Assembly (NCBI GenBank): GCA_016223145.1
Contig: JACRPN010000011.1
Coordinates: 62,001-126,000 of the forward strand
Length of the DNA: 64,000 bases
DNA from: Armatimonadota bacterium
Lineage (GTDB): Bacteria > Armatimonadota > Fimbriimonadia > Fimbriimonadales > Fimbriimonadaceae
Direction of reading: 5' to 3'
Both the position numbers and the translations under genes were made by a program. Under the pieces are notes generated by a model. The model was given only the letters and a program-made list of their open reading frames with translations, did not search any database and had not been told where the DNA came from. Each line of letters starts with the position of its first letter. The stretch's first letter is position 1. Positions 1 through 64,000 of the stretch are shown here, in pieces.

Positions 1-9
1 GGTTTATTC

Positions 10-1062
10 ATGGCAGACATTGGCGGCGGCACAGAGAAGTCACGGGCGCTCGATTCGGCGCTTCATCAGATTGAAAAGCAGTTCGGCAAAGGCGCGATCA
101 TGCGGCTCGGCGACCAGGAGAGGGAAAGGATAGCCGTGATCTCAACGGGTTCGCTGAGCCTCGATGCGGCGCTTGGTGTCGGCGGCATCCCCAGAGGGAG
201 AATCACCGAAATCTATGGGACGGAGTCCAGCGGCAAGACGACCCTCGCCCTGCACACGGTTGCCGAGGCTCAAAGGGCGGGAGGGCTGGCGCTGTTCGTC
301 GACGCTGAACACGCGCTTGACACGGAGTACGCAAGGGCGCTGGGAGTGGACGTCGACCGGCTCTATGTGGCACAGCCCACTTCCGGCGAGGAAGCGCTCG
401 AAATCATGGAGGCCATCATTCGATCCGGCGCTGTGGATATCGTTGTTCTCGACTCGGTTGCGGCGCTCGTGCCCAAGGCTGAAATCGAGGGCGAGATGGG
501 GGATTCTTTTGTTGGTATCCAGGCTCGCATGATGTCGCAAGCGCTAAGAAAGCTCGGCGGAAGCATCAACAAGTCGAACACCGCCGCAGTCTTCATCAAC
601 CAGCTTCGCGAGAAGATCGGCGTCATGTACGGCAACCCCGAGACCACCCCCGGCGGACGGGCGCTCAAATTCTGGGCCTCGGTTCGACTGGAGGTGCGCC
701 GTGGCGACACGCTAAAGGTCGGCACCGACATCTTCGGCGCGCGCACGAAAGTCAAGGTGGTCAAGAACAAGGTCGCACCGCCCTTTAAAGCCGTCGAGTT
801 CGACATTCTGTTCGGCAAGGGCATTTCGAGGTCCGGCGACCTTCTCGATTGCGCGGTGGCCAAGGGCATCGTAAGCCGCTCTGGCACTTACTTCAACTAC
901 GGCGAGACTCGGCTGGGCCAGGGTCGCGACAACGCGCGCACTTTCCTCGACGAGAACCCGACCATCTTCACGGAGATCGACATGGCGCTTCGCTCGATGA
1001 TGCAGGCGAGCGCCGTGGCGGCCGTCGCGGGTGAGAGCCTGGAAGAGGCCGAAGTCGAGTAG
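10..1062 (+). CDS. recA: RecA recombinase
   Basis: DNA-strand-exchange ATPase of homologous recombination and SOS induction, cytoplasmic, 350 aa, the usual length for RecA. The Walker A loop GTESSGKTT is at residues 70-78 and the DNA-binding loop region ([13 protein letters not shown]) follows. The C-terminus is acidic (EEAEVE), as in other RecA proteins. Only nine bases lie upstream in this window, so promoter and any LexA box cannot be judged. It is followed after three bases by recX, a very common pairing in which RecX tempers RecA filament growth. Identification is essentially certain from sequence motifs and length. Confidence 0.98.
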
Positions 1063-1065
1063 CCC

Positions 1066-1551
1066 GTGGGTTCCGAAGATCAACGAGCGCTTGCTCTTGC
1101 GCTGAAGATGCTGCACGCTTCGGACAAGTTCGAGGCCGAGATCGTGGCGCGTTTGGAAAGAGAGGGCTGTCCCGAACCCGCGATAGCCTACGCCTTGGCC
1201 TGGGTAAGGGAGAAACGGCTCGTGGATGACGCGAGGTTGAGCCACGAGTCGGTTGCGAAGCTGCTGTCCTCAGGCGCTGGCCCCGACATCGCTCGCCAGA
1301 AGTTGCTGTCCCGTGGAGCACCTGAATCCGTCCTTGAAGACGCCCTCGCCGAAGGAGACGATGACCGTCAGATCGAGGGCATTCGGACTCTTCTCGGAAA
1401 AAAGCTGAGGCCGCTTTCGACCCGGGCGCAGATGGCTCGGGCGCTGGCGTCGCGCGGCTTCGAGGAGCGTCTGATCGAGCCGGAGCTGGATCGGGTGTTT
1501 GGCGAGTTGTCGGAGCCCCGTATGGTAGGAGACACGGAAGATACGATCTGA
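1066..1551 (+). CDS. recX: RecX regulatory protein
   Basis: 161-aa all-helical protein of the RecX family, which binds RecA filaments and limits recombinase activity. The repeated three-helix pattern is visible (AIAYALAWVREKRLVDDARLS, then RQKLLSRGAP and MARALASRGF). It starts with GTG at 1066, three bases after the recA stop, so the two are certainly cotranscribed and probably translationally coupled. Position and length both fit; sequence identity in RecX is always low, so the context carries part of the call. Confidence 0.9.
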   Translation: MGSEDQRALALALKMLHASDKFEAEIVARLEREGCPEPAIAYALAWVREKRLVDDARLSHESVAKLLSSGAGPDIARQKLLSRGAPESVLEDALAEGDDDRQIEGIRTLLGKKLRPLSTRAQMARALASRGFEERLIEPELDRVFGELSEPRMVGDTEDTI

Positions 1552-1591
1552 GCCAACGTTCCTCCCTCGACATTTGCCACACTAATAGCCC

Positions 1592-2377
1592 GTGTCCACC
1601 TATCGCATCCTCTTTCTGGGAGACATCGTCGGAAAGCCCGGCCGCAAGGCGGTCAAAGACGGGCTTCCGTCGCTCAAGAACGAGCTGAATCCGCTCTTTA
1701 CGATCGTCAACGCCGAGAACAGTGCGGCGGGCGTCGGCTTCACCTCAGACATCGCCGACGACCTTTTCCGCATGGGTATCGACGCGATCACGCTCGGGAA
1801 CCACGCCTTCCACAAGCGCGATTCCTACGGCTACCTCGACAGCGGCAGGGCCATCGTGCGTCCCGCGAACGCCTCGCCGCGCGCACCGGGCCGAGGGCTT
1901 TGCTTCGTCGAACGCGAGAATGTCAAGCTTGCCGTGGCGAACATCTGCGGGAGGGTGTTCATGGACGGGTACGACGACCCGTTTCGTACCGCCGACGAGA
2001 TGCTGGAGCAGATCGGTACGCCGCACGTCCTGATCGACTTTCACGCCGAGGCCACCAGCGAAAAGACCGCATTTGCCTGGCACATGGACGGACGGGCCAC
2101 CGCCGTGCTTGGCACGCACACCCACGTTCCCACCGCCGACGAGCGGGTCTTGCCTGGAGGCACGGCCTATATCACCGACGTGGGGATGTCCGGACCGATC
2201 GACAGCATCATCGGCATGCAAAGAGAGATCATCATCGGGCGATTCTTGACCGGATTGCCGGCTCGTTTCGAGGTTGCCGAGAACTCTGGTGTAATATCCG
2301 GGGTGGCTGTGGACGTCCAAAGAGAGACGGGCCGCGCAGTCGGCATTCGTCGGGTTCGATATGGAAGCGGCTATTAG
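1592..2377 (+). CDS. ymdB: YmdB-like metallophosphoesterase (TIGR00282 family)
   Basis: 261-aa cytoplasmic phosphodiesterase of the YmdB/TIGR00282 family, whose characterised member in Bacillus hydrolyses cyclic nucleotides and affects biofilm and motility decisions. Family blocks are present in order: LGDIVGKPGRKAV at the N-terminus, NAENSAAG, GNHAFHK (metal-binding), and GTHTHVPTADERVLPGGTAY near residue 175. Start is GTG at 1592. A CACACT hexamer ends eight bases before the start, so the transcript may be leaderless. Located downstream of recA-recX with a 40-bp gap. Substrate in this organism is not known. Confidence 0.9.
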   Translation: MSTYRILFLGDIVGKPGRKAVKDGLPSLKNELNPLFTIVNAENSAAGVGFTSDIADDLFRMGIDAITLGNHAFHKRDSYGYLDSGRAIVRPANASPRAPGRGLCFVERENVKLAVANICGRVFMDGYDDPFRTADEMLEQIGTPHVLIDFHAEATSEKTAFAWHMDGRATAVLGTHTHVPTADERVLPGGTAYITDVGMSGPIDSIIGMQREIIIGRFLTGLPARFEVAENSGVISGVAVDVQRETGRAVGIRRVRYGSGY

Positions 2378-2408
2378 GGCCGCCCCAGAAGTCGATAGGA
2401 AGAACAGT

Positions 2409-3368
2409 ATGAAGAAACACATTGTGTTGGCATTGGCTTTGTCCTCTGGACTGGCCGCGGCGCAGACGATCTACAATCCCGTTCGCTCGGTCAAGGACCA
2501 ATCCATCGCGCTCAAGGCCTGGGGAAGCGGATCGATCGCGGAAACCGATGAGGCGGCGTTTGAAGGGATCACGTCCGTTCGAGTTTCCACGCGTAACTAC
2601 TTCCAGGGCGGCGTGATGACGCTGGCCAATCCGGTGGATGTTGGCACTGCGTTTGGCGACAAGAACAACATGCTCCGCTTCGCAATCCGGATCGCCGACT
2701 CCAGCCAGACCTTTGGAGGCGGGCCCGCCGGTCCCGGACCCGGCGCAGCGGGAATCCCTGGCCGCCCTCCGGGTGGAGGTGGTAAGGGTGGGCCGGGCGG
2801 TGATGCCGGCGTACCCGGTGGCGCGGGAGGCGCCCTGGGCGGAGGCGCGAGCACCGCGCCGGAGACTCTCAAGAACCTGCGCATCATCCTGACCACCGAA
2901 GACGGCAAGCGCAGCGAGGTCTACCTGCCGATCGGCACGGCCGCCGCGGGTGAGCGCCAGTGGAAGCTGGTCGCCATACCTTTGCAGGCGATCGCGGGAC
3001 TCTCCGACACCAACAAGAAGATCTCGGCGGTCGCCTTCGCCGGCGACGCGACGACAACCTTCTATGTTGGCGAAGTCAGGGTAATCAACGACTCGACGCC
3101 CATTTCCTGCGACACGACCTACCATGACCTGAACCTCGCGTTGGGCGATGAGATCACGCTCACCGGCACCGGTTACGGCGGCGCGAGCGTGCTGCGATAC
3201 ATGTGGGACTTCGATGCCGGCGATGGCATCCAGATCGACGCCGAGGGCCAGGCGGTGAAGCGTAAGTTCCGAAAGCCGGGCACCTACATGGTCACGCTGA
3301 CGGTCGTGGACGTCTTCAACCTCAAGAAGGCGAGCACCAGCACGATCAAAATCGTCGTCAACCCCTAG
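2409..3368 (+). CDS. secreted PKD-domain protein with Gly/Pro-rich linker
   Basis: 319-aa protein with a signal peptide (MKKHIVLALALSSGLAAAQ) and start ATG at 2409, preceded by an AGGAAGA ribosome site. A longer frame runs upstream and overlaps the end of the phosphoesterase gene, but the ribosome site and signal peptide decide for 2409. Residues about 20-100 and 150-225 look like a beta-rich carbohydrate-binding-like module split by a Gly/Pro linker at 102-147. The C-terminal 90 residues (GDEITLTGTGYGG, YMWDFDAGDG, KFRKPGTYMVTLTVVD) form a PKD-type Ig fold. Probably a cell-surface or periplasmic binding protein; no catalytic motif seen. Function unknown. Confidence 0.75.
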   Translation: MKKHIVLALALSSGLAAAQTIYNPVRSVKDQSIALKAWGSGSIAETDEAAFEGITSVRVSTRNYFQGGVMTLANPVDVGTAFGDKNNMLRFAIRIADSSQTFGGGPAGPGPGAAGIPGRPPGGGGKGGPGGDAGVPGGAGGALGGGASTAPETLKNLRIILTTEDGKRSEVYLPIGTAAAGERQWKLVAIPLQAIAGLSDTNKKISAVAFAGDATTTFYVGEVRVINDSTPISCDTTYHDLNLALGDEITLTGTGYGGASVLRYMWDFDAGDGIQIDAEGQAVKRKFRKPGTYMVTLTVVDVFNLKKASTSTIKIVVNP

Positions 3369-3392
3369 TCGGCGGTACTTTCTTCCTATCTG

Positions 3393-3417
3393 GCAGCCCG
3401 GACAATGCCCGGGCTGC
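3393..3417 (+). terminator. stem-loop after the PKD gene
   Basis: Perfect 9-bp inverted repeat GCAGCCCGG/CCGGGCTGC with a seven-base loop, 25 bases after the stop codon. It is followed by TCTGACTTTA rather than a long T run, so it is a plausible but not strong intrinsic terminator. Confidence 0.55.
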
Positions 3418-3538
3418 TCTGACTTTAGGGCGCCGATTCGCACAGCATTTTGAAGCAGAGCTTGACGGTGCTTCTCGAAAGCCCTTTGGGGTGGTCCGTT
3501 CGTCGGCAGAAACCGGCGGAAACGATTTCCCAAACCTG

Positions 3539-3568
3539 TTGACATCGTCGGGAGCTTTCCCATAGACT
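3539..3568 (+). promoter_or_regulatory. sigma-70-type promoter before the sigma-factor gene
   Basis: A perfect -35 TTGACA at 3539-3544 and a TAGACT -10 at 3563-3568, separated by 18 bases. It lies about 70 bases before the sigma-factor start and is the clearest -35/-10 pair noticed in the window. Housekeeping sigma would be expected to read it. Confidence 0.6.
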
Positions 3569-3640
3569 GTGGTCCAGAGGCGCTCTCAAAGCGCCCGATG
3601 TTGAGGGGGCCTTGCGAGCGCAAGGCGCAGAGGGGTGTCA

Positions 3641-4276
3641 GTGGCGACCCTGGGTCAACTCGCCGGAATGAACTGTTTCGGAACCATGCAGGACGAGGAC
3701 GTTGTCGTCCTCGCCAAACGGGGCAGCCTGGCTGCGACCGAGTTCCTCATCACGCGCTACCGCCCGCTCGTCGAGAACAAGGCAAAGGCGTATTTTGTCA
3801 TCGGCGCCGACCATGACGACGTGGTGCAGGAGGGCATGATCGGCCTTTACAAGGCGATTCGCGACTTCCGAAGCGACCGGCTCAGCAAGTTTCGGCCCTT
3901 TGCCGAGCTCTGTGTGACTCGGCAGATCATCACGGCCGTCAAGACCGCCACCCGGCAGAAGCACGTTCCTTTGAACGCTTACGTCTCGCTCAACCGGTCG
4001 CTGAGCACGGAGATGGCAGACGGGTCGCTGCTCGACGTGCTGCCGGACCAAGGGGTCGAGAGCGCCGAGCAGAACATGCTCGCCAACAAACTGCCTGAGG
4101 ACCTTCCCGAAGTGGCCAAGCACGTGCTGAGCGCCCTCGAAAGCTGCGTGCTCAACTGCTACCTCGACGGCATGTCCTATCGCGAGATGAGCGCCGAGCT
4201 CAAGTGCCATACCAAGTCCATCGACAACGCTCTCCAGCGCGTCAAGCGAAAAATCGGCGTCCTGCTCCGGGACTAG
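3641..4276 (+). CDS. sigH: SigH-like RNA polymerase sigma factor (sigma-70 family)
   Basis: 211-aa alternative sigma factor. Region 2 (DDVVQEGMIGLYKAIRDF, then FAELCVTRQIITAVKTATRQ and VPLNAYVSLN) is strikingly close to the Firmicutes sigma-H/sigma-30 signature, and region 4 (MSYREMSAELKCHTKSIDNALQRVKRKI) is intact. I prefer GTG at 3641 because GAGGGG lies five bases upstream; GTG at 3635 and ATG at 3668 are alternatives. It has its own promoter and no anti-sigma gene beside it. In Bacillus sigma-H drives the transition to stationary phase and competence; comEC lies 6 kb away, but any link is speculation. The gene symbol reflects similarity only. Confidence 0.85.
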   Translation: MATLGQLAGMNCFGTMQDEDVVVLAKRGSLAATEFLITRYRPLVENKAKAYFVIGADHDDVVQEGMIGLYKAIRDFRSDRLSKFRPFAELCVTRQIITAVKTATRQKHVPLNAYVSLNRSLSTEMADGSLLDVLPDQGVESAEQNMLANKLPEDLPEVAKHVLSALESCVLNCYLDGMSYREMSAELKCHTKSIDNALQRVKRKIGVLLRD

Positions 4277-4475
4277 GTCTCACTTGACGGGTTGCTTCGC
4301 CGGGCCCAACGGGCGACCCGTTGAAGCGAAGGGCGCAGCCCTGGAAGCACATCGGGGATAGGCACAAGGCCCGGGTAGCTGCCCTACAGGCTCTTAGGGC
4401 GACGATAGGACGAAGGGGCATCAGAAAGCCTGAGGCGCGCACCACGCCAACACGGCCCGCCACGAACCCAAAATA
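4277..4475. other. intergenic region with nested palindromes
   Basis: No gene is visible. Just after the sigma-factor stop is a nested inverted repeat: CTTCGC at 4295-4300 pairs with GCGAAG at 4326-4331, enclosing the tighter AACGGG-CGA-CCCGTT at 4308-4322. It may terminate the sigma-factor transcript, though no T run follows. The remaining bases to 4475 show nothing else. Confidence 0.4.
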
Positions 4476-4535
4476 CAGTACCTTTGTATTCAGTACCCAT
4501 AATTTTGGTACTTTAACATGTGGTACCTCAAAGAT
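4476..4535. promoter_or_regulatory. four 15-bp phased GTAC repeats, putative operator
   Basis: GTAC cores start at 4478, 4493, 4508 and 4523, exactly 15 bases apart. The first two units begin CAGTACC and the last two TGGTAC, so the unit is roughly YRGTACY plus an AT-rich tail. The block is much more AT-rich than its surroundings and ends 54 bases before the LuxR-type gene. Such spacing is typical of a cooperative protein-binding site, most simply for the downstream regulator itself. No known factor is recognised. Confidence 0.6.
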
Positions 4536-4567
4536 AGAGTGAACACCGGGGCTCGCAGGGTGTTTCT

Positions 4568-4580
4568 ACTTGTTACAAGT
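4568..4580. promoter_or_regulatory. ACTTGT-T-ACAAGT inverted repeat before the LuxR-type gene
   Basis: A perfect 6-bp inverted repeat with a single central base, ending nine bases before the ATG at 4590 and immediately before the GTGGGG ribosome site. Its position would let a bound protein block translation initiation or early transcription. Candidate operator only. Confidence 0.4.
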
Positions 4581-4589
4581 GGGGCGACT

Positions 4590-5171
4590 ATGAGAGTGGC
4601 AGTACTATGTCAGGATGCCATGTTGCGCGACGGCCTGTTGAGCGTAGTGGGCTCGATCCCGCAGGTGGAAATCGTGGCAGCAGATGGGCGAATGCGAAGC
4701 ATCGCGGCGCTTGCCGGAATCGGGCAGGTGGATGTCGTGGTGGTTCCCAGTGATACGCTTGCGAGCGCCGACGTTTCGGCGCTCCAGACGCTACGCGTGC
4801 CAAAGGGGCCGAGGATGGTCGCGATTACGGCTCAAGGGAGCCTCCCCTTGAATGGCCAGCGGCTTTTTGATGCGTTCGTACCGCGTAGCGCGGGCGCGCA
4901 TGGACTGCGTTCGACGCTTGGCAACCTGCGCCTGGCGCCCCGCCGCGCCGATTTTGGCGGCGCTGAGCCGGCGCATTCCAACGGTTCAACCCGGCTGACC
5001 AAGCGCGAGCACCAAGTGGCTCAACTCATAGGCAAAGGGATGCCCAACCGCAAGATCGCCGAGGTCCTTGGCATTCGCGAGCAAAGCGTGAAGAACTTGG
5101 TGAGCGTGCTGCTGAAAAAGCTGGAATGCGAAAATCGGGTTCAAGTGGCCTTGCAATTGACTCGGCTTTAG
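4590..5171 (+). CDS. LuxR/GerE-type regulator with degenerate receiver domain
   Basis: 193-aa cytoplasmic DNA-binding protein. Residues 1-110 follow the response-regulator fold ([34 protein letters not shown]), but the place of the phosphorylated aspartate at the end of strand 3 is a proline (P53), so it probably cannot be phosphorylated. Residues 136-193 are a classical LuxR helix-turn-helix ([15 protein letters not shown], then [23 protein letters not shown]). ATG 4590 is chosen for the GTGGGG site just upstream; an in-frame ATG at 4518 would place part of the protein in the phased repeat. No kinase gene is adjacent. Target genes unknown. Confidence 0.82.
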
Positions 5172-5187
5172 GCGTTTACTCCAAAGC

Positions 5188-6000
5188 GTGAAGCATCGAG
5201 TCGCCACGGCTCTCATCGGCATTCCGGTGGTGCTTGCCTGCGTCTTCCTCGCTTCTCCCTGGCCCCTCTTCGCCCTGACGGTCCTCGCAACGCTTTCCGG
5301 GTCTTGGGAATTGACCAAGTTCACACCCAAGGAACGCTATCCATTTCCGCTCTTCGGCCTGGTTCTGATGCTGCTTCTTGCCGGACTGTTGGCGCAGGAG
5401 TTGCCGGGGTGGACAGCTCAGAGCTTCTACCTTCGAAACCTTGGGCTCTTGGCGGCCGGGTTCTTTGGGGCGTTCTTGCTCACCACGGCGTATGCCACTC
5501 GCCTGGCGAAGGAAGCGGCCTCGCTCTGGGTGGCGGCGCCCTTGGCGAGCCTGGTGCTTCTCAAAGCTGATGCCGCCGCAACGGCGACTTCGGCGTGGAA
5601 CTGGACCGATCCGGCCCTCCTTGCCCTCGCGCCGCTTTGGGCGGGCGACACGGCCGCGATGCTCGTTGGAAAGAAATGGGGCAAGCACAAGCTCGCGCCA
5701 AAGATCTCCCCAGGAAAATCCGTCGAAGGCGCGATCGCCAATCTGGCCGCGTGCCTGGCCGTGGGGGTGCTTGCCGCCTCGCTCACCCAGCGCGGCCCGT
5801 TGCTGGGCCTCTCGTGCGGACTGGCGTGCGGCGTTTTGGGTCAGTTGGGCGACCTCTTCGAGAGCTATCTCAAGCGGTCCGCCGGGCTCAAAGATAGCGG
5901 CGCCATTCTTCCGGGACATGGCGGCGTGCTCGACCGAATTGACTCTTTGCTCGCCTCCGCTCCGGCGGTCGTGGCCGTGGTCCTGTTTTGGCCCGAGTAG
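5188..6000 (+). CDS. cdsA: phosphatidate cytidylyltransferase
   Basis: 270-aa integral membrane enzyme that makes CDP-diacylglycerol from phosphatidate and CTP, the branch point of phospholipid synthesis. Several hydrophobic segments fill the first 150 residues, and the C-terminal CDP-alcohol signature is present ([20 protein letters not shown], then GVLDRIDSL). Starts with GTG at 5188, 16 bases after the LuxR-type gene, so it may be in the same transcript. Length matches the family. Confidence 0.93.
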
Positions 6001-6026
6001 GAGGGCGCAGGGTAAGATCGGCCCGC

Positions 6027-7028
6027 ATGCCCGCGGTCGAAGTAAGCCACCTGCGCAAGGTCTACGTTTCGCACAAGAAGACGCCTGGGGTTCTAGGCGC
6101 CATCAAGGGGCTGGTCACCCGGGAGCGCACCGAAGTCGAGGCCGTCAAGGACATCTCCTTCTCAGTGGAGGCCGGGGAGTTTGTTGGCTTCCTGGGGCCG
6201 AACGGCGCCGGCAAGACGACAACGCTCAAGATGCTTACAGGCATCCTCTATCCCAGCTCGGGCTCGGCCACAGTGCTCGGCTACCGGCCGACGGACCGAA
6301 AGATCGAAATGCTCAAGCGGCTGACCCTGCTGATGGGCAACAAGATGCAGCTTTGGTGGGACCTGCCGGCATGGGACGGCTTTCTGGTGCTGAAAGAGAT
6401 CTATGAGGTGCCCGACGCCGCGTTCAAGTCCCGCGTCGAGCACCTGATCGAGATTCTCGATCTGAGCGAGAAGATTAACGTGCAAGTTCGCAAGCTTAGC
6501 CTTGGCGAGAGAATGAAATGCGAGCTGGTCGCAGCGCTGCTTCACGCCCCAGAAGTGGTGTTTCTCGATGAACCAACTTTGGGCCTCGACGTGGTCAGCC
6601 AAAAACGCGTGCGCGACTTCTTGAGGGAGCTGCATCGGCAGGATGGTTCCACGATTTTGCTCACGAGCCACTACATGCAGGACGTTGCCGAGCTCTGCCA
6701 CCGCGTGATCGTGATCGACCACGGGAGCCTCGTGTTCGACGGAACGCTCGACGCCCTCTCGCACCGATTCGGCAACGAGCGCCGGATTCGGCTCCACCTG
6801 GAGGGAGACGCAAGCCAGGAGATTCTCGAAAAGCTCGGCAAGGTGATCTCGAACGAAGAGGGCGAGGCCGTGCTGGAAGTTCCGGCCGATCGCGTTGCTA
6901 CAGTCACCGGCCGCGCGCTGAAGGAGCTTTCGGTTGTGGATTTGAAGATCGAGGAGGTGGATATCGAGGACGTGGTCCGCAGGCTCTTCACCTCAGTCGA
7001 AGAGCCCCTTGCCCAGGAATCTGGCTGA
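6027..7028 (+). CDS. ABC transporter ATP-binding protein (COG4586-like)
   Basis: 333-aa nucleotide-binding subunit with Walker A GPNGAGKTT, signature LSLGERMKCEL, Walker B VVFLDEPTLGLD and the H-loop TSHYM. The long insert before Walker A (KTPGVLGAIKGLV) and the C-terminal extension of about 90 residues are typical of the COG4586 group of ABC-2 type exporters. Its permease partners, normally next door, are absent here. ATG 6027 is chosen over an upstream in-frame ATG that would overlap cdsA; a TAAGAT hexamer ends eight bases before it, consistent with a leaderless message. Transported substrate unknown. Confidence 0.88.
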   Translation: MPAVEVSHLRKVYVSHKKTPGVLGAIKGLVTRERTEVEAVKDISFSVEAGEFVGFLGPNGAGKTTTLKMLTGILYPSSGSATVLGYRPTDRKIEMLKRLTLLMGNKMQLWWDLPAWDGFLVLKEIYEVPDAAFKSRVEHLIEILDLSEKINVQVRKLSLGERMKCELVAALLHAPEVVFLDEPTLGLDVVSQKRVRDFLRELHRQDGSTILLTSHYMQDVAELCHRVIVIDHGSLVFDGTLDALSHRFGNERRIRLHLEGDASQEILEKLGKVISNEEGEAVLEVPADRVATVTGRALKELSVVDLKIEEVDIEDVVRRLFTSVEEPLAQESG

Positions 7029-7051
7029 GGTTCGGCGATAGGCGCGCCGCA

Positions 7052-7067
7052 TGTTTCACGTGAAACA
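7052..7067. promoter_or_regulatory. parS: parS centromere-like site (perfect consensus)
   Basis: TGTTTCACGTGAAACA, a perfect 16-bp palindrome identical to the ParB/Spo0J parS consensus known from Bacillus and conserved across bacteria. It sits in the gap between the ABC gene and valS. An ATG inside it opens a frame encoding MFHVKH that continues into valS, but a ribosome site further down marks the true start. parS sites lie close to the replication origin in most chromosomes. Confidence 0.93.
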
Positions 7068-7140
7068 CGCAGCCCCCACTTTGGTGCGAGCGCCACCCCC
7101 AGGTACACTTTCCCCACTTTCGCGACAGGAAAGGGTACTC

Positions 7141-9750
7141 ATGGAACATTCAGGCGAGATGTCGACGCGCTACGACGCGTCATCGGTGGAAAGCAAGTGG
7201 TACGGTGAATGGGAGCGTGCAGGGCTCTTCTCGCCCGACCCAGACCCGGGCAAGCCTACCTACTGCATCACAATTCCGCCTCCCAACATCACGGGCTCGC
7301 TCCATATGGGGCACGCGCTCTGCTATCCCATCCAAGACTGCCTCGGGCGATTTCACAGGCTGGCCGGCAAATCGGTGCTCGTCCTGCCCGGCCAGGATCA
7401 CGCCGGTATCGCCACCCAAAGCGTGGTCTCCAAGCTGCTGCGAAAGGAAGGGACAAGCCCCTCGGCCATAGGTCGCGAGAAGTTCCTCGAGCGCGTATGG
7501 GAGTGGCGCAAAGAGAGCGGCGACACCATCTTGAACCAGCTTCGACTGCTCGGCTGCGGGTTCGACTGGCCGCGGCAGCGCTTCACGCTCGACGACGCTT
7601 ATGCGAAGGCTGTTCTGAAGGTTTTCGTGGATTGGTACGACCGTGGCATCATCTATCGCGGCAAGAGGGTGGTCAACTGGGACCCCGTGCTCGAAACGAG
7701 CGTCTCCGACATCGAAACAGAGCGAAGAACGGTGCGCGGCAAGCTTTATCACGTTCGCTACCCATTCGCCGATGGTTCCGGCTCGCTTGTCGTCGCCACA
7801 ACCCGCCCAGAGACGATGCTGGGCGACGTGGCCGTCGCCGTCAACGAAAAGGACCCCCGCTACTCAGGCATGATCGGCAAGAGCCTTGTCCTGCCGCTTA
7901 TGAATCGCGAGATTCCACTGATTGCCGACCCTTACCCGGACCCCGAGTTTGGGACCGGCGCGGTGAAGGTCACGCCCGCACACGATCCCAACGACTACGA
8001 GATGGGAGTCCGCCACGAGCTCGACATGCCGGTCATTTTGGACTCCAGAGCAAGGGTCACCGAACTTGGGGGTCCCTATGCAGGCTTGGACCGGGTTGAG
8101 GCGCGGAAGCGCGTGGTTCACGACCTCGAAGAGCATGGGTTCCTCGTGAAGGTGGAGGATTACGACATTCCGCTGCTGGTCTCGGAGCGGTCAGGCGAGC
8201 CCATAGAGCCGCTGCTGTCCGAGCAGTGGTTTGTCGCTCAGAAGCAGCTGGCCGGGCCCGGAATCGAGGCCGTAAAGTCAGGAAAGGTGCGGTTCTATCC
8301 TGAGCGCTACGAGAAGGTGTACCTCGACTGGATGGAGAACATCCGGGATTGGTGCATCAGCCGCCAGCTTTGGTGGGGCCACCGAATTCCTGTCTACTAC
8401 ATGGAAGACGGTTCCGCCGTTGCCGCCCTGAGCAAGGAAGAGGCCGAGGCCAAGTCTGGGAAGAAGGTGGTCCGCCAGGACGAAGATGTGCTCGACACCT
8501 GGTTCTCCAGCGGGCTTTGGCCGTTCGCGACCCTCGGCTGGCCCGAAAACACCGAGGACCTCTCCCGGTACTACCCAACTTCTGCGCTGATCACCGATCG
8601 AAACATCATCTACCTGTGGGTTGCCAGGATGATCATGATGGGGATGGACTTCCTCGGCGAGGCGCCGTTCCACGAGGTCTTCATCTACGCCACCGTCCTA
8701 ACTGAATCCGGTCAGCGCATGAGCAAGAGCCTCGGCACAGGCAAGGACCCCACCGAGCTCATCGAGAAGCATGGCGCCGATGCTTTGCGATTCGCGCTCC
8801 TGTGCCAAACGGGTGAGAATCAGGACTTGCGGTTTGGCGATCGCAGGGTCGAAGACGCGCGCAACTTCTGCAACAAGCTCTGGAACGCGACGCGCTTCGT
8901 TCTGATGAACATCGTGGAGCCGCCCGTTGAGCCCAACGCGCTCCAAGAGGTCGATCAGTGGCTGCTCAGCCGGCTCTACAGCCTGGAGAAGTCTGTGCGA
9001 GACGCCTATTCCCAATACCGCTTTCAGGACGCTGCCTGGAGCCTCTACGGCTTTTTCTGGAGCGAGCTCTGCGACTGGTACATCGAGATATGCAAGTCGC
9101 GTCTGCTGGCTGGGGAGACCGCGCCAAAATGGGTGCTCCTCACCGCGATCGAGGCCGTGCTGAAGATGCTCCACCCGATCATGCCGCACATCACCGAGGC
9201 GCTGTACCAGCACCTGCCTCTTGCGCAGCGCGACCCGTTCCTGATGGGATCTTCCTGGCCGTCGCTGCCGCAACATTTCCATCAGCCCGGTGTCGAGGCC
9301 AAGTTGGAACAAACCTTCGCCGCGGTTCGCGCGCTCCGCGCTCTAAGGCATGAGGCCGGCTTGACGCCGATGAAAGCGATTCCGCGAGCCTACATCGATC
9401 GGGAATGGCCCGGCGGCCGAGAAATCCTGCTAAGCCAGGCTTGGCTCGAGGATCTGGTCGTGGGCGAGCCCGAATCGGGCGTTCGCTGCCTTTCGACCTC
9501 TTGCGAGGGCTTCCAGCTATCGGTTCCCGTTGAAGGGCTTGATCTGGACAAGGAGTGCGCCAGGCTCCAGCAGGAACTCGCGAAGGCTGAAGGTGAAAGA
9601 GCCCGCATCGAGGCTCAGTTATCGAATCCGAGCTTCGTCGAGAGGGCCAAGCCAGAGGTTGTGGAACAAGCCAGGCAGCGACTCGCGAGCCTGAACACAA
9701 CCATTGAGCAGCTTGCCGAACGCCGCCGGGTATTTGGGTGTTCGGATTAG
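7141..9750 (+). CDS. valS: valyl-tRNA synthetase
   Basis: 869-aa class I aminoacyl-tRNA synthetase charging tRNA-Val. The HIGH-type motif (PPNITGSLHMGHAL) is near the N-terminus, the KMSKS-type motif appears as RMSKSLG, the editing domain lies between, and the C-terminus is a coiled-coil tRNA-binding arm (LDKECARLQQELAKAEGERA). ATG 7141 is preceded by AGGAAAGG at good spacing; the frame is open 90 bases further up to an ATG within parS, which is rejected. Normal length. No T-box leader is visible. Confidence 0.97.
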   Translation: MEHSGEMSTRYDASSVESKWYGEWERAGLFSPDPDPGKPTYCITIPPPNITGSLHMGHALCYPIQDCLGRFHRLAGKSVLVLPGQDHAGIATQSVVSKLLRKEGTSPSAIGREKFLERVWEWRKESGDTILNQLRLLGCGFDWPRQRFTLDDAYAKAVLKVFVDWYDRGIIYRGKRVVNWDPVLETSVSDIETERRTVRGKLYHVRYPFADGSGSLVVATTRPETMLGDVAVAVNEKDPRYSGMIGKSLVLPLMNREIPLIADPYPDPEFGTGAVKVTPAHDPNDYEMGVRHELDMPVILDSRARVTELGGPYAGLDRVEARKRVVHDLEEHGFLVKVEDYDIPLLVSERSGEPIEPLLSEQWFVAQKQLAGPGIEAVKSGKVRFYPERYEKVYLDWMENIRDWCISRQLWWGHRIPVYYMEDGSAVAALSKEEAEAKSGKKVVRQDEDVLDTWFSSGLWPFATLGWPENTEDLSRYYPTSALITDRNIIYLWVARMIMMGMDFLGEAPFHEVFIYATVLTESGQRMSKSLGTGKDPTELIEKHGADALRFALLCQTGENQDLRFGDRRVEDARNFCNKLWNATRFVLMNIVEPPVEPNALQEVDQWLLSRLYSLEKSVRDAYSQYRFQDAAWSLYGFFWSELCDWYIEICKSRLLAGETAPKWVLLTAIEAVLKMLHPIMPHITEALYQHLPLAQRDPFLMGSSWPSLPQHFHQPGVEAKLEQTFAAVRALRALRHEAGLTPMKAIPRAYIDREWPGGREILLSQAWLEDLVVGEPESGVRCLSTSCEGFQLSVPVEGLDLDKECARLQQELAKAEGERARIEAQLSNPSFVERAKPEVVEQARQRLASLNTTIEQLAERRRVFGCSD

Positions 9751-9759
9751 CGCCGCCCC

Positions 9760-10632
9760 TTAGCGAACGCGCACGAACGCGCCGTTTCGCAACTCGAACC
9801 GAATGTCCCCCTCCTGGTCGGTTCGGACGGCCGTTGCGCCGGCTGAGGTGACGCGCGCCAGCGCCTCCTTTGAAGGATGCCCATAGCTGTTATGGCGGCC
9901 ACAAGAAAAGACCACGGTGTTTGGCTCGACGGCCCGGAGCCAGGCCTCCGAAGTGGAAGTTCGGCTTCCGTGATGGCCCGCTTTCAGCACCTGCGCGCGC
10001 CAATTGCGGCGCCCCGAGAGCACCGCTTCGGCTATCGCGTCGGCATCTCCCGAGAAGTCGGCAGCGGCGGTTCCGCCCTCCACCCGCAGGAACATCGACC
10101 CGAAGTTGTCCGGATCGCCCTGCGCGAATCGGACGGAATCCACCTCGATGCGGAACGACCCGAACTCGATGCGAGATCCCGGCGAGAGCCAGGCCACGCG
10201 GGATTCGTCAATCCGTGCCTCGCGAAGCCAATAGCCCAGGTCGGAACTCGATGCAAAGTGGGCCATTGCTCCCACCTTTCGAACCGGAATGTGCCTCGCG
10301 ATTCCCCGCAAGCCTCCCACGTGGTCGGCGTCGGGATGTGACAGAAGGACCAGGTCGACCGCCGTGACGCCCATGCGCCTAAGGTCCCTGATGATCCCTT
10401 GCGCCGCCGTATCGCGATCAGGAGCGGCCGGGCCGGCGTCGATGAGCACGGTCACCCCCGCGTGTCGAAACACGGCGCAATCCCCTTGTCCCACGTCCAG
10501 AAACCAGAGCTCGGTGGGTTGGCCCGAAGCCGTCAGGGTCCCCGTAAGGCTCCCCGCCGCAAGAGAGCCCGCGGCGATGGCGGCGACCTTAAGCCGGGCG
10601 CGCAATCGGCCTCCACACCAGAATCGCCCCAA
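9760..10632 (-). CDS. comEC: ComEC C-terminal metallo-hydrolase part
   Basis: About 280 residues equal to the C-terminal metallo-beta-lactamase domain of ComEC, the DNA-uptake channel: one hydrophobic segment (LKVAAIAAGSLAAGSL) then LWFLDVGQGDCAVF, the metal-binding LSHPDADHVGG, and a final GHHGSRTS block. The frame opens with TTG at 10632, has no convincing ribosome site, and overlaps the N-terminal ComEC frame by 44 bases. The two products add up to the usual ~740-residue ComEC. Either a natural two-gene version, a frameshift in the strain, or a sequencing error. This domain is thought to degrade the non-transported strand in some species. Confidence 0.85.
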   Translation of the reverse strand: MGRFWCGGRLRARLKVAAIAAGSLAAGSLTGTLTASGQPTELWFLDVGQGDCAVFRHAGVTVLIDAGPAAPDRDTAAQGIIRDLRRMGVTAVDLVLLSHPDADHVGGLRGIARHIPVRKVGAMAHFASSSDLGYWLREARIDESRVAWLSPGSRIEFGSFRIEVDSVRFAQGDPDNFGSMFLRVEGGTAAADFSGDADAIAEAVLSGRRNWRAQVLKAGHHGSRTSTSEAWLRAVEPNTVVFSCGRHNSYGHPSKEALARVTSAGATAVRTDQEGDIRFELRNGAFVRVR

Positions 10633-11974
10633 GGTAAACCAACCCCCAGAAGAGCCCCGGAAGCTCCGGAACCATAACGCTGCTCCAGGTCTGGCTTCCC
10701 AGGGTTTCCGTAACCGCCAAGACCCACAGAGCCAGAGGCTCGACGACGACGTGCATGAGGCCCTGCGAAAGAGCCTCTGAGATTGGGAAGACGGCCCAAG
10801 CCACCAGGGCGCAGACGATCAGCGGGCCGATCGTGCCTGCTACGAGAAGGTTGGCCACTACCGCCACAATCGAAAAGGTCCCAAAGGCCCGGGCCAGAAG
10901 GGGCGCCGTCGCCAACGTGGCGACGGCGCTGGCCCGAACGCTGGAACTCACTTGTGCCTTGAGCAGAGCCTTCGGCCCCCTGCCGGAAGAGTGCGCGCCA
11001 CGCGCAAACATCCAAAGGGCTAGAACCGCCACGAACGAAAGCTGGAAGCTGAGCTCGAAGACCTCAAGTGGCCTCCACAGCAGAAACGCCGCCGCCGCAA
11101 GCCCGACTGCCGACGGGAAATCGCCCTCACGCTCGAACCAGGGGGCAGACATGATGGCGGCCGCCATCAGCACGGACCTGACGATGGGCGGGTCGAGGCC
11201 CGTGGCACAAGCGTAGAAGGCGAGAAGAAGATAAAGCACCACAAGTTGGCTGGACCGTGGCATTGGCGTGAGGCCAAGCCCAAACTGCAGGCTGAACGCC
11301 AGGATGAGCACATGCAAACCGGAGGTGGAGACGATGTGCACGATTCCCGTCCGCTTGAGGTTGGCCATGTCTCCGTCCGAGATTCCCCCACGGACATTGA
11401 AGCAGAGGGCTTGAACCAGTGTAGATGTTCGGTCACCTAGCGTACTATTGCACATGGTGATGAACGACTCGCGCCACTGGGCAGCCCATCGAAAGACCGA
11501 TGGGCCTTCCGCCTTCACACGTATGTCTGCGGCCTTTGCCTTGATCACTCCAAGAATGCCGCGTCGGCCCATAGACACATTGAACGTCGGATCGACATTC
11601 CGCACCTCGGCAGCCACCTCGAGCACGTCGCCAATCGAAAGCCTAGGGAACCCTTCGCATTCCAGCAAATACTGGTTGACGCCTGACCTCACTTCACATC
11701 GAAACCCTCTCTGCTCTATGGTCGGCATGCCCACCACCGTCGCTTCACCGTGAAACCAGCCTGAGCCCGCTGATGGGCCAGCAACGCCTTTCGGCGCCAG
11801 AATGACGCCAGTAATAAGACATACTAGCAAAATCGTCTTGCAGGCTAACGGCCGGCACACGACCCCGAGAACGGCAACCAGAATGAGCCACACAGGTTCC
11901 GTGATGGCCACGATGCCGAGCGCCAGGCCGATGGCGGCCAGCAACAGCGGCCTAAGTTCAAGCTCCCTCCTCAT
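10589..11974 (-). CDS. comEC: ComEC N-terminal membrane channel part
   Basis: 461-aa multi-pass inner-membrane protein with the DUF4131-like N-terminus and the Competence domain, whose signature (GIVHIVSTSGLHVLILAFSL) is clear. This part forms the channel through which single-stranded DNA enters during transformation. The frame stops at 10589 in the middle of what would normally be the linker to the hydrolase domain, which continues in another frame. The start overlaps the end of the DciA gene by 17 bases. No comEA or pilus genes are in the window. Confidence 0.87.
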   Translation of the reverse strand: MRRELELRPLLLAAIGLALGIVAITEPVWLILVAVLGVVCRPLACKTILLVCLITGVILAPKGVAGPSAGSGWFHGEATVVGMPTIEQRGFRCEVRSGVNQYLLECEGFPRLSIGDVLEVAAEVRNVDPTFNVSMGRRGILGVIKAKAADIRVKAEGPSVFRWAAQWRESFITMCNSTLGDRTSTLVQALCFNVRGGISDGDMANLKRTGIVHIVSTSGLHVLILAFSLQFGLGLTPMPRSSQLVVLYLLLAFYACATGLDPPIVRSVLMAAAIMSAPWFEREGDFPSAVGLAAAAFLLWRPLEVFELSFQLSFVAVLALWMFARGAHSSGRGPKALLKAQVSSSVRASAVATLATAPLLARAFGTFSIVAVVANLLVAGTIGPLIVCALVAWAVFPISEALSQGLMHVVVEPLALWVLAVTETLGSQTWSSVMVPELPGLFWGLVYLGAILVWRPIARPA

Positions 11975-12359
11975 CGCTGCCTTCCCCGAACCACTTCTGC
12001 CTGATTTCTTCTATCGTCTGCGTGACTCCTCTTCGTGTTCGCTGCGGAGGCGGAGGAGGTGGCGGGCTGGGAAGCGCCTTGTCGGTGAAGCGCAAGTCCT
12101 TGAACAAGCCCGGTTCGCCGCTAAACACGGCTAGCTTATCTAGTATTTGTTCCTTCCTGAGGGAGAGTTCTAGCAGCCAGCTCGATCCTTGTACGCAGAC
12201 GTGGATCGTTCCCTGCTCGTAGCGCTCCGGCCAAGACTTCGTCGCCAAGGTCTCGCCAACCACCTCATTCCAACGCCTCAGCGTCTTGTTTGCGCGCGCC
12301 TGACGCAAAACCTCCCTCTGAGGGAGTGCCGACTTTAGGATGGAGTCGAGAGGACGCAT
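11958..12359 (-). CDS. dciA: DciA-like protein (DUF721)
   Basis: 133-aa protein of the DUF721 family. Characterised members (DciA) bind the replicative helicase DnaB and assist its loading in bacteria lacking DnaC or DnaI. Seen here: the N-terminal domain (RRWNEVVGETLATKSWPERY, then TIHVCVQGSSWLLELSLRKEQIL), a polyproline linker near residues 97-104, and a short charged tail. It lies 15 bases after recF, the ancestral order recF-dciA found next to dnaA-dnaN in many origins, and overlaps comEC. Confidence 0.85.
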   Translation of the reverse strand: MRPLDSILKSALPQREVLRQARANKTLRRWNEVVGETLATKSWPERYEQGTIHVCVQGSSWLLELSLRKEQILDKLAVFSGEPGLFKDLRFTDKALPSPPPPPPPQRTRRGVTQTIEEIRQKWFGEGSDEEGA

Positions 12360-12374
12360 GGCAATGGTGATCCG

Positions 12375-13517
12375 CTATGCCTCGCTGATTCGGCCCGAAG
12401 TGACGCGAAACACCTTGGACCTTGCCAGCAGCGACGCGCCGGCGGATTCGGGTTCGGTACAGGTTAGCACGGCTTGTCCCGCATGATCCAGTACCCACTG
12501 CGTCAAGTTTTGTCGGCGGCGTTCATCCAGGTCGGAGAGCATGTCATCCAGGAGCAGGAGCGGGACTCGGCCCTGCTGGCGGGCGAGCAGGAGCGTCGCG
12601 AGCTTGAGCGAAATCACCGCCGTGCGCTGCTGGCCCTGGCTCCCAAACAGCCGGGCGTCCCTGTCGTCGACCTCGATCTGGAGGTCGTCACGGTGTGGGC
12701 CCATGGTGGTCGTTCCGCGCATGATGTCCTCCACGCGTCCCTGCACAAACGCCCTGAAGAGGCCCTCTGCCGTGTCGTGGGCGTCTTTCGGGGCGAAACG
12801 CAGCCCGAGAGCCTCACCACCCCCCAGAGTGCCGTGTATGGCCCGCCCGAGAGGGTCCAGCTCCTCGAGGAACTCGCCCCTCATCCGGCGTATCTCGGCG
12901 CCGCCTTGTGCCATGTGCGTCTCCCACGTCTCGAACTGAGCCGAGTCCACCATGGTCTCCCGAGCCGCCTTCAAAAGTGCGTTTCGATGCTCCAGCGCCT
13001 TCTTGTAGAGGCTCAACGCCCTGAGGTAGCTGGGGTAGGTCTGTGAGAGCTCCAGGTCCAAGAACAACCTGCGCCCGGAGGGTTCTCCTTGAGCCAGAGC
13101 CAAATCGAAGCTTGAGACGCTTACGCAGGGCAGCCGCCCCAGCACATCTGAAGCTCGCGGCAGCTTCAGACCGTTCAGATAAGCCGATTTGCGGACCGAC
13201 TCCTCGATTCGGATCTCGATCTCCGTGGGCTGCGAGGCCAGAGAGCCCTTGACGGATGCGGATGTCTCGCCGATGGCAATGGCCTCCCGGTCCCGAACCC
13301 CCCGCAGAAGCCGCGCCGTGCCCAAGAGGTAGAGCGCCTCCAGGAGGTTCGTCTTCCCTTGGGCGTTCGGACCCGAGACGACGTTGAACCCTTGAGATAG
13401 GCTGACCGATTCACTCAGGTAGTTTCGAAAGTGCCTCAGTGAGAGCTGGGCAACACCGCACAAAGCCGAATCGGCCGGCTTGTCCCCACCGGAGTTCTCT
13501 AGGTCAAGCTCATGCAT
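12375..13517 (-). CDS. recF: RecF DNA repair ATPase
   Basis: 380-aa SMC-like ATPase that helps load RecA at gaps. Walker A GPNAQGKTNLLEALY and the signature/Walker B block near the C-terminus (LLLLDDMLSDLDERRRQNL) are intact. About 20 extra N-terminal residues precede the conserved LSLRHFRNY strand, so a start slightly downstream is possible. First gene of the minus-strand run recF-dciA-comEC. dnaN, its normal upstream neighbour, is missing; instead a 226-bp non-coding stretch with DnaA-box-like sequences precedes it. Confidence 0.95.
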   Translation of the reverse strand: MHELDLENSGGDKPADSALCGVAQLSLRHFRNYLSESVSLSQGFNVVSGPNAQGKTNLLEALYLLGTARLLRGVRDREAIAIGETSASVKGSLASQPTEIEIRIEESVRKSAYLNGLKLPRASDVLGRLPCVSVSSFDLALAQGEPSGRRLFLDLELSQTYPSYLRALSLYKKALEHRNALLKAARETMVDSAQFETWETHMAQGGAEIRRMRGEFLEELDPLGRAIHGTLGGGEALGLRFAPKDAHDTAEGLFRAFVQGRVEDIMRGTTTMGPHRDDLQIEVDDRDARLFGSQGQQRTAVISLKLATLLLARQQGRVPLLLLDDMLSDLDERRRQNLTQWVLDHAGQAVLTCTEPESAGASLLARSKVFRVTSGRISEA

Positions 13518-13743
13518 GAAAATCTACTCTTACTAATACGGCGAACCAGAATGTGGAAAACTCACTTCCTTCAGGCTCGCGTTCGCCGCGAAAAGGCCGC
13601 AATTGAACTTGAGAGGCCACAGCACCGTCGGTGGTGCATTGTGGAAAATGCCGTGGAAAATGTGCGATTCGTACAAGTTTTCGAAAACCGATAGTTAACA
13701 CAGAAACCGTCCAAAACGTAATCCACCTTCTGTCCACACACGC
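13518..13743. other. candidate oriC / DnaA-box region
   Basis: Non-coding and visibly AT-rich compared with its flanks. Minus-strand TTTTCCACA, an exact match to the DnaA-box consensus TTWTNCACA, occurs at 13552-13560 and 13640-13648. A one-mismatch copy is at 13652-13660, and weaker plus-strand boxes are at 13719-13727 (TAATCCACC) and 13730-13738 (CTGTCCACA). Between them lies AT-rich sequence around 13660-13715 that could unwind. It directly precedes recF-dciA, and a perfect parS is 6.5 kb away. It could be oriC, or a DnaA-controlled promoter. dnaA itself is not in the window. Confidence 0.55.
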
Positions 13744-14505
13744 TCATAACAATCCGTGGATTCTCCCGTACTTCATCACCACCGCCTCGGCAAGCTGCAA
13801 AGGGTGGACGCCCGGCAGACTGGGGACCCCGCGGCGGCGGGCGAACGGGTCCCAGACCTCGCCCACGAAGCGGCCCTGTGATGCCGCCGAGAGCTCCGGA
13901 TAACGGTCGCAAAACCGCTTCAAAGCTACATATTCTGCGAGCGTCATGCCCGTCAAATCGCCCACCTGCGACTCGAATCGATGTTCGCCCAGCACGTAAG
14001 GCGCAGGCTGGAAGATCGGTTGGGGCCGGCGATCGTGGACCACGATAGTGTTGGCGGCAAGATCACCGATCCGTTGAGACTTTGTGTTGGTAAACATAGC
14101 CACAAGCCCCAGAAAGTAGGCCGTCGGGAGCAGGTCCGCCGGGCGCACGAGGTTTCGCCCTATGGCGGCCTGTGGGGTGACCGGCGTGCCGTCGGCCATG
14201 CGGACCCGGATGCCCGCGGCCTTCTTGCCAAGGGTCTGGCCGTTCCAGAGGGCCTCGAAGAGGATGAAATAGAGGAAGAGGCCCGAGAGCGACAAGAACA
14301 TGAAAAGCGCGTTGACCGCCTGCATATCGATGGCGTTCGCCACGGAGAGGATCCCGAGGACCATGTAGGTAGCCGCGACCAGGACCACATAAATGAAGAG
14401 ATCCAGGACGTGGGCGAGGACGCGCGAGGCCAGGCTGGCAAGCCGTATGGACAGCACCGTCTTCTCGGGGCTGAGCAGGATGAGCTCTTGCGCCATGGCA
14501 AGCAT
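13744..14505 (-). CDS. RDD-family membrane protein
   Basis: 253-aa protein whose first 150 residues are an RDD domain: RLASLASRVLAHVLDLFIYV, a second membrane helix, then GQTLGKKAAGIRV. Three to four membrane segments, followed by about 90 hydrophilic residues in the cytoplasm. ATG 14505 or ATG 14496 could be the start; both have purine-rich sequence upstream. RDD genes are often found beside MoxR/DUF58/transglutaminase genes, and a DUF58 gene is divergently placed just upstream. Biochemical role unknown; some RDD proteins are antiporters. Confidence 0.85.
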   Translation of the reverse strand: MLAMAQELILLSPEKTVLSIRLASLASRVLAHVLDLFIYVVLVAATYMVLGILSVANAIDMQAVNALFMFLSLSGLFLYFILFEALWNGQTLGKKAAGIRVRMADGTPVTPQAAIGRNLVRPADLLPTAYFLGLVAMFTNTKSQRIGDLAANTIVVHDRRPQPIFQPAPYVLGEHRFESQVGDLTGMTLAEYVALKRFCDRYPELSAASQGRFVGEVWDPFARRRGVPSLPGVHPLQLAEAVVMKYGRIHGLL

Positions 14506-14568
14506 CCTACCCCTGCCAAGCGGCTTTAGGCCCCTGTCGTGCCAAGATGGTCCGAAAGGCTTCCGACG

Positions 14569-15876
14569 ATGTTGCCCACTCGACGCTTCTGGCTCCTATT
14601 GGCGCTGGCCATCCCGGCGGCGGCGGCCCTTGGCGCCAAGGGGGCCGTGCTGCCGATTGTCGCGCTCAATGGCTGCCTCTTTCTAGCCTTGGGGATCAGT
14701 TACTGGCTCGGGCCCTCGGCGGCGGGCCTGCGCGTGGTGAGGCGATTCGACCCGGTGCTCTCGGTTCGGGCCTCGAACCGTGTGGAGCTCCACCTTGAGA
14801 ACCGGGGCCTTGAAGCGCTCGACGGAGTGCTTCGCGATGAGCCACCGCCCGAGTTCTCGGCGTCGCGGCGGGAGTTTCCGCTGCACCTCAAGCCGGAGCA
14901 GTCCGCGGTCTTCTCCTACCATCTCACACCCTCTCAAAGGGGTAGCGACTACTTCCGAGGGACATTCGTTCGGATCGCCTGCCCACTTGGGCTCGCCGAA
15001 AGGGTCGTGCGCCTGAGGACGGAACAGCCGGTTCGCGTGTATCCAAACGTCTTGGCGCTCCGCGAGTTCGACCTCCTGAAGCAGAGGGGACGCCTCCAGC
15101 AGATGGGGATCCGAAAGTCGCGCGTGCGCGGCCTGGGAATGGAGTTTGAATCGCTTCGCGACTACGCCGATGGCGACGATTACCGCAAGATCGACTGGAA
15201 AGCTACGGCCAGGCGCGGCAAGCTCGTGGTCCGGCAATACGAAACCGAGCGAAACCAATCCGTGATCCTGTGCGTGGATGTTGGCCGCCGAATGCTGGCC
15301 GAAGCAGGCGGCGCCACCAAGCTCGATCACACCCTTGACTCGCTGCTCATGTTGGCCCAGGCAGCCTTCTCTGGGGGCGACCTGGTGGGGCTCTTGGTGT
15401 ATTCCGATACTGTGAAGCGCTACATCCCGCCGCGCAAGGGGAGGAACCAGCTCGGCGTCATCATCGAAGCGATCCACGACCTCCTGGCTGAACCCATCGA
15501 GAGCGATCACGCTGCGGCGTTCGCCTATCTTGCGACCCGCTGGAAGCGAAGGTCGTTGATCGTCTCATTCACCGATCTCGACGACGAAGGCAACTCGAAG
15601 GACCTCGTAAAGGGCCTCGGCGCGATGCCCAAGAGGCACCTGATGCTTCTGGCAAGGGTCGGCGATCCTGGGCACCGGGTTCGGCTGGAGAGCCCTATAG
15701 AAGTGGAAGAGGACCTCTACCAGAAGGCGAGCACGGCGCTGCTGGTCGAGGACCGCAAGCGCGCGGGCACGCTGCTGGAGGGGGCGGGCATCCACTCCCT
15801 GGAGGCCGAACCTCAGGACCTCGCGGCGGCACTCGTCAATTTCTACTTCGCGGCAAAAGAGCTGTCGCTGGTATAG
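14569..15876 (+). CDS. DUF58 domain protein
   Basis: 435-aa protein with two N-terminal membrane segments, an Ig-like middle (VRASNRVELHLENRGLEALD) and the DUF58 block (YADGDDYRKIDWKATARRGK, then LVVRQYETE and VILCVDVGRRM), which begins a von Willebrand-A-like fold. Usually encoded with a MoxR AAA ATPase; none is adjacent here, only the divergent RDD gene. ATG 14569 has GAAAGG nine bases upstream; a GTG at 14539 is an alternative. Role likely in envelope protein assembly, by analogy only. Confidence 0.87.
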   Translation: MLPTRRFWLLLALAIPAAAALGAKGAVLPIVALNGCLFLALGISYWLGPSAAGLRVVRRFDPVLSVRASNRVELHLENRGLEALDGVLRDEPPPEFSASRREFPLHLKPEQSAVFSYHLTPSQRGSDYFRGTFVRIACPLGLAERVVRLRTEQPVRVYPNVLALREFDLLKQRGRLQQMGIRKSRVRGLGMEFESLRDYADGDDYRKIDWKATARRGKLVVRQYETERNQSVILCVDVGRRMLAEAGGATKLDHTLDSLLMLAQAAFSGGDLVGLLVYSDTVKRYIPPRKGRNQLGVIIEAIHDLLAEPIESDHAAAFAYLATRWKRRSLIVSFTDLDDEGNSKDLVKGLGAMPKRHLMLLARVGDPGHRVRLESPIEVEEDLYQKASTALLVEDRKRAGTLLEGAGIHSLEAEPQDLAAALVNFYFAAKELSLV

Positions 15877-15990
15877 GAGGGACGGAGGGACAAGCGGACC
15901 CGTAGCCGCAGGCTTTAGCCTACCTGAGCGAGGGAGCAAAGGAACGATAGCCGCAGGTTCCGTGCCTGCGATTGCCCGAAGGCACCCAAC
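15873..15990. repeat. mosaic of dispersed repeats (families D and B)
   Basis: The gap between the DUF58 and fadD genes contains GGAGGGACGGAGGGAC (family D), GTAGCCGCAGGCTTTAGCC at 15902-15920 (family B), and a second family B copy, TAGCCGCAGG..CCTGCG, at 15949-15971. Related units recur at 32.6, 53.4 and 54.7 kb. Family B is a palindrome able to form a hairpin. Confidence 0.65.
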
Positions 15991-16043
15991 CGGCGCCCTT
16001 GCAGGACCCAACCCGAGCCCCACCGAATTCGTAGGGACTTGCG

Positions 16044-17768
16044 ATGTCGGAAGAAGTGAACACCCTCGGGCGCATGCTGCGCGCCTCGTGCCGCACCTGG
16101 AAGGACAAGGCGGCGCAGATCTACCCAAGTGACGGCTCTTGGAAGACAGTGACCTACACCGAGCTTTGGGAGAAGGCCCGGGCCTATGCCGGCGCACTTC
16201 AGAGTCTCGGGCTGAAGAAAGGGGACCGCGTCGCCATCCAGAGCGAGAACCGAATCGAGTGGTCGTGGGTCGACTGGGGCTGCCAGTGCCTGGGTGTGGT
16301 GTTGGTGCCGATCTATCCCACCCTGCCGGCCGATCAAGCGCAGTACATCGTCCAGAATTCCGGCGCAAAGGTGGTGATTGCGGGAGACGAAACACAGGCC
16401 GAAAAGGCCCGCGGCCTGCCGGAGGTTCGGGTCATCCAGCTCTTCGAGGGCGCAGAGTCGATGACGGCCCTGGCGGAATCCCACGCGAGCGATCTGGAGG
16501 ACCAGGAGCTGAACGCGAGCATTGACTCCGTTGGCCCGCAGGACGTCGCGACTTTCATCTACACCAGTGGCACCACGGGCCCTCCCAAGGGCGCCATGCT
16601 GGCCCAGGAGAGCGGCCCCTGGCTGCTGGCGAACGTAGTCAAGAGCCTTCCGATCGATCATCGCGACACTTTTCTCACCTTCCTCCCGATGTCGCACGTG
16701 TTTGAGAGGGTTGCAGGCCAGTGGCTGCCAATATCGTGCGGCGCAACCTGCGCGTACTCGAAGGGTCTGCTAACGCTGGCCAACGATCTGATGGCGGTCA
16801 AACCGACGATCCTGCTCTGTGTTCCCAGGTTTCTTGAGGCCACGCGCGACAAGATCCTCGATGGGACCAAGAAGGCCAAGCCGCTGCAACGAAGGCTGTT
16901 GGCGATGGCGATGAGCCTGGGCGTTAAGAAGGCCAGAGGAGGCTTCGCGCCGTTCTTTCCCATTTTGAACGCCATCGTCGGAAAGAAGATTCGGGCACGC
17001 GTGGGTGGCAACATCCGGTTCTTCGTTTCGGGCGGTGCGGCGCTTCCGCCCCCGGTGGCCGAGTTCTATATGGCGTTCGGGCTTCATGTGCTTCAGGGCT
17101 ACGGCCTCACTGAGACCACAGCGGCCAGTTCCGTGAACCACCCCGACCGCTCCAAGTACTGGACCGTGGGAGAGCCAATCGCAGGCGTTGAGATCAAGCT
17201 GGCGGAGGATGGCGAAATCCTGATTCGCGGCAAGAGCGTGATGCTGGGGTATCACAGCCTGCCCAAGGAGACGGCGGAGGCCATCGACGCCGAGGGTTGG
17301 TTCCACAGTGGCGACATCGGTGAATGGGAGGGAAAACACCTGAAGATCACCGACCGGAAGAAGGACCTGCTGATTCTGGCGAACGGCAAAAACGTCGCCC
17401 CGCAACCCATCGAAAACAGGCTCAAGGAAAGCCCCTGGATTCAGGAGGCGGTGCTCTTTGGCGACGGAAAGGAGTATGTTTTCGGCTTGATCGTTCCCAA
17501 CTTCGAGCGGCTTGCCGCGAAATATAAAGACGAGGGCCGGGCCTTTGCGAACAACCACGCGATGGCGGAGGACGAAGCCGTCAAGGCGCTCTTGAAGGAC
17601 GAGATTTCGGGCATCAACAAGGGCCTCGCGGACTTTGAGAAGGTCAAGCGCTACGCCCTGGTCGATGCCTCGTTCAGCGTCGAAACAGGCGAGCTGACCC
17701 CATCGCTCAAGGTCAAACGCAAAGTCGTGAAAGAGAAATTCGCCGAGGTGTTGAAAGACCTATCGTAG
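16044..17768 (+). CDS. fadD: long-chain acyl-CoA synthetase
   Basis: 574-aa AMP-forming ligase that activates fatty acids to acyl-CoA via an acyl-adenylate. The AMP-binding motif FIYTSGTTGPPKGAML is near residue 172, the GYGLTETTAASSVN motif near 352, and the C-terminal hinge region (ITDRKKDLLILANGKNVAP) is complete. It resembles the FadD15-type bacterial/plant-like group of about 600 residues. Stands alone between repeats. Chain-length preference cannot be read from sequence. Confidence 0.93.
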   Translation: MSEEVNTLGRMLRASCRTWKDKAAQIYPSDGSWKTVTYTELWEKARAYAGALQSLGLKKGDRVAIQSENRIEWSWVDWGCQCLGVVLVPIYPTLPADQAQYIVQNSGAKVVIAGDETQAEKARGLPEVRVIQLFEGAESMTALAESHASDLEDQELNASIDSVGPQDVATFIYTSGTTGPPKGAMLAQESGPWLLANVVKSLPIDHRDTFLTFLPMSHVFERVAGQWLPISCGATCAYSKGLLTLANDLMAVKPTILLCVPRFLEATRDKILDGTKKAKPLQRRLLAMAMSLGVKKARGGFAPFFPILNAIVGKKIRARVGGNIRFFVSGGAALPPPVAEFYMAFGLHVLQGYGLTETTAASSVNHPDRSKYWTVGEPIAGVEIKLAEDGEILIRGKSVMLGYHSLPKETAEAIDAEGWFHSGDIGEWEGKHLKITDRKKDLLILANGKNVAPQPIENRLKESPWIQEAVLFGDGKEYVFGLIVPNFERLAAKYKDEGRAFANNHAMAEDEAVKALLKDEISGINKGLADFEKVKRYALVDASFSVETGELTPSLKVKRKVVKEKFAEVLKDLS

Positions 17769-17776
17769 TTCGCAAG

Positions 17777-17817
17777 CCCCTCCCTTGTTTTTGACGAAGT
17801 CGAAAATGAGGGAGGGG
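17777..17817. terminator. hairpin between convergent fadD and GH38 genes
   Basis: CCCCTCCCT at 17777-17785 pairs with AGGGAGGGG at 17809-17817, and the inner part TTTTTGAC-GAA-GTCGAAAA extends the stem with one mismatch. It follows the fadD stop by nine bases and probably serves both converging genes. The sequence also resembles the dispersed family A repeats. Confidence 0.5.
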
Positions 17818-17837
17818 TTGGGGTGGGAGACATCCCC

Positions 17838-20561
17838 TCATTCCTCCACCCGGTGCACGGTCGCCCAGACCTTGCGCATGGCGTCCAGATCCCGGAACTG
17901 CTTCCTGCCGGGAACGAGGTCGGCGTAGACGGTTGCGATCTCATAAGGCCGCATCTTGAAGCGAAGGGTTTGCCAGGAGAAGGGGAATGAGCCCCCTCCC
18001 CTTGGAGCGACTCCCGACGCGAGAGGGGAGGGGGCTGGGGGGTGGAGGTTCTGGGATCCCCTGCTGCCCGGGTCTCCACCCCCATCCCCCACCTCAGTTT
18101 CGCTTCGCAAAACCAAGGAGGGGGATCTCCCTTCCACCGGCTCCAATTCCACTTCGAGCTCGCCCATGAGGTTCGTCTTGAACGCCTTGGCGATCGGCCC
18201 CGGCAGCGTCAGCTCTACGTCGGATTCCAGCCCGTCGAACTCCACCAACCGGATGACGAAGGGATGTCCCATCCCTCGCCCGGCGTAGTGCTCGAGATCC
18301 CTCCCTGCGTAGAACTCCTCCTCGCGATAGAACGCGGTCGGGACGACGTTGGAAGGGGAGCAAGAGAGGGGGGAGAAGGACTCAGGCATGTCGCAAATGC
18401 GTGGTGCCGTCCGCATGAGGTCGGGATCCCACTCGATTGAGTCCATCGGTCCTCCCCATTCTGCCTGGCCGAACAGCTCCCTGGCCAACTTCCAGCGCTC
18501 AGAATCCGATAGCGGACCATGAGGTGTCAGCCGGTAGTGGGTCCTCGCGTTTGGATTGAAATCATGCTCGTCCCACGGATCGATCATTGAAATGAGATTC
18601 TCGTAGCGACCTTCTCTAAGGAACCACTGTTGGGAGCCACTATGAGCAATCAGTAGCCCGTGTCCGTTGTCGGAGACTAAATCGACAAACGTCTGGGCCG
18701 TGAACCCTCCATATACGGTTTCAAACCACTGGGGGGAAGTCATCCAGTCAGCTTCCGGGTACTTTTTGAGTCCCTTGGGAGAGGGGCGCACTTTGTCGAC
18801 GCCAAATGGGAGGTCGCACCGAGCTTCATGAACGTCGAAGCCTGGCTCGAAGATGACCCTTGGGCCCGCGTTCATGCCTTTGTCGTAAAACTCGGTCGGC
18901 TCGTAGCTCACGGTTAGGTCCAGGGCGTCTGCATTCTCCGGAACCCTAAGCCAGTAAGCCAGATCGCCGGATGTGACGAACACCTCTTCGGAGGTCACGT
19001 CGACGCGAGTCGGGCCGGTGCGACCATCCACCGGAACACCACTTTGGATCACCTTGAGCCTGGGCCAAGGTCCCTCAAGAGGGTATCCCGCGCTGAAGGG
19101 TGGGGCTGAGAATCGAGTGATCTGACCCCTCTTAAGATCAACGTCAATTCGCAGGGAGCCACGCTCGAAAACGGCATTCTCGTCCTCCTTTCGCCATCTT
19201 CCTTTGTCGACGACGCCTTGTTTCTTGACTACCCGATAGGAGAAAGGCGCCATGTCAAGCACAAGCCGCGCTTCAGCCGCACCGCACCGCACCTTTCTTT
19301 GCCAGCCGAACCGGTTAAAGACCAACATCTCGTCATCCTGAAGCCCGACTCGCCGTGCAAGGAGATCGAGTCCTCGGCCCCCTTCGTGGCTGGTCTGCGC
19401 AACTAGCGAATACATAGGATCGGCGACATGGCCGCAAAGTCCCTCGCACTCGTGGTTGTCGTGGTGCTGAGCCACGAGGAGATTCCGCCATGCCTCCTCG
19501 TATTCCCAGACGGGATACACATCCCAGTCCGGATAGGGGCGGCCAAAGAGCCCTAGGACGGAAGCGACGACCTCTACAGAGAGGAGGCATGCTTCAGCGC
19601 GATGGCTTGCCCGTGGGGCCGAATCCCCGTTCTTTCCCAGGCTCATGCCGTGCCAGACCTGGTCCATCGTGTAGCGCCGGACGGGGATGCTCGATTGCGG
19701 ATTTTGGATTTCGGATTTCGGATTGGATTCGGCATTTCCTGAATCCGTAATCGCCAATCCGCAATCCGCAATCCCACTCAGGTACTCCCCCAACGTCCCC
19801 ATCTTCACCTCGAACCGCTCGTCGGCCAGGAGTTTCTTTAGCATCGGGATCATCAGCTCCGCGCGGCACATCCAGTCCGGCGAAGGAATGAGCTCAAGCC
19901 ATTGGAGGATGAGGGGAGGAGAGGTGTTGGGTGCTGGGTGTTCAGGTGTTGGGGGCTGGGAGGCTATTTCGTTGAGCAGAATCTGGAAGTCTTCGGGCCA
20001 CTGGTGCAGGTTCAGCCGGTTTCTTGTTGCGGTCAGCAACCTTGAGCCGTCCGGCGCTTCCCACCAGACCACGGGCACGTCTTCCTTCGGCACCTCCGGC
20101 GTGTGCCAGGTCCACTGGAAGTAGAGCGAGGCGTTTTCGAACCCACAGCCCTTCAGAATCTGGGGCAATTGTGGGAAGAAGTCGAACTCCTCTTCCCAGA
20201 AAGTGCGGGGCCTCGTGCCCAAAAGGCGCATGACGGCGCGCACACCATAAATCCTTTGTCGAATATTCGATTCTCCCCCATGAAAAAGCCCGTAAGGCTG
20301 CCCATAGGAGCATCCAACCGGTTCGATCTGGCCCTTTGCGATGGCCTCTTTGAGCTCGGCGAGCGCCTCGGGGCACTCGGCAGCCATCTTCTCATAGCCC
20401 ACCCCGTCGAAGTTCACATTGCCTTTCGCTCCGGTCTCGCGGCAGAAGTAGAGCATGTCGCGCACGGAGTCGGGCGTGACCTTATAGCCCCACAGCCACT
20501 CCATATCCACCCAGTGGTGATGGTTGCCGAAGGTGTAGTAGATGGGGATGCGTTCGGACAT
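17838..20561 (-). CDS. glycoside hydrolase family 38-like (alpha-mannosidase-type) protein
   Basis: 907-aa protein with a GH38-type N-terminal barrel (YYTFGNHHHWVDMEWLWGY; TFWEEEFDFFPQLP) and a C-terminal beta domain typical of retaining alpha-mannosidases (KAFKTNLMGELEVELEPVEG, FKMRPYEIATVY). No signal peptide. ATG 20561 is favoured although the frame is open 97 codons further, overlapping the divergent gene. Three stretches inside the frame look like intergenic repeats that have entered it: residues about 199-212, 263-290 and 812-858. They are low-complexity and in frame, so the protein may still be functional. Substrate unknown. It pairs with the divergent GtaA-like gene. Confidence 0.8.
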   Translation of the reverse strand: MSERIPIYYTFGNHHHWVDMEWLWGYKVTPDSVRDMLYFCRETGAKGNVNFDGVGYEKMAAECPEALAELKEAIAKGQIEPVGCSYGQPYGLFHGGESNIRQRIYGVRAVMRLLGTRPRTFWEEEFDFFPQLPQILKGCGFENASLYFQWTWHTPEVPKEDVPVVWWEAPDGSRLLTATRNRLNLHQWPEDFQILLNEIASQPPTPEHPAPNTSPPLILQWLELIPSPDWMCRAELMIPMLKKLLADERFEVKMGTLGEYLSGIADCGLAITDSGNAESNPKSEIQNPQSSIPVRRYTMDQVWHGMSLGKNGDSAPRASHRAEACLLSVEVVASVLGLFGRPYPDWDVYPVWEYEEAWRNLLVAQHHDNHECEGLCGHVADPMYSLVAQTSHEGGRGLDLLARRVGLQDDEMLVFNRFGWQRKVRCGAAEARLVLDMAPFSYRVVKKQGVVDKGRWRKEDENAVFERGSLRIDVDLKRGQITRFSAPPFSAGYPLEGPWPRLKVIQSGVPVDGRTGPTRVDVTSEEVFVTSGDLAYWLRVPENADALDLTVSYEPTEFYDKGMNAGPRVIFEPGFDVHEARCDLPFGVDKVRPSPKGLKKYPEADWMTSPQWFETVYGGFTAQTFVDLVSDNGHGLLIAHSGSQQWFLREGRYENLISMIDPWDEHDFNPNARTHYRLTPHGPLSDSERWKLARELFGQAEWGGPMDSIEWDPDLMRTAPRICDMPESFSPLSCSPSNVVPTAFYREEEFYAGRDLEHYAGRGMGHPFVIRLVEFDGLESDVELTLPGPIAKAFKTNLMGELEVELEPVEGRSPSLVLRSETEVGDGGGDPGSRGSQNLHPPAPSPLASGVAPRGGGSFPFSWQTLRFKMRPYEIATVYADLVPGRKQFRDLDAMRKVWATVHRVEE
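17987..18128. repeat. family A-like palindromic repeat inside the GH38 gene
   Basis: Left arm CCCCCTCCCCTTGGAGCGACT and an imperfect matching GAGGGGAGGGGGCTGG, then a second half CCACCCCCATCCCCCACCTCA..CCAAGGAGGGGGATC. It resembles the C/G-rich palindromes found between genes elsewhere in the window, but here encodes residues about 812-858 of the GH38-like protein, a Gly/Pro-rich insert between two conserved beta strands. Confidence 0.6.
19691..19774. repeat. GATTGCGGATT palindromic repeat inside the GH38 gene
   Basis: GATTGCGGATT at 19693-19703 is inverted as AATCCGCAATC at 19763-19773, and the middle is built of repeats of GGATTTCGGATT type. Within the frame it encodes about 27 residues (SNPKSEIQNPQSSI and preceding) between GEYLSG and VRRYTMDQVWHG. 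This looks like a mobile or amplified palindromic unit tolerated in a loop. Confidence 0.7.
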
Positions 20562-20634
20562 GGGACCCCAAGTGTGCCTGATGGCAAGCCCGGAAGTCAT
20601 GCGGAACCGAGCGGCTTTGGCATAGAATCGGGCT

Positions 20635-22683
20635 ATGTCGGTGCTCGCCATCTGCGCAATCGCTGGCGCTCTCGCCACCCACGGAAGCCCTTCCATGCAA
20701 CAAAGCACGTTCCGCCCTCCTGCCGTCCCGCTCGTCGTCCACGACCCATATTTCAGCGTCTGGTCGGCTGCCGACAAACTCACTGATCGTTGGACGACCC
20801 ACTGGACCGGCAGCACCATGGCCCTGTGTGGCCTCGTGCGCGTGGACGGCAAGTGCTATCGCTGGTCGGGCGTGCCAGGAGGCGATCTGCCCGCCGCCAA
20901 GCAACTCAGTGTTCGAGTCGATCCGACCACCACCACCTATCGGTTCGAAGCGGGAGGCGCAGGATTCGAGGTGAGGTTCATCAGTCCGATACTGCCCAAG
21001 GACCTCGACCTCCTTTCCAGGCCGGCGACCTACGTCCAGGTGAGGCCACTCGGGGAAGCGAGCAAGTCTATAGAATTCTATCTGGACGTTTCCAGCGAGT
21101 GGTGCGTGGACAAGACCAATCAGAAGGTCAGTTGGAGCCGTCTGCGCGCAGGCGCTCTAGAGCTCCTGAGCATGGGGGTGCACAACCCCGAACCCCTCAC
21201 CCGGGCGGGCGACGACCTCAGAGGAGATTGGGGCAAGCTGATCCTCGCGGTGCCGCGCGAAAGTGGCTGGCAGTCGGCGATCGCGGGCCACGGCGCCAGT
21301 CGATCCGCCTTTGTCTCATCGGGGTCGGCGGCAACCTTCGACGATACGCGGATGCCCCGCGCAGCCGACGACGACTTCCCCGTGATGGCGGCCAGCACCT
21401 CGCTGCGGGGAGGCGAAGCCACGCTCCTCATCGCCTTTGACCGAAAGCCCGCGATCGAGTTTCTTCAGCGCCGGCTCAACCCGTATTGGGCACGAACCGG
21501 TGCAGACATTGGGCAGGTGTTGGATATGGCCTACACAGATCGCGCTGACGTTTTCTGCAAGTGCGCCGCGTTCGATGCAGACCTGAGGAAGGACCTCGAA
21601 GTGGTCGGCGGGCCCAAATACGCTGAAGTCGGCTCGCTGGCCTATCGGCAGTCCATTGGCGCTCAGCAATTGTGCGCGGACGTGGACGGAGCGCCGCTGC
21701 TGTTCAGCAAGGAGTGCTTCAGCAACGGTTGCATTGCGACCGTGGACGTGACGTACCCAGGCTCGCCGATGTACCTGTTGCTCAGTCCAGAACTCCTCAA
21801 GGCGCAGGTCAAGCCGATCATGGATTACGCCAGCCTGGCTAGGTGGAAGTGGCCCTTCGCTCCCCATGATCTCGGCACCTTCCCAATCGCCAACGGCCAG
21901 GTCTATGGCGGGGGTGAGCGCACCGAAGAGAACCAGATGCCGGTCGAGGAAAGCGGCAACATGGTGTTGATGGCCTGCGCCTTGGCCAAAGCGGAAGGCA
22001 AGCCTGATTTCGCCGCTCAATACTGGAAACTGCTCAAGACTTGGACGGATTATCTGGTGCAGTACGGCCTCGATCCCGCCAACCAGCTCTGCACCGACGA
22101 CTTTGCAGGGCACCTGGCCCATAACGCCAACCTCTCGCTCAAGGCGATCTTAGGCATAGCAGCGTTCGCCGATCTGTGCAATGCAGCCGAGCAGTTGGCC
22201 GATGCAAAACACTATCGCGCAATCGCCGAGGACTATGCGAAGAAGTGGATCGCGATGGCTAAAGACGGCGACCACTACAAGCTGGCCTTCGACAAGCCAG
22301 GCACTTGGAGCCAGAAGTACAACCTCGCCTGGGACCGTGTGCTTGGCCTCAACCTCTTTCCGAAGGAGGTCTTCGAGACCGAAGTGGCCTACTACAGGAC
22401 GAAGATGGCCAAGTACGGCCTCCCGCTCGACAACCGGAGCGCCTATACCAAGGGTGATTGGTGTGCCTGGACCGCCACTCTGGCCTCGAACAAGGCAGAC
22501 ATGCAGGCGATGCTCGACCCGCTCTATGCGTTCCTGAACGAGTCTCCGAGCCGTGTGCCCTTCTCCGACTGGCACTGGACCACCGATGCCAAGCAGGTCG
22601 GCTTTCAGGCGCGCTCGGTCGTGGGCGGCGTGTTCATGCCGATGCTCGCAGAACCCAAGATGTGGGCAAAGTGGCGAAAGTAG
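20635..22683 (+). CDS. GtaA-like protein (DUF5127/DUF4965/DUF1793)
   Basis: 682-aa protein similar to fungal glutaminase A and its many bacterial relatives: beta-rich N-terminal domain (PPAVPLVVHDPYFSVWS), DUF4965 strand-helix block (YRQSIGAQQLC; SNGCIATVDVTYPGSPMYLLL), and an (alpha/alpha)6 helical-hairpin C-terminal domain (GTWSQKYNLAWDRVLGLNLFP). A short hydrophobic N-terminus (MSVLAICAIAGALA) may be a signal. A TAGAAT hexamer ends six bases before the ATG, so transcription may start at the A of the start codon. Bacterial members often sit among glycosidases, as here, so a glycoside-hydrolase activity is as likely as glutaminase. Confidence 0.82.
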   Translation: MSVLAICAIAGALATHGSPSMQQSTFRPPAVPLVVHDPYFSVWSAADKLTDRWTTHWTGSTMALCGLVRVDGKCYRWSGVPGGDLPAAKQLSVRVDPTTTTYRFEAGGAGFEVRFISPILPKDLDLLSRPATYVQVRPLGEASKSIEFYLDVSSEWCVDKTNQKVSWSRLRAGALELLSMGVHNPEPLTRAGDDLRGDWGKLILAVPRESGWQSAIAGHGASRSAFVSSGSAATFDDTRMPRAADDDFPVMAASTSLRGGEATLLIAFDRKPAIEFLQRRLNPYWARTGADIGQVLDMAYTDRADVFCKCAAFDADLRKDLEVVGGPKYAEVGSLAYRQSIGAQQLCADVDGAPLLFSKECFSNGCIATVDVTYPGSPMYLLLSPELLKAQVKPIMDYASLARWKWPFAPHDLGTFPIANGQVYGGGERTEENQMPVEESGNMVLMACALAKAEGKPDFAAQYWKLLKTWTDYLVQYGLDPANQLCTDDFAGHLAHNANLSLKAILGIAAFADLCNAAEQLADAKHYRAIAEDYAKKWIAMAKDGDHYKLAFDKPGTWSQKYNLAWDRVLGLNLFPKEVFETEVAYYRTKMAKYGLPLDNRSAYTKGDWCAWTATLASNKADMQAMLDPLYAFLNESPSRVPFSDWHWTTDAKQVGFQARSVVGGVFMPMLAEPKMWAKWRK

Positions 22684-22691
22684 GGATCGCA

Positions 22692-23924
22692 TTAGGACCA
22701 GAGAGCCGAGATCGGCACAGCCCAGAGATTGCTTTCCGCAGGTCGCGTCTCCTCCCCGCAGTACAACAGGATCCCCTTCACAAACCGGGCTCCCGCAAGC
22801 TCGCGTAAGAACCTCAGACCGGAAAAGTCCGCCGGACTGGCAGTCTGTCCCGCTTTGACCTCGATCCCCACGATCTTCCCATCTCCAAGCTCCAAAACAA
22901 AGTCAACCTCCTTGCCACGCACGCTGCGCAGATGCTGGATCGTCGGCCTCAGACCGCTGGCGTTGGCCAGCTTTCGAAGCTCCATCGCCACAAACGCCAC
23001 AAGCGCCGCGCCAAACTGGTTGCGATCGGCGGCCATGCTAGCCGTGGTGCGCCGGGTGAGGTGGCAAAGCAGGCCGGAATCCACCAAGTAGGCTTTTGGC
23101 GCCTTGATGAGCGGGAGGCCTCGATTGAAAGACCAGGCGGGAACCGGCTGCACCAAGAAGAGGGACCCGAGCAGAGCCAAGTACCGAGTGAGCGTCGTGG
23201 CAGGGATCTCCGTCTCTCGAGAGATGCTGCTGATGTTGAGCAGCGTCCCCGAGCGGGCGGCGAGCAGATTCAGCAGGCGCGGAACCTGGCTCAAGCCGTC
23301 GATGTTCGAGAGGCTGCGCACATCTCTTTCGATCAGCGTCCGCACGTAGCTCCGAAACCAGGCATCGCGACGGCTCCCCGCCGGCCGGGTCGCGGCTTCT
23401 GGGAAGCCGCCCCGCACTACCCGTTCCATCACCTCGGTCGGTGAGACCGGGGTAACGCTCGAAAAGCGCTCGTCGGAGAAAGCCCTTTCAAGAAACCTCT
23501 CTGGCCGGCCCTCGATCTCTGCTTGTGAGAGCGGCAAGAGGTCGATCACCTCCATGCGACCGACGAGGGTGTCGGCCACCTTTGGCAAAGTCAGCACGTT
23601 GGCCGAACCGGTCAACAGGTACATGCCGGGCTCTCGCTGACGGTCCACGGCGGCCTTGATCGCGAGGAGGAGTCGAGGAGCCCGCTGAACCTCGTCGATC
23701 ACCAGCGGAGTGCCATGAGCTCGAAGAAACTCCTCGGGGTCGCTTTCGGCAAGATCCAAAGAGAGCAAGTCGTCGAGCGTCACATAGGCGCCGCCGAATC
23801 GCGCGTCGGCGGCGCGTTTCGCCAGCCAGCTCTTTCCGGCCTGGCGCGGTCCATGGATCAGCACCACAGGCGTGTCTGCAAGAGCCGCTCGTATGTCGTT
23901 CATGGCGAGGCGTTCCCAGTTCAT
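22692..23924 (-). CDS. AAA_14/DUF4143 ATPase
   Basis: 410-aa P-loop protein. The Walker A GPRQAGKSWLAKR is near residue 26, Walker B LVIDEVQRAP follows, and the C-terminal half is DUF4143 with a winged-helix region (SRETEIPATTLTRYLALLGSL) and a PD-(D/E)XK-like end (EVDFVLELGDGKIVGIEVKAG). Such genes are widespread, patchy accessory ATPases of unclear function, often horizontally spread. It has an unusual operator-like array of three repeats just upstream and sits between the GtaA-like gene and tRNA-Leu. Cytoplasmic. Confidence 0.88.
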   Translation of the reverse strand: MNWERLAMNDIRAALADTPVVLIHGPRQAGKSWLAKRAADARFGGAYVTLDDLLSLDLAESDPEEFLRAHGTPLVIDEVQRAPRLLLAIKAAVDRQREPGMYLLTGSANVLTLPKVADTLVGRMEVIDLLPLSQAEIEGRPERFLERAFSDERFSSVTPVSPTEVMERVVRGGFPEAATRPAGSRRDAWFRSYVRTLIERDVRSLSNIDGLSQVPRLLNLLAARSGTLLNISSISRETEIPATTLTRYLALLGSLFLVQPVPAWSFNRGLPLIKAPKAYLVDSGLLCHLTRRTTASMAADRNQFGAALVAFVAMELRKLANASGLRPTIQHLRSVRGKEVDFVLELGDGKIVGIEVKAGQTASPADFSGLRFLRELAGARFVKGILLYCGEETRPAESNLWAVPISALWS

Positions 23925-23937
23925 TTCTCGATCCTCA

Positions 23938-23995
23938 GTGGTGAATTATGCGCCATCGTATGGTGAATGTATCATCAAAATGTGGTGAATTAATG
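23938..23995. promoter_or_regulatory. three 22-bp phased GGTGAAT repeats before the DUF4143 ATPase
   Basis: GGTGAAT begins at 23940, 23962 and 23984, exactly 22 bases apart, which is close to two helical turns. The extended copies are GTGGTGAATTATG, TATGGTGAATGTAT and TGTGGTGAATTAATG. On the coding strand of the ATPase they read ATTCACC. They lie 16-66 bases upstream of its ATG, in an AT-rich patch, and so resemble an operator bound by a multimeric regulator. Confidence 0.6.
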
Positions 23996-24135
23996 CAACC
24001 CCTGCGGTGGATTTCGCGCCCTGCGGAGGGTGAGGCCTCGCGCGGTTGAGGCAGCCAACCGTTGGCGGCAGAAGAGTCTCAAATGGACCTGTTGAGGATC
24101 GAAAACCAAGGGGTTCCGGTCCAACGGACGTCTGG

Positions 24136-24141
24136 TATAAT
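24136..24141 (+). promoter_or_regulatory. -10 element of the tRNA-Leu promoter
   Basis: Perfect TATAAT ending 12 bases before the mature tRNA 5' end. No good -35 hexamer is visible at 16-18 bases upstream. Confidence 0.6.
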
Positions 24142-24153
24142 GCGGTTCCTCCC

Positions 24154-24239
24154 GCGCGGGTGGTGAAATTGGTAGACACGCTACCTTGAGGTGGTAGTGC
24201 TCACAAGGCGTGAAGGTTCGAGTCCTTTCCCGCGCACCA
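24154..24239 (+). tRNA. tRNA-Leu (anticodon GAG)
   Basis: Acceptor stem GCGCGGG/CCCGCGC, D-loop TGGTAGACACGC, anticodon arm CTACC-TTGAGGT-GGTAG with GAG in the loop, a long variable arm as expected for leucine, T-loop GGTTCGAGTCC, discriminator A and an encoded CCA. Reads CUC and CUU codons. No integrase or repeated tRNA end is seen beside it. Confidence 0.95.
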
Positions 24240-24279
24240 GACTCTTCTGTCTTGCGAAGCTACCAAAACGCAGTTTCGC

Positions 24280-25584
24280 TCAATAATCCCAACCCTTCCG
24301 ATACGTCGGTTTCAGCATCGCATCCAGGTCCGATCGACCCTTCACCCTCATGTTGGCGGCATCCCATTCGAGCCGGTCTCCCGGCGCCCAAGCGGCAAGG
24401 TTGCCGAGCACGACCGTCTCCGTGAGCGGACAAGCATAGCCGGGGAAGTTCGACATCGCCGGCTTTCCGCCCTCGATGGCCCGAATGAACTCCTCGAAGT
24501 GCCCTGGCGACTTCTCAAAGTCGGCTTGTGGCGCTCCCTTGCCGAGGATCGTCGCTCCACTTCCGTGTTCGCTGGGCACATACAGCGTGCCAGAGGACCC
24601 AACGATGATGACCCCGCCGCCGCTGTACTGGACGCCGGGGACGAAGTCCTGGGAGGGTTTTTTGCCTCCGTCGTACCAGGTGAGCTTCAGAGCCGCGCGG
24701 CCGTTGCGCTCGGGGAACTCGTAATGGATGATCGACCAGCGGGGGTAGGTCTCATCGTTGTGATCCGAGACTTCTGCCCGGAAGGCGATCGGGTCGCGCA
24801 GGTCGAGCGCCATGAAGGGCAGGTTGAGCACATGGCAGCCCATATCGCCCATCGCGCCGGCGCCGAAGTCCCACCACCCTCGCCAGCGGAAGGGGTGATA
24901 GGCGTTTGAGAAGTGCCGCACCGGCGCCGGCCCGAGCCAAGCGTCCCAGTCGACGCTTGCCGGCTTGACGTCCGGCATCGGGTGCCCAACGCCCTGCGGC
25001 CACCAGCCCTCGGCGCGGTCGGTCCAAACGTGGACTTCCTTCACCGTCCCAATCGCGCCGTTCTTGACGGCCATCGCAGCACGACGAAGCTCGTCGTTTG
25101 CGGTGCCCTGGTTGCCCATCTGGGTGGCGAGGTTGTGCTTGATGGCGAGTTCGGCGAGGCGGCGGGTCTCCCAAACGGTGCGGGTCAGCGGCTTCTGGCA
25201 GAAAGCGTGTTTGCCCATCATCATGGCCATGGCGGAAGCCAGACCATGGTTGTGATCAGGAGTGCTGACGGTCACGGCGTCGATGCTGCTGCGCATGTCC
25301 TGCAGCATGTAGCGATAGTCGGTGTAGGGTTTGGCGTCGGGGTACTTCTTGAGCGAGTTGGCGAGCGTGTTTCGGTCGGCATCGCAGATCGCGACGACCA
25401 CGCCGAGACGGTTCGCGTCGGCAGTGTCGCTGTCGCCCTTGCCGCCCACTCCAATGCAGGCGAATCGGACCTTCTGGGGGGACTTGGGGGAGTTCTGAGC
25501 CGCGCCGAAAACCGGAAGCGCCAAGGTTACGGCTCCGGCGGCAGAGGTTCGAAGCACGTCGCGGCGGGTGGGATGGGTGGCCAT
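24280..25584 (-). CDS. Gfo/Idh/MocA-family oxidoreductase, Tat-exported
   Basis: 434-aa NAD(P)-dependent sugar oxidoreductase. It starts MATHPTRRDVLRTSAAGAV, a twin-arginine signal, so it is exported folded with its cofactor. The Rossmann loop CIGVGGKGDSD and the conserved FCQKPL (usual EKP) are visible, and the C-terminal domain has the large sheet seen in glucose-fructose-oxidoreductase-like enzymes. Directly downstream of and codirectional with a DUF1080 gene, a pairing found in organisms that oxidise sugars to 3-keto derivatives. An in-frame start 27 bases earlier is less likely because it would precede the Tat motif. Confidence 0.88.
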   Translation of the reverse strand: MATHPTRRDVLRTSAAGAVTLALPVFGAAQNSPKSPQKVRFACIGVGGKGDSDTADANRLGVVVAICDADRNTLANSLKKYPDAKPYTDYRYMLQDMRSSIDAVTVSTPDHNHGLASAMAMMMGKHAFCQKPLTRTVWETRRLAELAIKHNLATQMGNQGTANDELRRAAMAVKNGAIGTVKEVHVWTDRAEGWWPQGVGHPMPDVKPASVDWDAWLGPAPVRHFSNAYHPFRWRGWWDFGAGAMGDMGCHVLNLPFMALDLRDPIAFRAEVSDHNDETYPRWSIIHYEFPERNGRAALKLTWYDGGKKPSQDFVPGVQYSGGGVIIVGSSGTLYVPSEHGSGATILGKGAPQADFEKSPGHFEEFIRAIEGGKPAMSNFPGYACPLTETVVLGNLAAWAPGDRLEWDAANMRVKGRSDLDAMLKPTYRKGWDY

Positions 25585-25656
25585 GCCACCCAGTTCGACG
25601 CGAACGGGCAAGCCTCCTTCAAGGACGACGTGCCGGCAATTGAATTCTGGAGCGCC

Positions 25657-26235
25657 TCACTGTTTCGAAGGCAGCCGAGTCAGGTACATGTCCTTGAACG
25701 ACACCGTCATGTCCACGCCGCCGTGTAGTTGCAGTGCCACCCAGCCCTCTCGTCGGCCCTGGGGGTCGTCGATGTCGGTGATCGTCTTACCATTGAGTTT
25801 CACGATATAGTGGGTCCCAATTGCAGAGACCTCCATTCGGGCCCACTCGCCGGGAACAAACTTGGCTGTCGCGTGGATCTCCGGGGTCGGCTTGAACACC
25901 CATCCCCGCCCAGCCGTCTCCCAAATGCCCGCGACGTCATCGATCGCGTCGATTTCGGCCTGCATGCCCTTGACCAGCGGCTGCCCTTCGACGCGCTCGG
26001 TGCGGAAATAGAACCCGCTGTTTCCGCTCGCGATCTTGAATTGCAGCTTTGCCGTGAAGTCCTTGACCTGCTGTTTGTACACCAAGATCCCCTGCTCGTC
26101 CGACTTGGTGCAGGACCCGGTCAGCACGCCCTTTTCTACGGTCCACCGCCCTCCACCCACGATTTCCCATCCATCGAGGTCCTTGCCGTTGAAGATCTTG
26201 TCGCTGAGCAACGCTGCCGCAAGAAGTGTAAGCAC
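25657..26235 (-). CDS. DUF1080 (3-keto-disaccharide hydrolase-like) protein
   Basis: 192-aa concanavalin-like beta-sandwich protein of the DUF1080 family (IFNGKDLDGWEIVGGGRWTV; FYFRTERVEG; GWVALQLHGG). A short hydrophobic N-terminus suggests export. Family members include enzymes that cleave 3-keto-glycosides; the downstream Gfo/Idh oxidoreductase would supply the keto substrate. Start is GTG at 26235, with CACAAT ending five bases before it. The divergent sugar-importer gene shares this upstream gap. Confidence 0.87.
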   Translation of the reverse strand: MLTLLAAALLSDKIFNGKDLDGWEIVGGGRWTVEKGVLTGSCTKSDEQGILVYKQQVKDFTAKLQFKIASGNSGFYFRTERVEGQPLVKGMQAEIDAIDDVAGIWETAGRGWVFKPTPEIHATAKFVPGEWARMEVSAIGTHYIVKLNGKTITDIDDPQGRREGWVALQLHGGVDMTVSFKDMYLTRLPSKQ

Positions 26236-26328
26236 TGCCGATTGTGGCGCATGGGCGAGGACTTCACCGCACCTTTACGGTGCCAAGACCAAACTGAAGG
26301 ACTCTTGGGCTATTCTCTGAAGGTAGCC

Positions 26329-28749
26329 ATGAACCGGTGCAGCCTGGCCAAGATGTTTGCTGGACTGTGTTTGGCTATTGCCGGGGCCATTGCCGGCGCG
26401 GAGCCTGTTACCCTTCGCCTGACGCTCTGGGACGGGGATGAGGCCCTTAGAATCTTGAAGCGGGTCGTCCGCGACTTCGAGCGCGAAAACCCGGACATCA
26501 AAGTCCGGGTCGAGAACTTCGGCGACTACAACCTCTACCACCAGAAGATGCTCGTCCAGTTCGCGGCGAACGCTGCGCCGGACGTCGCGATGATGGATAT
26601 GGGCCACTTTCAGGCGCTCGCCAAACGAAAGGCCCTCTACCCGCTTAACGAGTTTCTTTCGCGGACGCCCGACATGGATATCCGCGACTACTACAAGCCA
26701 ATCGTCGACGCGCACACTTTGGACGGCAATCTCTACGTTCTGCCCCGTGACATCGCCCCAAGCTGCCTCATCTACTACAACAAGGAGCTGTTTCGGGAGG
26801 CAGGCATCCCGTACCCCGACGGGACATGGACCTGGGATTTCAAGGTCCGGCCGGAGCTTCGCGAAAAGGACTTCCTTTGGGTGATGCAACAGCTCACCAA
26901 GAAGGGCCCGGACGGAAAGGTCAAGCAATACGGCTACGCGCCCGGCTGGCCGGGCCTCATGGCCGATACCTTCATGTACAGCTATGGCGTGAAGCCGGTC
27001 GACGATTATCAGAAACCGACTAAGCTCTACTATGACAGCCCGGAAATGCGCAAGGTCTACGACTTCTTTGTGGACCTAACGCTCAAGAAGAAGTGGGCGC
27101 CCAGCAACACGGAGGTCAGTTCCGTGCTCCAGTCGACGACTCAATTGCTGTTCGTGAGCAAGAAGGTCGCGATGTTCCAAAACGGCATTTGGGAGACCCC
27201 CAACATGCGCAAGATGCTCAGGCCCGGCAAGAAGGGCTTCTTTGAGTGGGACATCACGCTCTTTCCTGCCTGCGCAAGCTCGCTCAACGGCGGCGAAAAC
27301 CGTGCCTATACGACGGGCGGCTCCGGCTACAGCATCTTTCGAACGACCCGCTATCCCGAGCAATCATGGAAGCTTGCGCGCTACCTCGCCGGCCCTCCGG
27401 GCATGATCGCCATGGCCAAAGCCGGAATCGCACAGCCCGCCATTCGCAAGCTTGCGCTTACGCCGGGAATCTGGCTGCCGGGACCCGATACGCCCCTCGA
27501 GCAGCGCTATCCCGAAAACCGGATCGCCACGGACCAGGCCGTGCCCTATGTGCAGTTCGGGGTCACAGCGGACTACTGGGCCGAGATTCAGGCTTTCATC
27601 GACTCTCGAAGGGACAGCATCTACAACGGCATCACCACCCCTTCGGCGGGCCTAAAAGCCGCAAACGAGGAGGCTTCGACTCGCCTGGGTCAAATCTTGA
27701 GGGAGGAAGCCCTTCCCGCTTTTCCCTGGGGCATTGGGATTGCCGTCGCCTTTGGCGTCTTGGCGCTCATCCTGACGGCGGTCTACTGGCCCGAGCGCAA
27801 GATCAAGTTCACACGCCGCGAGCGGCAAGAAAGCCTGGCGGGCTACAAGTTCATCTCGCCGTGGCTCATCGGCATGGCCCTCTTCACTCTCGGGCCCATG
27901 ATCCTCTCGCTGCTGATGTCCACCATGAACTGGGACATGATGCAGTCCGCGCAATGGCGTGGAGCAGGCAACTTCCGCGAGGCCTTCACCGAGGACCCCC
28001 GGTTTTGGGTGGCGCTCAAGGTCACTGCGCTCTACACGCTCATCGCGACGCCATTGGGAATCGTGGTGGCGCTTCTTCTCGCGATGCTCTTGAACCAAAA
28101 GGTGCGAGGTGTACCGCTTTTCCGTGCGATCTACTACCTGCCTTCCATCGCTTCTGCGGTGGCCATGTCGCTGATCTCGCGCAAGATCTTCGCACCGGAT
28201 GGCGGTCTTGTGAACTCGATCCTCTACGGTCCGGTGCTCAAGCCGATCGGTGAGGCCCTTAGCAACTGGGCCGGACAGCCGGGTGAGCAGATCAACTGGT
28301 TTGGCAACGAGCACACGGCACTCGGGACCTTGGTTCTGCTCTCCTTCTTGGGAGTCGGTGGGGCGATGGTGATCCTGCTTGCCGGGCTCCAGGGCATCCC
28401 GGAGTTCTACTACGAAGCCGCCAAAGTGGACGGCGCCAGCCCGTTCCAGAGGATGAAAGCCATCACGCTCCCGCTGCTCACCCCCTCGCTGTTCTTCTGC
28501 CTCATCACCGGCTTCATCGGCGCGTTCCAGGTCTTCACCCAGGTGTTCGTCATCACCAACGGCCCGAACGGTGGCCCGAACAACTCGATGCTCGTGTTCA
28601 TGATCAGCGTTTACTCGGCGGCGTTCGCGACCCTCCGGCTTGGCTACGCCGCCGCGCTGGCCTGGGTTCTGTTCGCCGTCGTGCTGGCGTTCACGCTGCT
28701 CCAAATGCGCCTCAGCAAGTGGGTCTATTACGAAACGGGGACGAAATGA
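26329..28749 (+). CDS. fused sugar-binding protein and MalF-type ABC permease
   Basis: 806-aa single polypeptide joining two proteins that are normally separate. Residues 1-24 are a signal peptide, 25-455 a family 1 extracellular solute-binding domain (LTLWDGDEALRILKRVVRDF; APDVAMMDMG; MFQNGIWETP), a membrane segment at about 464-486, then a MalF-type permease with the EAA loop YEAAKVDGASPFQRMKAITL near residue 700. Start ATG 26329 follows AAGG; a much longer open frame upstream overlaps the DUF1080 gene and is rejected. The next gene overlaps by four bases (ATGA). Likely a sugar importer whose binding domain is tethered; the ATPase is encoded elsewhere. Confidence 0.88.
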   Translation: MNRCSLAKMFAGLCLAIAGAIAGAEPVTLRLTLWDGDEALRILKRVVRDFERENPDIKVRVENFGDYNLYHQKMLVQFAANAAPDVAMMDMGHFQALAKRKALYPLNEFLSRTPDMDIRDYYKPIVDAHTLDGNLYVLPRDIAPSCLIYYNKELFREAGIPYPDGTWTWDFKVRPELREKDFLWVMQQLTKKGPDGKVKQYGYAPGWPGLMADTFMYSYGVKPVDDYQKPTKLYYDSPEMRKVYDFFVDLTLKKKWAPSNTEVSSVLQSTTQLLFVSKKVAMFQNGIWETPNMRKMLRPGKKGFFEWDITLFPACASSLNGGENRAYTTGGSGYSIFRTTRYPEQSWKLARYLAGPPGMIAMAKAGIAQPAIRKLALTPGIWLPGPDTPLEQRYPENRIATDQAVPYVQFGVTADYWAEIQAFIDSRRDSIYNGITTPSAGLKAANEEASTRLGQILREEALPAFPWGIGIAVAFGVLALILTAVYWPERKIKFTRRERQESLAGYKFISPWLIGMALFTLGPMILSLLMSTMNWDMMQSAQWRGAGNFREAFTEDPRFWVALKVTALYTLIATPLGIVVALLLAMLLNQKVRGVPLFRAIYYLPSIASAVAMSLISRKIFAPDGGLVNSILYGPVLKPIGEALSNWAGQPGEQINWFGNEHTALGTLVLLSFLGVGGAMVILLAGLQGIPEFYYEAAKVDGASPFQRMKAITLPLLTPSLFFCLITGFIGAFQVFTQVFVITNGPNGGPNNSMLVFMISVYSAAFATLRLGYAAALAWVLFAVVLAFTLLQMRLSKWVYYETGTK

Positions 28750-29654
28750 ACGAGCAACCCACCGCCCTGGAGCAAACCGACGCCGCGAACGAGCACTATC
28801 GCCGCGCAACACGGCGAGCCGTGAGGATTGGCGCAGCCCTGGGCGTCCTTTCAAGACTGGCGATGGCGCTCGGGGGAGTCGTGTTCACCCTGCCTCTGTA
28901 GGTGATGGTGGCGATGGCCCTCAAGACGGAGCACGAGATCGCGACCACCTCGGCGTGGGCGTGGCCCCAAGACCTGACCTGGGCCAATTTCACTACCGTT
29001 CTGACCAACCCCAACGTCAGCTTCCAGCTCTTCTTCAAAAACACTTTTGTCATCGCTCTGCTCTCGACGACGGGCGTGCTCGTGTCCTCGGCCTTGGTAG
29101 CATACGGCTTCGCCAGGCTCCGCTTTCGTGGCAGAGACCGCCTCTTCTTGCTCCTGCTCAGCACGATGATGCTGCCCGCCGTTGTGACCATGATTCCAAC
29201 CTATGTGCTGTACAAATATCTCTATTGGATCGACACGTTCTATCCGCTCTGGGTGCCGGCCTGGTTTGGTGGTGGCGCGTTCAACATCTTCCTGCTCCGC
29301 CAATTCTTCATGAGTATTCCGCGTGAACTGGACGAGGCCGCGCTGCTCGACGGCGCCTCCCATTCGGTGATCCTCTGGCGCATCATCCTGCCGCTTTCGG
29401 GGCCCGCGCTGGCGACCGTGGGCCTCTTTGCCTTCATCTATTCCTGGAAGGACTTTATGGGGCCGCTTCTCTACCTGAACTCGCCCGAGAAGCAGACGCT
29501 GGAGCTAGGGTTGCAGACCTATCGCTCGCTCAACAACGAGCAGTGGCACCTCCTGATGGCGGGTTCCGTACTCGTGATGCTTCCTCTCATCGTTCTGTTT
29601 ATCTTTGGACAAAGGTGGTTTATTAAGGGCATCATGATGACCGGCGGCAAGTAG
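28746..29654 (+). pseudogene. MalG-type ABC permease interrupted by an amber codon
   Basis: Second sugar-importer permease. From ATG 28746, which overlaps the previous stop by four bases, the frame runs MNEQPTALEQTDAANEHYRR through the first membrane helix (GVLSRLAMALGGVVFTLPL), then hits TAG at 28899-28901 and continues in the same frame with VMVAMALKTEHEIA and the rest of the protein, including the EAA loop DEAALLDGASHSVILWRIIL. Homologues carry an aromatic residue at this spot (usually W), so TGG to TAG is a one-base change. Without readthrough, a restart at GTG 28902 or ATG 28905 gives a 250-aa protein lacking helix 1. Sequencing error is possible. Confidence 0.85.
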
Positions 29655-29655
29655 C

Positions 29656-30516
29656 CTATTTCACCAACAGATCCAGCTCCTGACGCACCTGCTCGCGCGA
29701 GCCCACCAGCACATGGTGCCGATAGGTGTAACTCGCCCCAGGCTTGGGGTTCCGCACCCGAAACACGCAGTTCCATTTAACAACCTTCTCGGCGACAAAC
29801 CGCCACCGGCCGTAGCCCTTGGCCGCCGGTTCAGGAGAGAAGATCCCCATCGCATAGGCGCCATCAGGAGTGGAGAGCACCACCGGATCGGCCTGCTCGC
29901 CGGGACCATCGCTCAGAGGCTCGAGGGTCCGCTTGACAGGATCGAACCGTAAGAACGCGCTGAAATCTGGGTGCATATAGCCCGTAAGCGATTCAAAAAC
30001 CGCTTGGCCGTGTTCTTCGTCGGCGGGCAGGGTGAACGCCACGTCGTAGGCGATTCGATGGGGTCTGCCTTGCGCCCCGATCGTCACGCGCTTTTCAAGG
30101 ATATGGTTCGAGAGAACCGTCGTGTTCTTCGCGGGATTGCCCTCGGAAAGCTCGCCGGGCGCCAGCCAAAAGGCCATCTGTGACCTCGTCAAGAGCCTGT
30201 TGCCTCTTGCAGAGAGGGAGAGCAGCTTGCTGGAGCTCTTGTCGCCGGTCCCGTCGCGCCGCGATCCCGCCTCGGTGGGGTTATAGGTTTCGCCCGTGAT
30301 GGGCGTCCCACAGTCGAAGTTGCTCGCGGACTGAAGCTGCCTGCCATGGTCATAAGAATCCAGAAACTCCTTTCCCCGCCATGTCAGGGAGTGGATGGCC
30401 CCGGCACATCGGTTGGTGGTCGTAACCACGATCTCCGAGTCTTCGGTCTTGCCGCGGATCGTCGCGTTGCCATCGACGGTCTGAAGCGATGCCAAGAGCA
30501 GAGCCAGCGGAAGCAT
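29656..30516 (-). CDS. secreted protein of unknown function
   Basis: 286-aa protein with a signal peptide (MLPLALLLASLQ) and a beta-rich body; it shows TTTNRCAGAIHSLTWRGKEF, FDCGTPITGETYNPTEAGSR and, at the end, YGRWRFVAEKVVKWNCVFR. Conserved Trp, Gly and Asp patterns resemble carbohydrate-active beta-sandwich proteins, but I do not recognise a family. ATG 30516 is chosen for the signal peptide; the upstream in-frame extension runs through a repeat element. Converges on the sugar-permease gene, which suggests a role in glycan handling. Confidence 0.6.
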   Translation of the reverse strand: MLPLALLLASLQTVDGNATIRGKTEDSEIVVTTTNRCAGAIHSLTWRGKEFLDSYDHGRQLQSASNFDCGTPITGETYNPTEAGSRRDGTGDKSSSKLLSLSARGNRLLTRSQMAFWLAPGELSEGNPAKNTTVLSNHILEKRVTIGAQGRPHRIAYDVAFTLPADEEHGQAVFESLTGYMHPDFSAFLRFDPVKRTLEPLSDGPGEQADPVVLSTPDGAYAMGIFSPEPAAKGYGRWRFVAEKVVKWNCVFRVRNPKPGASYTYRHHVLVGSREQVRQELDLLVK

Positions 30517-30549
30517 GATGGCCCGATGGTACCGCCGACAATGCCCGAG

Positions 30550-30606
30550 ATCACCTCGCCCCTTGAGGGAGAGTTCGGTGAGCGAAGCGACCCGGGTGGA
30601 GGGGTA
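30550..30606. repeat. family A dispersed repeat
   Basis: CGCCCCTTGAGGGAGAGTTCGGTGAGCGAAGCGACCCGGGTGGAGGGG-type unit. Copies with the same core (GGGAGAGGTCGGTGAGCGNAGCGAACCGGGTGAGGGG in consensus) are at 44.95 and 50.37 kb and, inverted, near 54.56 kb. It separates the secreted protein from the GH5 gene. Confidence 0.65.
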
Positions 30607-30649
30607 CTTCGCGAGCCAAACCATGAAGCGAATGGCTCTGCGAAGACCT

Positions 30650-31642
30650 CTATCGCCTCGCGCCAAGCATCAACTCAAACAGCCGCCGATCCACCTGGTA
30701 GCCGCTGATCTCCTCGAAGACGGCGCCGGGCCGATGGTGGCCGATGATGCCAAAAGACCCCTCAAATCCCCACATCGCGAACCCCCAGCCGAACTCGCGC
30801 CAAACCGCGAAGAGGTCCTCGAACCACCGGTTCGCGACGTCGCCGGGCGTTCGGTCGTAACAGCCGAACTCGCCCATGTGTACCTTGACGCCCTTGGCCT
30901 CGACCTCCCGCCAAGGCTCATAGAACGCTCTGAGGGCGTCCCGATTCCAGGTCACGCCGTCCCATTCGCACCCTGGATAGGTCGGCTCGGGCAAGCCCAC
31001 ACTGCCGTCCCACCACTCGGCCATGTAGTGGCTGACGGTCATCGGTTGATACCCCCGGCCGCTGTGAATGACACCCAAGTCGGCCAGTTCCGGCATGGCC
31101 AGGTGCCCTCCGGCCAGACCGTCGATGACGACCTCCCGCTGGGGATCGATCGCGCGGATGGCGGCCACCGTTCGCCGGATCACCCGCTGATGATCGTCGC
31201 GCGTGAAGCCTCTCTGGCCGATCGACGGTGGCTCGTTCACGAGGTCGAAACTCAGAAAGTCGCTAGATATCCCTAGGTATCGCTTGGCGAATGTCGCCCA
31301 GAGAAACACGAAGGCGTCCTCGGCCTCTTTGTCCGCCCAAAGGTTGTGGCGTTCCAGGTCCCATCCGTTGATGCAGTAACCTGGCGCGCGATGGATATTG
31401 AGGCTCATGTGGATGCCTCGGATTCGACAAGCCGCTAGGTACCCATCTAAATATTCAAAGACCGACTCGTCGGGGTGGAAGTAGTCGAATTCCTTGGTCC
31501 AGAAGCGGTAGTCGGTCGGTATCCTAGCGAAATTGAAACCGTATTTGCTCAGGAAGTCGAGCGCTCTTTCGTCGACGGGTTGCGGGGACTGCAAATGCCC
31601 CTTCGAAAACATCCACTGAAAGTTGAAGCCATAGCGCGGCAT
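30650..31642 (-). CDS. glycoside hydrolase family 5 enzyme
   Basis: 330-aa (beta/alpha)8 barrel of the GH5 cellulase clan. The acid/base is E137 in DLVNEPP and the nucleophile E258 in VHMGEFG, both intact; RIPTDYRFW and SLNIHRAPGYC are further family marks. No signal peptide is evident at ATG 31642, so it is likely cytoplasmic or the start is mis-set. Substrate (beta-glucan, beta-mannan or an aryl glycoside) cannot be told. It sits among other carbohydrate genes. Confidence 0.88.
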   Translation of the reverse strand: MPRYGFNFQWMFSKGHLQSPQPVDERALDFLSKYGFNFARIPTDYRFWTKEFDYFHPDESVFEYLDGYLAACRIRGIHMSLNIHRAPGYCINGWDLERHNLWADKEAEDAFVFLWATFAKRYLGISSDFLSFDLVNEPPSIGQRGFTRDDHQRVIRRTVAAIRAIDPQREVVIDGLAGGHLAMPELADLGVIHSGRGYQPMTVSHYMAEWWDGSVGLPEPTYPGCEWDGVTWNRDALRAFYEPWREVEAKGVKVHMGEFGCYDRTPGDVANRWFEDLFAVWREFGWGFAMWGFEGSFGIIGHHRPGAVFEEISGYQVDRRLFELMLGARR

Positions 31643-31694
31643 GGTTGGGCTCTCCGGGCATCAAGTTACCCTGGGAGCCCAGCGGCCAACCTGC

Positions 31695-31700
31695 CATAAT
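31695..31700 (+). promoter_or_regulatory. -10-like CATAAT directly before lipA
   Basis: CATAAT ends eight bases before the lipA ATG. A transcript starting about seven bases downstream of it would have almost no leader, so lipA may be translated from a leaderless mRNA. A GAGGG lies in the interval but only three bases before the ATG, too close to act as a normal ribosome site. Confidence 0.4.
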
Positions 31701-31708
31701 GAGGGCCT

Positions 31709-32599
31709 ATGGTCCAGCGTCTGCCCGAGTGGCTGACCATTCGCATGCCCCGCCCGGACACGATCGAAGAGGTCAGGGACATGATGCGCGTGAAGAAGCT
31801 CCACACGGTGTGTGAGAGCGCCCGCTGCCCCAATCTCCCCGAGTGCTGGTCCAAGAAGACCGCCACGTTCATGATCCTGGGCAACACCTGCACGCGCTCC
31901 TGCGGCTTTTGCGCGATCAACGTTGGCCGGGGCGAGGACGTGGACCCGTTCGAGCCGGCGAACGTGGGCAAGGTCGCCAGGGATCTCGGCCTCAAGCACG
32001 TGGTCGTCACGAGTGTGGCCCGCGACGACCTGAAGGATGAGGGCGCTGAGCAGTTCGCGCGGACCATCCGGGCCCTGCATCACTCGATCCCCAATGCGAT
32101 CGTCGAAGTGCTCACACCCGATTTCAAGGCCAAGGAAGAGCTGATCCGGGTCGTCACCGACGCGCGCCCTGAAATCTACAACCACAACGTCGAAACGGTG
32201 TCGCGCCTGCAGAAGATCGTCCGCCCCCAGGCTCGCTACGAGCGCTCGCTGAAGGTGCTGGAAACGGCCAAGCGGCTCGATTCGAGGATCTACACCAAGT
32301 CGGGGATCATGCTCGGCCTCGGTGAAACCCACGATGAGGTGGTTCAGACGCTCCGCGACCTCCGGTCTTCGGGCGTGGATGCGGTCACCATTGGCCAATA
32401 TCTGCGGCCCACGATGAAGCATCTGCCGGTGCACACCTTTGTGACCCCGGAGCAATTCAAGGAGTACGAAGCCATCGGCCAGGAGCTCGGCTTTGCCTTT
32501 GTCGCCAGCGCCCCCTTCGTTCGAAGCTCCTACAACGCCATCGAATTCAGCAAGAAGGTGATGGCCGAGCGCCTGGCGCTCGTGGGTGCTGGAGCTTAA
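31709..32599 (+). CDS. lipA: lipoyl synthase
   Basis: 296-aa radical-SAM enzyme that inserts two sulfurs into protein-bound octanoate to make the lipoyl cofactor. The N-terminal auxiliary cluster motif CESARCPNLPEC, the radical-SAM motif CTRSCGFC and the C-terminal RSSY are all intact. Length is normal. LipB and lipoate-dependent dehydrogenase genes are not nearby. Overlaps nothing; a possible leaderless start is noted. Confidence 0.96.
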   Translation: MVQRLPEWLTIRMPRPDTIEEVRDMMRVKKLHTVCESARCPNLPECWSKKTATFMILGNTCTRSCGFCAINVGRGEDVDPFEPANVGKVARDLGLKHVVVTSVARDDLKDEGAEQFARTIRALHHSIPNAIVEVLTPDFKAKEELIRVVTDARPEIYNHNVETVSRLQKIVRPQARYERSLKVLETAKRLDSRIYTKSGIMLGLGETHDEVVQTLRDLRSSGVDAVTIGQYLRPTMKHLPVHTFVTPEQFKEYEAIGQELGFAFVASAPFVRSSYNAIEFSKKVMAERLALVGAGA

Positions 32600-32887
32600 A
32601 CGCCATCCCACAAACCTGTAAGGCGGGTATTGGAGGGACAGAGGAACGAAGGGAGGCGGAACCGTAGCCGCAGATCTTTGGCCTGCGTCCGGGCATCTAT
32701 GAGAAAGCTTGTAGTCCAGCCTCTCTCCCCTTTGTGCAGCAATATTGTGGAAAGCCAGGCTGCCACGCGTGGCAGCTTGGAACGTCGTTATCCTTGAACG
32801 GTAGGATGGAAGACTCGGAGGAACCCTTAGCGTTCCTCCGTCTGAGGTAACCGAATTCGAGTCCTGACCCGGCTGCTGAAACTGTTC
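32600..32887. other. leader of the tamB-lpxC cluster with repeats and palindromes
   Basis: No gene. It holds a family D stretch (GGAGGGACAGAGGAACGAAGG, 32633-32653), a family B hairpin (GTAGCCGCAG..CCTGCG, 32664-32687), a perfect 18-bp palindrome GCTGCCACGCGTGGCAGC at 32759-32776, and the inverted repeat GGAGGAAC/GTTCCTCC at 32817-32839. The last two lie within 130 bases of the tamB start and could regulate the cluster. Confidence 0.55.
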
Positions 32888-35800
32888 GTGTTCTGGACGC
32901 CTTTGGCGTTGCTCGCCGCGCTGTCCACGAGCTACCTCCGGGCCTGCCTCGACTACGTCTCGGCCCCCGGCGTCCCTTTGGAAATGGAGCTCGCGACCCG
33001 CGGCGGCGGGATCGTCCTCACGGCGGAGAGCTATGCCCTCGACGCGATGTCAGGGGTGCTAACGGCCCGAAACATAGAGATTCGAGAACCACAGGGCAAA
33101 CTGCTCGCCCGGGCCTCGAATCTCCTGGTTTCTTATCCCTGGCAAGAAGCCCAACCGGTGGTCAGCGTTCGCGTTAAGGACACGCGGCTTGCGGTCGAAA
33201 GGGATGCCGCCGGCAAGTTGAAGTTCGAAGAGTATCTCCCTGAGAAGTCCGATGAGGCCGGGACGATCCCGTATTCGGTCCGCATCGAATCGGGCCTGCT
33301 GGACATCGAGGACCACAAGGGCGGACCCGTCTGGAAAAAGGCTGCATCCGTCCCCACCTTGCTCATCGAGGGCGTGGGCGACCACTTGATCGTGTCGGGG
33401 AGACTTGCCGGAGTTTCCGAGAGCGGTTCGCTTTCCTTCACCGTTCGGTCCAGCCCGGAAAAGGGATTCAGCGGCGAGTTCGACCTCAAGGACTTCGAAG
33501 CTGCGGAGATCGTCCGACGGATACAGCAATCCGACCCGGAAGTCTGGCCCCAAGCCCTCGTTGGCGCCAACGCCAGAAAGCTCACCCTCTCCGGCAAGTT
33601 GGTTTTGGATAAACGAACGGCTGGTGCGGCGCGTCTGGCAGGTCGGGTCGAGGTCCTCGCCGAGGGGCTGGTCTGGAAGGAGTGGAAAGTCGACGGCGCA
33701 GAGTTCTCAGGGTCGGTCACCGAATCCCTCGCCCAAGGCGACTGGGCGGCCCATTCAGGACGGCTCACGGCCTTGGCCTCCGGCAGCTTGGCGTGGAGTC
33801 CAGAGCCGGTGTTTGAGGCGGAGCTGTCGGCCATCTGTCCTTCCCCTCAAGATCTTCCTCCAGCCTGGCGTAGGAAGCTTCCAAAGGGCCTCAACTGGAG
33901 AAACTCGGCGATCGAGGGCCGATTGGTGTTTGGGCCATCGGCGTGGCCCGAGTTTCTCGGTAAGGTCTCCGGCGAAAGCGCCAGTTGGAACGACGAGAAG
34001 CTCGGATCGCCAAGGGCCGAGCTGGCCGTCGCCAAGGATGGAGTCAGGGTGGCCAACGCCAGCGCCAACTGGCGCGGCAACCCGATCGTCGGGAATTTCG
34101 ACCTGGCTTCGGCGGATGGCTCACTGCATGGTTTTATGGAATCCTCCACGATCAAACTCGAGTCGATCCGCTCGCTGCTTGGCGTCGAGGGTCTTTCGGG
34201 CGTCGCGCATGTGGCCGCCGAATTGGGGGGCTTTGCCAAAGCGCCGACGGCCCTGTTCCGCGCGAAAGCCAACGCGAAGCTCAAGTCCAGGCAGGGCCGC
34301 AGCTTCTCCCTTACCGATCTTCTGGCGCATGGCGCCTGGCGAGCGGGAGCTCTACGCGTCGAGCAGGCCACCGGTCTTTTCGAGGGCGGAAGAGTCTCGG
34401 CTTCCGGCTCCATCGCCCTCAAAAACCTGGCGGCCAACATGTCGCTGGACCTTAGGTCGGCGGACCTGAACCGGATCTTCCCCGACGTCTACGGCGACGC
34501 CTGGGCGAACCTGCGCATCACGGGGCCGCTCGGCAACCCGCAAGCCGTCGGAAAGGTGGAGGTGTTCGGCCTGAATGTCCAGGACCAGGAGATTCCCTTT
34601 GCATCTGCGAACATCGGTCTGAACCGGAGGGCGTTCGAGGCTCAGGACATCTGGGCAGCCCAATCTGCCGCCCGGCTCCAAGGAAGCGCCCGTTGGGACC
34701 TCACTACCGACGCCCTTTCCGGCCAAGTCACCGCGGAGGGCATCGAGCTTGCCTCTCTTCTTGGGGAGGGATTTGCCGGACTGGTGGGCGCCACCAGCCT
34801 TGTCTTGGGCGGGACTTTCAGCGAGCCCGAGGCTGAATATTCAGTCGCTGCTCAAGACCTGGTGGGCTTCGGAGTCCGCGTGGACCGAGCTGAAGCCAAG
34901 GGCCGAGTGACCTCCGATAAGATTGAGTTCAAGGACCTAATCCTAAGCGTAGCGAAGGGCTCGCTGCATGCTTCGGGCGATTACAGCTTTTCCGACGGCG
35001 CCGGCAGCGTGACGGCCGAGGCAACGGCCATCGAGCTCCTGAAGGCGCTGCCTTCGCTGCCGGGGAGAACGGTCGTGGACGGGCTGGTCTCCGGGACGGC
35101 AAAGGCGCGGTTCACGAACGGCAAGGTTGCAGCGCTGGACTCAAAAGGGACCGTGGAAGACCTCAAAGTGAACCCGACGCTGTTGGGTTCCGGATCGTGG
35201 AGCGCCTCCCTCGCTGACGGCCTGTGGACGGGCCAGGCCGACATAGGCCAAATCGAGCGCTATCTGCAGCTTTCCAATCTGCAGTTGACCTCCAACCAAG
35301 AGCTTTCGGGCCAATTGGTGGCCTATGGCATGCCGCTCAAAGATCTGTTTGGAGCGGTCCGGCCCTACCTCGCGGCCGGGGAGGCGGGGCAAAAGCCCCC
35401 CTGGATCGAGCTGTCGCCGGAGGCCCTGCGGCAGCTCGACAGCCTGAGCGGCAGCATCGATGCGGCCGTCTCCTTGTCGGGTAAGGCAGAGGAATTGTCC
35501 GTTGGATTGGACTCCCTTGAAATGCGGGACCTGAAGGCCGGAGACGTCGAAGCAGGCGCGATATCGGCCGTAGCGTCGCGCAGCAAGGGCGTATGGGATA
35601 TCGGCAAGTTCCAGTGGCGGAATGGGCCGACAAGCCTCGACATCAAGGGGACGCTCGACGAGCAGGGGGACGTTAGCCTTGAGGGCAACCTGAACAACCT
35701 GGAGACGGAATGGGTTTCCAAGCTCATCCCTGGGGCGTCGGTGCTTCAGGGCGAGGTGGGAAACCTGACCTTCCTGGTTTCCGGACCGACGCAGGACCCC

Positions 35801-37492
35801 GTCGTCGAGGCCTCGGGAGCCGCGACGTTCTTTAAGCCAAAGTCGGCGTTGGTGGCGGCCGTCGACGTCGGCGCGGTGAAGACGGTCGACGCGCCGGCCG
35901 AATCGGGCGTCAAGAGCGATAAAGACACGTCACTCAGCTTGAATATATACAATATCAGGGTTACGAGCACCGGCGCCAAAGCGACTGGAAGCTACAACTA
36001 CCTGGGCTTCAAGGGCGACGTCAGGGGGAGTGTTCCGTTGCGGCAGGGGTTCGCGATCGCCGAACTCGATCCGCTTTCTGTCGTAGTGGACATCCCGGAA
36101 CGTGAGCTCACCGACCTCAAGGTCTTTCTACCCTCGATGGACGTTGCGCGCACGAAAGGGAAGGTTGGCGGGAGGCTTGCGGTTGGCGGGACCTGGTCGC
36201 GCCCCGAGCTCGATGGCTTTGTCATAGCCCACAACTCAAGTCTGGCGCTGCTGGGTATCCAGACATCGCTGAAAGAGGCCGACTTCACCGCTACGATTGG
36301 CAACGAAGGTGTGGGGTTTGGCGTGAAGGCGCAGAGCTCTCTGGCCGGCGCGCTTGAGGGCCAGCTCAGGCTCGCCATCGAAGACCTCGCCTCGGACATT
36401 CAGCGCTTTCTCCAGTTCGCAAGCGGACGCGCCGAGCTTCCGGATAGCGCTATTTCCGGTGGGCTGAAGTTCGACCGATTTGAGTTTGAAGAGGATCGAG
36501 GGCAGCAAGGTGGACGGATCAAAGGCGGTCTTTCTGGCGAGATTCTGCTGGGAGGCGTCCTGCCCCAGCCCACGCTCTTCACCAACAAGCCGTTGGTTCT
36601 GGCGGGTGTGGACGCGCGCGCGCCGGCGGAGTTTCAGCAGGCCGCCATGTCCAAGGTCGGCCTGATCAATCCACAGTTCGCGATCAGTCTCGACGTCGGA
36701 TCGGCTGAAGAGCCGGCCAAGGTCGCGGCCTCCAACGGGCAATTCGAAGTGCAGGGCCAGTCTCGTCTGCAGGGTTCGCTGGACGCGCCCACCCTCACCG
36801 CGAACCTACAGGTGCAGCGGGGATCCCTGAAGCTCCCGGCGGGCCGAATCGCGCTGGAATCGGGCGGCATGGCGAGGTTCCTTTATACGGCAACGCAGTC
36901 CGGCTCGAGCGAAGCCTGCCTCGACATCGACTTGAAGGGCCAGACGAGCATCACGGCGCTCTCACCCAGCGGAATCGTGGAGCGCTACGCCGTCAACCTC
37001 AATCTCGCCGGGAACCTCCTTCAGGAAGGGGACCTCAGGGTCACCGCGCAGTCCGACCCGCCGGGCCTAAGCCAGGACCACATCCTCTCGCTGCTCGGAC
37101 AGGGAGGCGTGCTCGAATCCCTGAACGTGAAGGGCTCATCGAGCGACATGCAGCGGCGATTGCGCTCGGCACTGACTGGCATTGCGTTCCCCATGCTCAT
37201 CGATCCGTTCACCGAGCAGATTTCTCGCGAGCTTGGCCTCGACTACCTGAACCTTGAATACAACGCCTACGAGGGGGCCGTGCTGACCGCAGGCAAGACC
37301 TTTGGCAAGGGGCTGGCTGTCCAGTACCGACGGCAGGTTTCGGAGCGGCCGGGAGAGCCGCTGCGCTACGATTTTAGGTTCACTTATCGCCCCTTCAAGC
37401 GCGGAAGGCTCCTGAGCGGCATCTATTTCAGCGTCGGCGCAGACCAGATCCGCCCCTGGAAGATCACTTTGGAATACGGCACTCGGTACTGA
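32888..37492 (+). CDS. tamB: TamB-like translocation and assembly module protein (DUF490)
   Basis: 1534-aa envelope protein anchored by one N-terminal helix, with long repetitive beta-taco/AsmA-like body and the TamB C-terminal domain (LGLDYLNLEYNAYEGAVL; VQYRRQVSERPGEP; LRYDFRFTYRPFKRGRLL; PWKITLEYGTRY). TamB-family proteins bridge inner and outer membranes and move phospholipids or help insert barrels. GTG 32888 starts just ahead of the anchor. It is the first gene of an outer-membrane cluster (bamA, skp-like, lipoprotein, lpxD, lpxC), as in many diderms where TamB pairs with an Omp85 protein. Confidence 0.88.
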   Translation: MFWTPLALLAALSTSYLRACLDYVSAPGVPLEMELATRGGGIVLTAESYALDAMSGVLTARNIEIREPQGKLLARASNLLVSYPWQEAQPVVSVRVKDTRLAVERDAAGKLKFEEYLPEKSDEAGTIPYSVRIESGLLDIEDHKGGPVWKKAASVPTLLIEGVGDHLIVSGRLAGVSESGSLSFTVRSSPEKGFSGEFDLKDFEAAEIVRRIQQSDPEVWPQALVGANARKLTLSGKLVLDKRTAGAARLAGRVEVLAEGLVWKEWKVDGAEFSGSVTESLAQGDWAAHSGRLTALASGSLAWSPEPVFEAELSAICPSPQDLPPAWRRKLPKGLNWRNSAIEGRLVFGPSAWPEFLGKVSGESASWNDEKLGSPRAELAVAKDGVRVANASANWRGNPIVGNFDLASADGSLHGFMESSTIKLESIRSLLGVEGLSGVAHVAAELGGFAKAPTALFRAKANAKLKSRQGRSFSLTDLLAHGAWRAGALRVEQATGLFEGGRVSASGSIALKNLAANMSLDLRSADLNRIFPDVYGDAWANLRITGPLGNPQAVGKVEVFGLNVQDQEIPFASANIGLNRRAFEAQDIWAAQSAARLQGSARWDLTTDALSGQVTAEGIELASLLGEGFAGLVGATSLVLGGTFSEPEAEYSVAAQDLVGFGVRVDRAEAKGRVTSDKIEFKDLILSVAKGSLHASGDYSFSDGAGSVTAEATAIELLKALPSLPGRTVVDGLVSGTAKARFTNGKVAALDSKGTVEDLKVNPTLLGSGSWSASLADGLWTGQADIGQIERYLQLSNLQLTSNQELSGQLVAYGMPLKDLFGAVRPYLAAGEAGQKPPWIELSPEALRQLDSLSGSIDAAVSLSGKAEELSVGLDSLEMRDLKAGDVEAGAISAVASRSKGVWDIGKFQWRNGPTSLDIKGTLDEQGDVSLEGNLNNLETEWVSKLIPGASVLQGEVGNLTFLVSGPTQDPVVEASGAATFFKPKSALVAAVDVGAVKTVDAPAESGVKSDKDTSLSLNIYNIRVTSTGAKATGSYNYLGFKGDVRGSVPLRQGFAIAELDPLSVVVDIPERELTDLKVFLPSMDVARTKGKVGGRLAVGGTWSRPELDGFVIAHNSSLALLGIQTSLKEADFTATIGNEGVGFGVKAQSSLAGALEGQLRLAIEDLASDIQRFLQFASGRAELPDSAISGGLKFDRFEFEEDRGQQGGRIKGGLSGEILLGGVLPQPTLFTNKPLVLAGVDARAPAEFQQAAMSKVGLINPQFAISLDVGSAEEPAKVAASNGQFEVQGQSRLQGSLDAPTLTANLQVQRGSLKLPAGRIALESGGMARFLYTATQSGSSEACLDIDLKGQTSITALSPSGIVERYAVNLNLAGNLLQEGDLRVTAQSDPPGLSQDHILSLLGQGGVLESLNVKGSSSDMQRRLRSALTGIAFPMLIDPFTEQISRELGLDYLNLEYNAYEGAVLTAGKTFGKGLAVQYRRQVSERPGEPLRYDFRFTYRPFKRGRLLSGIYFSVGADQIRPWKITLEYGTRY

Positions 37493-37721
37493 CAAAGGCG
37501 CCGGGGCCACGGGCGTAACGCCCCGCCACAGAAGGAGTCAGATAGTGGAAGGCGTGCGCCGAGGGCGCTCTGCAAACGGCGATGTGTACAAAGTCGGGCG
37601 CGAAGTGAATCCTTGATTGCGTACACTCGGCAGGGAATGTATTTGGCGCCGTCGAACGATACTCCGTTTGGCGCTTGCCGCCCCCTCGGCGGCTCAAACA
37701 AGGGACTGGTAGCGAATTAGG

Positions 37722-39536
37722 ATGATGGGAAAACGGATGTTCAAGGGTGTTGCAGCCCTCTTGCTTTGGATGGCGCTCTTTTCCGTGGCAGTAGGCCAAA
37801 GCGCCGGCACGATCAAATCGGTCGACGTCAAAGGTCTGGCGAACATCGGCAGAACCGTCATCGACGCCACAATGCGCACACGGGTTGGCCAGCCTTACCT
37901 GAAGACGCTGATCGACGACGACAAGAAGGCGATCATGGACCTGGGTTACTTCCAGGCCGTGGACGTTCGCGCCCAGGAGACCGAGGCCCAGTCCTGGGCA
38001 GTCACCGTCGAGGTCGTCGAATTCCCCAAGATCAAAGAGGTTCGCATCGTCGGCAACACGGTCATCCCGACGAAGGCGATCCTCGACGTGCTCAAGAGCG
38101 CGCCCAGCGTCCCGATTGCCCCCGACAACGTGTTCTGCCTGCGGTCGCAAAAGCCGTCTTCCGACGCGATCGAGAAGCTCTACAGCGAAAAAGGGTTTTT
38201 CGCGCGGGTCAGCGAATTCGGCCCGCTGACCGACGCCCCAGAAGTTGTGAGCCTGACGATTCTTGAGCTCACGGTCAACTCCATCAAGGTCCAGGGCGCG
38301 ACGCGAACTCGGCAGTCGGTCCTCGACAAGATCATCAAGACCCGCTCCGGGCAGCCGTTCAACGCCGACCGCTGGCGAAAGGACAACGTCGCCCTGCTCA
38401 ATACGCGCTGGTTCGACAAGGTCGAGCCGGTTGCTCGGGAAACCGACGACGTCTCGCGAGTGGACTTGATCATCGACGTGACCGAGGCCAGAACGGGCCT
38501 TTTCAACATCGGTTTCCAAATGGACCCGCGTAGCTCCTTTGCCGGAATGGTCCGGTTCTCCGACACCAATTTTCGCGGCAGCGGCCAGAACTACGGTCTC
38601 GATTTCATCCAGGGCACGCAGGGCGGCGGCGCGAGCATCGACCTCAACTACGGCAACCCGTATGTGGACGACAAAGGCACCGGCATCAATTACAACCTCT
38701 ACAGCCGAAACGTGTATCGCTTCAGCAACACCTTTGGAGGCTCAAACCAGTCACCGACCGACGCGCGCTACTTCGAGCGCCATACCGGTGGATCGGTGGC
38801 CCTGACCAGACAGCTCAAGGAGGACTCCAAGTTCCTCTCGACGGGCTTGCGATACGAGCAGATCAAAACCACAAACCTGGACACAACGAACACAACCGGC
38901 TTCATCCAGCAGGACGGCGATCTTGCCTCGATTTCGGCCGCGTATGTGGTGAATCGCCGCGATCTCGATATCGACCCTTCGCGAGGCGACTGGCTCCGCA
39001 TGCAGATCGAGCCGGGCTGGAGCAGGATCACGAAGGTCGGCGGCGATACGAACGATCCCAGCTTGATCGGCAACCACTTCTTCGTTCGCGGCGACGTCGA
39101 GTACCGGAAGTACTGGTCGCCCCAGCCGCCCCGCGAGAAGCTGGATGACCCGCGACGCGTATTTGCTTTTCGCGCTCATGTGGGAACCGTCGGCGGAACC
39201 GTTCCATTCTTCGAGCAGTTCTTCGCCGGTGGCGCCAACACGATCCGTGGCTATCCCGAGGACCGCTTCTGGGGCAAGAACATGGCCATCCTGAACCTGG
39301 AATACCGCCATCCGATCCAGAAGTCGTTCAACATGATCGCCTTCGTCGACTATGGCGGCGCTTGGGGCGGCTTCGGAACGGTCAACAACTACACGCAGTC
39401 GAAGAGGGCCGAATTCAAGCTGGGCTACGGCCTGGGTTTCAGCTTCCGTACTCCTCTCGGGCCGATCCGCCTCGACTTTGGCTTCAATCAGGACGGCGGC
39501 AGCCGGACACACTTCATGATCGGCACTTCGTTCTGA
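37722..39536 (+). CDS. bamA: BamA-type outer-membrane assembly protein
   Basis: 604-aa Omp85 protein: signal peptide (residues 1-25), three POTRA domains at about 30-101, 104-182 and 187-258, then a 16-strand barrel from about 265 with the typical ending. Gamma-proteobacterial BamA has five POTRA domains, so this is a shorter form; it could also be the TamA partner of the upstream TamB. It folds barrel proteins into the outer membrane. ATG 37722 follows TTAGG. The gene next door encodes a Skp-like chaperone, supporting the BamA reading. Confidence 0.88.
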   Translation: MMGKRMFKGVAALLLWMALFSVAVGQSAGTIKSVDVKGLANIGRTVIDATMRTRVGQPYLKTLIDDDKKAIMDLGYFQAVDVRAQETEAQSWAVTVEVVEFPKIKEVRIVGNTVIPTKAILDVLKSAPSVPIAPDNVFCLRSQKPSSDAIEKLYSEKGFFARVSEFGPLTDAPEVVSLTILELTVNSIKVQGATRTRQSVLDKIIKTRSGQPFNADRWRKDNVALLNTRWFDKVEPVARETDDVSRVDLIIDVTEARTGLFNIGFQMDPRSSFAGMVRFSDTNFRGSGQNYGLDFIQGTQGGGASIDLNYGNPYVDDKGTGINYNLYSRNVYRFSNTFGGSNQSPTDARYFERHTGGSVALTRQLKEDSKFLSTGLRYEQIKTTNLDTTNTTGFIQQDGDLASISAAYVVNRRDLDIDPSRGDWLRMQIEPGWSRITKVGGDTNDPSLIGNHFFVRGDVEYRKYWSPQPPREKLDDPRRVFAFRAHVGTVGGTVPFFEQFFAGGANTIRGYPEDRFWGKNMAILNLEYRHPIQKSFNMIAFVDYGGAWGGFGTVNNYTQSKRAEFKLGYGLGFSFRTPLGPIRLDFGFNQDGGSRTHFMIGTSF

Positions 39537-39563
39537 TCGCACGGGCATTCGAGAATCACTACT

Positions 39564-40211
39564 ATGAGTATCAATATGAATAGCAAGCTAAATACATTGG
39601 GTTGGGTTGTTGCCGCAGGATTGGGCGGCATCCTTCTGGGCGGCGGCTTCCAGAACGCCGACCTGAAGATCGGCGTGGTCGACGTGAAGGCCGTTGTCGA
39701 GAAGAGCGACTACTTTGTCAACAACCAGAAGACCCTGGAGACGATGAAGGCCAACCGCGAGGGCTTGCTGGACTTCCTGTTTCAGTTCAAGGTCGCCACT
39801 CCCGACCAGATGAAGCGCCTAAAGGAACTGGCTACAAAGGACACATTGACCGCACAAGAGAAGCAGGAAATGGAGAGCCTCAAGAACTCAATCAAGGATA
39901 CGGACAAAGACAAGCAGGCGATCATACAAAAAGCAAGCCCCACTGCCGAAGAGACCGCGCGGCTGAAGGGCTTTCAGGAGCGCGGCCGCGAGATCGACCA
40001 GGCTCTCGTCCAGATGCGCGACGAGTTCGAGGGTGATCTCCAGAGGAAATTCGCCGACGTCCAGAACACCGCCATCGAGCGCGCGAGGACGTCGATCAAC
40101 GAAGTGGGCAAGCAGGGCGGCTATAACATCCTGTTCCGGACCGACATCGCGCCCTATGGGGCAAACGACGTGTCAGACGCCGCGCTCAAGTCCATGAACG
40201 CCAAGAAGTAG
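39564..40211 (+). CDS. Skp/OmpH-family periplasmic chaperone
   Basis: 215-aa protein with a single N-terminal hydrophobic segment (GWVVAAGLGGILLGGG), a short strand (DLKIGVVDVKAVVEKSDYF), and a long helical coiled-coil of about 110 residues rich in E, K and Q, then a closing strand (NILFRTDIAPYGANDVSDAA). That is the jellyfish layout of Skp/OmpH, which holds unfolded outer-membrane proteins. ATG 39564 or the ATG at 39576 could start it. It follows bamA by 27 bases. Confidence 0.85.
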   Translation: MSINMNSKLNTLGWVVAAGLGGILLGGGFQNADLKIGVVDVKAVVEKSDYFVNNQKTLETMKANREGLLDFLFQFKVATPDQMKRLKELATKDTLTAQEKQEMESLKNSIKDTDKDKQAIIQKASPTAEETARLKGFQERGREIDQALVQMRDEFEGDLQRKFADVQNTAIERARTSINEVGKQGGYNILFRTDIAPYGANDVSDAALKSMNAKK

Positions 40212-40220
40212 CCTCAATGG

Positions 40221-41231
40221 ATGCGAACACATAGCCTGGCTTGGGTGGCGGCAGTTCTGGCGCTGGCGGGTTGCCAGTCCGCGCCCAAGGTGGTGAAGGT
40301 CGACCTGGCGCAGGTGGCGGAGCCCGGGCTTGAGGCGGCGCCAAGCAAGACCCCGAACCGGGTCCTGAACTCAGTGGAAGCGCCCCAGAGCGATAGGCTA
40401 TTTGAACTCAAAGAGCCAGAAGCCGCGCGGGGCGACGGCAGACGGGCACAGCGCGCCCAGCAGACGCTCGACCGCGGCCGAAACGCCGCCATGCGCGCTC
40501 TGAGGGAGAAGCTGTACCGATCCTACGCCAAGGAGGCGGAGGCTTGGAGGCTGGAGCAAGTACCGGCGCAAGAAGCGTTTGCTCGTTTGCAGTGGGACCG
40601 CGTCGAGGAGGCTTCAAGCCGGCTCCTCCAGCAATCGGCGCCCGACCAGGGAGTGCGCCTGGCAGAACTCTCCTTTCTTGTCGGCTTTCCTGCGCCAGCC
40701 ACCTCTGGCGCCAAAACCTCAACGAGCGCAGCCCCTTGGCAGGTCCGGCGCTGGGAGCGTGCCCAAGAGCTGCTTACCGAGATCCAGAAGATGGAAAACG
40801 ACCGGATCGAACGCCGTAACGGTTTGCTGACTGAGGCCCAGGATGCTATCCTGGCTTCCCGCGCCAAGGTCCAGTTGGAATATGCCAACAGGCTTGATCG
40901 AGCGCTCGAAATGGCGAATGAGGAGGCCGAGCAGAGCGCTCGCGCGTCGAGAGGCGAGTTCCGCTCGGACCTCGCCTCGATGCCCGAGCCACCAACCATC
41001 CAATTGCCCGCAACACCCGTGGGGAGCCGCTCGATCGCGGGTTCGGCGGGCCGAGAGATTGCTTCTGCTCAAGGGGCAAAGGTAGGGCCGAAACCCTTTT
41101 CTCGCGCCCGGCACGACCTTGAGATATGGCTGGCGCTAAAAGGGTACCGTTTGGCAACGGCGTCTGAACCTGCACGGGACGCCACTCAGGAGTTCATCGC
41201 ATGGAGACGCACCCACCTCCCTGGACGTTAG
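40221..41231 (+). CDS. coiled-coil lipoprotein of unknown function
   Basis: 336-aa protein with a lipoprotein signal ending LALAGC (modified cysteine C18), so it is anchored in a membrane facing the periplasm. Most of the rest is charged and predicted helical or disordered (ERAQELLTEIQKMENDRIER). No family is recognised. Its place between skp-like and lpxD suggests a role in outer-membrane or LPS assembly. It overlaps lpxD by 31 bases in another frame, implying tight coupling. Confidence 0.7.
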   Translation: MRTHSLAWVAAVLALAGCQSAPKVVKVDLAQVAEPGLEAAPSKTPNRVLNSVEAPQSDRLFELKEPEAARGDGRRAQRAQQTLDRGRNAAMRALREKLYRSYAKEAEAWRLEQVPAQEAFARLQWDRVEEASSRLLQQSAPDQGVRLAELSFLVGFPAPATSGAKTSTSAAPWQVRRWERAQELLTEIQKMENDRIERRNGLLTEAQDAILASRAKVQLEYANRLDRALEMANEEAEQSARASRGEFRSDLASMPEPPTIQLPATPVGSRSIAGSAGREIASAQGAKVGPKPFSRARHDLEIWLALKGYRLATASEPARDATQEFIAWRRTHLPGR

Positions 41232-42244
41232 GCGAGATCGCCGAGTGGCTCGGAGGTGGTCTGGAGGGGCCAGCGGACCACCGTGTCGAGCGTCTCGTGC
41301 CGGCGGGAGACGACGACCCGAGCGGCTTGGCGTTCTGCGAGAGCCCCAAGTACCTTGAGAAGATCGAAGGTTCGAACGTCGGCGCAGTGCTGCTGGGGCG
41401 CGACATGGAGAGCTCGAAACCACGGGTTCGCGTCGAGTCGCCGCGTCTGGCGTTCTACACCTTGCTGGTGGCCTCTCAGCGCTCCCTCACCTTGCCGCCC
41501 GGCGCCCACCCAACCGCCGTCATCGACGCGAGCGCCAAGGTGGACCCAACCGCCCAGATCGGACCCTTCTGCGTCATTGGCCCGGATACCGAGATCGGGG
41601 CTGGGGCCAAGCTCCACGCCTTCTGCTATGTCGGGGATCGGTGCCACATTGGCGAGGGGTGTGAGCTCTTCCCCGGGGTCGTGCTCTATCGCGACGTGTC
41701 GCTTGGCAGCGGCACGATGGTCCACGGCGGAGCGATCCTTGGAGCCGACGGTTTTGGATACGAATGGGACGGTAAGCAGCGGGTGAAGATCCCGCAGGTC
41801 GGAGCAGTCGAAATCGGTTCGAACGCGGAGATCGGCGCCAATACGACGGTGGATCGCGCGACCGTCGGAGAGACCTTCATAGGAGACGGCACCAAGATCG
41901 ACAACCTGGTTCAGGTGGCTCACAACGTGCGCATCGGCGAGCATGGAGTGATCGCCGGCCTAACGGGAATCGCAGGCAGCACAAAGCTAGGCAACCGAAT
42001 CGTTGTTGGCGGCGGAGTGGGCTTCAGGGACCATGTGAACGTCACCGACGACGTCGCCCTTGGCGGGCGCTCGGCGGTGGCAGCAGACATCGCAGAACCT
42101 GGAGAGTACTTTGGGGTGCCGGCAATGCCCAAGCGCGAAGCGGTCAAGAGCATGCTGCTAATACCTAGGCTCCCTGATCTCTACAATCGCATTAAGCAGC
42201 TCGAAACCCGCATTGCGGAGCTTGAAAAGGACTGTTCCGAGTAG
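41201..42244 (+). CDS. lpxD: UDP-3-O-acylglucosamine N-acyltransferase
   Basis: 347-aa left-handed beta-helix acyltransferase, third step of lipid A synthesis. The N-terminal uridine-binding domain is followed by hexapeptide repeats (IGPFCVIGPDTEIGAGA), the substrate loop GGAILGADGFGYEWDG and QVAHNVRIGEHG with the catalytic histidine. A short helical tail ends it. The start lies inside the preceding lipoprotein gene. Together with lpxC downstream it shows that this bacterium makes lipid A. Confidence 0.95.
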   Translation: METHPPPWTLGEIAEWLGGGLEGPADHRVERLVPAGDDDPSGLAFCESPKYLEKIEGSNVGAVLLGRDMESSKPRVRVESPRLAFYTLLVASQRSLTLPPGAHPTAVIDASAKVDPTAQIGPFCVIGPDTEIGAGAKLHAFCYVGDRCHIGEGCELFPGVVLYRDVSLGSGTMVHGGAILGADGFGYEWDGKQRVKIPQVGAVEIGSNAEIGANTTVDRATVGETFIGDGTKIDNLVQVAHNVRIGEHGVIAGLTGIAGSTKLGNRIVVGGGVGFRDHVNVTDDVALGGRSAVAADIAEPGEYFGVPAMPKREAVKSMLLIPRLPDLYNRIKQLETRIAELEKDCSE

Positions 42245-42264
42245 AATCGGGGCCGGCCAAGCCC

Positions 42265-43080
42265 ATGATCTTCCCTCGCCAGACCGTTCGCGATACCCTG
42301 TCCTTCAGGGGTCTTGGTCTACATTCCGGAGTGCCCACCGAGGTCCAAATCCACCCGGGAAGCGACGGCATTCGGTTTCGCCTTAGGGACGAGGTCGTGC
42401 CGGCTTCCGCGACTGCTGTCGTAAGGACGGAGCGATGCACCCAGCTCGGGCCGATCTCGACGGTCGAGCACGTCATGGCGGCGCTCGCCGGCATGGAAGT
42501 CTCGGACGCCGAAATCGAACTGACGGCGCCCGAACTTCCCGCGCTCGATGGCAGCGCGCTGCCCTATGTGCAGGCGATCTCCAGGTCAGGCGTCGAGGTC
42601 GTCGGGCAGTTGGAAGTGACTGGCCTGTTCGCCCGGCTCTTTGTCAAGGACGGCGACGCCAAGGTGGCGGTGAGCGCGGGCGAAGGACACTGGCATTATC
42701 GGTTGGTGTGCCCGGGCAGGTGGCCGGAGCTTCAAGAATTTGCTGGAGTCTTGAATCCGGAGTTCTTTTCCGAAGGGGTTGCGCCTGCGCGGACTTGGGG
42801 GTTTGAAGAGGAAGTCGAACAGGTGCTGGCGCGCGGGCTCGCCAAGGGCCTCGACTGGAACTCGGCGCTGGTCCTAGGGAAAGAGGGCTACAAGAACCAA
42901 GCCAGATTCCCGGATGAACCCGTCCGCCACAAGTTGCTCGACCTTTGCGGCGACCTCGCCCTCTCGGGTGTGCCGCTTCGCGCGCTCAATGTGGCGGGCA
43001 CTCGCAGCGGGCACAAGCTGAACGTGCGAGCCTCCAAACTCCTCGCGGAAATGGTGACGGTCGAGCGAGTTAGCGTCTAG
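42265..43080 (+). CDS. lpxC: UDP-3-O-acyl-N-acetylglucosamine deacetylase
   Basis: 271-aa zinc deacetylase, the committed step of lipid A synthesis. Metal ligands are visible in STVEHVMAAL (first histidine) and VRHKLLDLCGD (second histidine and aspartate), and the catalytic histidine block appears as SGHKLN. Slightly shorter than the E. coli enzyme (305 aa) but complete. Last gene of the cluster; a hairpin follows. lpxA and lpxB are not in the window. Confidence 0.95.
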   Translation: MIFPRQTVRDTLSFRGLGLHSGVPTEVQIHPGSDGIRFRLRDEVVPASATAVVRTERCTQLGPISTVEHVMAALAGMEVSDAEIELTAPELPALDGSALPYVQAISRSGVEVVGQLEVTGLFARLFVKDGDAKVAVSAGEGHWHYRLVCPGRWPELQEFAGVLNPEFFSEGVAPARTWGFEEEVEQVLARGLAKGLDWNSALVLGKEGYKNQARFPDEPVRHKLLDLCGDLALSGVPLRALNVAGTRSGHKLNVRASKLLAEMVTVERVSV

Positions 43081-43082
43081 AC

Positions 43083-43127
43083 AAAAAAATAACCCGAGCA
43101 GAAGAGAAGGAGGAGAGTCTGCTCGGG
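43083..43127 (-). terminator. intrinsic terminator reading leftwards after lpxC
   Basis: CCCGAGCAGA at 43093-43102 pairs perfectly with TCTGCTCGGG at 43118-43127 (loop 15 bases). On the minus strand the stem is followed by TTATTTTTTT (43083-43092 complement), the classical U run; on the plus strand no T run follows. It would stop a leftward transcript, yet no minus-strand gene is visible to its right. Confidence 0.6.
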
Positions 43128-43389
43128 CAAGTTGGTGTTCTTTGCTTGGTTCGCTTTGCTTGGCTCGCTCAAAACGGCGGCCTTCGCTTGCTTCTGTATC
43201 TATATCCGCAGCAAGCACCTGTTTTGTGACAGCTTTTTTCACATTTTTCTTGAGGAGGGGAACATTTGAACCTGCGACCAAGTCTCGAGCGGCCATGAAA
43301 AGTGGAAAAGTCGGCCCTGCAGTCGGCACCAACGGGGGATCTGCCGGGACAAAGGAACAAACCCAGAGCTTCGCCGGTACTAACCGAAG
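43128..43389. other. non-coding gap before the HExxH gene
   Basis: 262 bases without a convincing gene. It contains T-rich runs (GACAGCTTTTTTCACATTTTTC) and repeats of GCTTGGTTCGCTTTGCTTGGCTCGC near 43145-43170. A minus-strand RNA ending at the terminator at 43083-43127 would have to start here, but no clear promoter is seen. Confidence 0.4.
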
Positions 43390-44940
43390 ATGCTCTCTTC
43401 TGTCGCCGCTGCCCTCTTCCTGAGTTCCCAGGACCTTAAGATCGATCCCCTGCTGATCCGGCAAGTCGATGCCATCTACAAAGTGATCGGCAATTCCAAG
43501 AACCCGGTGTGGCCCGGTTGGGATGCGTCTCAGACGCCGATCCTCATCTACTTTCCGGGGCGGCAGGACGTCTTGATCCATCACCCCAAACCGCCAGAGG
43601 GCTTCAAGCGCTATTCCGGGCCGGTCACCAGCGCCATCGGCCCGATCTGGGTCAGAGATGGGGCCACGCAGATTGAATGGGATGGCCAGAACACTTCCAT
43701 GGACGTGAATGGCGTCCAGACCCTGGTCGTTGCCGACACGCTCTCGTCGAGGCGGCAGTGGATCGAGAGCTTGTTCGGCGCAAACCCCAAGCCCGATCAG
43801 GTGTCCAAAGCGATCACCGACGGCCTCTTCGGCGATCCTTACGGAGCGATGCTCATGTTCGCTCATGAGGCCTTCCACGTTTACCAACGCCAAAAGAGCA
43901 CGGGCAAGGAGGGGCACGAACTGACTTTGGGCCAGTACCCGGCGCTGTCGGTGGAAAACAACGTTGGGATGGCGATGGAGGCCGACTGCCTGGCCGAAGC
44001 GCTGCAAGCGCAGTCGAAGGCGGCCGTCCGATCCGCGGCCATTCGGTGGCTTGTGGCAAGAAACGACCGCCGAGCGCAACTATCATCCGCATGCAAAGCC
44101 TATGAAGACGGCACCGAGTTCAATGAGGGTCTCGCCAAGTTCGTCGAGTACAAGCTCCTTCAGGTGCTGGAAGGCGCCGAACCGCCGAAAGACCTCTGGC
44201 TCATCCAAGGCTTTAGAGGCTACAAGGATCTCTCAGCCCCTCGTAATGGCCTGATAAACCAGATGAAGGGCTTTATGAGTGGCGCCTTCAACATCAATAA
44301 CGATCCCTATGGCGCTTCTCCGGTTCGCTTCCGGCTCTACTATTCGGGTATGGGAGTGGCGGCGCTTCTCGATCGCCTGGGAGCCACCTGGCAGGATCGC
44401 ATCCTCCAGCCCGGGACCAGCTTGACGAGCCTTGCTGCGGAAGCCATCGGCGCAACCCCTGCCGAGATGGACTCGGCGCGAGCCTCCCTGCGAGGCAGCT
44501 CACGATATGCCGAACTGGCCAAGGAGAAGGCGGCGCTCAGAAAGGCAGGAGAGGAGCACGTCGCCAAGGTGCTCGCCGAATTCGACGCCGCGCCTTCTGT
44601 TCTCATCATCGACTTCTCGGCTCTATCGGGAGTCGAGCCATCCTTCTCTTTCACACCCTTTGGGATCTTGTCGGTGGACGATGACCGGATGATCTTCCGA
44701 ATGCTGCCGCTTCGCGGCTCCATTGGGAAACTCAAGGTTTCCGAGTCCGAGGCGAAACCCGTTCTTTACGACCGATCACGTCGAAGAGTCACCTTTCAGC
44801 TCAAGGCGCCACCAGATACCCTGCCCGAGGGCGACTCCGTGAACCTCGAGACGCTCGACCTCCCGGGTGTCAGCCTCAAGAAGGTCAAGGGCCACTTCCA
44901 GATGGTCGGAAAGCGGATCGAACTGACATTGACGAACTGA
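43390..44940 (+). CDS. putative zinc metallopeptidase-like protein (HExxH)
   Basis: 516-aa protein. H159-E-A-F-H163 (AHEAFHVYQ) is a zinc-protease HExxH motif, and E197 in NVGMAMEADC, 34 residues later, is a plausible third ligand as in gluzincins. A weakly hydrophobic N-terminus may be a signal. The C-terminal ~100 residues (SALSGVEPSFSFTPFGILS) look like a beta domain. I do not recognise the family, so peptidase activity is inferred from the motif only. It stands alone after the lpxC terminator. Confidence 0.6.
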   Translation: MLSSVAAALFLSSQDLKIDPLLIRQVDAIYKVIGNSKNPVWPGWDASQTPILIYFPGRQDVLIHHPKPPEGFKRYSGPVTSAIGPIWVRDGATQIEWDGQNTSMDVNGVQTLVVADTLSSRRQWIESLFGANPKPDQVSKAITDGLFGDPYGAMLMFAHEAFHVYQRQKSTGKEGHELTLGQYPALSVENNVGMAMEADCLAEALQAQSKAAVRSAAIRWLVARNDRRAQLSSACKAYEDGTEFNEGLAKFVEYKLLQVLEGAEPPKDLWLIQGFRGYKDLSAPRNGLINQMKGFMSGAFNINNDPYGASPVRFRLYYSGMGVAALLDRLGATWQDRILQPGTSLTSLAAEAIGATPAEMDSARASLRGSSRYAELAKEKAALRKAGEEHVAKVLAEFDAAPSVLIIDFSALSGVEPSFSFTPFGILSVDDDRMIFRMLPLRGSIGKLKVSESEAKPVLYDRSRRRVTFQLKAPPDTLPEGDSVNLETLDLPGVSLKKVKGHFQMVGKRIELTLTN

Positions 44941-45004
44941 GGCGCCCTCACCGCCTCTCCCCTCGTGGGAGAGGTCGGTGAACAAAGTGAACCGGGTGAG
45001 GGGT
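44941..45004. repeat. family A dispersed palindromic repeat
   Basis: CCTCTCCCCTCGTGGGAGAGG hairpin followed by TCGGTGAACAAAGTGAACCGG and GTGAGGGG, the most complete family A unit in the window. Its arms GGCGCCCTCACC and GGGTGAGGGGTGCC pair across the whole element. It sits between the HExxH gene and the GH172-like gene. Confidence 0.7.
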
Positions 45005-45077
45005 GCCTCGGAACCCCATCCGGGCGAGCATGAGCGCCCCCTCACATCAGCAGAGCGGCCTGTGCCAACATCCGGGC

Positions 45078-46715
45078 ATGAGCGGCTACCCCCTGATGCC
45101 GGGCCCGATGGGCTCTTTGGCCACGCCCCAATCCGGGCGCAGCATGCGCGCCACGTCCACGTTCCGCGAGGGCAAAGACGGCAACTACGACCCCACCGCG
45201 CCACCCAAGAGCGACCTTGAAGAAAAGAGCAACCGCGACAACTTCCGGGTTCAGCCTGGCCAAACCCACGTGTTGATGGACGTCGAGGGTCCGGGCGTCA
45301 TCACGCACATGTGGATCACCTTCCTCGGCCCTGAGCCGCACCCGTGGGCCAGAGACGGCTCCGCGAACCATCAGGAGCTGCTTCTCAGAATCTTCTGGGA
45401 CGGCAACGAGCGCCCCGCCGTCGAGGCGCCCCTGGGCGACTTCTTTGCGGGGTGCTTCGGCAAGCGCAGCGAGGTGGTCAGCACCGCCGTCATCGTTGAG
45501 GGAGGCGACAGCTACAACTGCTTCTGGCACATGCCCTTCCACAAGTCGGCGCGTGTCGAAATCGTGAACCAGAGCGAGAAGCCCCTCAGCCTGCTCTACT
45601 ACAACATCGACTGGATCAAGAAGGACAGCCTGCCCGAGGACACGCCCTACTTCTATGCTCAGTACAACCAGATGTACCCCCTGGAGACCGGCAAGCCCTA
45701 CACGATCCTTGAGACCCAGGGCAAAGGACACTATGTGGGAACGGTCTTCTGTGTGCGCACCCGCAGCCCCTACTGGTTTGGCGAGGGCGACGAAATGGTC
45801 ACGATCGACGGCGAAGCGATCCCCTCGGTCTGGGGCACCGGTACCGAGGACTACTTCCTCTGTGCATGGGGCCTGGAGAAGACGCTCACACCGTATTTCG
45901 GTGTGCCCTATTTCGACCAATGGGGCATCGTCGGCGGCCACACCAGCGCGTACCGGTGGCACATCAACGACCCGTTCGTGTTTCGCGAGTCGATCAAGGT
46001 GCAGTTCGAGACCTTCGGCTGGATGTCGGCGGACGAGAACCCGGAATACCGCGCGATGAGCTGGAATCCGCGTGAGGACGACTATGCGAGCGTGGCGTTT
46101 TGGTACCAGACGGGCACGCCCACCTTCTCAGCCCGGGCGCCCCACGCCAAGGAGCGGGCGCTGCCAAGCATCGACCGGGTGACGGTCTATCCCTCAGAGC
46201 TCGACTACGGCCAAAAGCCCGTGAGCGAGGAGCTGATCCGCCTGGAATACGACGGGCGCAAAGAGGGCGAATCGGAAGAGAAAGAGGTGCTTCGCTACCC
46301 CGAGCACTTCGGCCATCATGTGCTGTTCGTCCCGGCGCACACGGAGATCGAGGGCTTCATCGAGGTTCCGATCACCGTCGAGAAGCGCGAGCCGCTGCGG
46401 CTGCTGATCAACATGGCCAAGGGGCCAAACCTGGGCGCCTACGAGGTGTCTTTGGATGGCGTGAAGCTCGGGGAGCGCATGGACTTCTATGCGCCGGAGG
46501 TCGAGGCGCGCGAGTACCATTTCCTGGACTTCTGGCCGGAGCCCGGGACCTACACGCTGCGGCTGGAGTGCGTGGGTAAGAACCACCTGTCCAGCGGGTT
46601 TGGGTTAATGATCGAGTCGGTGCGGCTGCGCGAGCGCCGCCCGCGGGTGGTCCAAATGGCGCACGACAAAGACAAGGATTGGCGCACAGAGCCGCTTTAT
46701 TACGCAGGGACTTGA
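45078..46715 (+). CDS. DUF2961/GH172-like protein
   Basis: About 545-aa protein of the DUF2961 family, now partly classed as GH172 (fructofuranosidases/arabinofuranosidases with a hexameric jelly-roll architecture). Family blocks: VLMDVEGPGVITHMWITFLG, WGTGTEDYFLCAWG with a likely catalytic glutamate, and the C-terminal beta domain. ATG 45078 is preferred; in-frame ATGs at 45003-area GTG and 45030 extend into a repeat element. No signal peptide seen. Substrate unknown; other carbohydrate genes in the window fit a glycan-degrading lifestyle. Confidence 0.8.
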   Translation: MSGYPLMPGPMGSLATPQSGRSMRATSTFREGKDGNYDPTAPPKSDLEEKSNRDNFRVQPGQTHVLMDVEGPGVITHMWITFLGPEPHPWARDGSANHQELLLRIFWDGNERPAVEAPLGDFFAGCFGKRSEVVSTAVIVEGGDSYNCFWHMPFHKSARVEIVNQSEKPLSLLYYNIDWIKKDSLPEDTPYFYAQYNQMYPLETGKPYTILETQGKGHYVGTVFCVRTRSPYWFGEGDEMVTIDGEAIPSVWGTGTEDYFLCAWGLEKTLTPYFGVPYFDQWGIVGGHTSAYRWHINDPFVFRESIKVQFETFGWMSADENPEYRAMSWNPREDDYASVAFWYQTGTPTFSARAPHAKERALPSIDRVTVYPSELDYGQKPVSEELIRLEYDGRKEGESEEKEVLRYPEHFGHHVLFVPAHTEIEGFIEVPITVEKREPLRLLINMAKGPNLGAYEVSLDGVKLGERMDFYAPEVEAREYHFLDFWPEPGTYTLRLECVGKNHLSSGFGLMIESVRLRERRPRVVQMAHDKDKDWRTEPLYYAGT

Positions 46716-46737
46716 CGCCCGCCTTCTGCCAACCAAT

Positions 46738-47379
46738 ATGCCCACGCCGAACCAACGTAGGGGCCTCATCGCTACCTGGGAAGATGAGAAAGGCTACGGT
46801 TTTATTGAACCGGCAGGCGGTGGTGAAAGGCTGTTCGTCCACATCAAGGCTTTCGGCAGGCTGCAATCACGTCCCACAAAGGGCGATACGGTCCTCTTCG
46901 TCTTGGGACGTGACGCGAAAGGACGGCCGCGTGCCGAGAGCGCAGAGATCGTCGGTCCTGCAGCTGCTCGAAAGTCCGCCCACCCCAGGGTCGTGCCCGC
47001 GCTATGGCCAACCGGCGCCTATTTCGGGTTGACGTTCCTTGGATCGTTCGTGGGCTCACTGCCCATCGCCGTTCCCCTTGTAACCCTCATGCTCAGCTTC
47101 ATGACCTACCTGGTCTATGGGCTCGACAAGCGAAAAGCGGAAGACGCCGCCTGGAGGGTGCCTGAAAGCACGTTGCACCTACTCGCCCTGCTCGGAGGCT
47201 GGCCGGGAGCATTTGCTGCGCAACGGCTGCTAAGGCACAAATCTCGAAAGACCGGCTTCTTAGCCATGTTCTGGTTCACGGTGGCCCTGAATCTCTTGTT
47301 GCTGGTGTGCCTGTTCACGCCTCTTGGCGAAAGGGCGCTTCAAACCCTCTTTAGTCTGTCAGGCAGAGCGCCGCAATAG
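46738..47379 (+). CDS. cold-shock domain plus DUF1294 membrane protein
   Basis: 213-aa protein. Residues 1-70 are a CspA-type RNA-binding domain (GLIATWEDEKGYGFIEPAGG; RLFVHIKAF), followed after a linker by a DUF1294 membrane domain with four helices (YGLDKRKAEDAAWRVPESTL; LALLGGWPGAFAAQRLLRHK). This fusion occurs in other bacteria too. Membrane-tethered RNA chaperone by domain content; the function is unknown. 22 bases after the GH172-like gene, so perhaps cotranscribed. Confidence 0.87.
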   Translation: MPTPNQRRGLIATWEDEKGYGFIEPAGGGERLFVHIKAFGRLQSRPTKGDTVLFVLGRDAKGRPRAESAEIVGPAAARKSAHPRVVPALWPTGAYFGLTFLGSFVGSLPIAVPLVTLMLSFMTYLVYGLDKRKAEDAAWRVPESTLHLLALLGGWPGAFAAQRLLRHKSRKTGFLAMFWFTVALNLLLLVCLFTPLGERALQTLFSLSGRAPQ

Positions 47380-47462
47380 GGCTTGCGGACACGGCCGGAG
47401 CGCCCAGGGACGAAAGCAAATCCCTTGGCCCGGTCGCGTCCGCTCACAGGGCCAAGACTCGA

Positions 47463-48338
47463 CTACGAATTCAGCGTCGGCTCCTCCACCGGCTCGGGCG
47501 CTTGGAACGAGGCCATCTTTCCCAGCTTGGAGTCGAACTCGGCCAGGGCGCGGCCCTCAAGAGCCGTCTCTTTGCCCTCGAGGCGACGCATGAGGTCCAG
47601 GCACTCCGAACGCGAAAAACGCACGGAGCACTTCAAATGCTCCTCGAACGCCTCATAGGCAAGCGGCGCGACAGCCTTGGCGCATTGCGCCAGCGCGTCG
47701 GCGAACACGCGGATTTCATACTGCGCGTGGGCATCGGCGCGAAGGTGGATGAAGTGGAACAGGTTGTGAAGGTCGATCTGCCAATACCACTCGGTGTACA
47801 GCGAAAGGGGCAGGTTCATCCGTGCCAACTCGCGAGCCACGCCTTTTTCGACCAAGCCGTCATAGCGCCGATAGGCGTCCTTCTGCTCCTGCTCGAGCTC
47901 AGCGATGAGTTTCATGGCTTCATCGAAAGGGATCGCCTCATCCGATCGGCCCTGCTTGTTGTTCGCTGATTGGTACCGGATTTGCTCGGGGTTGGGCAGA
48001 TAAAACTCGTCCTTCATCACCGAGTAGCGTCCTGAAATCTCGTTCAGCCGCGCCGTTCGGTGGCGCACCCATTGCCGCGCAACAAAGATCGGCATCTTGC
48101 AGTGGAACGTGAGGATCACCTGTTCGAACGGAGAGGTGTGCAGGTGCTTCATCAGGTAATGAATGAGCCCGCGATCTTGGCGAAAACTCTTCGTGCCGGA
48201 CCCGTAGCTCACTCGCGCGGCCTGCACGATCCGGTCGTCGCTCCCGAGGTAATCGACAAGGCGGACGAAACCGTGATCGAGGACTTTGATCTCCTGATCG
48301 AGCAGGGCTTCGGCTTCAGGAACGACGGAGTGGGCCAT
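47463..48338 (-). CDS. thyX: flavin-dependent thymidylate synthase
   Basis: About 291-aa ThyX, which makes dTMP from dUMP using FAD and methylene-THF. The ThyX signature RHRTARLNEISGRYS is present (family RHRxxSxNExSxRY with A for the first serine). ATG 48338 is chosen because the protein then begins MAHSVVPEAEALLDQ; an upstream in-frame start adds 26 residues of repeat-like sequence. No thyA is in the window. Confidence 0.95.
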   Translation of the reverse strand: MAHSVVPEAEALLDQEIKVLDHGFVRLVDYLGSDDRIVQAARVSYGSGTKSFRQDRGLIHYLMKHLHTSPFEQVILTFHCKMPIFVARQWVRHRTARLNEISGRYSVMKDEFYLPNPEQIRYQSANNKQGRSDEAIPFDEAMKLIAELEQEQKDAYRRYDGLVEKGVARELARMNLPLSLYTEWYWQIDLHNLFHFIHLRADAHAQYEIRVFADALAQCAKAVAPLAYEAFEEHLKCSVRFSRSECLDLMRRLEGKETALEGRALAEFDSKLGKMASFQAPEPVEEPTLNS

Positions 48339-48538
48339 GGCAGATTCTGGCACCTGCCGTCGCCATTTGCTCGGACCGGAGCAAGCTCGAGGCCGCAGGG
48401 GTAAGCGAAAGGACACCCCAACGCGGTACGCTCAACTCAAGCATCAGGCTTAGGGTCGCGGCGGGCTATCAAACCGCTTGAAGGGACCCTCTGCGTTCCC
48501 TTCGCGCACGCCGTATCCCAGAGGCCAGGGAGCTCACC

Positions 48539-50275
48539 ATGCTCGACTTCACGCTTCGCAAGGAAGACTCCGGCGAATCCACCGTGGCCACCGACCTTGC
48601 CGGGTCCTTCCTCCTCGACACCCCCATCTTCAACAAGGGCACGGCCTTTACCACCGCCGAGCGGACCGAACTGGGCCTGAACGGGCTCCTTCCGCCCTAC
48701 GCCACCGACATTCACGAGCAGCTCGAGAGGACCTACCACGAGTTCAGCTTCAAGCCGACGGACATGGAGAAGCACATCTATCTGCGCGCGCTCCAAGACC
48801 GCAACGAGGTCCTGTTCTATCGGCTGCTCCTTTCGCACCTCGAAGAGATGATGCCCCTGGTGTACACGCCCGTTGTCGGATGGGCCTGCCGGCATTTCAG
48901 CCACATCTACCGTCGCCCACGGGGGCTCTTCATCAGCTATCCCCAGAAAGACGAGATTGAGTTGATCCTCGAAAATCGGGCGTTCAAGCACGTGGACGTT
49001 ATCGTCGTCACCGATGGCGAGCGCATCCTGGGCTTGGGCGACCAGGGCGTCGGCGGCATGGGCATTCCCGTTGGCAAGCTGTCGCTCTATTCCCTTTGTG
49101 CGGGCATTCACCCGGCGCGCACGCTGCCGATTGTGCTGGACACGGGCACCGACAACGAAGAGCGCCTGGCCGACCCACACTATCTGGGTTGGCGACATGG
49201 CCGCGTGCGAGGGCAGGCCTATCTGGACTTCATCGACCGGTTTGTTGAGGCTGTCAAGAAGAAGCTTCCCGATGTGCTTCTGCAGTGGGAGGACTTCTCG
49301 CGCGATAACGCCTCGCTGCTGCTGGGCAAGTATCGCGACGAGCTTTGCACCTTCAACGACGACATCCAGGGCACGGCCTCCGTCACCACGGCGGCGTTGC
49401 TCTCGGCCATGCGGATCACGCGCAAACGGACCGAAGAGCAGAAGGTCGTGCTGCTCGGCGCCGGGTCGGCGGCGGTGGGCATCGCCAACCAGTTGGCCGA
49501 TTCCTTGGTGGACCAGGGCATGAGCGAAGAAGATGCGGCCGCCAAGTTCTGGATCCTCAACTCTAAGGGCCTGATCCACGACGGCCTTTCGGGCATCTTG
49601 CCGTTCCAGACCCGGTTTGCCCGCAAGAAGGCCGAAGTCGAGGGTTGGGCGGCTCAGGAGGGCTACATCAAGCTCGACGAAGTGGTCAAGCGCGTTCATC
49701 CGAGCGTGCTCATTGGCGTTTCCGGCAAGGCCGGGATGTTCAGGGAAGCGATCGTGAAGGAAATGGCCAAGGGCTGTGACAGGCCGATCATCCTTCCACT
49801 TTCGAACCCGACCTCTCAAGCCGAGGCGACCCCCGCCGACATCCAGCTTTGGACCGACGGTAAGGCGATTGTCGCCACCGGCAGCCCGTTTGCACCGGTT
49901 GAGTACAAGGGCGTAAGGCACATGGTCAGCCAGTGCAACAACAGCTACGTATTTCCGGGAGTGGGCCTTGGCGTCATTGCGACCAAAGCCAAAAGGGTCA
50001 CGCGGCAGATGTTCCGTGCGGCCTCAAAGGAGCTGGCGCACATCGCCGAGGAAGCTCCTGGAGCGCCGGTGCTGCCGCCGATGGGCCAAATCCGGAAGGT
50101 TTCGCGGCGCATCGCGCACGCGGTGGGGGAGATGGCAATGGAGCAGGGCCTGACCAAGGTGGCGTCGATCTCGGAGCTCAGCGAGCGGATCGACGATACG
50201 ATGTGGCTTCCGGATTACCCTCAGATCGTTCGCCACGATGTGCGCGAGCCAGTCGGCGCGGGAAGAAGGCGCTAG
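48539..50275 (+). CDS. NAD(P)-dependent malic enzyme
   Basis: 578-aa enzyme of the large (MaeA/SfcA-like) family that decarboxylates malate to pyruvate with NAD(P). The N-terminal active-site block LVYTPVVGWAC, ILGLGDQGVGGMGIPVGKL, the metal-site LCTFNDDIQGTASVT and the Rossmann motif VLLGAGSAAVGIA are intact. Complete length. ATG 48539 follows CCAGGGAGCTCACC, so GGGAG is the ribosome site. Confidence 0.94.
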   Translation: MLDFTLRKEDSGESTVATDLAGSFLLDTPIFNKGTAFTTAERTELGLNGLLPPYATDIHEQLERTYHEFSFKPTDMEKHIYLRALQDRNEVLFYRLLLSHLEEMMPLVYTPVVGWACRHFSHIYRRPRGLFISYPQKDEIELILENRAFKHVDVIVVTDGERILGLGDQGVGGMGIPVGKLSLYSLCAGIHPARTLPIVLDTGTDNEERLADPHYLGWRHGRVRGQAYLDFIDRFVEAVKKKLPDVLLQWEDFSRDNASLLLGKYRDELCTFNDDIQGTASVTTAALLSAMRITRKRTEEQKVVLLGAGSAAVGIANQLADSLVDQGMSEEDAAAKFWILNSKGLIHDGLSGILPFQTRFARKKAEVEGWAAQEGYIKLDEVVKRVHPSVLIGVSGKAGMFREAIVKEMAKGCDRPIILPLSNPTSQAEATPADIQLWTDGKAIVATGSPFAPVEYKGVRHMVSQCNNSYVFPGVGLGVIATKAKRVTRQMFRAASKELAHIAEEAPGAPVLPPMGQIRKVSRRIAHAVGEMAMEQGLTKVASISELSERIDDTMWLPDYPQIVRHDVREPVGAGRRR

Positions 50276-50369
50276 CCCCTGAAGAGTTGAACCTCCTCTT
50301 CGGCCGTGGGAGAGGGCCAAGAACGCGATGCGCGAATGGCGAAGAGCGATGGATGCCATTTGTGCCACC

Positions 50370-50483
50370 TCGCCCCCTGGGGAGAGGTCGGTGAGCGTAG
50401 CGAACCGGGTGAGGGGGGCATCTGTCCCTTTGTCCCCTGGACCCTCTCCGACCGGCCAGGCATGGATGCCTGCGCTCCGTCCC
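50370..50483. repeat. composite repeat: family A plus family C
   Basis: A family A unit (GGGGAGAGGTCGGTGAGCGT and AGCGAACCGGGTGAGGGG, 50381-50418) is followed by the family C unit GGCCAGGCATGGATGCCTGC at 50454-50473. The 27-base unit at 50454-50480 is identical to the one at 54665-54691. Family C carries the short inverted repeat CAGGCAT/ATGCCTG. Confidence 0.75.
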
Positions 50484-50499
50484 TTCGCCCCGATATTTC

Positions 50500-51123
50500 T
50501 CAGAACGGCACGCCGGGCTCCAGGTCGTAGACCCTTAGGCCCGGGTTCGGGTGCGAGGCCAGGCGCACCGCCTCCGGCGTGCCGGTGAGCAAACCGAACG
50601 TGCCCCAGTGCATCGGGACCACGTGCTTGACGCCCAGCAGCCGGATCGCATAGGCGGCCTCCTTCGGACCCATCGTGTAGTGGTCGCCGATTGGCAGAAA
50701 CGCGAGCTGCGGCTCGTAAAGTTCGGCGATGATCTTCATGTCGCCGAAAACGCAGGTGTCGCCGGCGAAATAAAACGTGAAGCCATCCTCGCATTTGACC
50801 ACGAACCCGGCGGGCTCGCCCGCATAGATCGGCGGCTGGTTCATATCGAGAGAGCTCGAGTGCCTCGCGTCCACCATCGTGATCTCCAGGCCGTCTCTGT
50901 GAAGGGTGCCGCCCTTGCCCATGCCGATGGTGCTCGCGCCCTGGCTTTCGAAATGCTCCGCGAGCTCGTGAATGGCCACTATGGTCGCGCCGTGCTTCTT
51001 GGCGAGATCGACCGCACTTCCGGAATGGTCCATGTGGCCGTGGGAGATCTCCATGTTGGGGGTTTTACCACGGTGGGCGGGGCTCCCGACGCCTTCCCTC
51101 CCCGAACTCCATTCGCACCCCAA
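50500..51123 (-). pseudogene. 5'-truncated UPF0173-type metal-dependent hydrolase
   Basis: Matches the C-terminal three quarters of UPF0173/YtkL-like beta-lactamase-fold hydrolases: the metal motif ISHGHMDHSG, FYFAGDTCVFGDMKII, FLPIGDHYTMGPKEAA and VVPMHWGTFGL. The N-terminal ~55 residues (with the usual WLGHS strand) are missing; the 24 residues before the motif are unrelated Gly/Ser-rich sequence, and no matching remnant is seen in other frames up to tRNA-Ser, 32 bases away. Probably inactive or a decayed gene; the truncation beside a tRNA suggests a past rearrangement. Confidence 0.7.
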
Positions 51124-51154
51124 GGCGTCCGATGATGTAAAATGGCATCCCTGC

Positions 51155-51246
51155 GGAGAGATGGCTGAGTGGTCGAAAGCGCCCGCCTGCTAAGTGGGTA
51201 GGGGCCTTATAGCTCCTCTCGGGTTCGAATCCCGATCTCTCCGCCA
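51155..51246 (+). tRNA. tRNA-Ser (anticodon GCT)
   Basis: Acceptor GGAGAGA/TCTCTCC, D-arm GGCTGAGTGGTCGAAAGC, anticodon arm CCCGC-CTGCTAA-GTGGG with GCT, long variable arm typical of serine, T-arm CGGGTTCGAATCCCG, discriminator G and encoded CCA. A TAAAAT hexamer at 51138-51143 may be its -10 box. Confidence 0.95.
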
Positions 51247-51274
51247 GAATTGAAGCCGTGCCCCAAGAGGCGCC

Positions 51275-52282
51275 ATGATTCGCCCCCTCGCCACCCTGTT
51301 CGCGCTCCTGGTCCTATTCGGCGCCTTAAGCGCCCAGAGCCTGAACGCCTATCTGGAGCTGCGCAAAAAGCACAAGATCACCCAGGCCGTGGGCACTGAA
51401 GCCTTGGAGACGTTCGTGGGCGCGCGGACCTTTGAGGTCAAGGGCGTCGTACAGGGCACCCTTGTCGTGAACGGCAAGACCTCCCTCTTCGTCGAGCGCA
51501 CCGATGGCGGCGACATGACCATCGACGCCGAAAACGTGCCGGATTGGCTGAATAACAACCAGGTGGCCGCCCGGCTGCTCATCCATGCGACCCGAGAAGA
51601 CGACCTCGCTCCCCTCGAAGCCAAGCTGCTGGGCGCCGCGCTCGAGGATTCCATCGCCGCCATCGAAAAGGCGGAGGCGAGGAAAGCCGCCGAGGCCGCG
51701 GCCAAAGCAAAGGCCAAGGCCAATTCCAAGAACCGAGGCGGCCTCACGGGCGCGATCGGCTCGCGGGGCAAGACCTCCGGCAAAGACTGGAACCTGCCCG
51801 CCAACGAGGCAACCTCCTATTACGCGGGCTTCATCAAGGGGCGCAACAAGCGGCTTTCCGATGCCGACGCCTGGAGGATCGCCGAAGGCATCATCGGGTT
51901 CAGCGTCCGCTATGGCGTCGACGCCCGCCTGATCCTGGCGATGGTGATGGTCGAGAGCGGCTTCAACCCCAACGCCACTTCTCGCGCGGGTGCTCAAGGT
52001 CTGGGGCAGCTCATGCCCGGCACGGCGCGCGGGATGGGCATCACCGACGCCTACGACACGTATCAGAACCTCTATGGCACGGTGCGCTCGATTCGCGGCC
52101 ACCTGGAGCGCCAGTTCGCCAAGACGGGCGACGGCTATCAGGCGCTGATCCTTGCCCTGGCCTCCTATAACGCGGGCAGCGGCAACGTGCGCAAGTACGG
52201 CGGAATACCGCCGTTCAGCCAAACGCAAAACTACATCCGCAAGGTCACGGATTTGTACTATGGGTTTATGGGTCTGAAGTAG
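51275..52282 (+). CDS. soluble lytic murein transglycosylase (SLT domain)
   Basis: 335-aa protein with a signal peptide (LATLFALLVLFGALSAQ). Residues 23-130 carry an uncharacterised domain, 130-165 an Ala/Lys-rich linker, and 195-335 the SLT fold with the catalytic glutamate E227 in VMVESGFNP, plus GAQGLGQLMPGTARGMG and ALASYNAGSGNV. It cleaves glycan strands of peptidoglycan. Begins 28 bases after tRNA-Ser. Confidence 0.92.
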   Translation: MIRPLATLFALLVLFGALSAQSLNAYLELRKKHKITQAVGTEALETFVGARTFEVKGVVQGTLVVNGKTSLFVERTDGGDMTIDAENVPDWLNNNQVAARLLIHATREDDLAPLEAKLLGAALEDSIAAIEKAEARKAAEAAAKAKAKANSKNRGGLTGAIGSRGKTSGKDWNLPANEATSYYAGFIKGRNKRLSDADAWRIAEGIIGFSVRYGVDARLILAMVMVESGFNPNATSRAGAQGLGQLMPGTARGMGITDAYDTYQNLYGTVRSIRGHLERQFAKTGDGYQALILALASYNAGSGNVRKYGGIPPFSQTQNYIRKVTDLYYGFMGLK

Positions 52283-52287
52283 CGGAA

Positions 52288-52450
52288 GCGAAGAGCGCGA
52301 GGCGAGAGGCGAGGGGCGAAAAGCGATGGATGACCGGGGGGCATCGGGGCGTCTTGACCCTGCAACCCGACAACCTGAGCACCTGAGCACGTGAGCACCT
52401 GAAAACCTTCGCCTCTCGCTTCTCGCCTCTCGCCCTTCGCCCTTCGCCCC
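52288..52450. repeat. long inverted repeat with 8-bp tandem repeat loop
   Basis: Left arm GCGAAGAGCGCGAGGCGAGA..GGGGCGAA (52288-52320), right arm TTCGCCTCTCGCTTCTCGCC..CTTCGCCCC (52408-52450) are imperfect inverses made of GCGAGAGGCGA-type units. The loop contains four 8-base units CCTGAGCA, CCTGAGCA, CGTGAGCA, CCTGAAAA at 52374-52405. The gap holds no gene. Confidence 0.65.
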
Positions 52451-52605
52451 CCCTCCCCGCTGAACCTCTCCCACCCCAATTCCGTCTCTCTCCATACGCG
52501 CACTTTCCACGGCGCGGGTTCAGGAATTCTGTGGAACGCCGATCATATGCATCACGGAGCCGAATTCGCGCTTTGACTGCCGCTATGCCACAATTGGGAA
52601 GCTTG

Positions 52606-53340
52606 ATGTCTTTGAGGAAACTGTTGCCCGCCCTAATCTTGGCGCTCGTCTGCCCGGCCTTCGGCCAAGACGGCGCGAAGGTGAAAGTGCTGGGCAAGCT
52701 GGGCCAATCGGTGAAAACGACGTCGATCTATGCGACGACGAACACCCGGTCGCGCGTCTATTACCGGCTCAAGCCCTACCAGTATCTGGTCCTGCAGTCC
52801 ACTTCGTCGGCAAACTGGTTCAAAGTGCTCCTGCAAAACGGGCGGTTTGGCTACGTCCACTCGGCGGCCGTCGCGAGGCTCCCCTATGAGGTGACCTGCG
52901 ACGTGAGCGCGGCCCCACGCGCGGGCAACGATCTGGCTTCACGGGGCGGCACCTTGCGCGCCACGGGCACGACTGGAGCTCAGGTGGCGGGCCTGAGCCA
53001 GGCCTACATCGGCGTGCCCTACAAGTGGGGTGGAAACAGCACCAGCAGCGGCATCGATTGTTCGGCGTTTGTGAAGATGCTCTATGGGCAGGTGGGCGTC
53101 GGCCTGCCGCGGACGGCGGCGGAGCAGGCGCTGGTCGGCAAACCGATCACGCGGCTCGAAGACCTTCAGGCCGGCGACCGGCTGTATTTTTGGAGCGCGA
53201 GCCGGGGCAAGATCGGCCATACCGGCGTGTACATGGGCAACGGCTATTTCACGCACTCCTCATCGAGCAGCGGCGGCGTGACCACCAGCTACCTCGGCGC
53301 CCCCGAATGGCGCAACAAGCTGGTCGCAGCGAGAAGGTAG
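52606..53340 (+). CDS. NlpC/P60 cell-wall hydrolase with SH3-like domain
   Basis: 244-aa secreted endopeptidase: signal peptide (KLLPALILALVCPAFGQ), an SH3-like segment (RSRVYYRLKPYQYLVLQSTS, then NWFKVLLQNGRFGYV), then NlpC/P60 with catalytic C152 (GIDCSAFVK) and H205 (KIGHTGVYMG). It cuts peptide stems of peptidoglycan. ATG 52606 with GGGAAG upstream is chosen over in-frame starts at 52531 and 52585. Next to a lytic transglycosylase, suggesting joint wall turnover. Confidence 0.9.
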   Translation: MSLRKLLPALILALVCPAFGQDGAKVKVLGKLGQSVKTTSIYATTNTRSRVYYRLKPYQYLVLQSTSSANWFKVLLQNGRFGYVHSAAVARLPYEVTCDVSAAPRAGNDLASRGGTLRATGTTGAQVAGLSQAYIGVPYKWGGNSTSSGIDCSAFVKMLYGQVGVGLPRTAAEQALVGKPITRLEDLQAGDRLYFWSASRGKIGHTGVYMGNGYFTHSSSSSGGVTTSYLGAPEWRNKLVAARR

Positions 53341-53436
53341 TTCTCTCGCTTGTCATTCGTTTTTGTTTGCGCATAGGGATTTTCGTCAAGGCGCAAAGAC
53401 GCCACGCCACACGATGATAGGTGCAGCCCGTCGCAG

Positions 53437-53464
53437 CCCGTAGCCGCAGGCTTTAGCCTGCGGC
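53437..53464. repeat. family B hairpin repeat
   Basis: GCCGCAGGCT-TT-AGCCTGCGGC is a perfect palindromic hairpin in GTAGCCGCAGGCTTTAGCCTG (53440-53460, extending to 53464). Other copies are at 15.9 and 32.66 kb. Confidence 0.7.
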
Positions 53465-53478
53465 CGCGTGGCGCCAGA

Positions 53479-54456
53479 TCAGAGCCTAACCGGAACCCCG
53501 TCCTGCGCTGCAGACCGCCACATCGCTTCCGTGATCGTGATGACGCGTTGGCCGTTCTCGAACGTCGCCTCCACGGGCTCGCCCTTCAGGATCGCGTACA
53601 CAAAATTCCGGTCCGGGTGGCTGCCGCCGGGCATCGACTCCGCGACCCAGCGCGAGCCGTCGTCCTCAATGACCGTCAGTTTGCCATCGCGAATCAGGAA
53701 GCCCGCCTTCTCGCAGTAGATCGTCCAATCCTCGTGCCAGGCCGGAAAATCGCCAAGCACCGAGATCGAACCGAACGCCCCGCCCTTGAACCGAATCGCA
53801 ACCGTCGAATCGATGTCCACAGGCGCCCCGCGATTATCGCAAAAGGCTGAAACCGACTCGGGCTCCAATCCTGTAGCCCACATCAAGACGTCGACGACGT
53901 GGCTGCCGGAGTCGTTGAGCTGGCCTCCGCCAGAGAGCTCAGGAACCTGTCGCCAGGTGCCCTTGGTCAGCCGCTTCCACTGCTGGCCGAGCACGGCGTT
54001 GACGAACAAGAGCTTGCCGTATTTGCCGCCCTGAAGCGAATCGCGCAGGCGGCGGAAGACCGGGCTGTAGTGCCGCTGGTAGGCCAGAAGGCCGACCTTG
54101 CCGGATTTGTTCCGGGCGGCGATCACTTCGGCGGCTTCGGCGGCGACCGTCACGAGCGGCTTGTCGCAAAGCACGTGGAGTCCCGCGGCGAAGGAGTCCA
54201 GCATCTGCTGCTTGTGCTGGGTGTGGGGGGTGTTGATTTCGACGGCATCCAGGCCGCCGGCCGCGATCATGTCGCGATAGTCCTTGAAGACGGGAACGTT
54301 GGCAAGGTGTGGAAAGCGCGCCCGGCAGGCTGCGATTTGGCCTTCGTCCGGATCGTTGAGCGCCACGATCTCGGCCTCGGGGACTTCGGAAAGCTGGTTC
54401 ATATGGGCGCGGGCCATGCCGCCGCACCCGATCATGCCGATTCGAACGTTGCTCAT
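53479..54456 (-). CDS. Gfo/Idh/MocA-family oxidoreductase (cytoplasmic)
   Basis: 325-aa NAD(P)-binding oxidoreductase: Rossmann MIGCGGMARAHMNQL at the start, NTPHTQHKQQML, CDKPLVTVAAEA (the EKP-type motif as DKP), and SGGGQLNDSGSHVVDVLMWA, with the typical C-terminal sheet domain. No signal peptide, unlike the paralogue at 24.3 kb. Substrate probably a sugar or inositol-like compound; none can be named. Confidence 0.9.
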   Translation of the reverse strand: MSNVRIGMIGCGGMARAHMNQLSEVPEAEIVALNDPDEGQIAACRARFPHLANVPVFKDYRDMIAAGGLDAVEINTPHTQHKQQMLDSFAAGLHVLCDKPLVTVAAEAAEVIAARNKSGKVGLLAYQRHYSPVFRRLRDSLQGGKYGKLLFVNAVLGQQWKRLTKGTWRQVPELSGGGQLNDSGSHVVDVLMWATGLEPESVSAFCDNRGAPVDIDSTVAIRFKGGAFGSISVLGDFPAWHEDWTIYCEKAGFLIRDGKLTVIEDDGSRWVAESMPGGSHPDRNFVYAILKGEPVEATFENGQRVITITEAMWRSAAQDGVPVRL

Positions 54457-54545
54457 CGGATTCTAGTTCGCCGCAAAGCGGCTAAATCCTGCACCCGACT
54501 ACACCGTCTCACCGACTCACATTTTCACCGTCTCATCCGTCAACA

Positions 54546-54742
54546 GCCCGACCCCCTCATCCCCGTTCACTGCGTTCACGGACCCTCTCCCACGAGGGGA
54601 GAGGGGGTTCGACATTCCTCTTCACCGACTCACCGAATCATCCGGCAGCCCTCTCATTCCTAGGGGCCAGGCATGGATGCCTGCGCTCCGTTCCTCTGTC
54701 CCTTTGTCCCCCTCGTCCCTCCTTCCCTCTGTCCCTCGGATC
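54546..54742. repeat. mosaic of families A (inverted), C and D
   Basis: An inverted family A hairpin (CCCTCTCCCACGAGGGGAGAG, 54592-54612 region), the 27-base family C copy at 54665-54691 and a family D run (CCCTTTGTCCCCCTCGTCCC and TCCCTCTGTCCCTCGG). They fill most of the 308-base gap before the metF-fusion gene; no other gene or promoter seen there. Confidence 0.65.
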
Positions 54743-54764
54743 AGGTCACAGGTATAAACCTCCC

Positions 54765-56576
54765 GTGCGCTTGATCGAAGCTCTGCAATCCCCCTACCTG
54801 CTCGGAGACGGAGCGTGCGGCACGGCTCTGGCGGCGCGGGGCTACACGCACTATCCCTGCGACTTCGCCAACCTTGAGGCGCCAGACCTTGTGCTCGATG
54901 TTCACAAGCAGTATCTGGAGGCCGGTTCCCAGGTCATCGAGACCAATACTTTCTCTGCCAATCCGTTCCGGTTTATGGGGCAATCGGTGGACTTTCGCCA
55001 GGTCAACCTGGAAGGCGCACGCATCGCACGGAAGGCTGCCGGAGAGGAGAGCCTTGTACTCGGCGCGGTGGGCCCCGCCGGTAAGCCGATCGAGCCGATT
55101 GGGGGAATCCCCAGAACCGAGTTCTATGAGGCCATCCGGGAGCAGGCTGAAGCCCTGGCCGAGGGCGGCGTCGACGGGTTCCTGCTCGAGACCTTCCTCG
55201 ACATCGAGGAGCTCAAACTGGCTTTCGCCGCTGTGCGCGCGGTCTGCGACTTGCCCATTTTGGTCAGCAAGGCCTACATCGAGGACGGAGAAGCGCTCTC
55301 CGCGGGACTTCCTACTCGCTGCGCCGAAGACCTGGCCAAGCTGGGACCCGTCGCCATCGGCGCGAACTGCATCGTCGGGCCACAGCGCATGCTCGACCTG
55401 GTGCGGATGATCGCCGACGGCAGCGACCTTCCCGTCATCGCCTATCCCACGCCTGGCATGCCGCAGCTCATCCGCGGCAAGGTGGCCTATGACGCCTCGC
55501 CGGAGTACTTCGCCAAGGCATCGGTCAGGCTGATCGAAGAAGGCGCAAAGCTTGTGGGCGGCTGCTGCGGCACCACGCCGGACCACATCGCGGAGTTGGG
55601 AAGGCAATTGGGAAGGGCTTCATTCAAGGTGAAAGCGCGCCGCCCAGGGCAGATCAAGTCCGAAGATCGCGCCCCGGTGCCCACAACCGACAGAACGCCC
55701 CTTCATCAGAAGCTCAAAGCAAACCAGTTCGTGACGACCGTCGAAATGGACGTGCCTCGAGGCCTGAACTACGACAAATTCCTCGCCAACATCCGCGCCG
55801 CCAAAGAGATCGGCGTCGACCTGATCAACATCTCGGACGGCGCCAGGGCGCGCCTTCGCATGAACCCAATGGCGGTCTGCCACCGCATTCAGAATGAGGT
55901 CGGCATGGAAGCGGTGATGCACTTTGCCTGCCGCGACCGGAACCTCCTCGCCATCCAAGCCGACCTGCTCGGCTGTCACGCGCTTGGGGTGCGAAACATC
56001 CTCTGCGTGACCGGCGACCCCGCCAACATCGGCGACTATCCCAGCGCGACCAGCGTGTTCGACGTGGACTCGATCGGACTCGTGCGGATTCTGTCGCGCC
56101 TGAACGAAGGGCTCGACCTCGCAGGCTACACCGTAGGGCTCAAGACCGGGTTTACGATTGCCGTCGCCTACAATCCCGTCTCGCTCGAACCGGAACTGGA
56201 GTCCGACCGGCTCAAAGGCAAGGCCGACGCCGGGGCGGAACTGATCTACACGCAACCGATCTTCGACGTCGAGCATGCCGAGATTGCGGTCGAGGCTGGG
56301 AGGCGGTACGGGCTGCCGGTCTTTCTGGGCGTGATGCCTCTGCGGAGTTCCAAGCATGCGGAATTCATGCACAACGAGGTGCCCGGCGTCGAAGTGCCCG
56401 ATTGGCTTCGCCAAAAGCTGGCCGACGCCCAGGATGAGCATTCGGCGCTGGAGACTGGGATTGCCGAAGCCCAGAAGCTGGCGGCGTATGCGAAGAAACA
56501 TGCGGCGGGCCTTTATGTCATGCCTCCGGCGAACAACATGGAGGCCGTTCGACGTCTGATGGAAGCATTGGACTGA
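54765..56576 (+). CDS. bifunctional homocysteine S-methyltransferase / methylenetetrahydrofolate reductase
   Basis: 603-aa fusion like Bacillus YitJ. Residues 1-290: homocysteine methyltransferase with zinc-binding GANC and GGCCGT. Residues 310-603: MTHFR barrel (TTVEMDVPRGLNYDKFL; ILCVTGDPANIGDYP; YTQPIFDVEHAEIAV). The reductase makes 5-methyl-THF and the other half can methylate homocysteine to methionine. No SAM riboswitch is seen upstream. Starts GTG 54765. Confidence 0.93.
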   Translation: MRLIEALQSPYLLGDGACGTALAARGYTHYPCDFANLEAPDLVLDVHKQYLEAGSQVIETNTFSANPFRFMGQSVDFRQVNLEGARIARKAAGEESLVLGAVGPAGKPIEPIGGIPRTEFYEAIREQAEALAEGGVDGFLLETFLDIEELKLAFAAVRAVCDLPILVSKAYIEDGEALSAGLPTRCAEDLAKLGPVAIGANCIVGPQRMLDLVRMIADGSDLPVIAYPTPGMPQLIRGKVAYDASPEYFAKASVRLIEEGAKLVGGCCGTTPDHIAELGRQLGRASFKVKARRPGQIKSEDRAPVPTTDRTPLHQKLKANQFVTTVEMDVPRGLNYDKFLANIRAAKEIGVDLINISDGARARLRMNPMAVCHRIQNEVGMEAVMHFACRDRNLLAIQADLLGCHALGVRNILCVTGDPANIGDYPSATSVFDVDSIGLVRILSRLNEGLDLAGYTVGLKTGFTIAVAYNPVSLEPELESDRLKGKADAGAELIYTQPIFDVEHAEIAVEAGRRYGLPVFLGVMPLRSSKHAEFMHNEVPGVEVPDWLRQKLADAQDEHSALETGIAEAQKLAAYAKKHAAGLYVMPPANNMEAVRRLMEALD

Positions 56577-56581
56577 GCACC

Positions 56582-57427
56582 ATGCCACCTCGCAACCCCC
56601 GCAAGGACGCCCGAGCCATCTCCCGCCGCAGGTTGATTCGCACCGTGGTTCTAGGAGGCATCGGTGTGACGGCCCTGGCGCAGGGGACCGAGGTGGGCCG
56701 CCTAAAGGTGGAGCGCCAGGCCCTGCGCCTGCCCAAATGGAAAGCCGACGGCCTGAAGGTGGCGCTGCTCACCGATCTGCACGTGAACGACAAGCAGGAG
56801 ACCGAGCGGGCGATTGAGGCGGTGGGGATTGCGGGCGTCGAGAAGCCCGATGTGATACTGTTCGGCGGCGACTTCCTGAACACACCCGGCGAAGAGGCGT
56901 TGCGCAATGTTCGGCGCGTCCTCGATGCGGCGGACGATACCGGCTGCCGCGCTTTCGCGGTGTTGGGGAACCACGATTATTGGGTCCCCACCACTCCAGA
57001 GCTCATCGAGCAGTTTCGGGGTCGACGGACGCGCCTGCTCAGGAATGAGCTGGTGGGTTTCGGCGATGCAACCATCTGGGGGATCGATGACGGCATTGCG
57101 GGGAGAGACCGCCACATGCTCGATCATCGGCATCGCGACGATCCTTCGATTTTGGCGCTGTTTCATGAGCCAGACTTCGTCAGCCGGGTTCACTCGAACG
57201 TCGGTATCATGTTGGCTGGACACTCGCATGGGGGTCAGATGTGCCTGCCGTTCGGCGTTCCGCTCCACACACCGCGAGGCGCGAGAACCTATATCGCGGG
57301 CTTCTACGCCGATGCACCGGTACCGCTCTATGTGAGCCGCGGGATCGGAACCGTAGGTCCGAAATTGCGGCTCTTCTGCCCTCCAGAGGTTTCGATCTTG
57401 ACTTTGAACAGCGAGGACCGAGCGTGA
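56582..57427 (+). CDS. metallophosphoesterase (YkuE/YaeI-like), first of a tandem pair
   Basis: 281-aa calcineurin-like phosphoesterase: the RRRLIRTVVLGGIG start looks like a twin-arginine or membrane anchor; ALLTDLHVNDK, GGDFLNTPGE, LGNHDYWVP and AGHSHGGQM carry the metal ligands. Family members hydrolyse UDP-diacylglucosamine (as LpxG/YaeI-like) or phosphomonoesters. It lies five bases after the metF fusion and overlaps a paralogue by four bases. Confidence 0.88.
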   Translation: MPPRNPRKDARAISRRRLIRTVVLGGIGVTALAQGTEVGRLKVERQALRLPKWKADGLKVALLTDLHVNDKQETERAIEAVGIAGVEKPDVILFGGDFLNTPGEEALRNVRRVLDAADDTGCRAFAVLGNHDYWVPTTPELIEQFRGRRTRLLRNELVGFGDATIWGIDDGIAGRDRHMLDHRHRDDPSILALFHEPDFVSRVHSNVGIMLAGHSHGGQMCLPFGVPLHTPRGARTYIAGFYADAPVPLYVSRGIGTVGPKLRLFCPPEVSILTLNSEDRA

Positions 57428-58245
57428 AACTGGGCAAGCTGCTCCTCGGCGCGGCCGCCGCGAGCGCGGGCATCTTGGTGTATGGCGCTCTTGTGGAGTC
57501 CTGGAGGCTCAAGGCCGAACGGCGTCGCTTGCGGTTGAGGGGGTGGCCGGCCTCGCTGGATGGGTTTCGGATTGCGGTGTTGGCGGACCTGCATCTGCGC
57601 GACCAATACTCGGTCGAGCTTGCGCGACAAGCCGTGCGGATGGCGCTGGATGAGAATCCCGATATGGTTGTGCTGCCCGGCGACATTGTGGGCTATTGGA
57701 AAGTGCAGAGCCCGGAGCTTGTCGGCGCAGCGCTGGAGGACCTTCTGCTGATGGAAGGCAACGTGGTGGCATGCCCGGGCAACCATGAGTATTGGCTCGG
57801 CGAGCCGGACTTGCTCACTCCAATTCTGGAAACATTGAATATTAAGCTTCTTCGGAATGAAGCCTGGCATCACGCGGGCATCACGTGGGTTGGCGTCGAC
57901 TCGGCGAACATGGCGTGCGACGATGCCCCTTTGGCGATGGCGCGCGCCGAAGACCTTGGTGAACATCCGAAGGTCGTGCTCTGGCACGAGCCGGACGTCG
58001 TCACCCGGCTGCCGGAGGGCGCTGCGGTGATGATCAGCGGGCACAGTCACGGCGGGCAGTTTCGCGCGCCCTGGGGCTGGCCACCGATGACAACTCTGAA
58101 CGGCAAGGAGTATCTGGAGGGGTATTTCCCAGACGCTCCGACGCCACTGTACGTAAGCCGGGGTGTGGGCACGACGGGGCCGCCCTCAAGGCTCTTCTGC
58201 CCACCCGAGGTGTCGCTTCTCACGATTCTGAGCGCGGACTCCTAA
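57424..58245 (+). CDS. metallophosphoesterase, second of a tandem pair
   Basis: 273-aa paralogue of the preceding gene with an N-terminal membrane segment (LGKLLLGAAAASAGILVYG), then AVLADLHLRDQ, LPGDIVGY, CPGNHEYW and SGHSHGGQF. Starts with GTG 57424, overlapping the previous stop (GTGA). Long open sequence upstream of it lies inside the first gene and is ignored. Since lpxC and lpxD are present, one of the pair could be the UDP-2,3-diacylglucosamine hydrolase of lipid A synthesis (LpxH/LpxG role). Confidence 0.87.
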   Translation: MKLGKLLLGAAAASAGILVYGALVESWRLKAERRRLRLRGWPASLDGFRIAVLADLHLRDQYSVELARQAVRMALDENPDMVVLPGDIVGYWKVQSPELVGAALEDLLLMEGNVVACPGNHEYWLGEPDLLTPILETLNIKLLRNEAWHHAGITWVGVDSANMACDDAPLAMARAEDLGEHPKVVLWHEPDVVTRLPEGAAVMISGHSHGGQFRAPWGWPPMTTLNGKEYLEGYFPDAPTPLYVSRGVGTTGPPSRLFCPPEVSLLTILSADS

Positions 58246-58402
58246 GAGACTGCCGAAGGAGTGTCTTCGCAGCTCGGGGATGGCCCTGCCTCAAGGTCCG
58301 GCCTAGGGCACACGACGTTTTCAGAAGCACTATTCGGTGCCCTTTTGGCGTAACAAGACTTGCACGCACGCTCAACGGAGAGCGACCCTTTCGCCTCGAA
58401 CC

Positions 58403-59263
58403 ATGAAGCCCTTACAGATTGATCCGGCCTTCCTGCATGAACTGGTAGATGCACGACGCCGTTGCCAGATTTCTTGCAGGATCCGCACCGACGGCGAAGA
58501 GCTTGTACGCGAGCTGCTCGCCCTGCTTTTTCCGCCTTTTGCCGATCACGTTGAGGGTGACCTGTTCGATCCTGCGGCTCAGTTGCAATCTCTGCACAAG
58601 CGCCTGACCGGGCTGATCGTCGCCGCGCTTCCGCAAATCGATGATCCAGCCGTTCTGTCGGCCGGAGTCTTCGAAGACTTGCCAGGTGTCCGCGCCAGCT
58701 TGATGGAAGACGCTCAATACATCTTCGAATCCGATCCTGCGGCGGAGTCGATCGAAGAAGTCGTGATGGCCTATCCAGGATTTTTCGCGCTGGCCATCTA
58801 CCGGATCGCTCATCTCATTGCTCTTCGCGGCGTGCCGCTCATTCCGAGGCTGCTGACCGAGTTTGCTCACGCCAAGACCGGCATCGACATTCATCCCGAA
58901 GCTGAGATCGGCGTGCCTTGCATGATCGACCACGGCACGGGAATCGTCATCGGCCAAACGGCCGAGATCGGCCGCCACGTCAAGATCTATCAAGGTGTGA
59001 CACTCGGCGCGATGTCGGTTAGCAAGCGCCTCGCAAACACCAAGCGTCACCCAACCATCGAGGATGATGTCGTCCTCTATGCCGGCGCAACGATCCTCGG
59101 CGGTGACACGGTGGTCGGGTGCGGCTCGGTGATCGGCGGCAACAGTTGGCTCACCGAAAGCGTTCCTCCCGACAGCGTCGTAACACACCTGTCCCAGAGA
59201 ACGCAGCCTCCCGCATCCCAGCTTTCCACAGGCTCGAGCCTGCAGTCCCAAGGTTCTCTATGA
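58403..59263 (+). CDS. cysE: serine O-acetyltransferase
   Basis: 286-aa EpsC/CysE-type enzyme making O-acetylserine. Left-handed beta-helix blocks [40 protein letters not shown] and [18 protein letters not shown] are clear; the N-terminal helical domain is longer than in E. coli CysE. ATG 58403 is preferred. Its stop overlaps the cysK start (ATGA). Confidence 0.93.
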
Positions 59264-60189
59264 AAGCCCAATCCATTCTTGACACCATCGGCAACACGCC
59301 ACACCTTCGCATTCAGCGCCTGTTTGGTCCCGACTATGAGGTTTGGGCCAAGCTGGAACGCGCCAACCCGGGCGGCAGCATCAAAGACCGCATCGCGCTC
59401 GCCATGGTCGAAGACGCGGAGAAAAGCGGCGCGCTGAAGCCTGGCGGCGTGATCGTCGAGCCCACATCCGGAAACACGGGCATCGGCCTTGCCATGGTCG
59501 CGGCGGTCAAGGGCTATCGCCTGTTCCTCGTTATGCCTGAGTCGATGTCGGTCGAAAGGCGAGGGATCATGGCCGCGTATGGCGCGGAGTTGGTGCTCAC
59601 ACCCAAAGAGCTGGGCATGAAGGGCTCGATCGCCAAGGCCACCGAGATCCTCGAAGCTACGCCGTGCTCTTGGATGCCGCAGCAGTTCGAGAACCCGGCC
59701 AACGTGGAGGTTCACCGCCGGACCACCGCGCAGGAGATCGTGAGCGACTTTCCTGATGGACTGGACGTGCTGATCACCGGGGTTGGCACGGGGGGCCATA
59801 TCACCGGTGTGGGCCAAGTGTTGAAGGCGAGGTGGCCGAATTTCAAGGTGTTTGCGGTCGAGCCCGAGAAGTCGCAGGTGATCGCCGGTGGAACTCATTC
59901 GCCGCACAAGATTCAGGGGATTGGGGCGGGTTTCTTGCCCGGCGTCCTGGATACCGGCGTGCTCGACGGCACGATCCCGGTTACCGAGGAAGAGTCGTTC
60001 GCCATGGCCCAGCGCGCCGCCAAGGAAGAGGGCCTCTTGGTCGGGATCTCCTCTGGGGCTTCCTTCGCGGCGGTCGCCAAGAAGCTGCCGGAGCTGCCCG
60101 CGGGCTCGCGGGTGCTGGCGTTCACCTACGACACGGGAGAGCGGTATTTGTCGACCGAGGGGCTGTTCCGGGCGAAGACCGAGGAATAG
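59260..60189 (+). CDS. cysK: cysteine synthase A
   Basis: 309-aa PLP enzyme forming cysteine from O-acetylserine and sulfide. The lysine motif [24 protein letters not shown] and [11 protein letters not shown] are intact, as is [12 protein letters not shown]. Starts at ATG 59260, inside the cysE stop, so the two are translationally coupled and act in sequence in the same pathway. Confidence 0.95.
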
Positions 60190-60250
60190 GGCAGCGCGCA
60201 AGTTCCGAATCGCAGCTCACGGGCCGAGCGTTCATAATAGGGATCGCCGC

Positions 60251-60326
60251 GCCCCGGTAGCTCAGCGGATAGAGCAACTGCCTTCTAAGCAGTAGGTCAC
60301 GCGTTCGAGTCGCGTCCGGGGTGCCA
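60251..60326 (+). tRNA. tRNA-Arg (anticodon TCT)
   Basis: Acceptor GCCCCGG/CCGGGGT (G1-U72 wobble), D-arm AGCTCAGCGGATAGAGC, anticodon arm ACTGC-CTTCTAA-GCAGT with TCT, T-arm CGCGTTCGAGTCGCG, encoded CCA. Upstream CATAAT at 60233-60238 is a likely -10. Confidence 0.95.
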
Positions 60327-60430
60327 GAAGCTTCTGGTTCAAGCAACCGTCCGGCGCGTTTGCTTTTCGGATTGTTCGAATTGCCCTCTCTGATCGCCCT
60401 GAAGCTTCAGCTTCTATACTATTCGCAGCC

Positions 60431-62035
60431 ATGACTTTGCTCGCTGCCATTCCGCTCCTCGTCGCGATCGCGACATCGCAAACCACGCAAGGAGGGCAGA
60501 CCTCGGGTGGCAGCCTGAGGCTAGAGCAAGCCGCCTACGACGTCCAGTCGTACGACATCACGATCAAAGTTGATTCCGCAAACAAGACGATCAGAGGTGC
60601 CACCGTCATGCTCGCCAAGACCGTCATCCCGACGGCCAGCATATTGCTCGACCTGGATGAGCCCTACACCGTATCCAAGGTCACCGACGGCACGCGCCCC
60701 TTGCGCTTCGATCGGCTGAAGGGCATGATCCGAGTTCACTTTCCGCTCTCGAAGCAGCCGGGCGACCCCATTCGGGTGGAAACGACTTACGGCGGCGTGC
60801 CGCACGTGGCACGCAACGCGCCTTGGGATGGCGGCATCATGTGGGCGAAGACACCCGGCGGAGCGGATTGGATCTCGGTCGCGCTCCAGGGAGCGGGCGC
60901 CGACCTTCTCTTCCCCTGCAAGGACCATCCCTCCGACCGCGCGAACCACGCCACGATGCGGCTGACCGTCCCCGACCCGCTGATTGCGGTGGGGCCGGGC
61001 GTGCTTGAGAAGACCGCCCGGAACGCGGACAAGACCTCGACCTATACGTGGGTCATGCCGCTGCCGATCAACAACTACTCGCTGGTGTTCAACGCGGCGC
61101 CTTACGAACTGGTCAAGGACACCCAGAAGTCGGTTGCGGGGCAGATGATCCCGATCCACTTCTATGTGCTCCCGGAAGACAAGTCCAACGCCCCGAAGCT
61201 CATCGCCGAACAGAAGAAGTACCTCGCGTTCATGGAGAAGTACTGTGGCCCGTTCCCCTTCCGAACCGTGAAGTGCGGCATCGTCGAGACGCCGCATCTC
61301 GGCATGGAGCACTCGACCGCGACGGCTTACGGAAACAAGTTTCGACTCAATCCCGACGGGCTGGATTGGCTCCTGCTCCACGAATTCGGCCACGAGTGGT
61401 GGGCCAACCTGGTCTCGAACGCGGACTGGCGGGATATGTGGATTCACGAGGGTTTCCAAAGCTTCATGGACACCTTCTACATCGAACAGCTCCGTGGCAA
61501 GGAAGCCTACTTCCGGGCGATGAAGAACCGCAGACGCAACGTGCTGAACGCGGCGCCGGTCGCGCCTCGGGAAGAAACCAACAGCGAAGCGTATGGCGGT
61601 GACATCTACGACAAGGGCGCGCTCGTGCTCCACGCGCTGCGGTATCTCATCGGCGATCAGGCGTTCCTACGCTCGATTCGCCGTATGGCTTATCCCACGC
61701 CCGAGTCAGAAACTTGGGCCGATGGCCGCGCCCTCCGACTGGTGACGACCGACGACTTCGTGAACATCGCCTCGGCAGAGGCAAAGCAGGACTTGCGGTG
61801 GTTCTTCGAGGTGTATGTTCGCCGGGCCAAGTTGCCAACGCTAAAGTCTGAGGCCGCGAACGGCGTCCTGCGGCTCGAGTGGGTGACTCCGGACGGGCTG
61901 CCTTTCCCGATGCCGATCGACGTGTCCGCCAACGGGAAGACAACGCGGGTCCCGATGGCCGGTGGCAAGGGCTCGCTGAACTATTCGGGAGCCGACCCCA
62001 TCATTGACCCGAACGGTTGGGTGCTCAAACAGTAG
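60431..62035 (+). CDS. M1-family aminopeptidase
   Basis: 534-aa zinc exopeptidase: the catalytic HEFGHEWW has H317 and H321, with E340 18 residues after H321 (HEXXH-X18-E). The substrate-recognition GXMEN motif appears as LGMEHSTA. Smaller than full-size M1 enzymes because the C-terminal helical domain is short. A hydrophobic N-terminus is followed by SQTTQGG, so it may be secreted. A TATACT hexamer at 60415-60420 ends ten bases before the ATG. Confidence 0.9.
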   Translation: MTLLAAIPLLVAIATSQTTQGGQTSGGSLRLEQAAYDVQSYDITIKVDSANKTIRGATVMLAKTVIPTASILLDLDEPYTVSKVTDGTRPLRFDRLKGMIRVHFPLSKQPGDPIRVETTYGGVPHVARNAPWDGGIMWAKTPGGADWISVALQGAGADLLFPCKDHPSDRANHATMRLTVPDPLIAVGPGVLEKTARNADKTSTYTWVMPLPINNYSLVFNAAPYELVKDTQKSVAGQMIPIHFYVLPEDKSNAPKLIAEQKKYLAFMEKYCGPFPFRTVKCGIVETPHLGMEHSTATAYGNKFRLNPDGLDWLLLHEFGHEWWANLVSNADWRDMWIHEGFQSFMDTFYIEQLRGKEAYFRAMKNRRRNVLNAAPVAPREETNSEAYGGDIYDKGALVLHALRYLIGDQAFLRSIRRMAYPTPESETWADGRALRLVTTDDFVNIASAEAKQDLRWFFEVYVRRAKLPTLKSEAANGVLRLEWVTPDGLPFPMPIDVSANGKTTRVPMAGGKGSLNYSGADPIIDPNGWVLKQ

Positions 62036-62046
62036 GGTCCTGAGCC

Positions 62047-63336
62047 TTACGCGAGCCGACGCTTCAGGATCGTCACCGTCCGGTCGATATCAGCCTCAGA
62101 ATTGAGCAGGTGGCAGGAGACCCGTAGACCACCATGCTTTGGCAGAGCTTTGATCACGAGATTCTCCTTCTCCAGGAGTTCGCCAATCAGCTTTCTTGGG
62201 TCAAACTTGTTGTCAATCTTGAAGGCCAGCAGGGGCGACGCCATGGGCCCATTGCGTGGGCTGAGCAGCTTCACCGGCAGCGATTGCATGCGATCATAGG
62301 CGTAGGCATGGAGCGCGAGGTTGTGCCGCTCGATCTTCTGCACTCCGATGCGGTTCACGTAGTCAATGGCCGCACCCAAGCCCTGGAAGCCCATGTGGTT
62401 CATCAACCCCGTCGTGTCGTTTTGTGCCTTGGTGTCGGTCAGGCGGGTCAGGAGCTCAAGCCGGGGCGCGGCGGCCCGACTCACATACATGAAGCCGGTG
62501 CCCTTCGGCCCGAGAAGCCACTTGTGGCCGGGCGCTGCATAGGCGTCGCATCCGATTCTCGCGATATCCACCGCGATGCTGCCGACCGCTTGAGCGCCAT
62601 CAATGATGGAAATCACGCCTCGGCGGCGGGCCAAATCGCACAGTTCTGCGGCGGGTAGGCGCAGGCCGTTCGTATACAGCACGTGTGAGAACGAGATCGC
62701 CCGGGTCTTCGGCTTGATCGCCCTCGCGAACCGGTCTACGATCGCCTGCGGGTCGCGCTCGTCGAGCCCGATCGGGATGTCCTGCACCTCGACGCCCCGG
62801 GAGCGCGCGTGGAACTTCCAGCAGTCGTGGCCGCCCTCGTGCTCCTGGTCGGTGCTGAGAATGTGGTCGCCAGGTTGCAGGTTCAGCGCGAACGACAGAC
62901 GGTTCATCGCGTCCGACGTGCAACCCGTGAAGACGAGGTCCTCTTTGTCGCAGTTGAGAAGGCCTCCGATCTTCTGGCGGACCTCCTCGAGGTGTTCGGC
63001 GCCTCTTGCGTAGGATTCCACAACCGGCGAACGCTCGATCCGGTGCCAGGTCGCCACCATTCGATCGAGCACCGCCTTCGGGCTAGGTCCGACGGAGGCC
63101 GTGTTCAGGTAGGTCATGTTCGCCGGAAAGGCGAAGTCGCTGCGAGGCACCAGCCCAGCGCTGCGTTTGCCCAGACCCGCGCGATCTTCGTCTTGTTGTG
63201 CGTGATCCTCGGTTAGGAGGGCACGATCCTCGGATCGGGATACTCGACCCGCAGACGCAGGCGCGATCCCGGCGACTCCTGCCGCTGCGGCCGAGGCAAG
63301 CACATCCCGGCGCGAAGGATTGGATTCCGGCAACAT
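62047..63336 (-). CDS. Tat-exported class V aminotransferase (PLP, desulfurase-like)
   Basis: 429-aa PLP enzyme with a twin-arginine signal (PSRRDVLASAAAAGVAGIA). Fold-type I blocks include YLNTASVGPSP, FTGCTSDAMNRLSF, SIIDGAQAVGSIAVD and GHKWLLGPKG with the PLP lysine. It resembles exported isopenicillin-N-epimerase or selenocysteine-lyase-like proteins. Between the signal and the enzyme are three 7-residue repeats SEDRALL, TEDHAQQ, DEDRAGL encoded by 21-base tandem repeats. Substrate unknown. Confidence 0.87.
   Translation of the reverse strand: MLPESNPSRRDVLASAAAAGVAGIAPASAGRVSRSEDRALLTEDHAQQDEDRAGLGKRSAGLVPRSDFAFPANMTYLNTASVGPSPKAVLDRMVATWHRIERSPVVESYARGAEHLEEVRQKIGGLLNCDKEDLVFTGCTSDAMNRLSFALNLQPGDHILSTDQEHEGGHDCWKFHARSRGVEVQDIPIGLDERDPQAIVDRFARAIKPKTRAISFSHVLYTNGLRLPAAELCDLARRRGVISIIDGAQAVGSIAVDIARIGCDAYAAPGHKWLLGPKGTGFMYVSRAAAPRLELLTRLTDTKAQNDTTGLMNHMGFQGLGAAIDYVNRIGVQKIERHNLALHAYAYDRMQSLPVKLLSPRNGPMASPLLAFKIDNKFDPRKLIGELLEKENLVIKALPKHGGLRVSCHLLNSEADIDRTVTILKRRLA
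63181..63245. repeat. 21-bp tandem repeat within the aminotransferase gene
   Basis: GATC cores begin at 63183, 63204 and 63225, exactly 21 bases apart, in sequence like GCGATCTTCG, CGTGATCCTC and CACGATCCTC. They encode three copies of a seven-residue acidic unit in the linker after the Tat signal, so the number may vary among strains. Confidence 0.6.
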
Positions 63337-63355
63337 CGCGCCATTCTACACAAAC

Positions 63356-63393
63356 GCGGTGGGAGGGTCTTGGTGCCGTCTTGCTCCCACCGC
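63356..63393. other. inverted repeat in the divergent gap
   Basis: GCGGTGGGAG at 63356-63365 pairs perfectly with CTCCCACCGC at 63384-63393 (loop 18). It lies between the divergent aminotransferase and coiled-coil genes. A TATACT hexamer at 63449-63454 and a GAGGT ribosome site near 63462 serve the latter. Confidence 0.5.
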
Positions 63394-63470
63394 TCCGATC
63401 GACCCGAACGCATCATAGAGTCTCGACATGCTCGATAACGTGATGGCATATACTTGATGCTGAGGTTCCG

Positions 63471-63857
63471 ATGGCAGGCATTAGGGAAACTTGGGATCGA
63501 GCTACCGGCAAGAGGCTGGAAGATCAACTGAAGCAGTACACCGACGAGACAGATGAGCTGTTGTCGGCATTTGCAGGTAGGGTGCGCGCCATAGAAGCGG
63601 CCCTTGCCGGATTGGCAGAAACGCAGAAAAGGACGCGTCGAGAACTTGCGGCTCTCTCCAGCGCCGCCTCGAATGCATACCTAAACTCTGAACTGTCGTA
63701 CAAGAATGCGCTGTTCTCAGGCCAAGCGCGGGACGAGGCGACTAGGGTCGCCGTGTCGTGTTTGAAGGCAGAACGAAGGTCTCGAATGGCAATCATTGTC
63801 GCCATCCTGAGTCTGGGCGCATGCACTCTGATGGCCGCCAACCTCCTCTCCAGATGA
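63471..63857 (+). CDS. small coiled-coil protein with C-terminal membrane anchor, unknown
   Basis: 128-aa protein. Residues about 15-65 are heptad-rich coiled coil (LEDQLKQYTDETDELLSAFA), and residues 105-127 form a single membrane helix (MAIIVAILSLGACTLMAANL). No homologue family recognised. Base composition is less GC-rich than its neighbours. Its stop overlaps the start of a second gene (ATGA), so the two form an operon. Confidence 0.65.
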   Translation: MAGIRETWDRATGKRLEDQLKQYTDETDELLSAFAGRVRAIEAALAGLAETQKRTRRELAALSSAASNAYLNSELSYKNALFSGQARDEATRVAVSCLKAERRSRMAIIVAILSLGACTLMAANLLSR

Positions 63858-64000
63858 ATACCTTCCTTCGGCAATTCGTACATGAATCAGGTGCGACTGG
63901 ACCCAGGGGCGTTGGAGCCTCGCAGTTACGAGGCGAACTGAGCAAGCGGGTCCCTGCACATGTCTGGCTCGAAGGGGCAGTCCTGAGCAGCGACCTCGCC
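63854..64000 (+). CDS. unknown protein, cut by the window end
   Basis: ATG at 63854 overlaps the stop of the previous gene by four bases and the frame is open to the last base, 49 codons (MNTFLRQFVHESGATGPRGV, then GASQLRGELSKRVPAHVWLEG). Too short to assign. Coupling to the coiled-coil membrane protein suggests joint function. Confidence 0.5.
   Translation, partial: MNTFLRQFVHESGATGPRGVGASQLRGELSKRVPAHVWLEGAVLSSDLA

Follow-up and report, generated by a model that had tools for sequence, protein, structure and literature searches.

The window analyzed here, a stretch of 64,000 nucleotides from an Armatimonadota genome, carries a perfect 16-bp palindrome that lies between the gene of an ABC transporter ATPase and valS, within a conserved gene block. 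The best named relatives of its ValS are UBA2362 (filed as Chthonomonas sp., 64%) and Fimbriimonadales/Fimbriimonadia bins, and the host is a Fimbriimonadales-like Armatimonadota. The features of this block are the following.

5188..6000, + strand: upstream gene of the conserved block, taken from its position as the permease partner of the adjoining ABC ATPase (sub-cutoff NCBIfam match to PRK11624 only)
5988..7028, + strand: ABC transporter ATPase, conserved neighbour just upstream of parS
7051..7140, + strand: apparently spurious 30-codon N-terminal extension of valS (MFHVKH...), opened by an ATG that overlaps parS
7052..7067, no strand: parS, perfect palindrome TGTTTCACGTGAAACA, exact consensus match
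7141..9750, + strand: valS, valine-tRNA ligase, from its probable true start (PRK05729, 1085 bits; TIGR00422, 962 bits)
11958..12359, - strand: dciA (DUF721), replicative helicase loader family (PF05258, 5.6e-15)
12375..13517, - strand: recF (TIGR00611, 307.6 bits against a cutoff of 172)

The parS site and the start of valS

The initial annotation had read the 16-mer at 7052-7067 as the ParB-binding consensus base for base, and comparison with the 16-bp consensus TGTTNCACGTGAAACA gave 0 mismatches. The site is the sole match at ≤3 mismatches in the window, where shuffled sequences average 0.17 matches, and the sole match at ≤2 mismatches in the whole 3.87-Mb genome. The genome-wide scan that the annotation had proposed therefore returned this locus but no cluster of sites. 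Neither of the two findings it had named as contrary to its reading was seen: no parS matches cluster elsewhere, and the genome encodes one ParB.

The annotation had also warned that a start codon inside parS reads into valS and could mislead annotation of that gene, and this warning is well founded. The ATG at 7051 opens an 899-residue frame running into valS, with an N-terminal extension beginning MFHVKHAAPTL.... The frame from the ATG at 7141, 30 codons downstream, encodes 869 residues, is preceded by AGGAAAGG, and is aligned by ValS family models from residue 2-9 of the 869-residue form. Among relatives, the spacing between parS and the start of valS falls in all three frames, so the extension is not conserved coding sequence. 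The true start is thus most likely ATG 7141, and start codons that occur within parS call for practical caution in gene annotation. A simple promoter scan before valS found nothing.

Conservation of the site across relatives

A parS with ≤1 mismatch was found in 62 of the 113 genomes of the order, mostly as one to three sites close together. Among 20 loci that were read, 15 have the site within ~1.1 kb of valS, mostly inside a recA-ABC-valS-comEC-dciA-recF block. Two of the remaining five place it beside recF, two from another family place it beside the same ABC genes, and one (G068) has it elsewhere. The usual position is 40-140 bp before valS; in several relatives the site lies 0.4-1.1 kb from valS, before or after other genes, and some blocks hold two or three sites. 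In G035 parS still precedes valS, though most of the neighbourhood differs. Where both positions are known, recF lies ≤~12 kb from parS.

Thirty genomes of the same family lack a ≤1-mismatch site, and most of those with a valS upstream region hold a degenerate copy there, often palindromic. This set is biased in that the best match per region was chosen; only ~3% of random 216-bp pieces give ≤4 mismatches, with true sites left out of neither group. Several variants are doubly changed and fully palindromic (TGTTCCACGTGGAACA, CGTTTCACGTGAAACG and TGTTTCGCGCGAAACA). Changes in both halves that leave the palindrome intact are what one would predict if a symmetric dimer reads the site. Two observations count against the explanation that we favor below, namely that in some g6 relatives just one half-site is still good and that G068, a small-genome relative of 1.5 Mb, has its parS away from the block.

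In G068 the perfect site stands at 10001-10016 of locus L148, just after priA. Three DnaA-box-like 9-mers occur at 7950-8150, 1.9 kb from parS; they were not counted as an origin because they lie within the priA coding sequence. In family f3 (G093-G110), none of the 18 genomes has parS at ≤1 mismatch, and G107 and G108 carry two ParB genes each; this family may use a different ParB site.

These data bear on two other readings of the palindrome. Base composition predicts ~0.0002 exact copies per genome, and the position of the 16-mer is conserved across the family; a chance match, for which we found no supporting point, is already refuted by this conservation, and its probability is close to nil. 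Alternatively, ParB or a ParB-like regulator might bind the palindrome to control transcription of valS or the ABC genes locally, as an operator with little role in segregation. Its usual place before valS fits such a role, as does the known effect of ParB on promoters near parS (PMC7022226), but the more distant sites of several relatives, the blocks with two or three sites, and the G068 site away from valS do not. An exact consensus that occurs at one locus per genome and coincides with the skew switch described below likewise argues against an operator, which we regard as improbable. Judged from its sequence context, 7052-7067 is instead a genuine, ordinary parS and the only one of its genome: it matches the consensus exactly, there is one site per genome alongside a canonical ParB, its position holds across the family, and its variants keep the palindrome. 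As an element, parS is of a known kind; the location of oriC is the new part.

A candidate origin upstream of recF

DnaA is encoded on contig C5 of the window genome. GC skew, which the initial annotation had suggested checking, was too weak in the window and across its 352-kb contig to locate an origin; the informative part came from three near-complete relatives, where skew switches at or near the orthologous block. With dnaA and parB far away and the window's own skew uninformative, the origin could not be inferred here by general rules. The distance from dnaA to parS is 0.88 Mb in G035, 1.92 Mb in Fimbriimonas ginsengisoli (G015), 0.28 Mb in G085, and 0.29 Mb in G054; in contiguous relatives parB lies still farther from parS than dnaA or on the other arm.

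GC skew was sampled as 20-21 pieces of 20 kb per genome. In the near-complete relatives G035, G054, and G085 negative skew gives way to positive skew at or near the parS-recF block, with permutation p values for the skew fit of ~0.001 or less, and the G035 and G054 fits peak at the block. The cumulative skew minimum falls at ~1.300 Mb in G054, which is the recF upstream spacer, and within an unsampled gap next to that spacer in G035. In G085, where parS lies at 2.628, recF at 2.633, dnaA at 2.912, and parB at 1.500 Mb, the skew moves from about -0.25 to +0.25 between 2.638 and 2.70 Mb; the switch lies 4-66 kb past the recF spacer, a co-location only to ~2% of the chromosome. Skew on contig C1 of G085 amounts to ~0.25 per arm, and none of the other relatives sampled comes close to this strength. 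For F. ginsengisoli the best fit lies near the parS locus and is not significant (p ~0.08-0.13), which agrees with the skew described as 'jagged' in this species (PMC4072686).

The spacer between recF and an RDD-family gene has the following features in the window.

13518..13743, no strand: candidate oriC, AT-rich spacer (48% GC against 62%)
13529..13538, + strand: CTTACTAATA, AT-rich, candidate unwinding element 13 bp from the first box
13552..13560, - strand: TTTTCCACA, DnaA-box-like
13640..13648, - strand: TTTTCCACA, DnaA-box-like
13652..13660, - strand: TTTTCCACG, one mismatch from the box, read from the sequence

The canonical DnaA box TTATCCACA forms no cluster on the window contig, and the form TTTTCCACA, listed for Cyanobacteria (PMC10225481), was therefore examined. 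Both of its copies in the window fall in this spacer. The degenerate form TGTGGAWAA occurs 28 times in the genome, and only the two occurrences in the spacer lie <1 kb apart; a pair like this would arise by chance within 10 kb of parS with a probability of ~0.00015. TTWTNCACA was counted in 16 orthologous recF-RDD spacers and in the rest of the same loci: there are 14 copies in 4.4 kb of spacer (3.17/kb) and 8 in the other 359 kb (0.022/kb), a ~140-fold enrichment. G+C in these spacers is 5-15 points below that of the locus (9-15 in most, 5 in one), and most have a TTATTA-like stretch, in CTTACTA or TTATTA form, ~13 bp from a box. The spacer of the window thus combines a small box cluster (three boxes within 226 bp, two of them exact and one near) with low G+C and a CTTACTA/TTATTA stretch near a box, as expected of an unwinding element. 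The combined pattern CTTAYTA-N-GTGGAWAA has one match in the genome, at the candidate oriC, and is not sensitive, being found in 10 of 113 genomes.

DnaA-trios of the B. subtilis type, in which 5'-TAG/TAA-3' repeats adjoin a box and share the strand of TGTGGATAA, were also considered. The trinucleotide repeats here, at a fixed spacing and 13-14 bp from the box, are on the wrong strand, and membership is not claimed. In G002, from another family of the order, a DnaA-ATPase-like protein (L152:3384-4367; PF00308, 9e-6) is encoded 6 kb from parS, and TTTTCCACA stands just before its gene.

We propose, from these sequence features, that the recF-RDD spacer at 13518-13743 is oriC, ~6.5 kb from parS. 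The recF promoter lies in the spacer too, and the boxes could therefore serve in part in recF regulation. The initial annotation's inference that parS places the window in the origin region gains support from the skew flips of the orthologous block in the three relatives and from this AT-rich spacer with its DnaA boxes.

Replication might instead begin at dnaA or dnaN, with a genuine parS merely inside a wide origin domain. That would follow the usual bacterial rule, and Hu 2014 (PMC4072686) predicted the F. ginsengisoli origin at 5.13 Mb, between dnaN and dnaA. The distance between dnaA and parS is no more than ~11% of the chromosome in G054 and G085, and in G054 the skew score at dnaA, 0.29 Mb off, is close to that at recF. 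The skew of G085, however, is strongly positive on both sides of dnaA (+0.25 at 2.85 Mb, +0.29 at the contig start), the distant dnaA of G035 gives a negative fit, and no TTATCCACA occurs at ≤1 mismatch in the 20 kb around dnaA of the window genome. We give an origin at dnaA or dnaN only a slim chance. Under the proposed spacer origin, that of F. ginsengisoli would fall near 1.93 Mb, at recF and close to the parS site near 1.922 Mb, rather than at the published position.

In many phyla recF and dciA belong to the ancestral origin cluster, dnaA-dnaN-recF, so that here dnaA and dnaN probably left the origin and recF-dciA stayed. The spot next to recF is a likely origin previously unrecognized in this lineage because the usual marker, dnaA, lies elsewhere. 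With it, a class in which the one complete genome of a cultured member came without a convincing origin gains an oriC that can be tested at the level of single bases. The case also indicates that dnaA and parB can move away from an origin at which parS, recF, and dciA remain, and that a conserved parS can reveal the origin when neither dnaA proximity nor GC skew does so.

ParB, ParA, and comparison with known systems

The single ParB of the genome, encoded on contig C14 away from the parS contig, is canonical and full-length (PF02195, 111.6 bits), with a ParB_N domain carrying a GERRYR motif, an HTH domain, and a dimerization domain. Its closest solved relatives are Thermus and Bacillus Spo0J, and the alignment covers GERRYR, the CTP-binding motif. 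With a relative's ParA as query, no Soj-type ParA was found at 1e-5 in the window genome (97% complete) or in two relatives of its genus, G070 and G071, nor was one found in G079, G072, G054, or G020. The PF13614 matches look like FlhG, Mrp-like, and Ffh proteins. By this search, the window genome appears to have no complete ParABS set of the kind that includes a Soj-type ParA.

ParB was seen and Soj-type ParA not found in G000, G070, G071, G079, G072, G054, and G020 (L190, L199, L201, L196, L197, L191, and L200, respectively). Seven other genomes of the comparison have a Soj-type ParA, and in relatives parA sits directly before parB. From these searches, the genus of the window appears to be without a Soj-type ParA, and part of the family seems to have lost the protein. 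A family with variable ParA is useful for asking what ParA contributes to ParB-parS.

As established for ParB in general, the protein is loaded at parS in the form of a CTP clamp, then slides and brings in SMC. In the mechanism that we propose, a ParB dimer would recognize the parS palindrome, close as a CTP clamp, and slide onto neighbouring DNA to form a partition complex, which would recruit SMC so that newly replicated origins are organized and separated. Replication would start 6.5 kb from parS in the recF-RDD spacer, where DnaA would bind the TTTTCCACA boxes and melt the adjoining AT-rich stretch. Segregation would probably be driven by ParB-parS-SMC without ParA, which we propose because no Soj-type ParA was found in the genome or the two relatives of the genus. 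Taken together, a single chromosomal parS, an origin in the nearby spacer, and segregation probably free of ParA form a very probable reading of the locus. It is reasonably probable that this extends further, the origin of Fimbriimonadales-like Armatimonadota being the recF-dciA upstream spacer, tied family-wide to parS and valS while dnaA, dnaN, and parAB wander, and part of the family, without ParA, segregating on one parS and ParB (with SMC) alone.

Like other bacterial oriC regions, the candidate is an AT-rich spacer with DnaA-box-like 9-mers, and like E. coli oriC it is detached from dnaA. The TTATTA-type stretch ~13 bp from a box resembles the CTTATTAG-13 bp-TGTGGATAA spacing of E. coli, a sequence confirmed in 5,365 genomes. 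Unlike these origins, the candidate adjoins recF-dciA and has only two exact boxes, and its trinucleotide repeats are of opposite polarity to the DnaA-trios of B. subtilis and T. maritima. With the chromosomal ParB-parS system typified by Spo0J-parS of Bacillus subtilis (PMC7022226) the parS system of the window genome shares the 16-bp consensus, a canonical ParB, and a position near the inferred origin; it differs in having one site, a parB far from parS and the origin, and no ParA found in the genus. Streptococcus pneumoniae, which keeps ParB and parS in the absence of ParA, is a known precedent (PMC7022226), but it has four parS sites where the window genome has one and belongs to an unrelated phylum, and in the present case ParA has been lost by some members of a single family and not by others.
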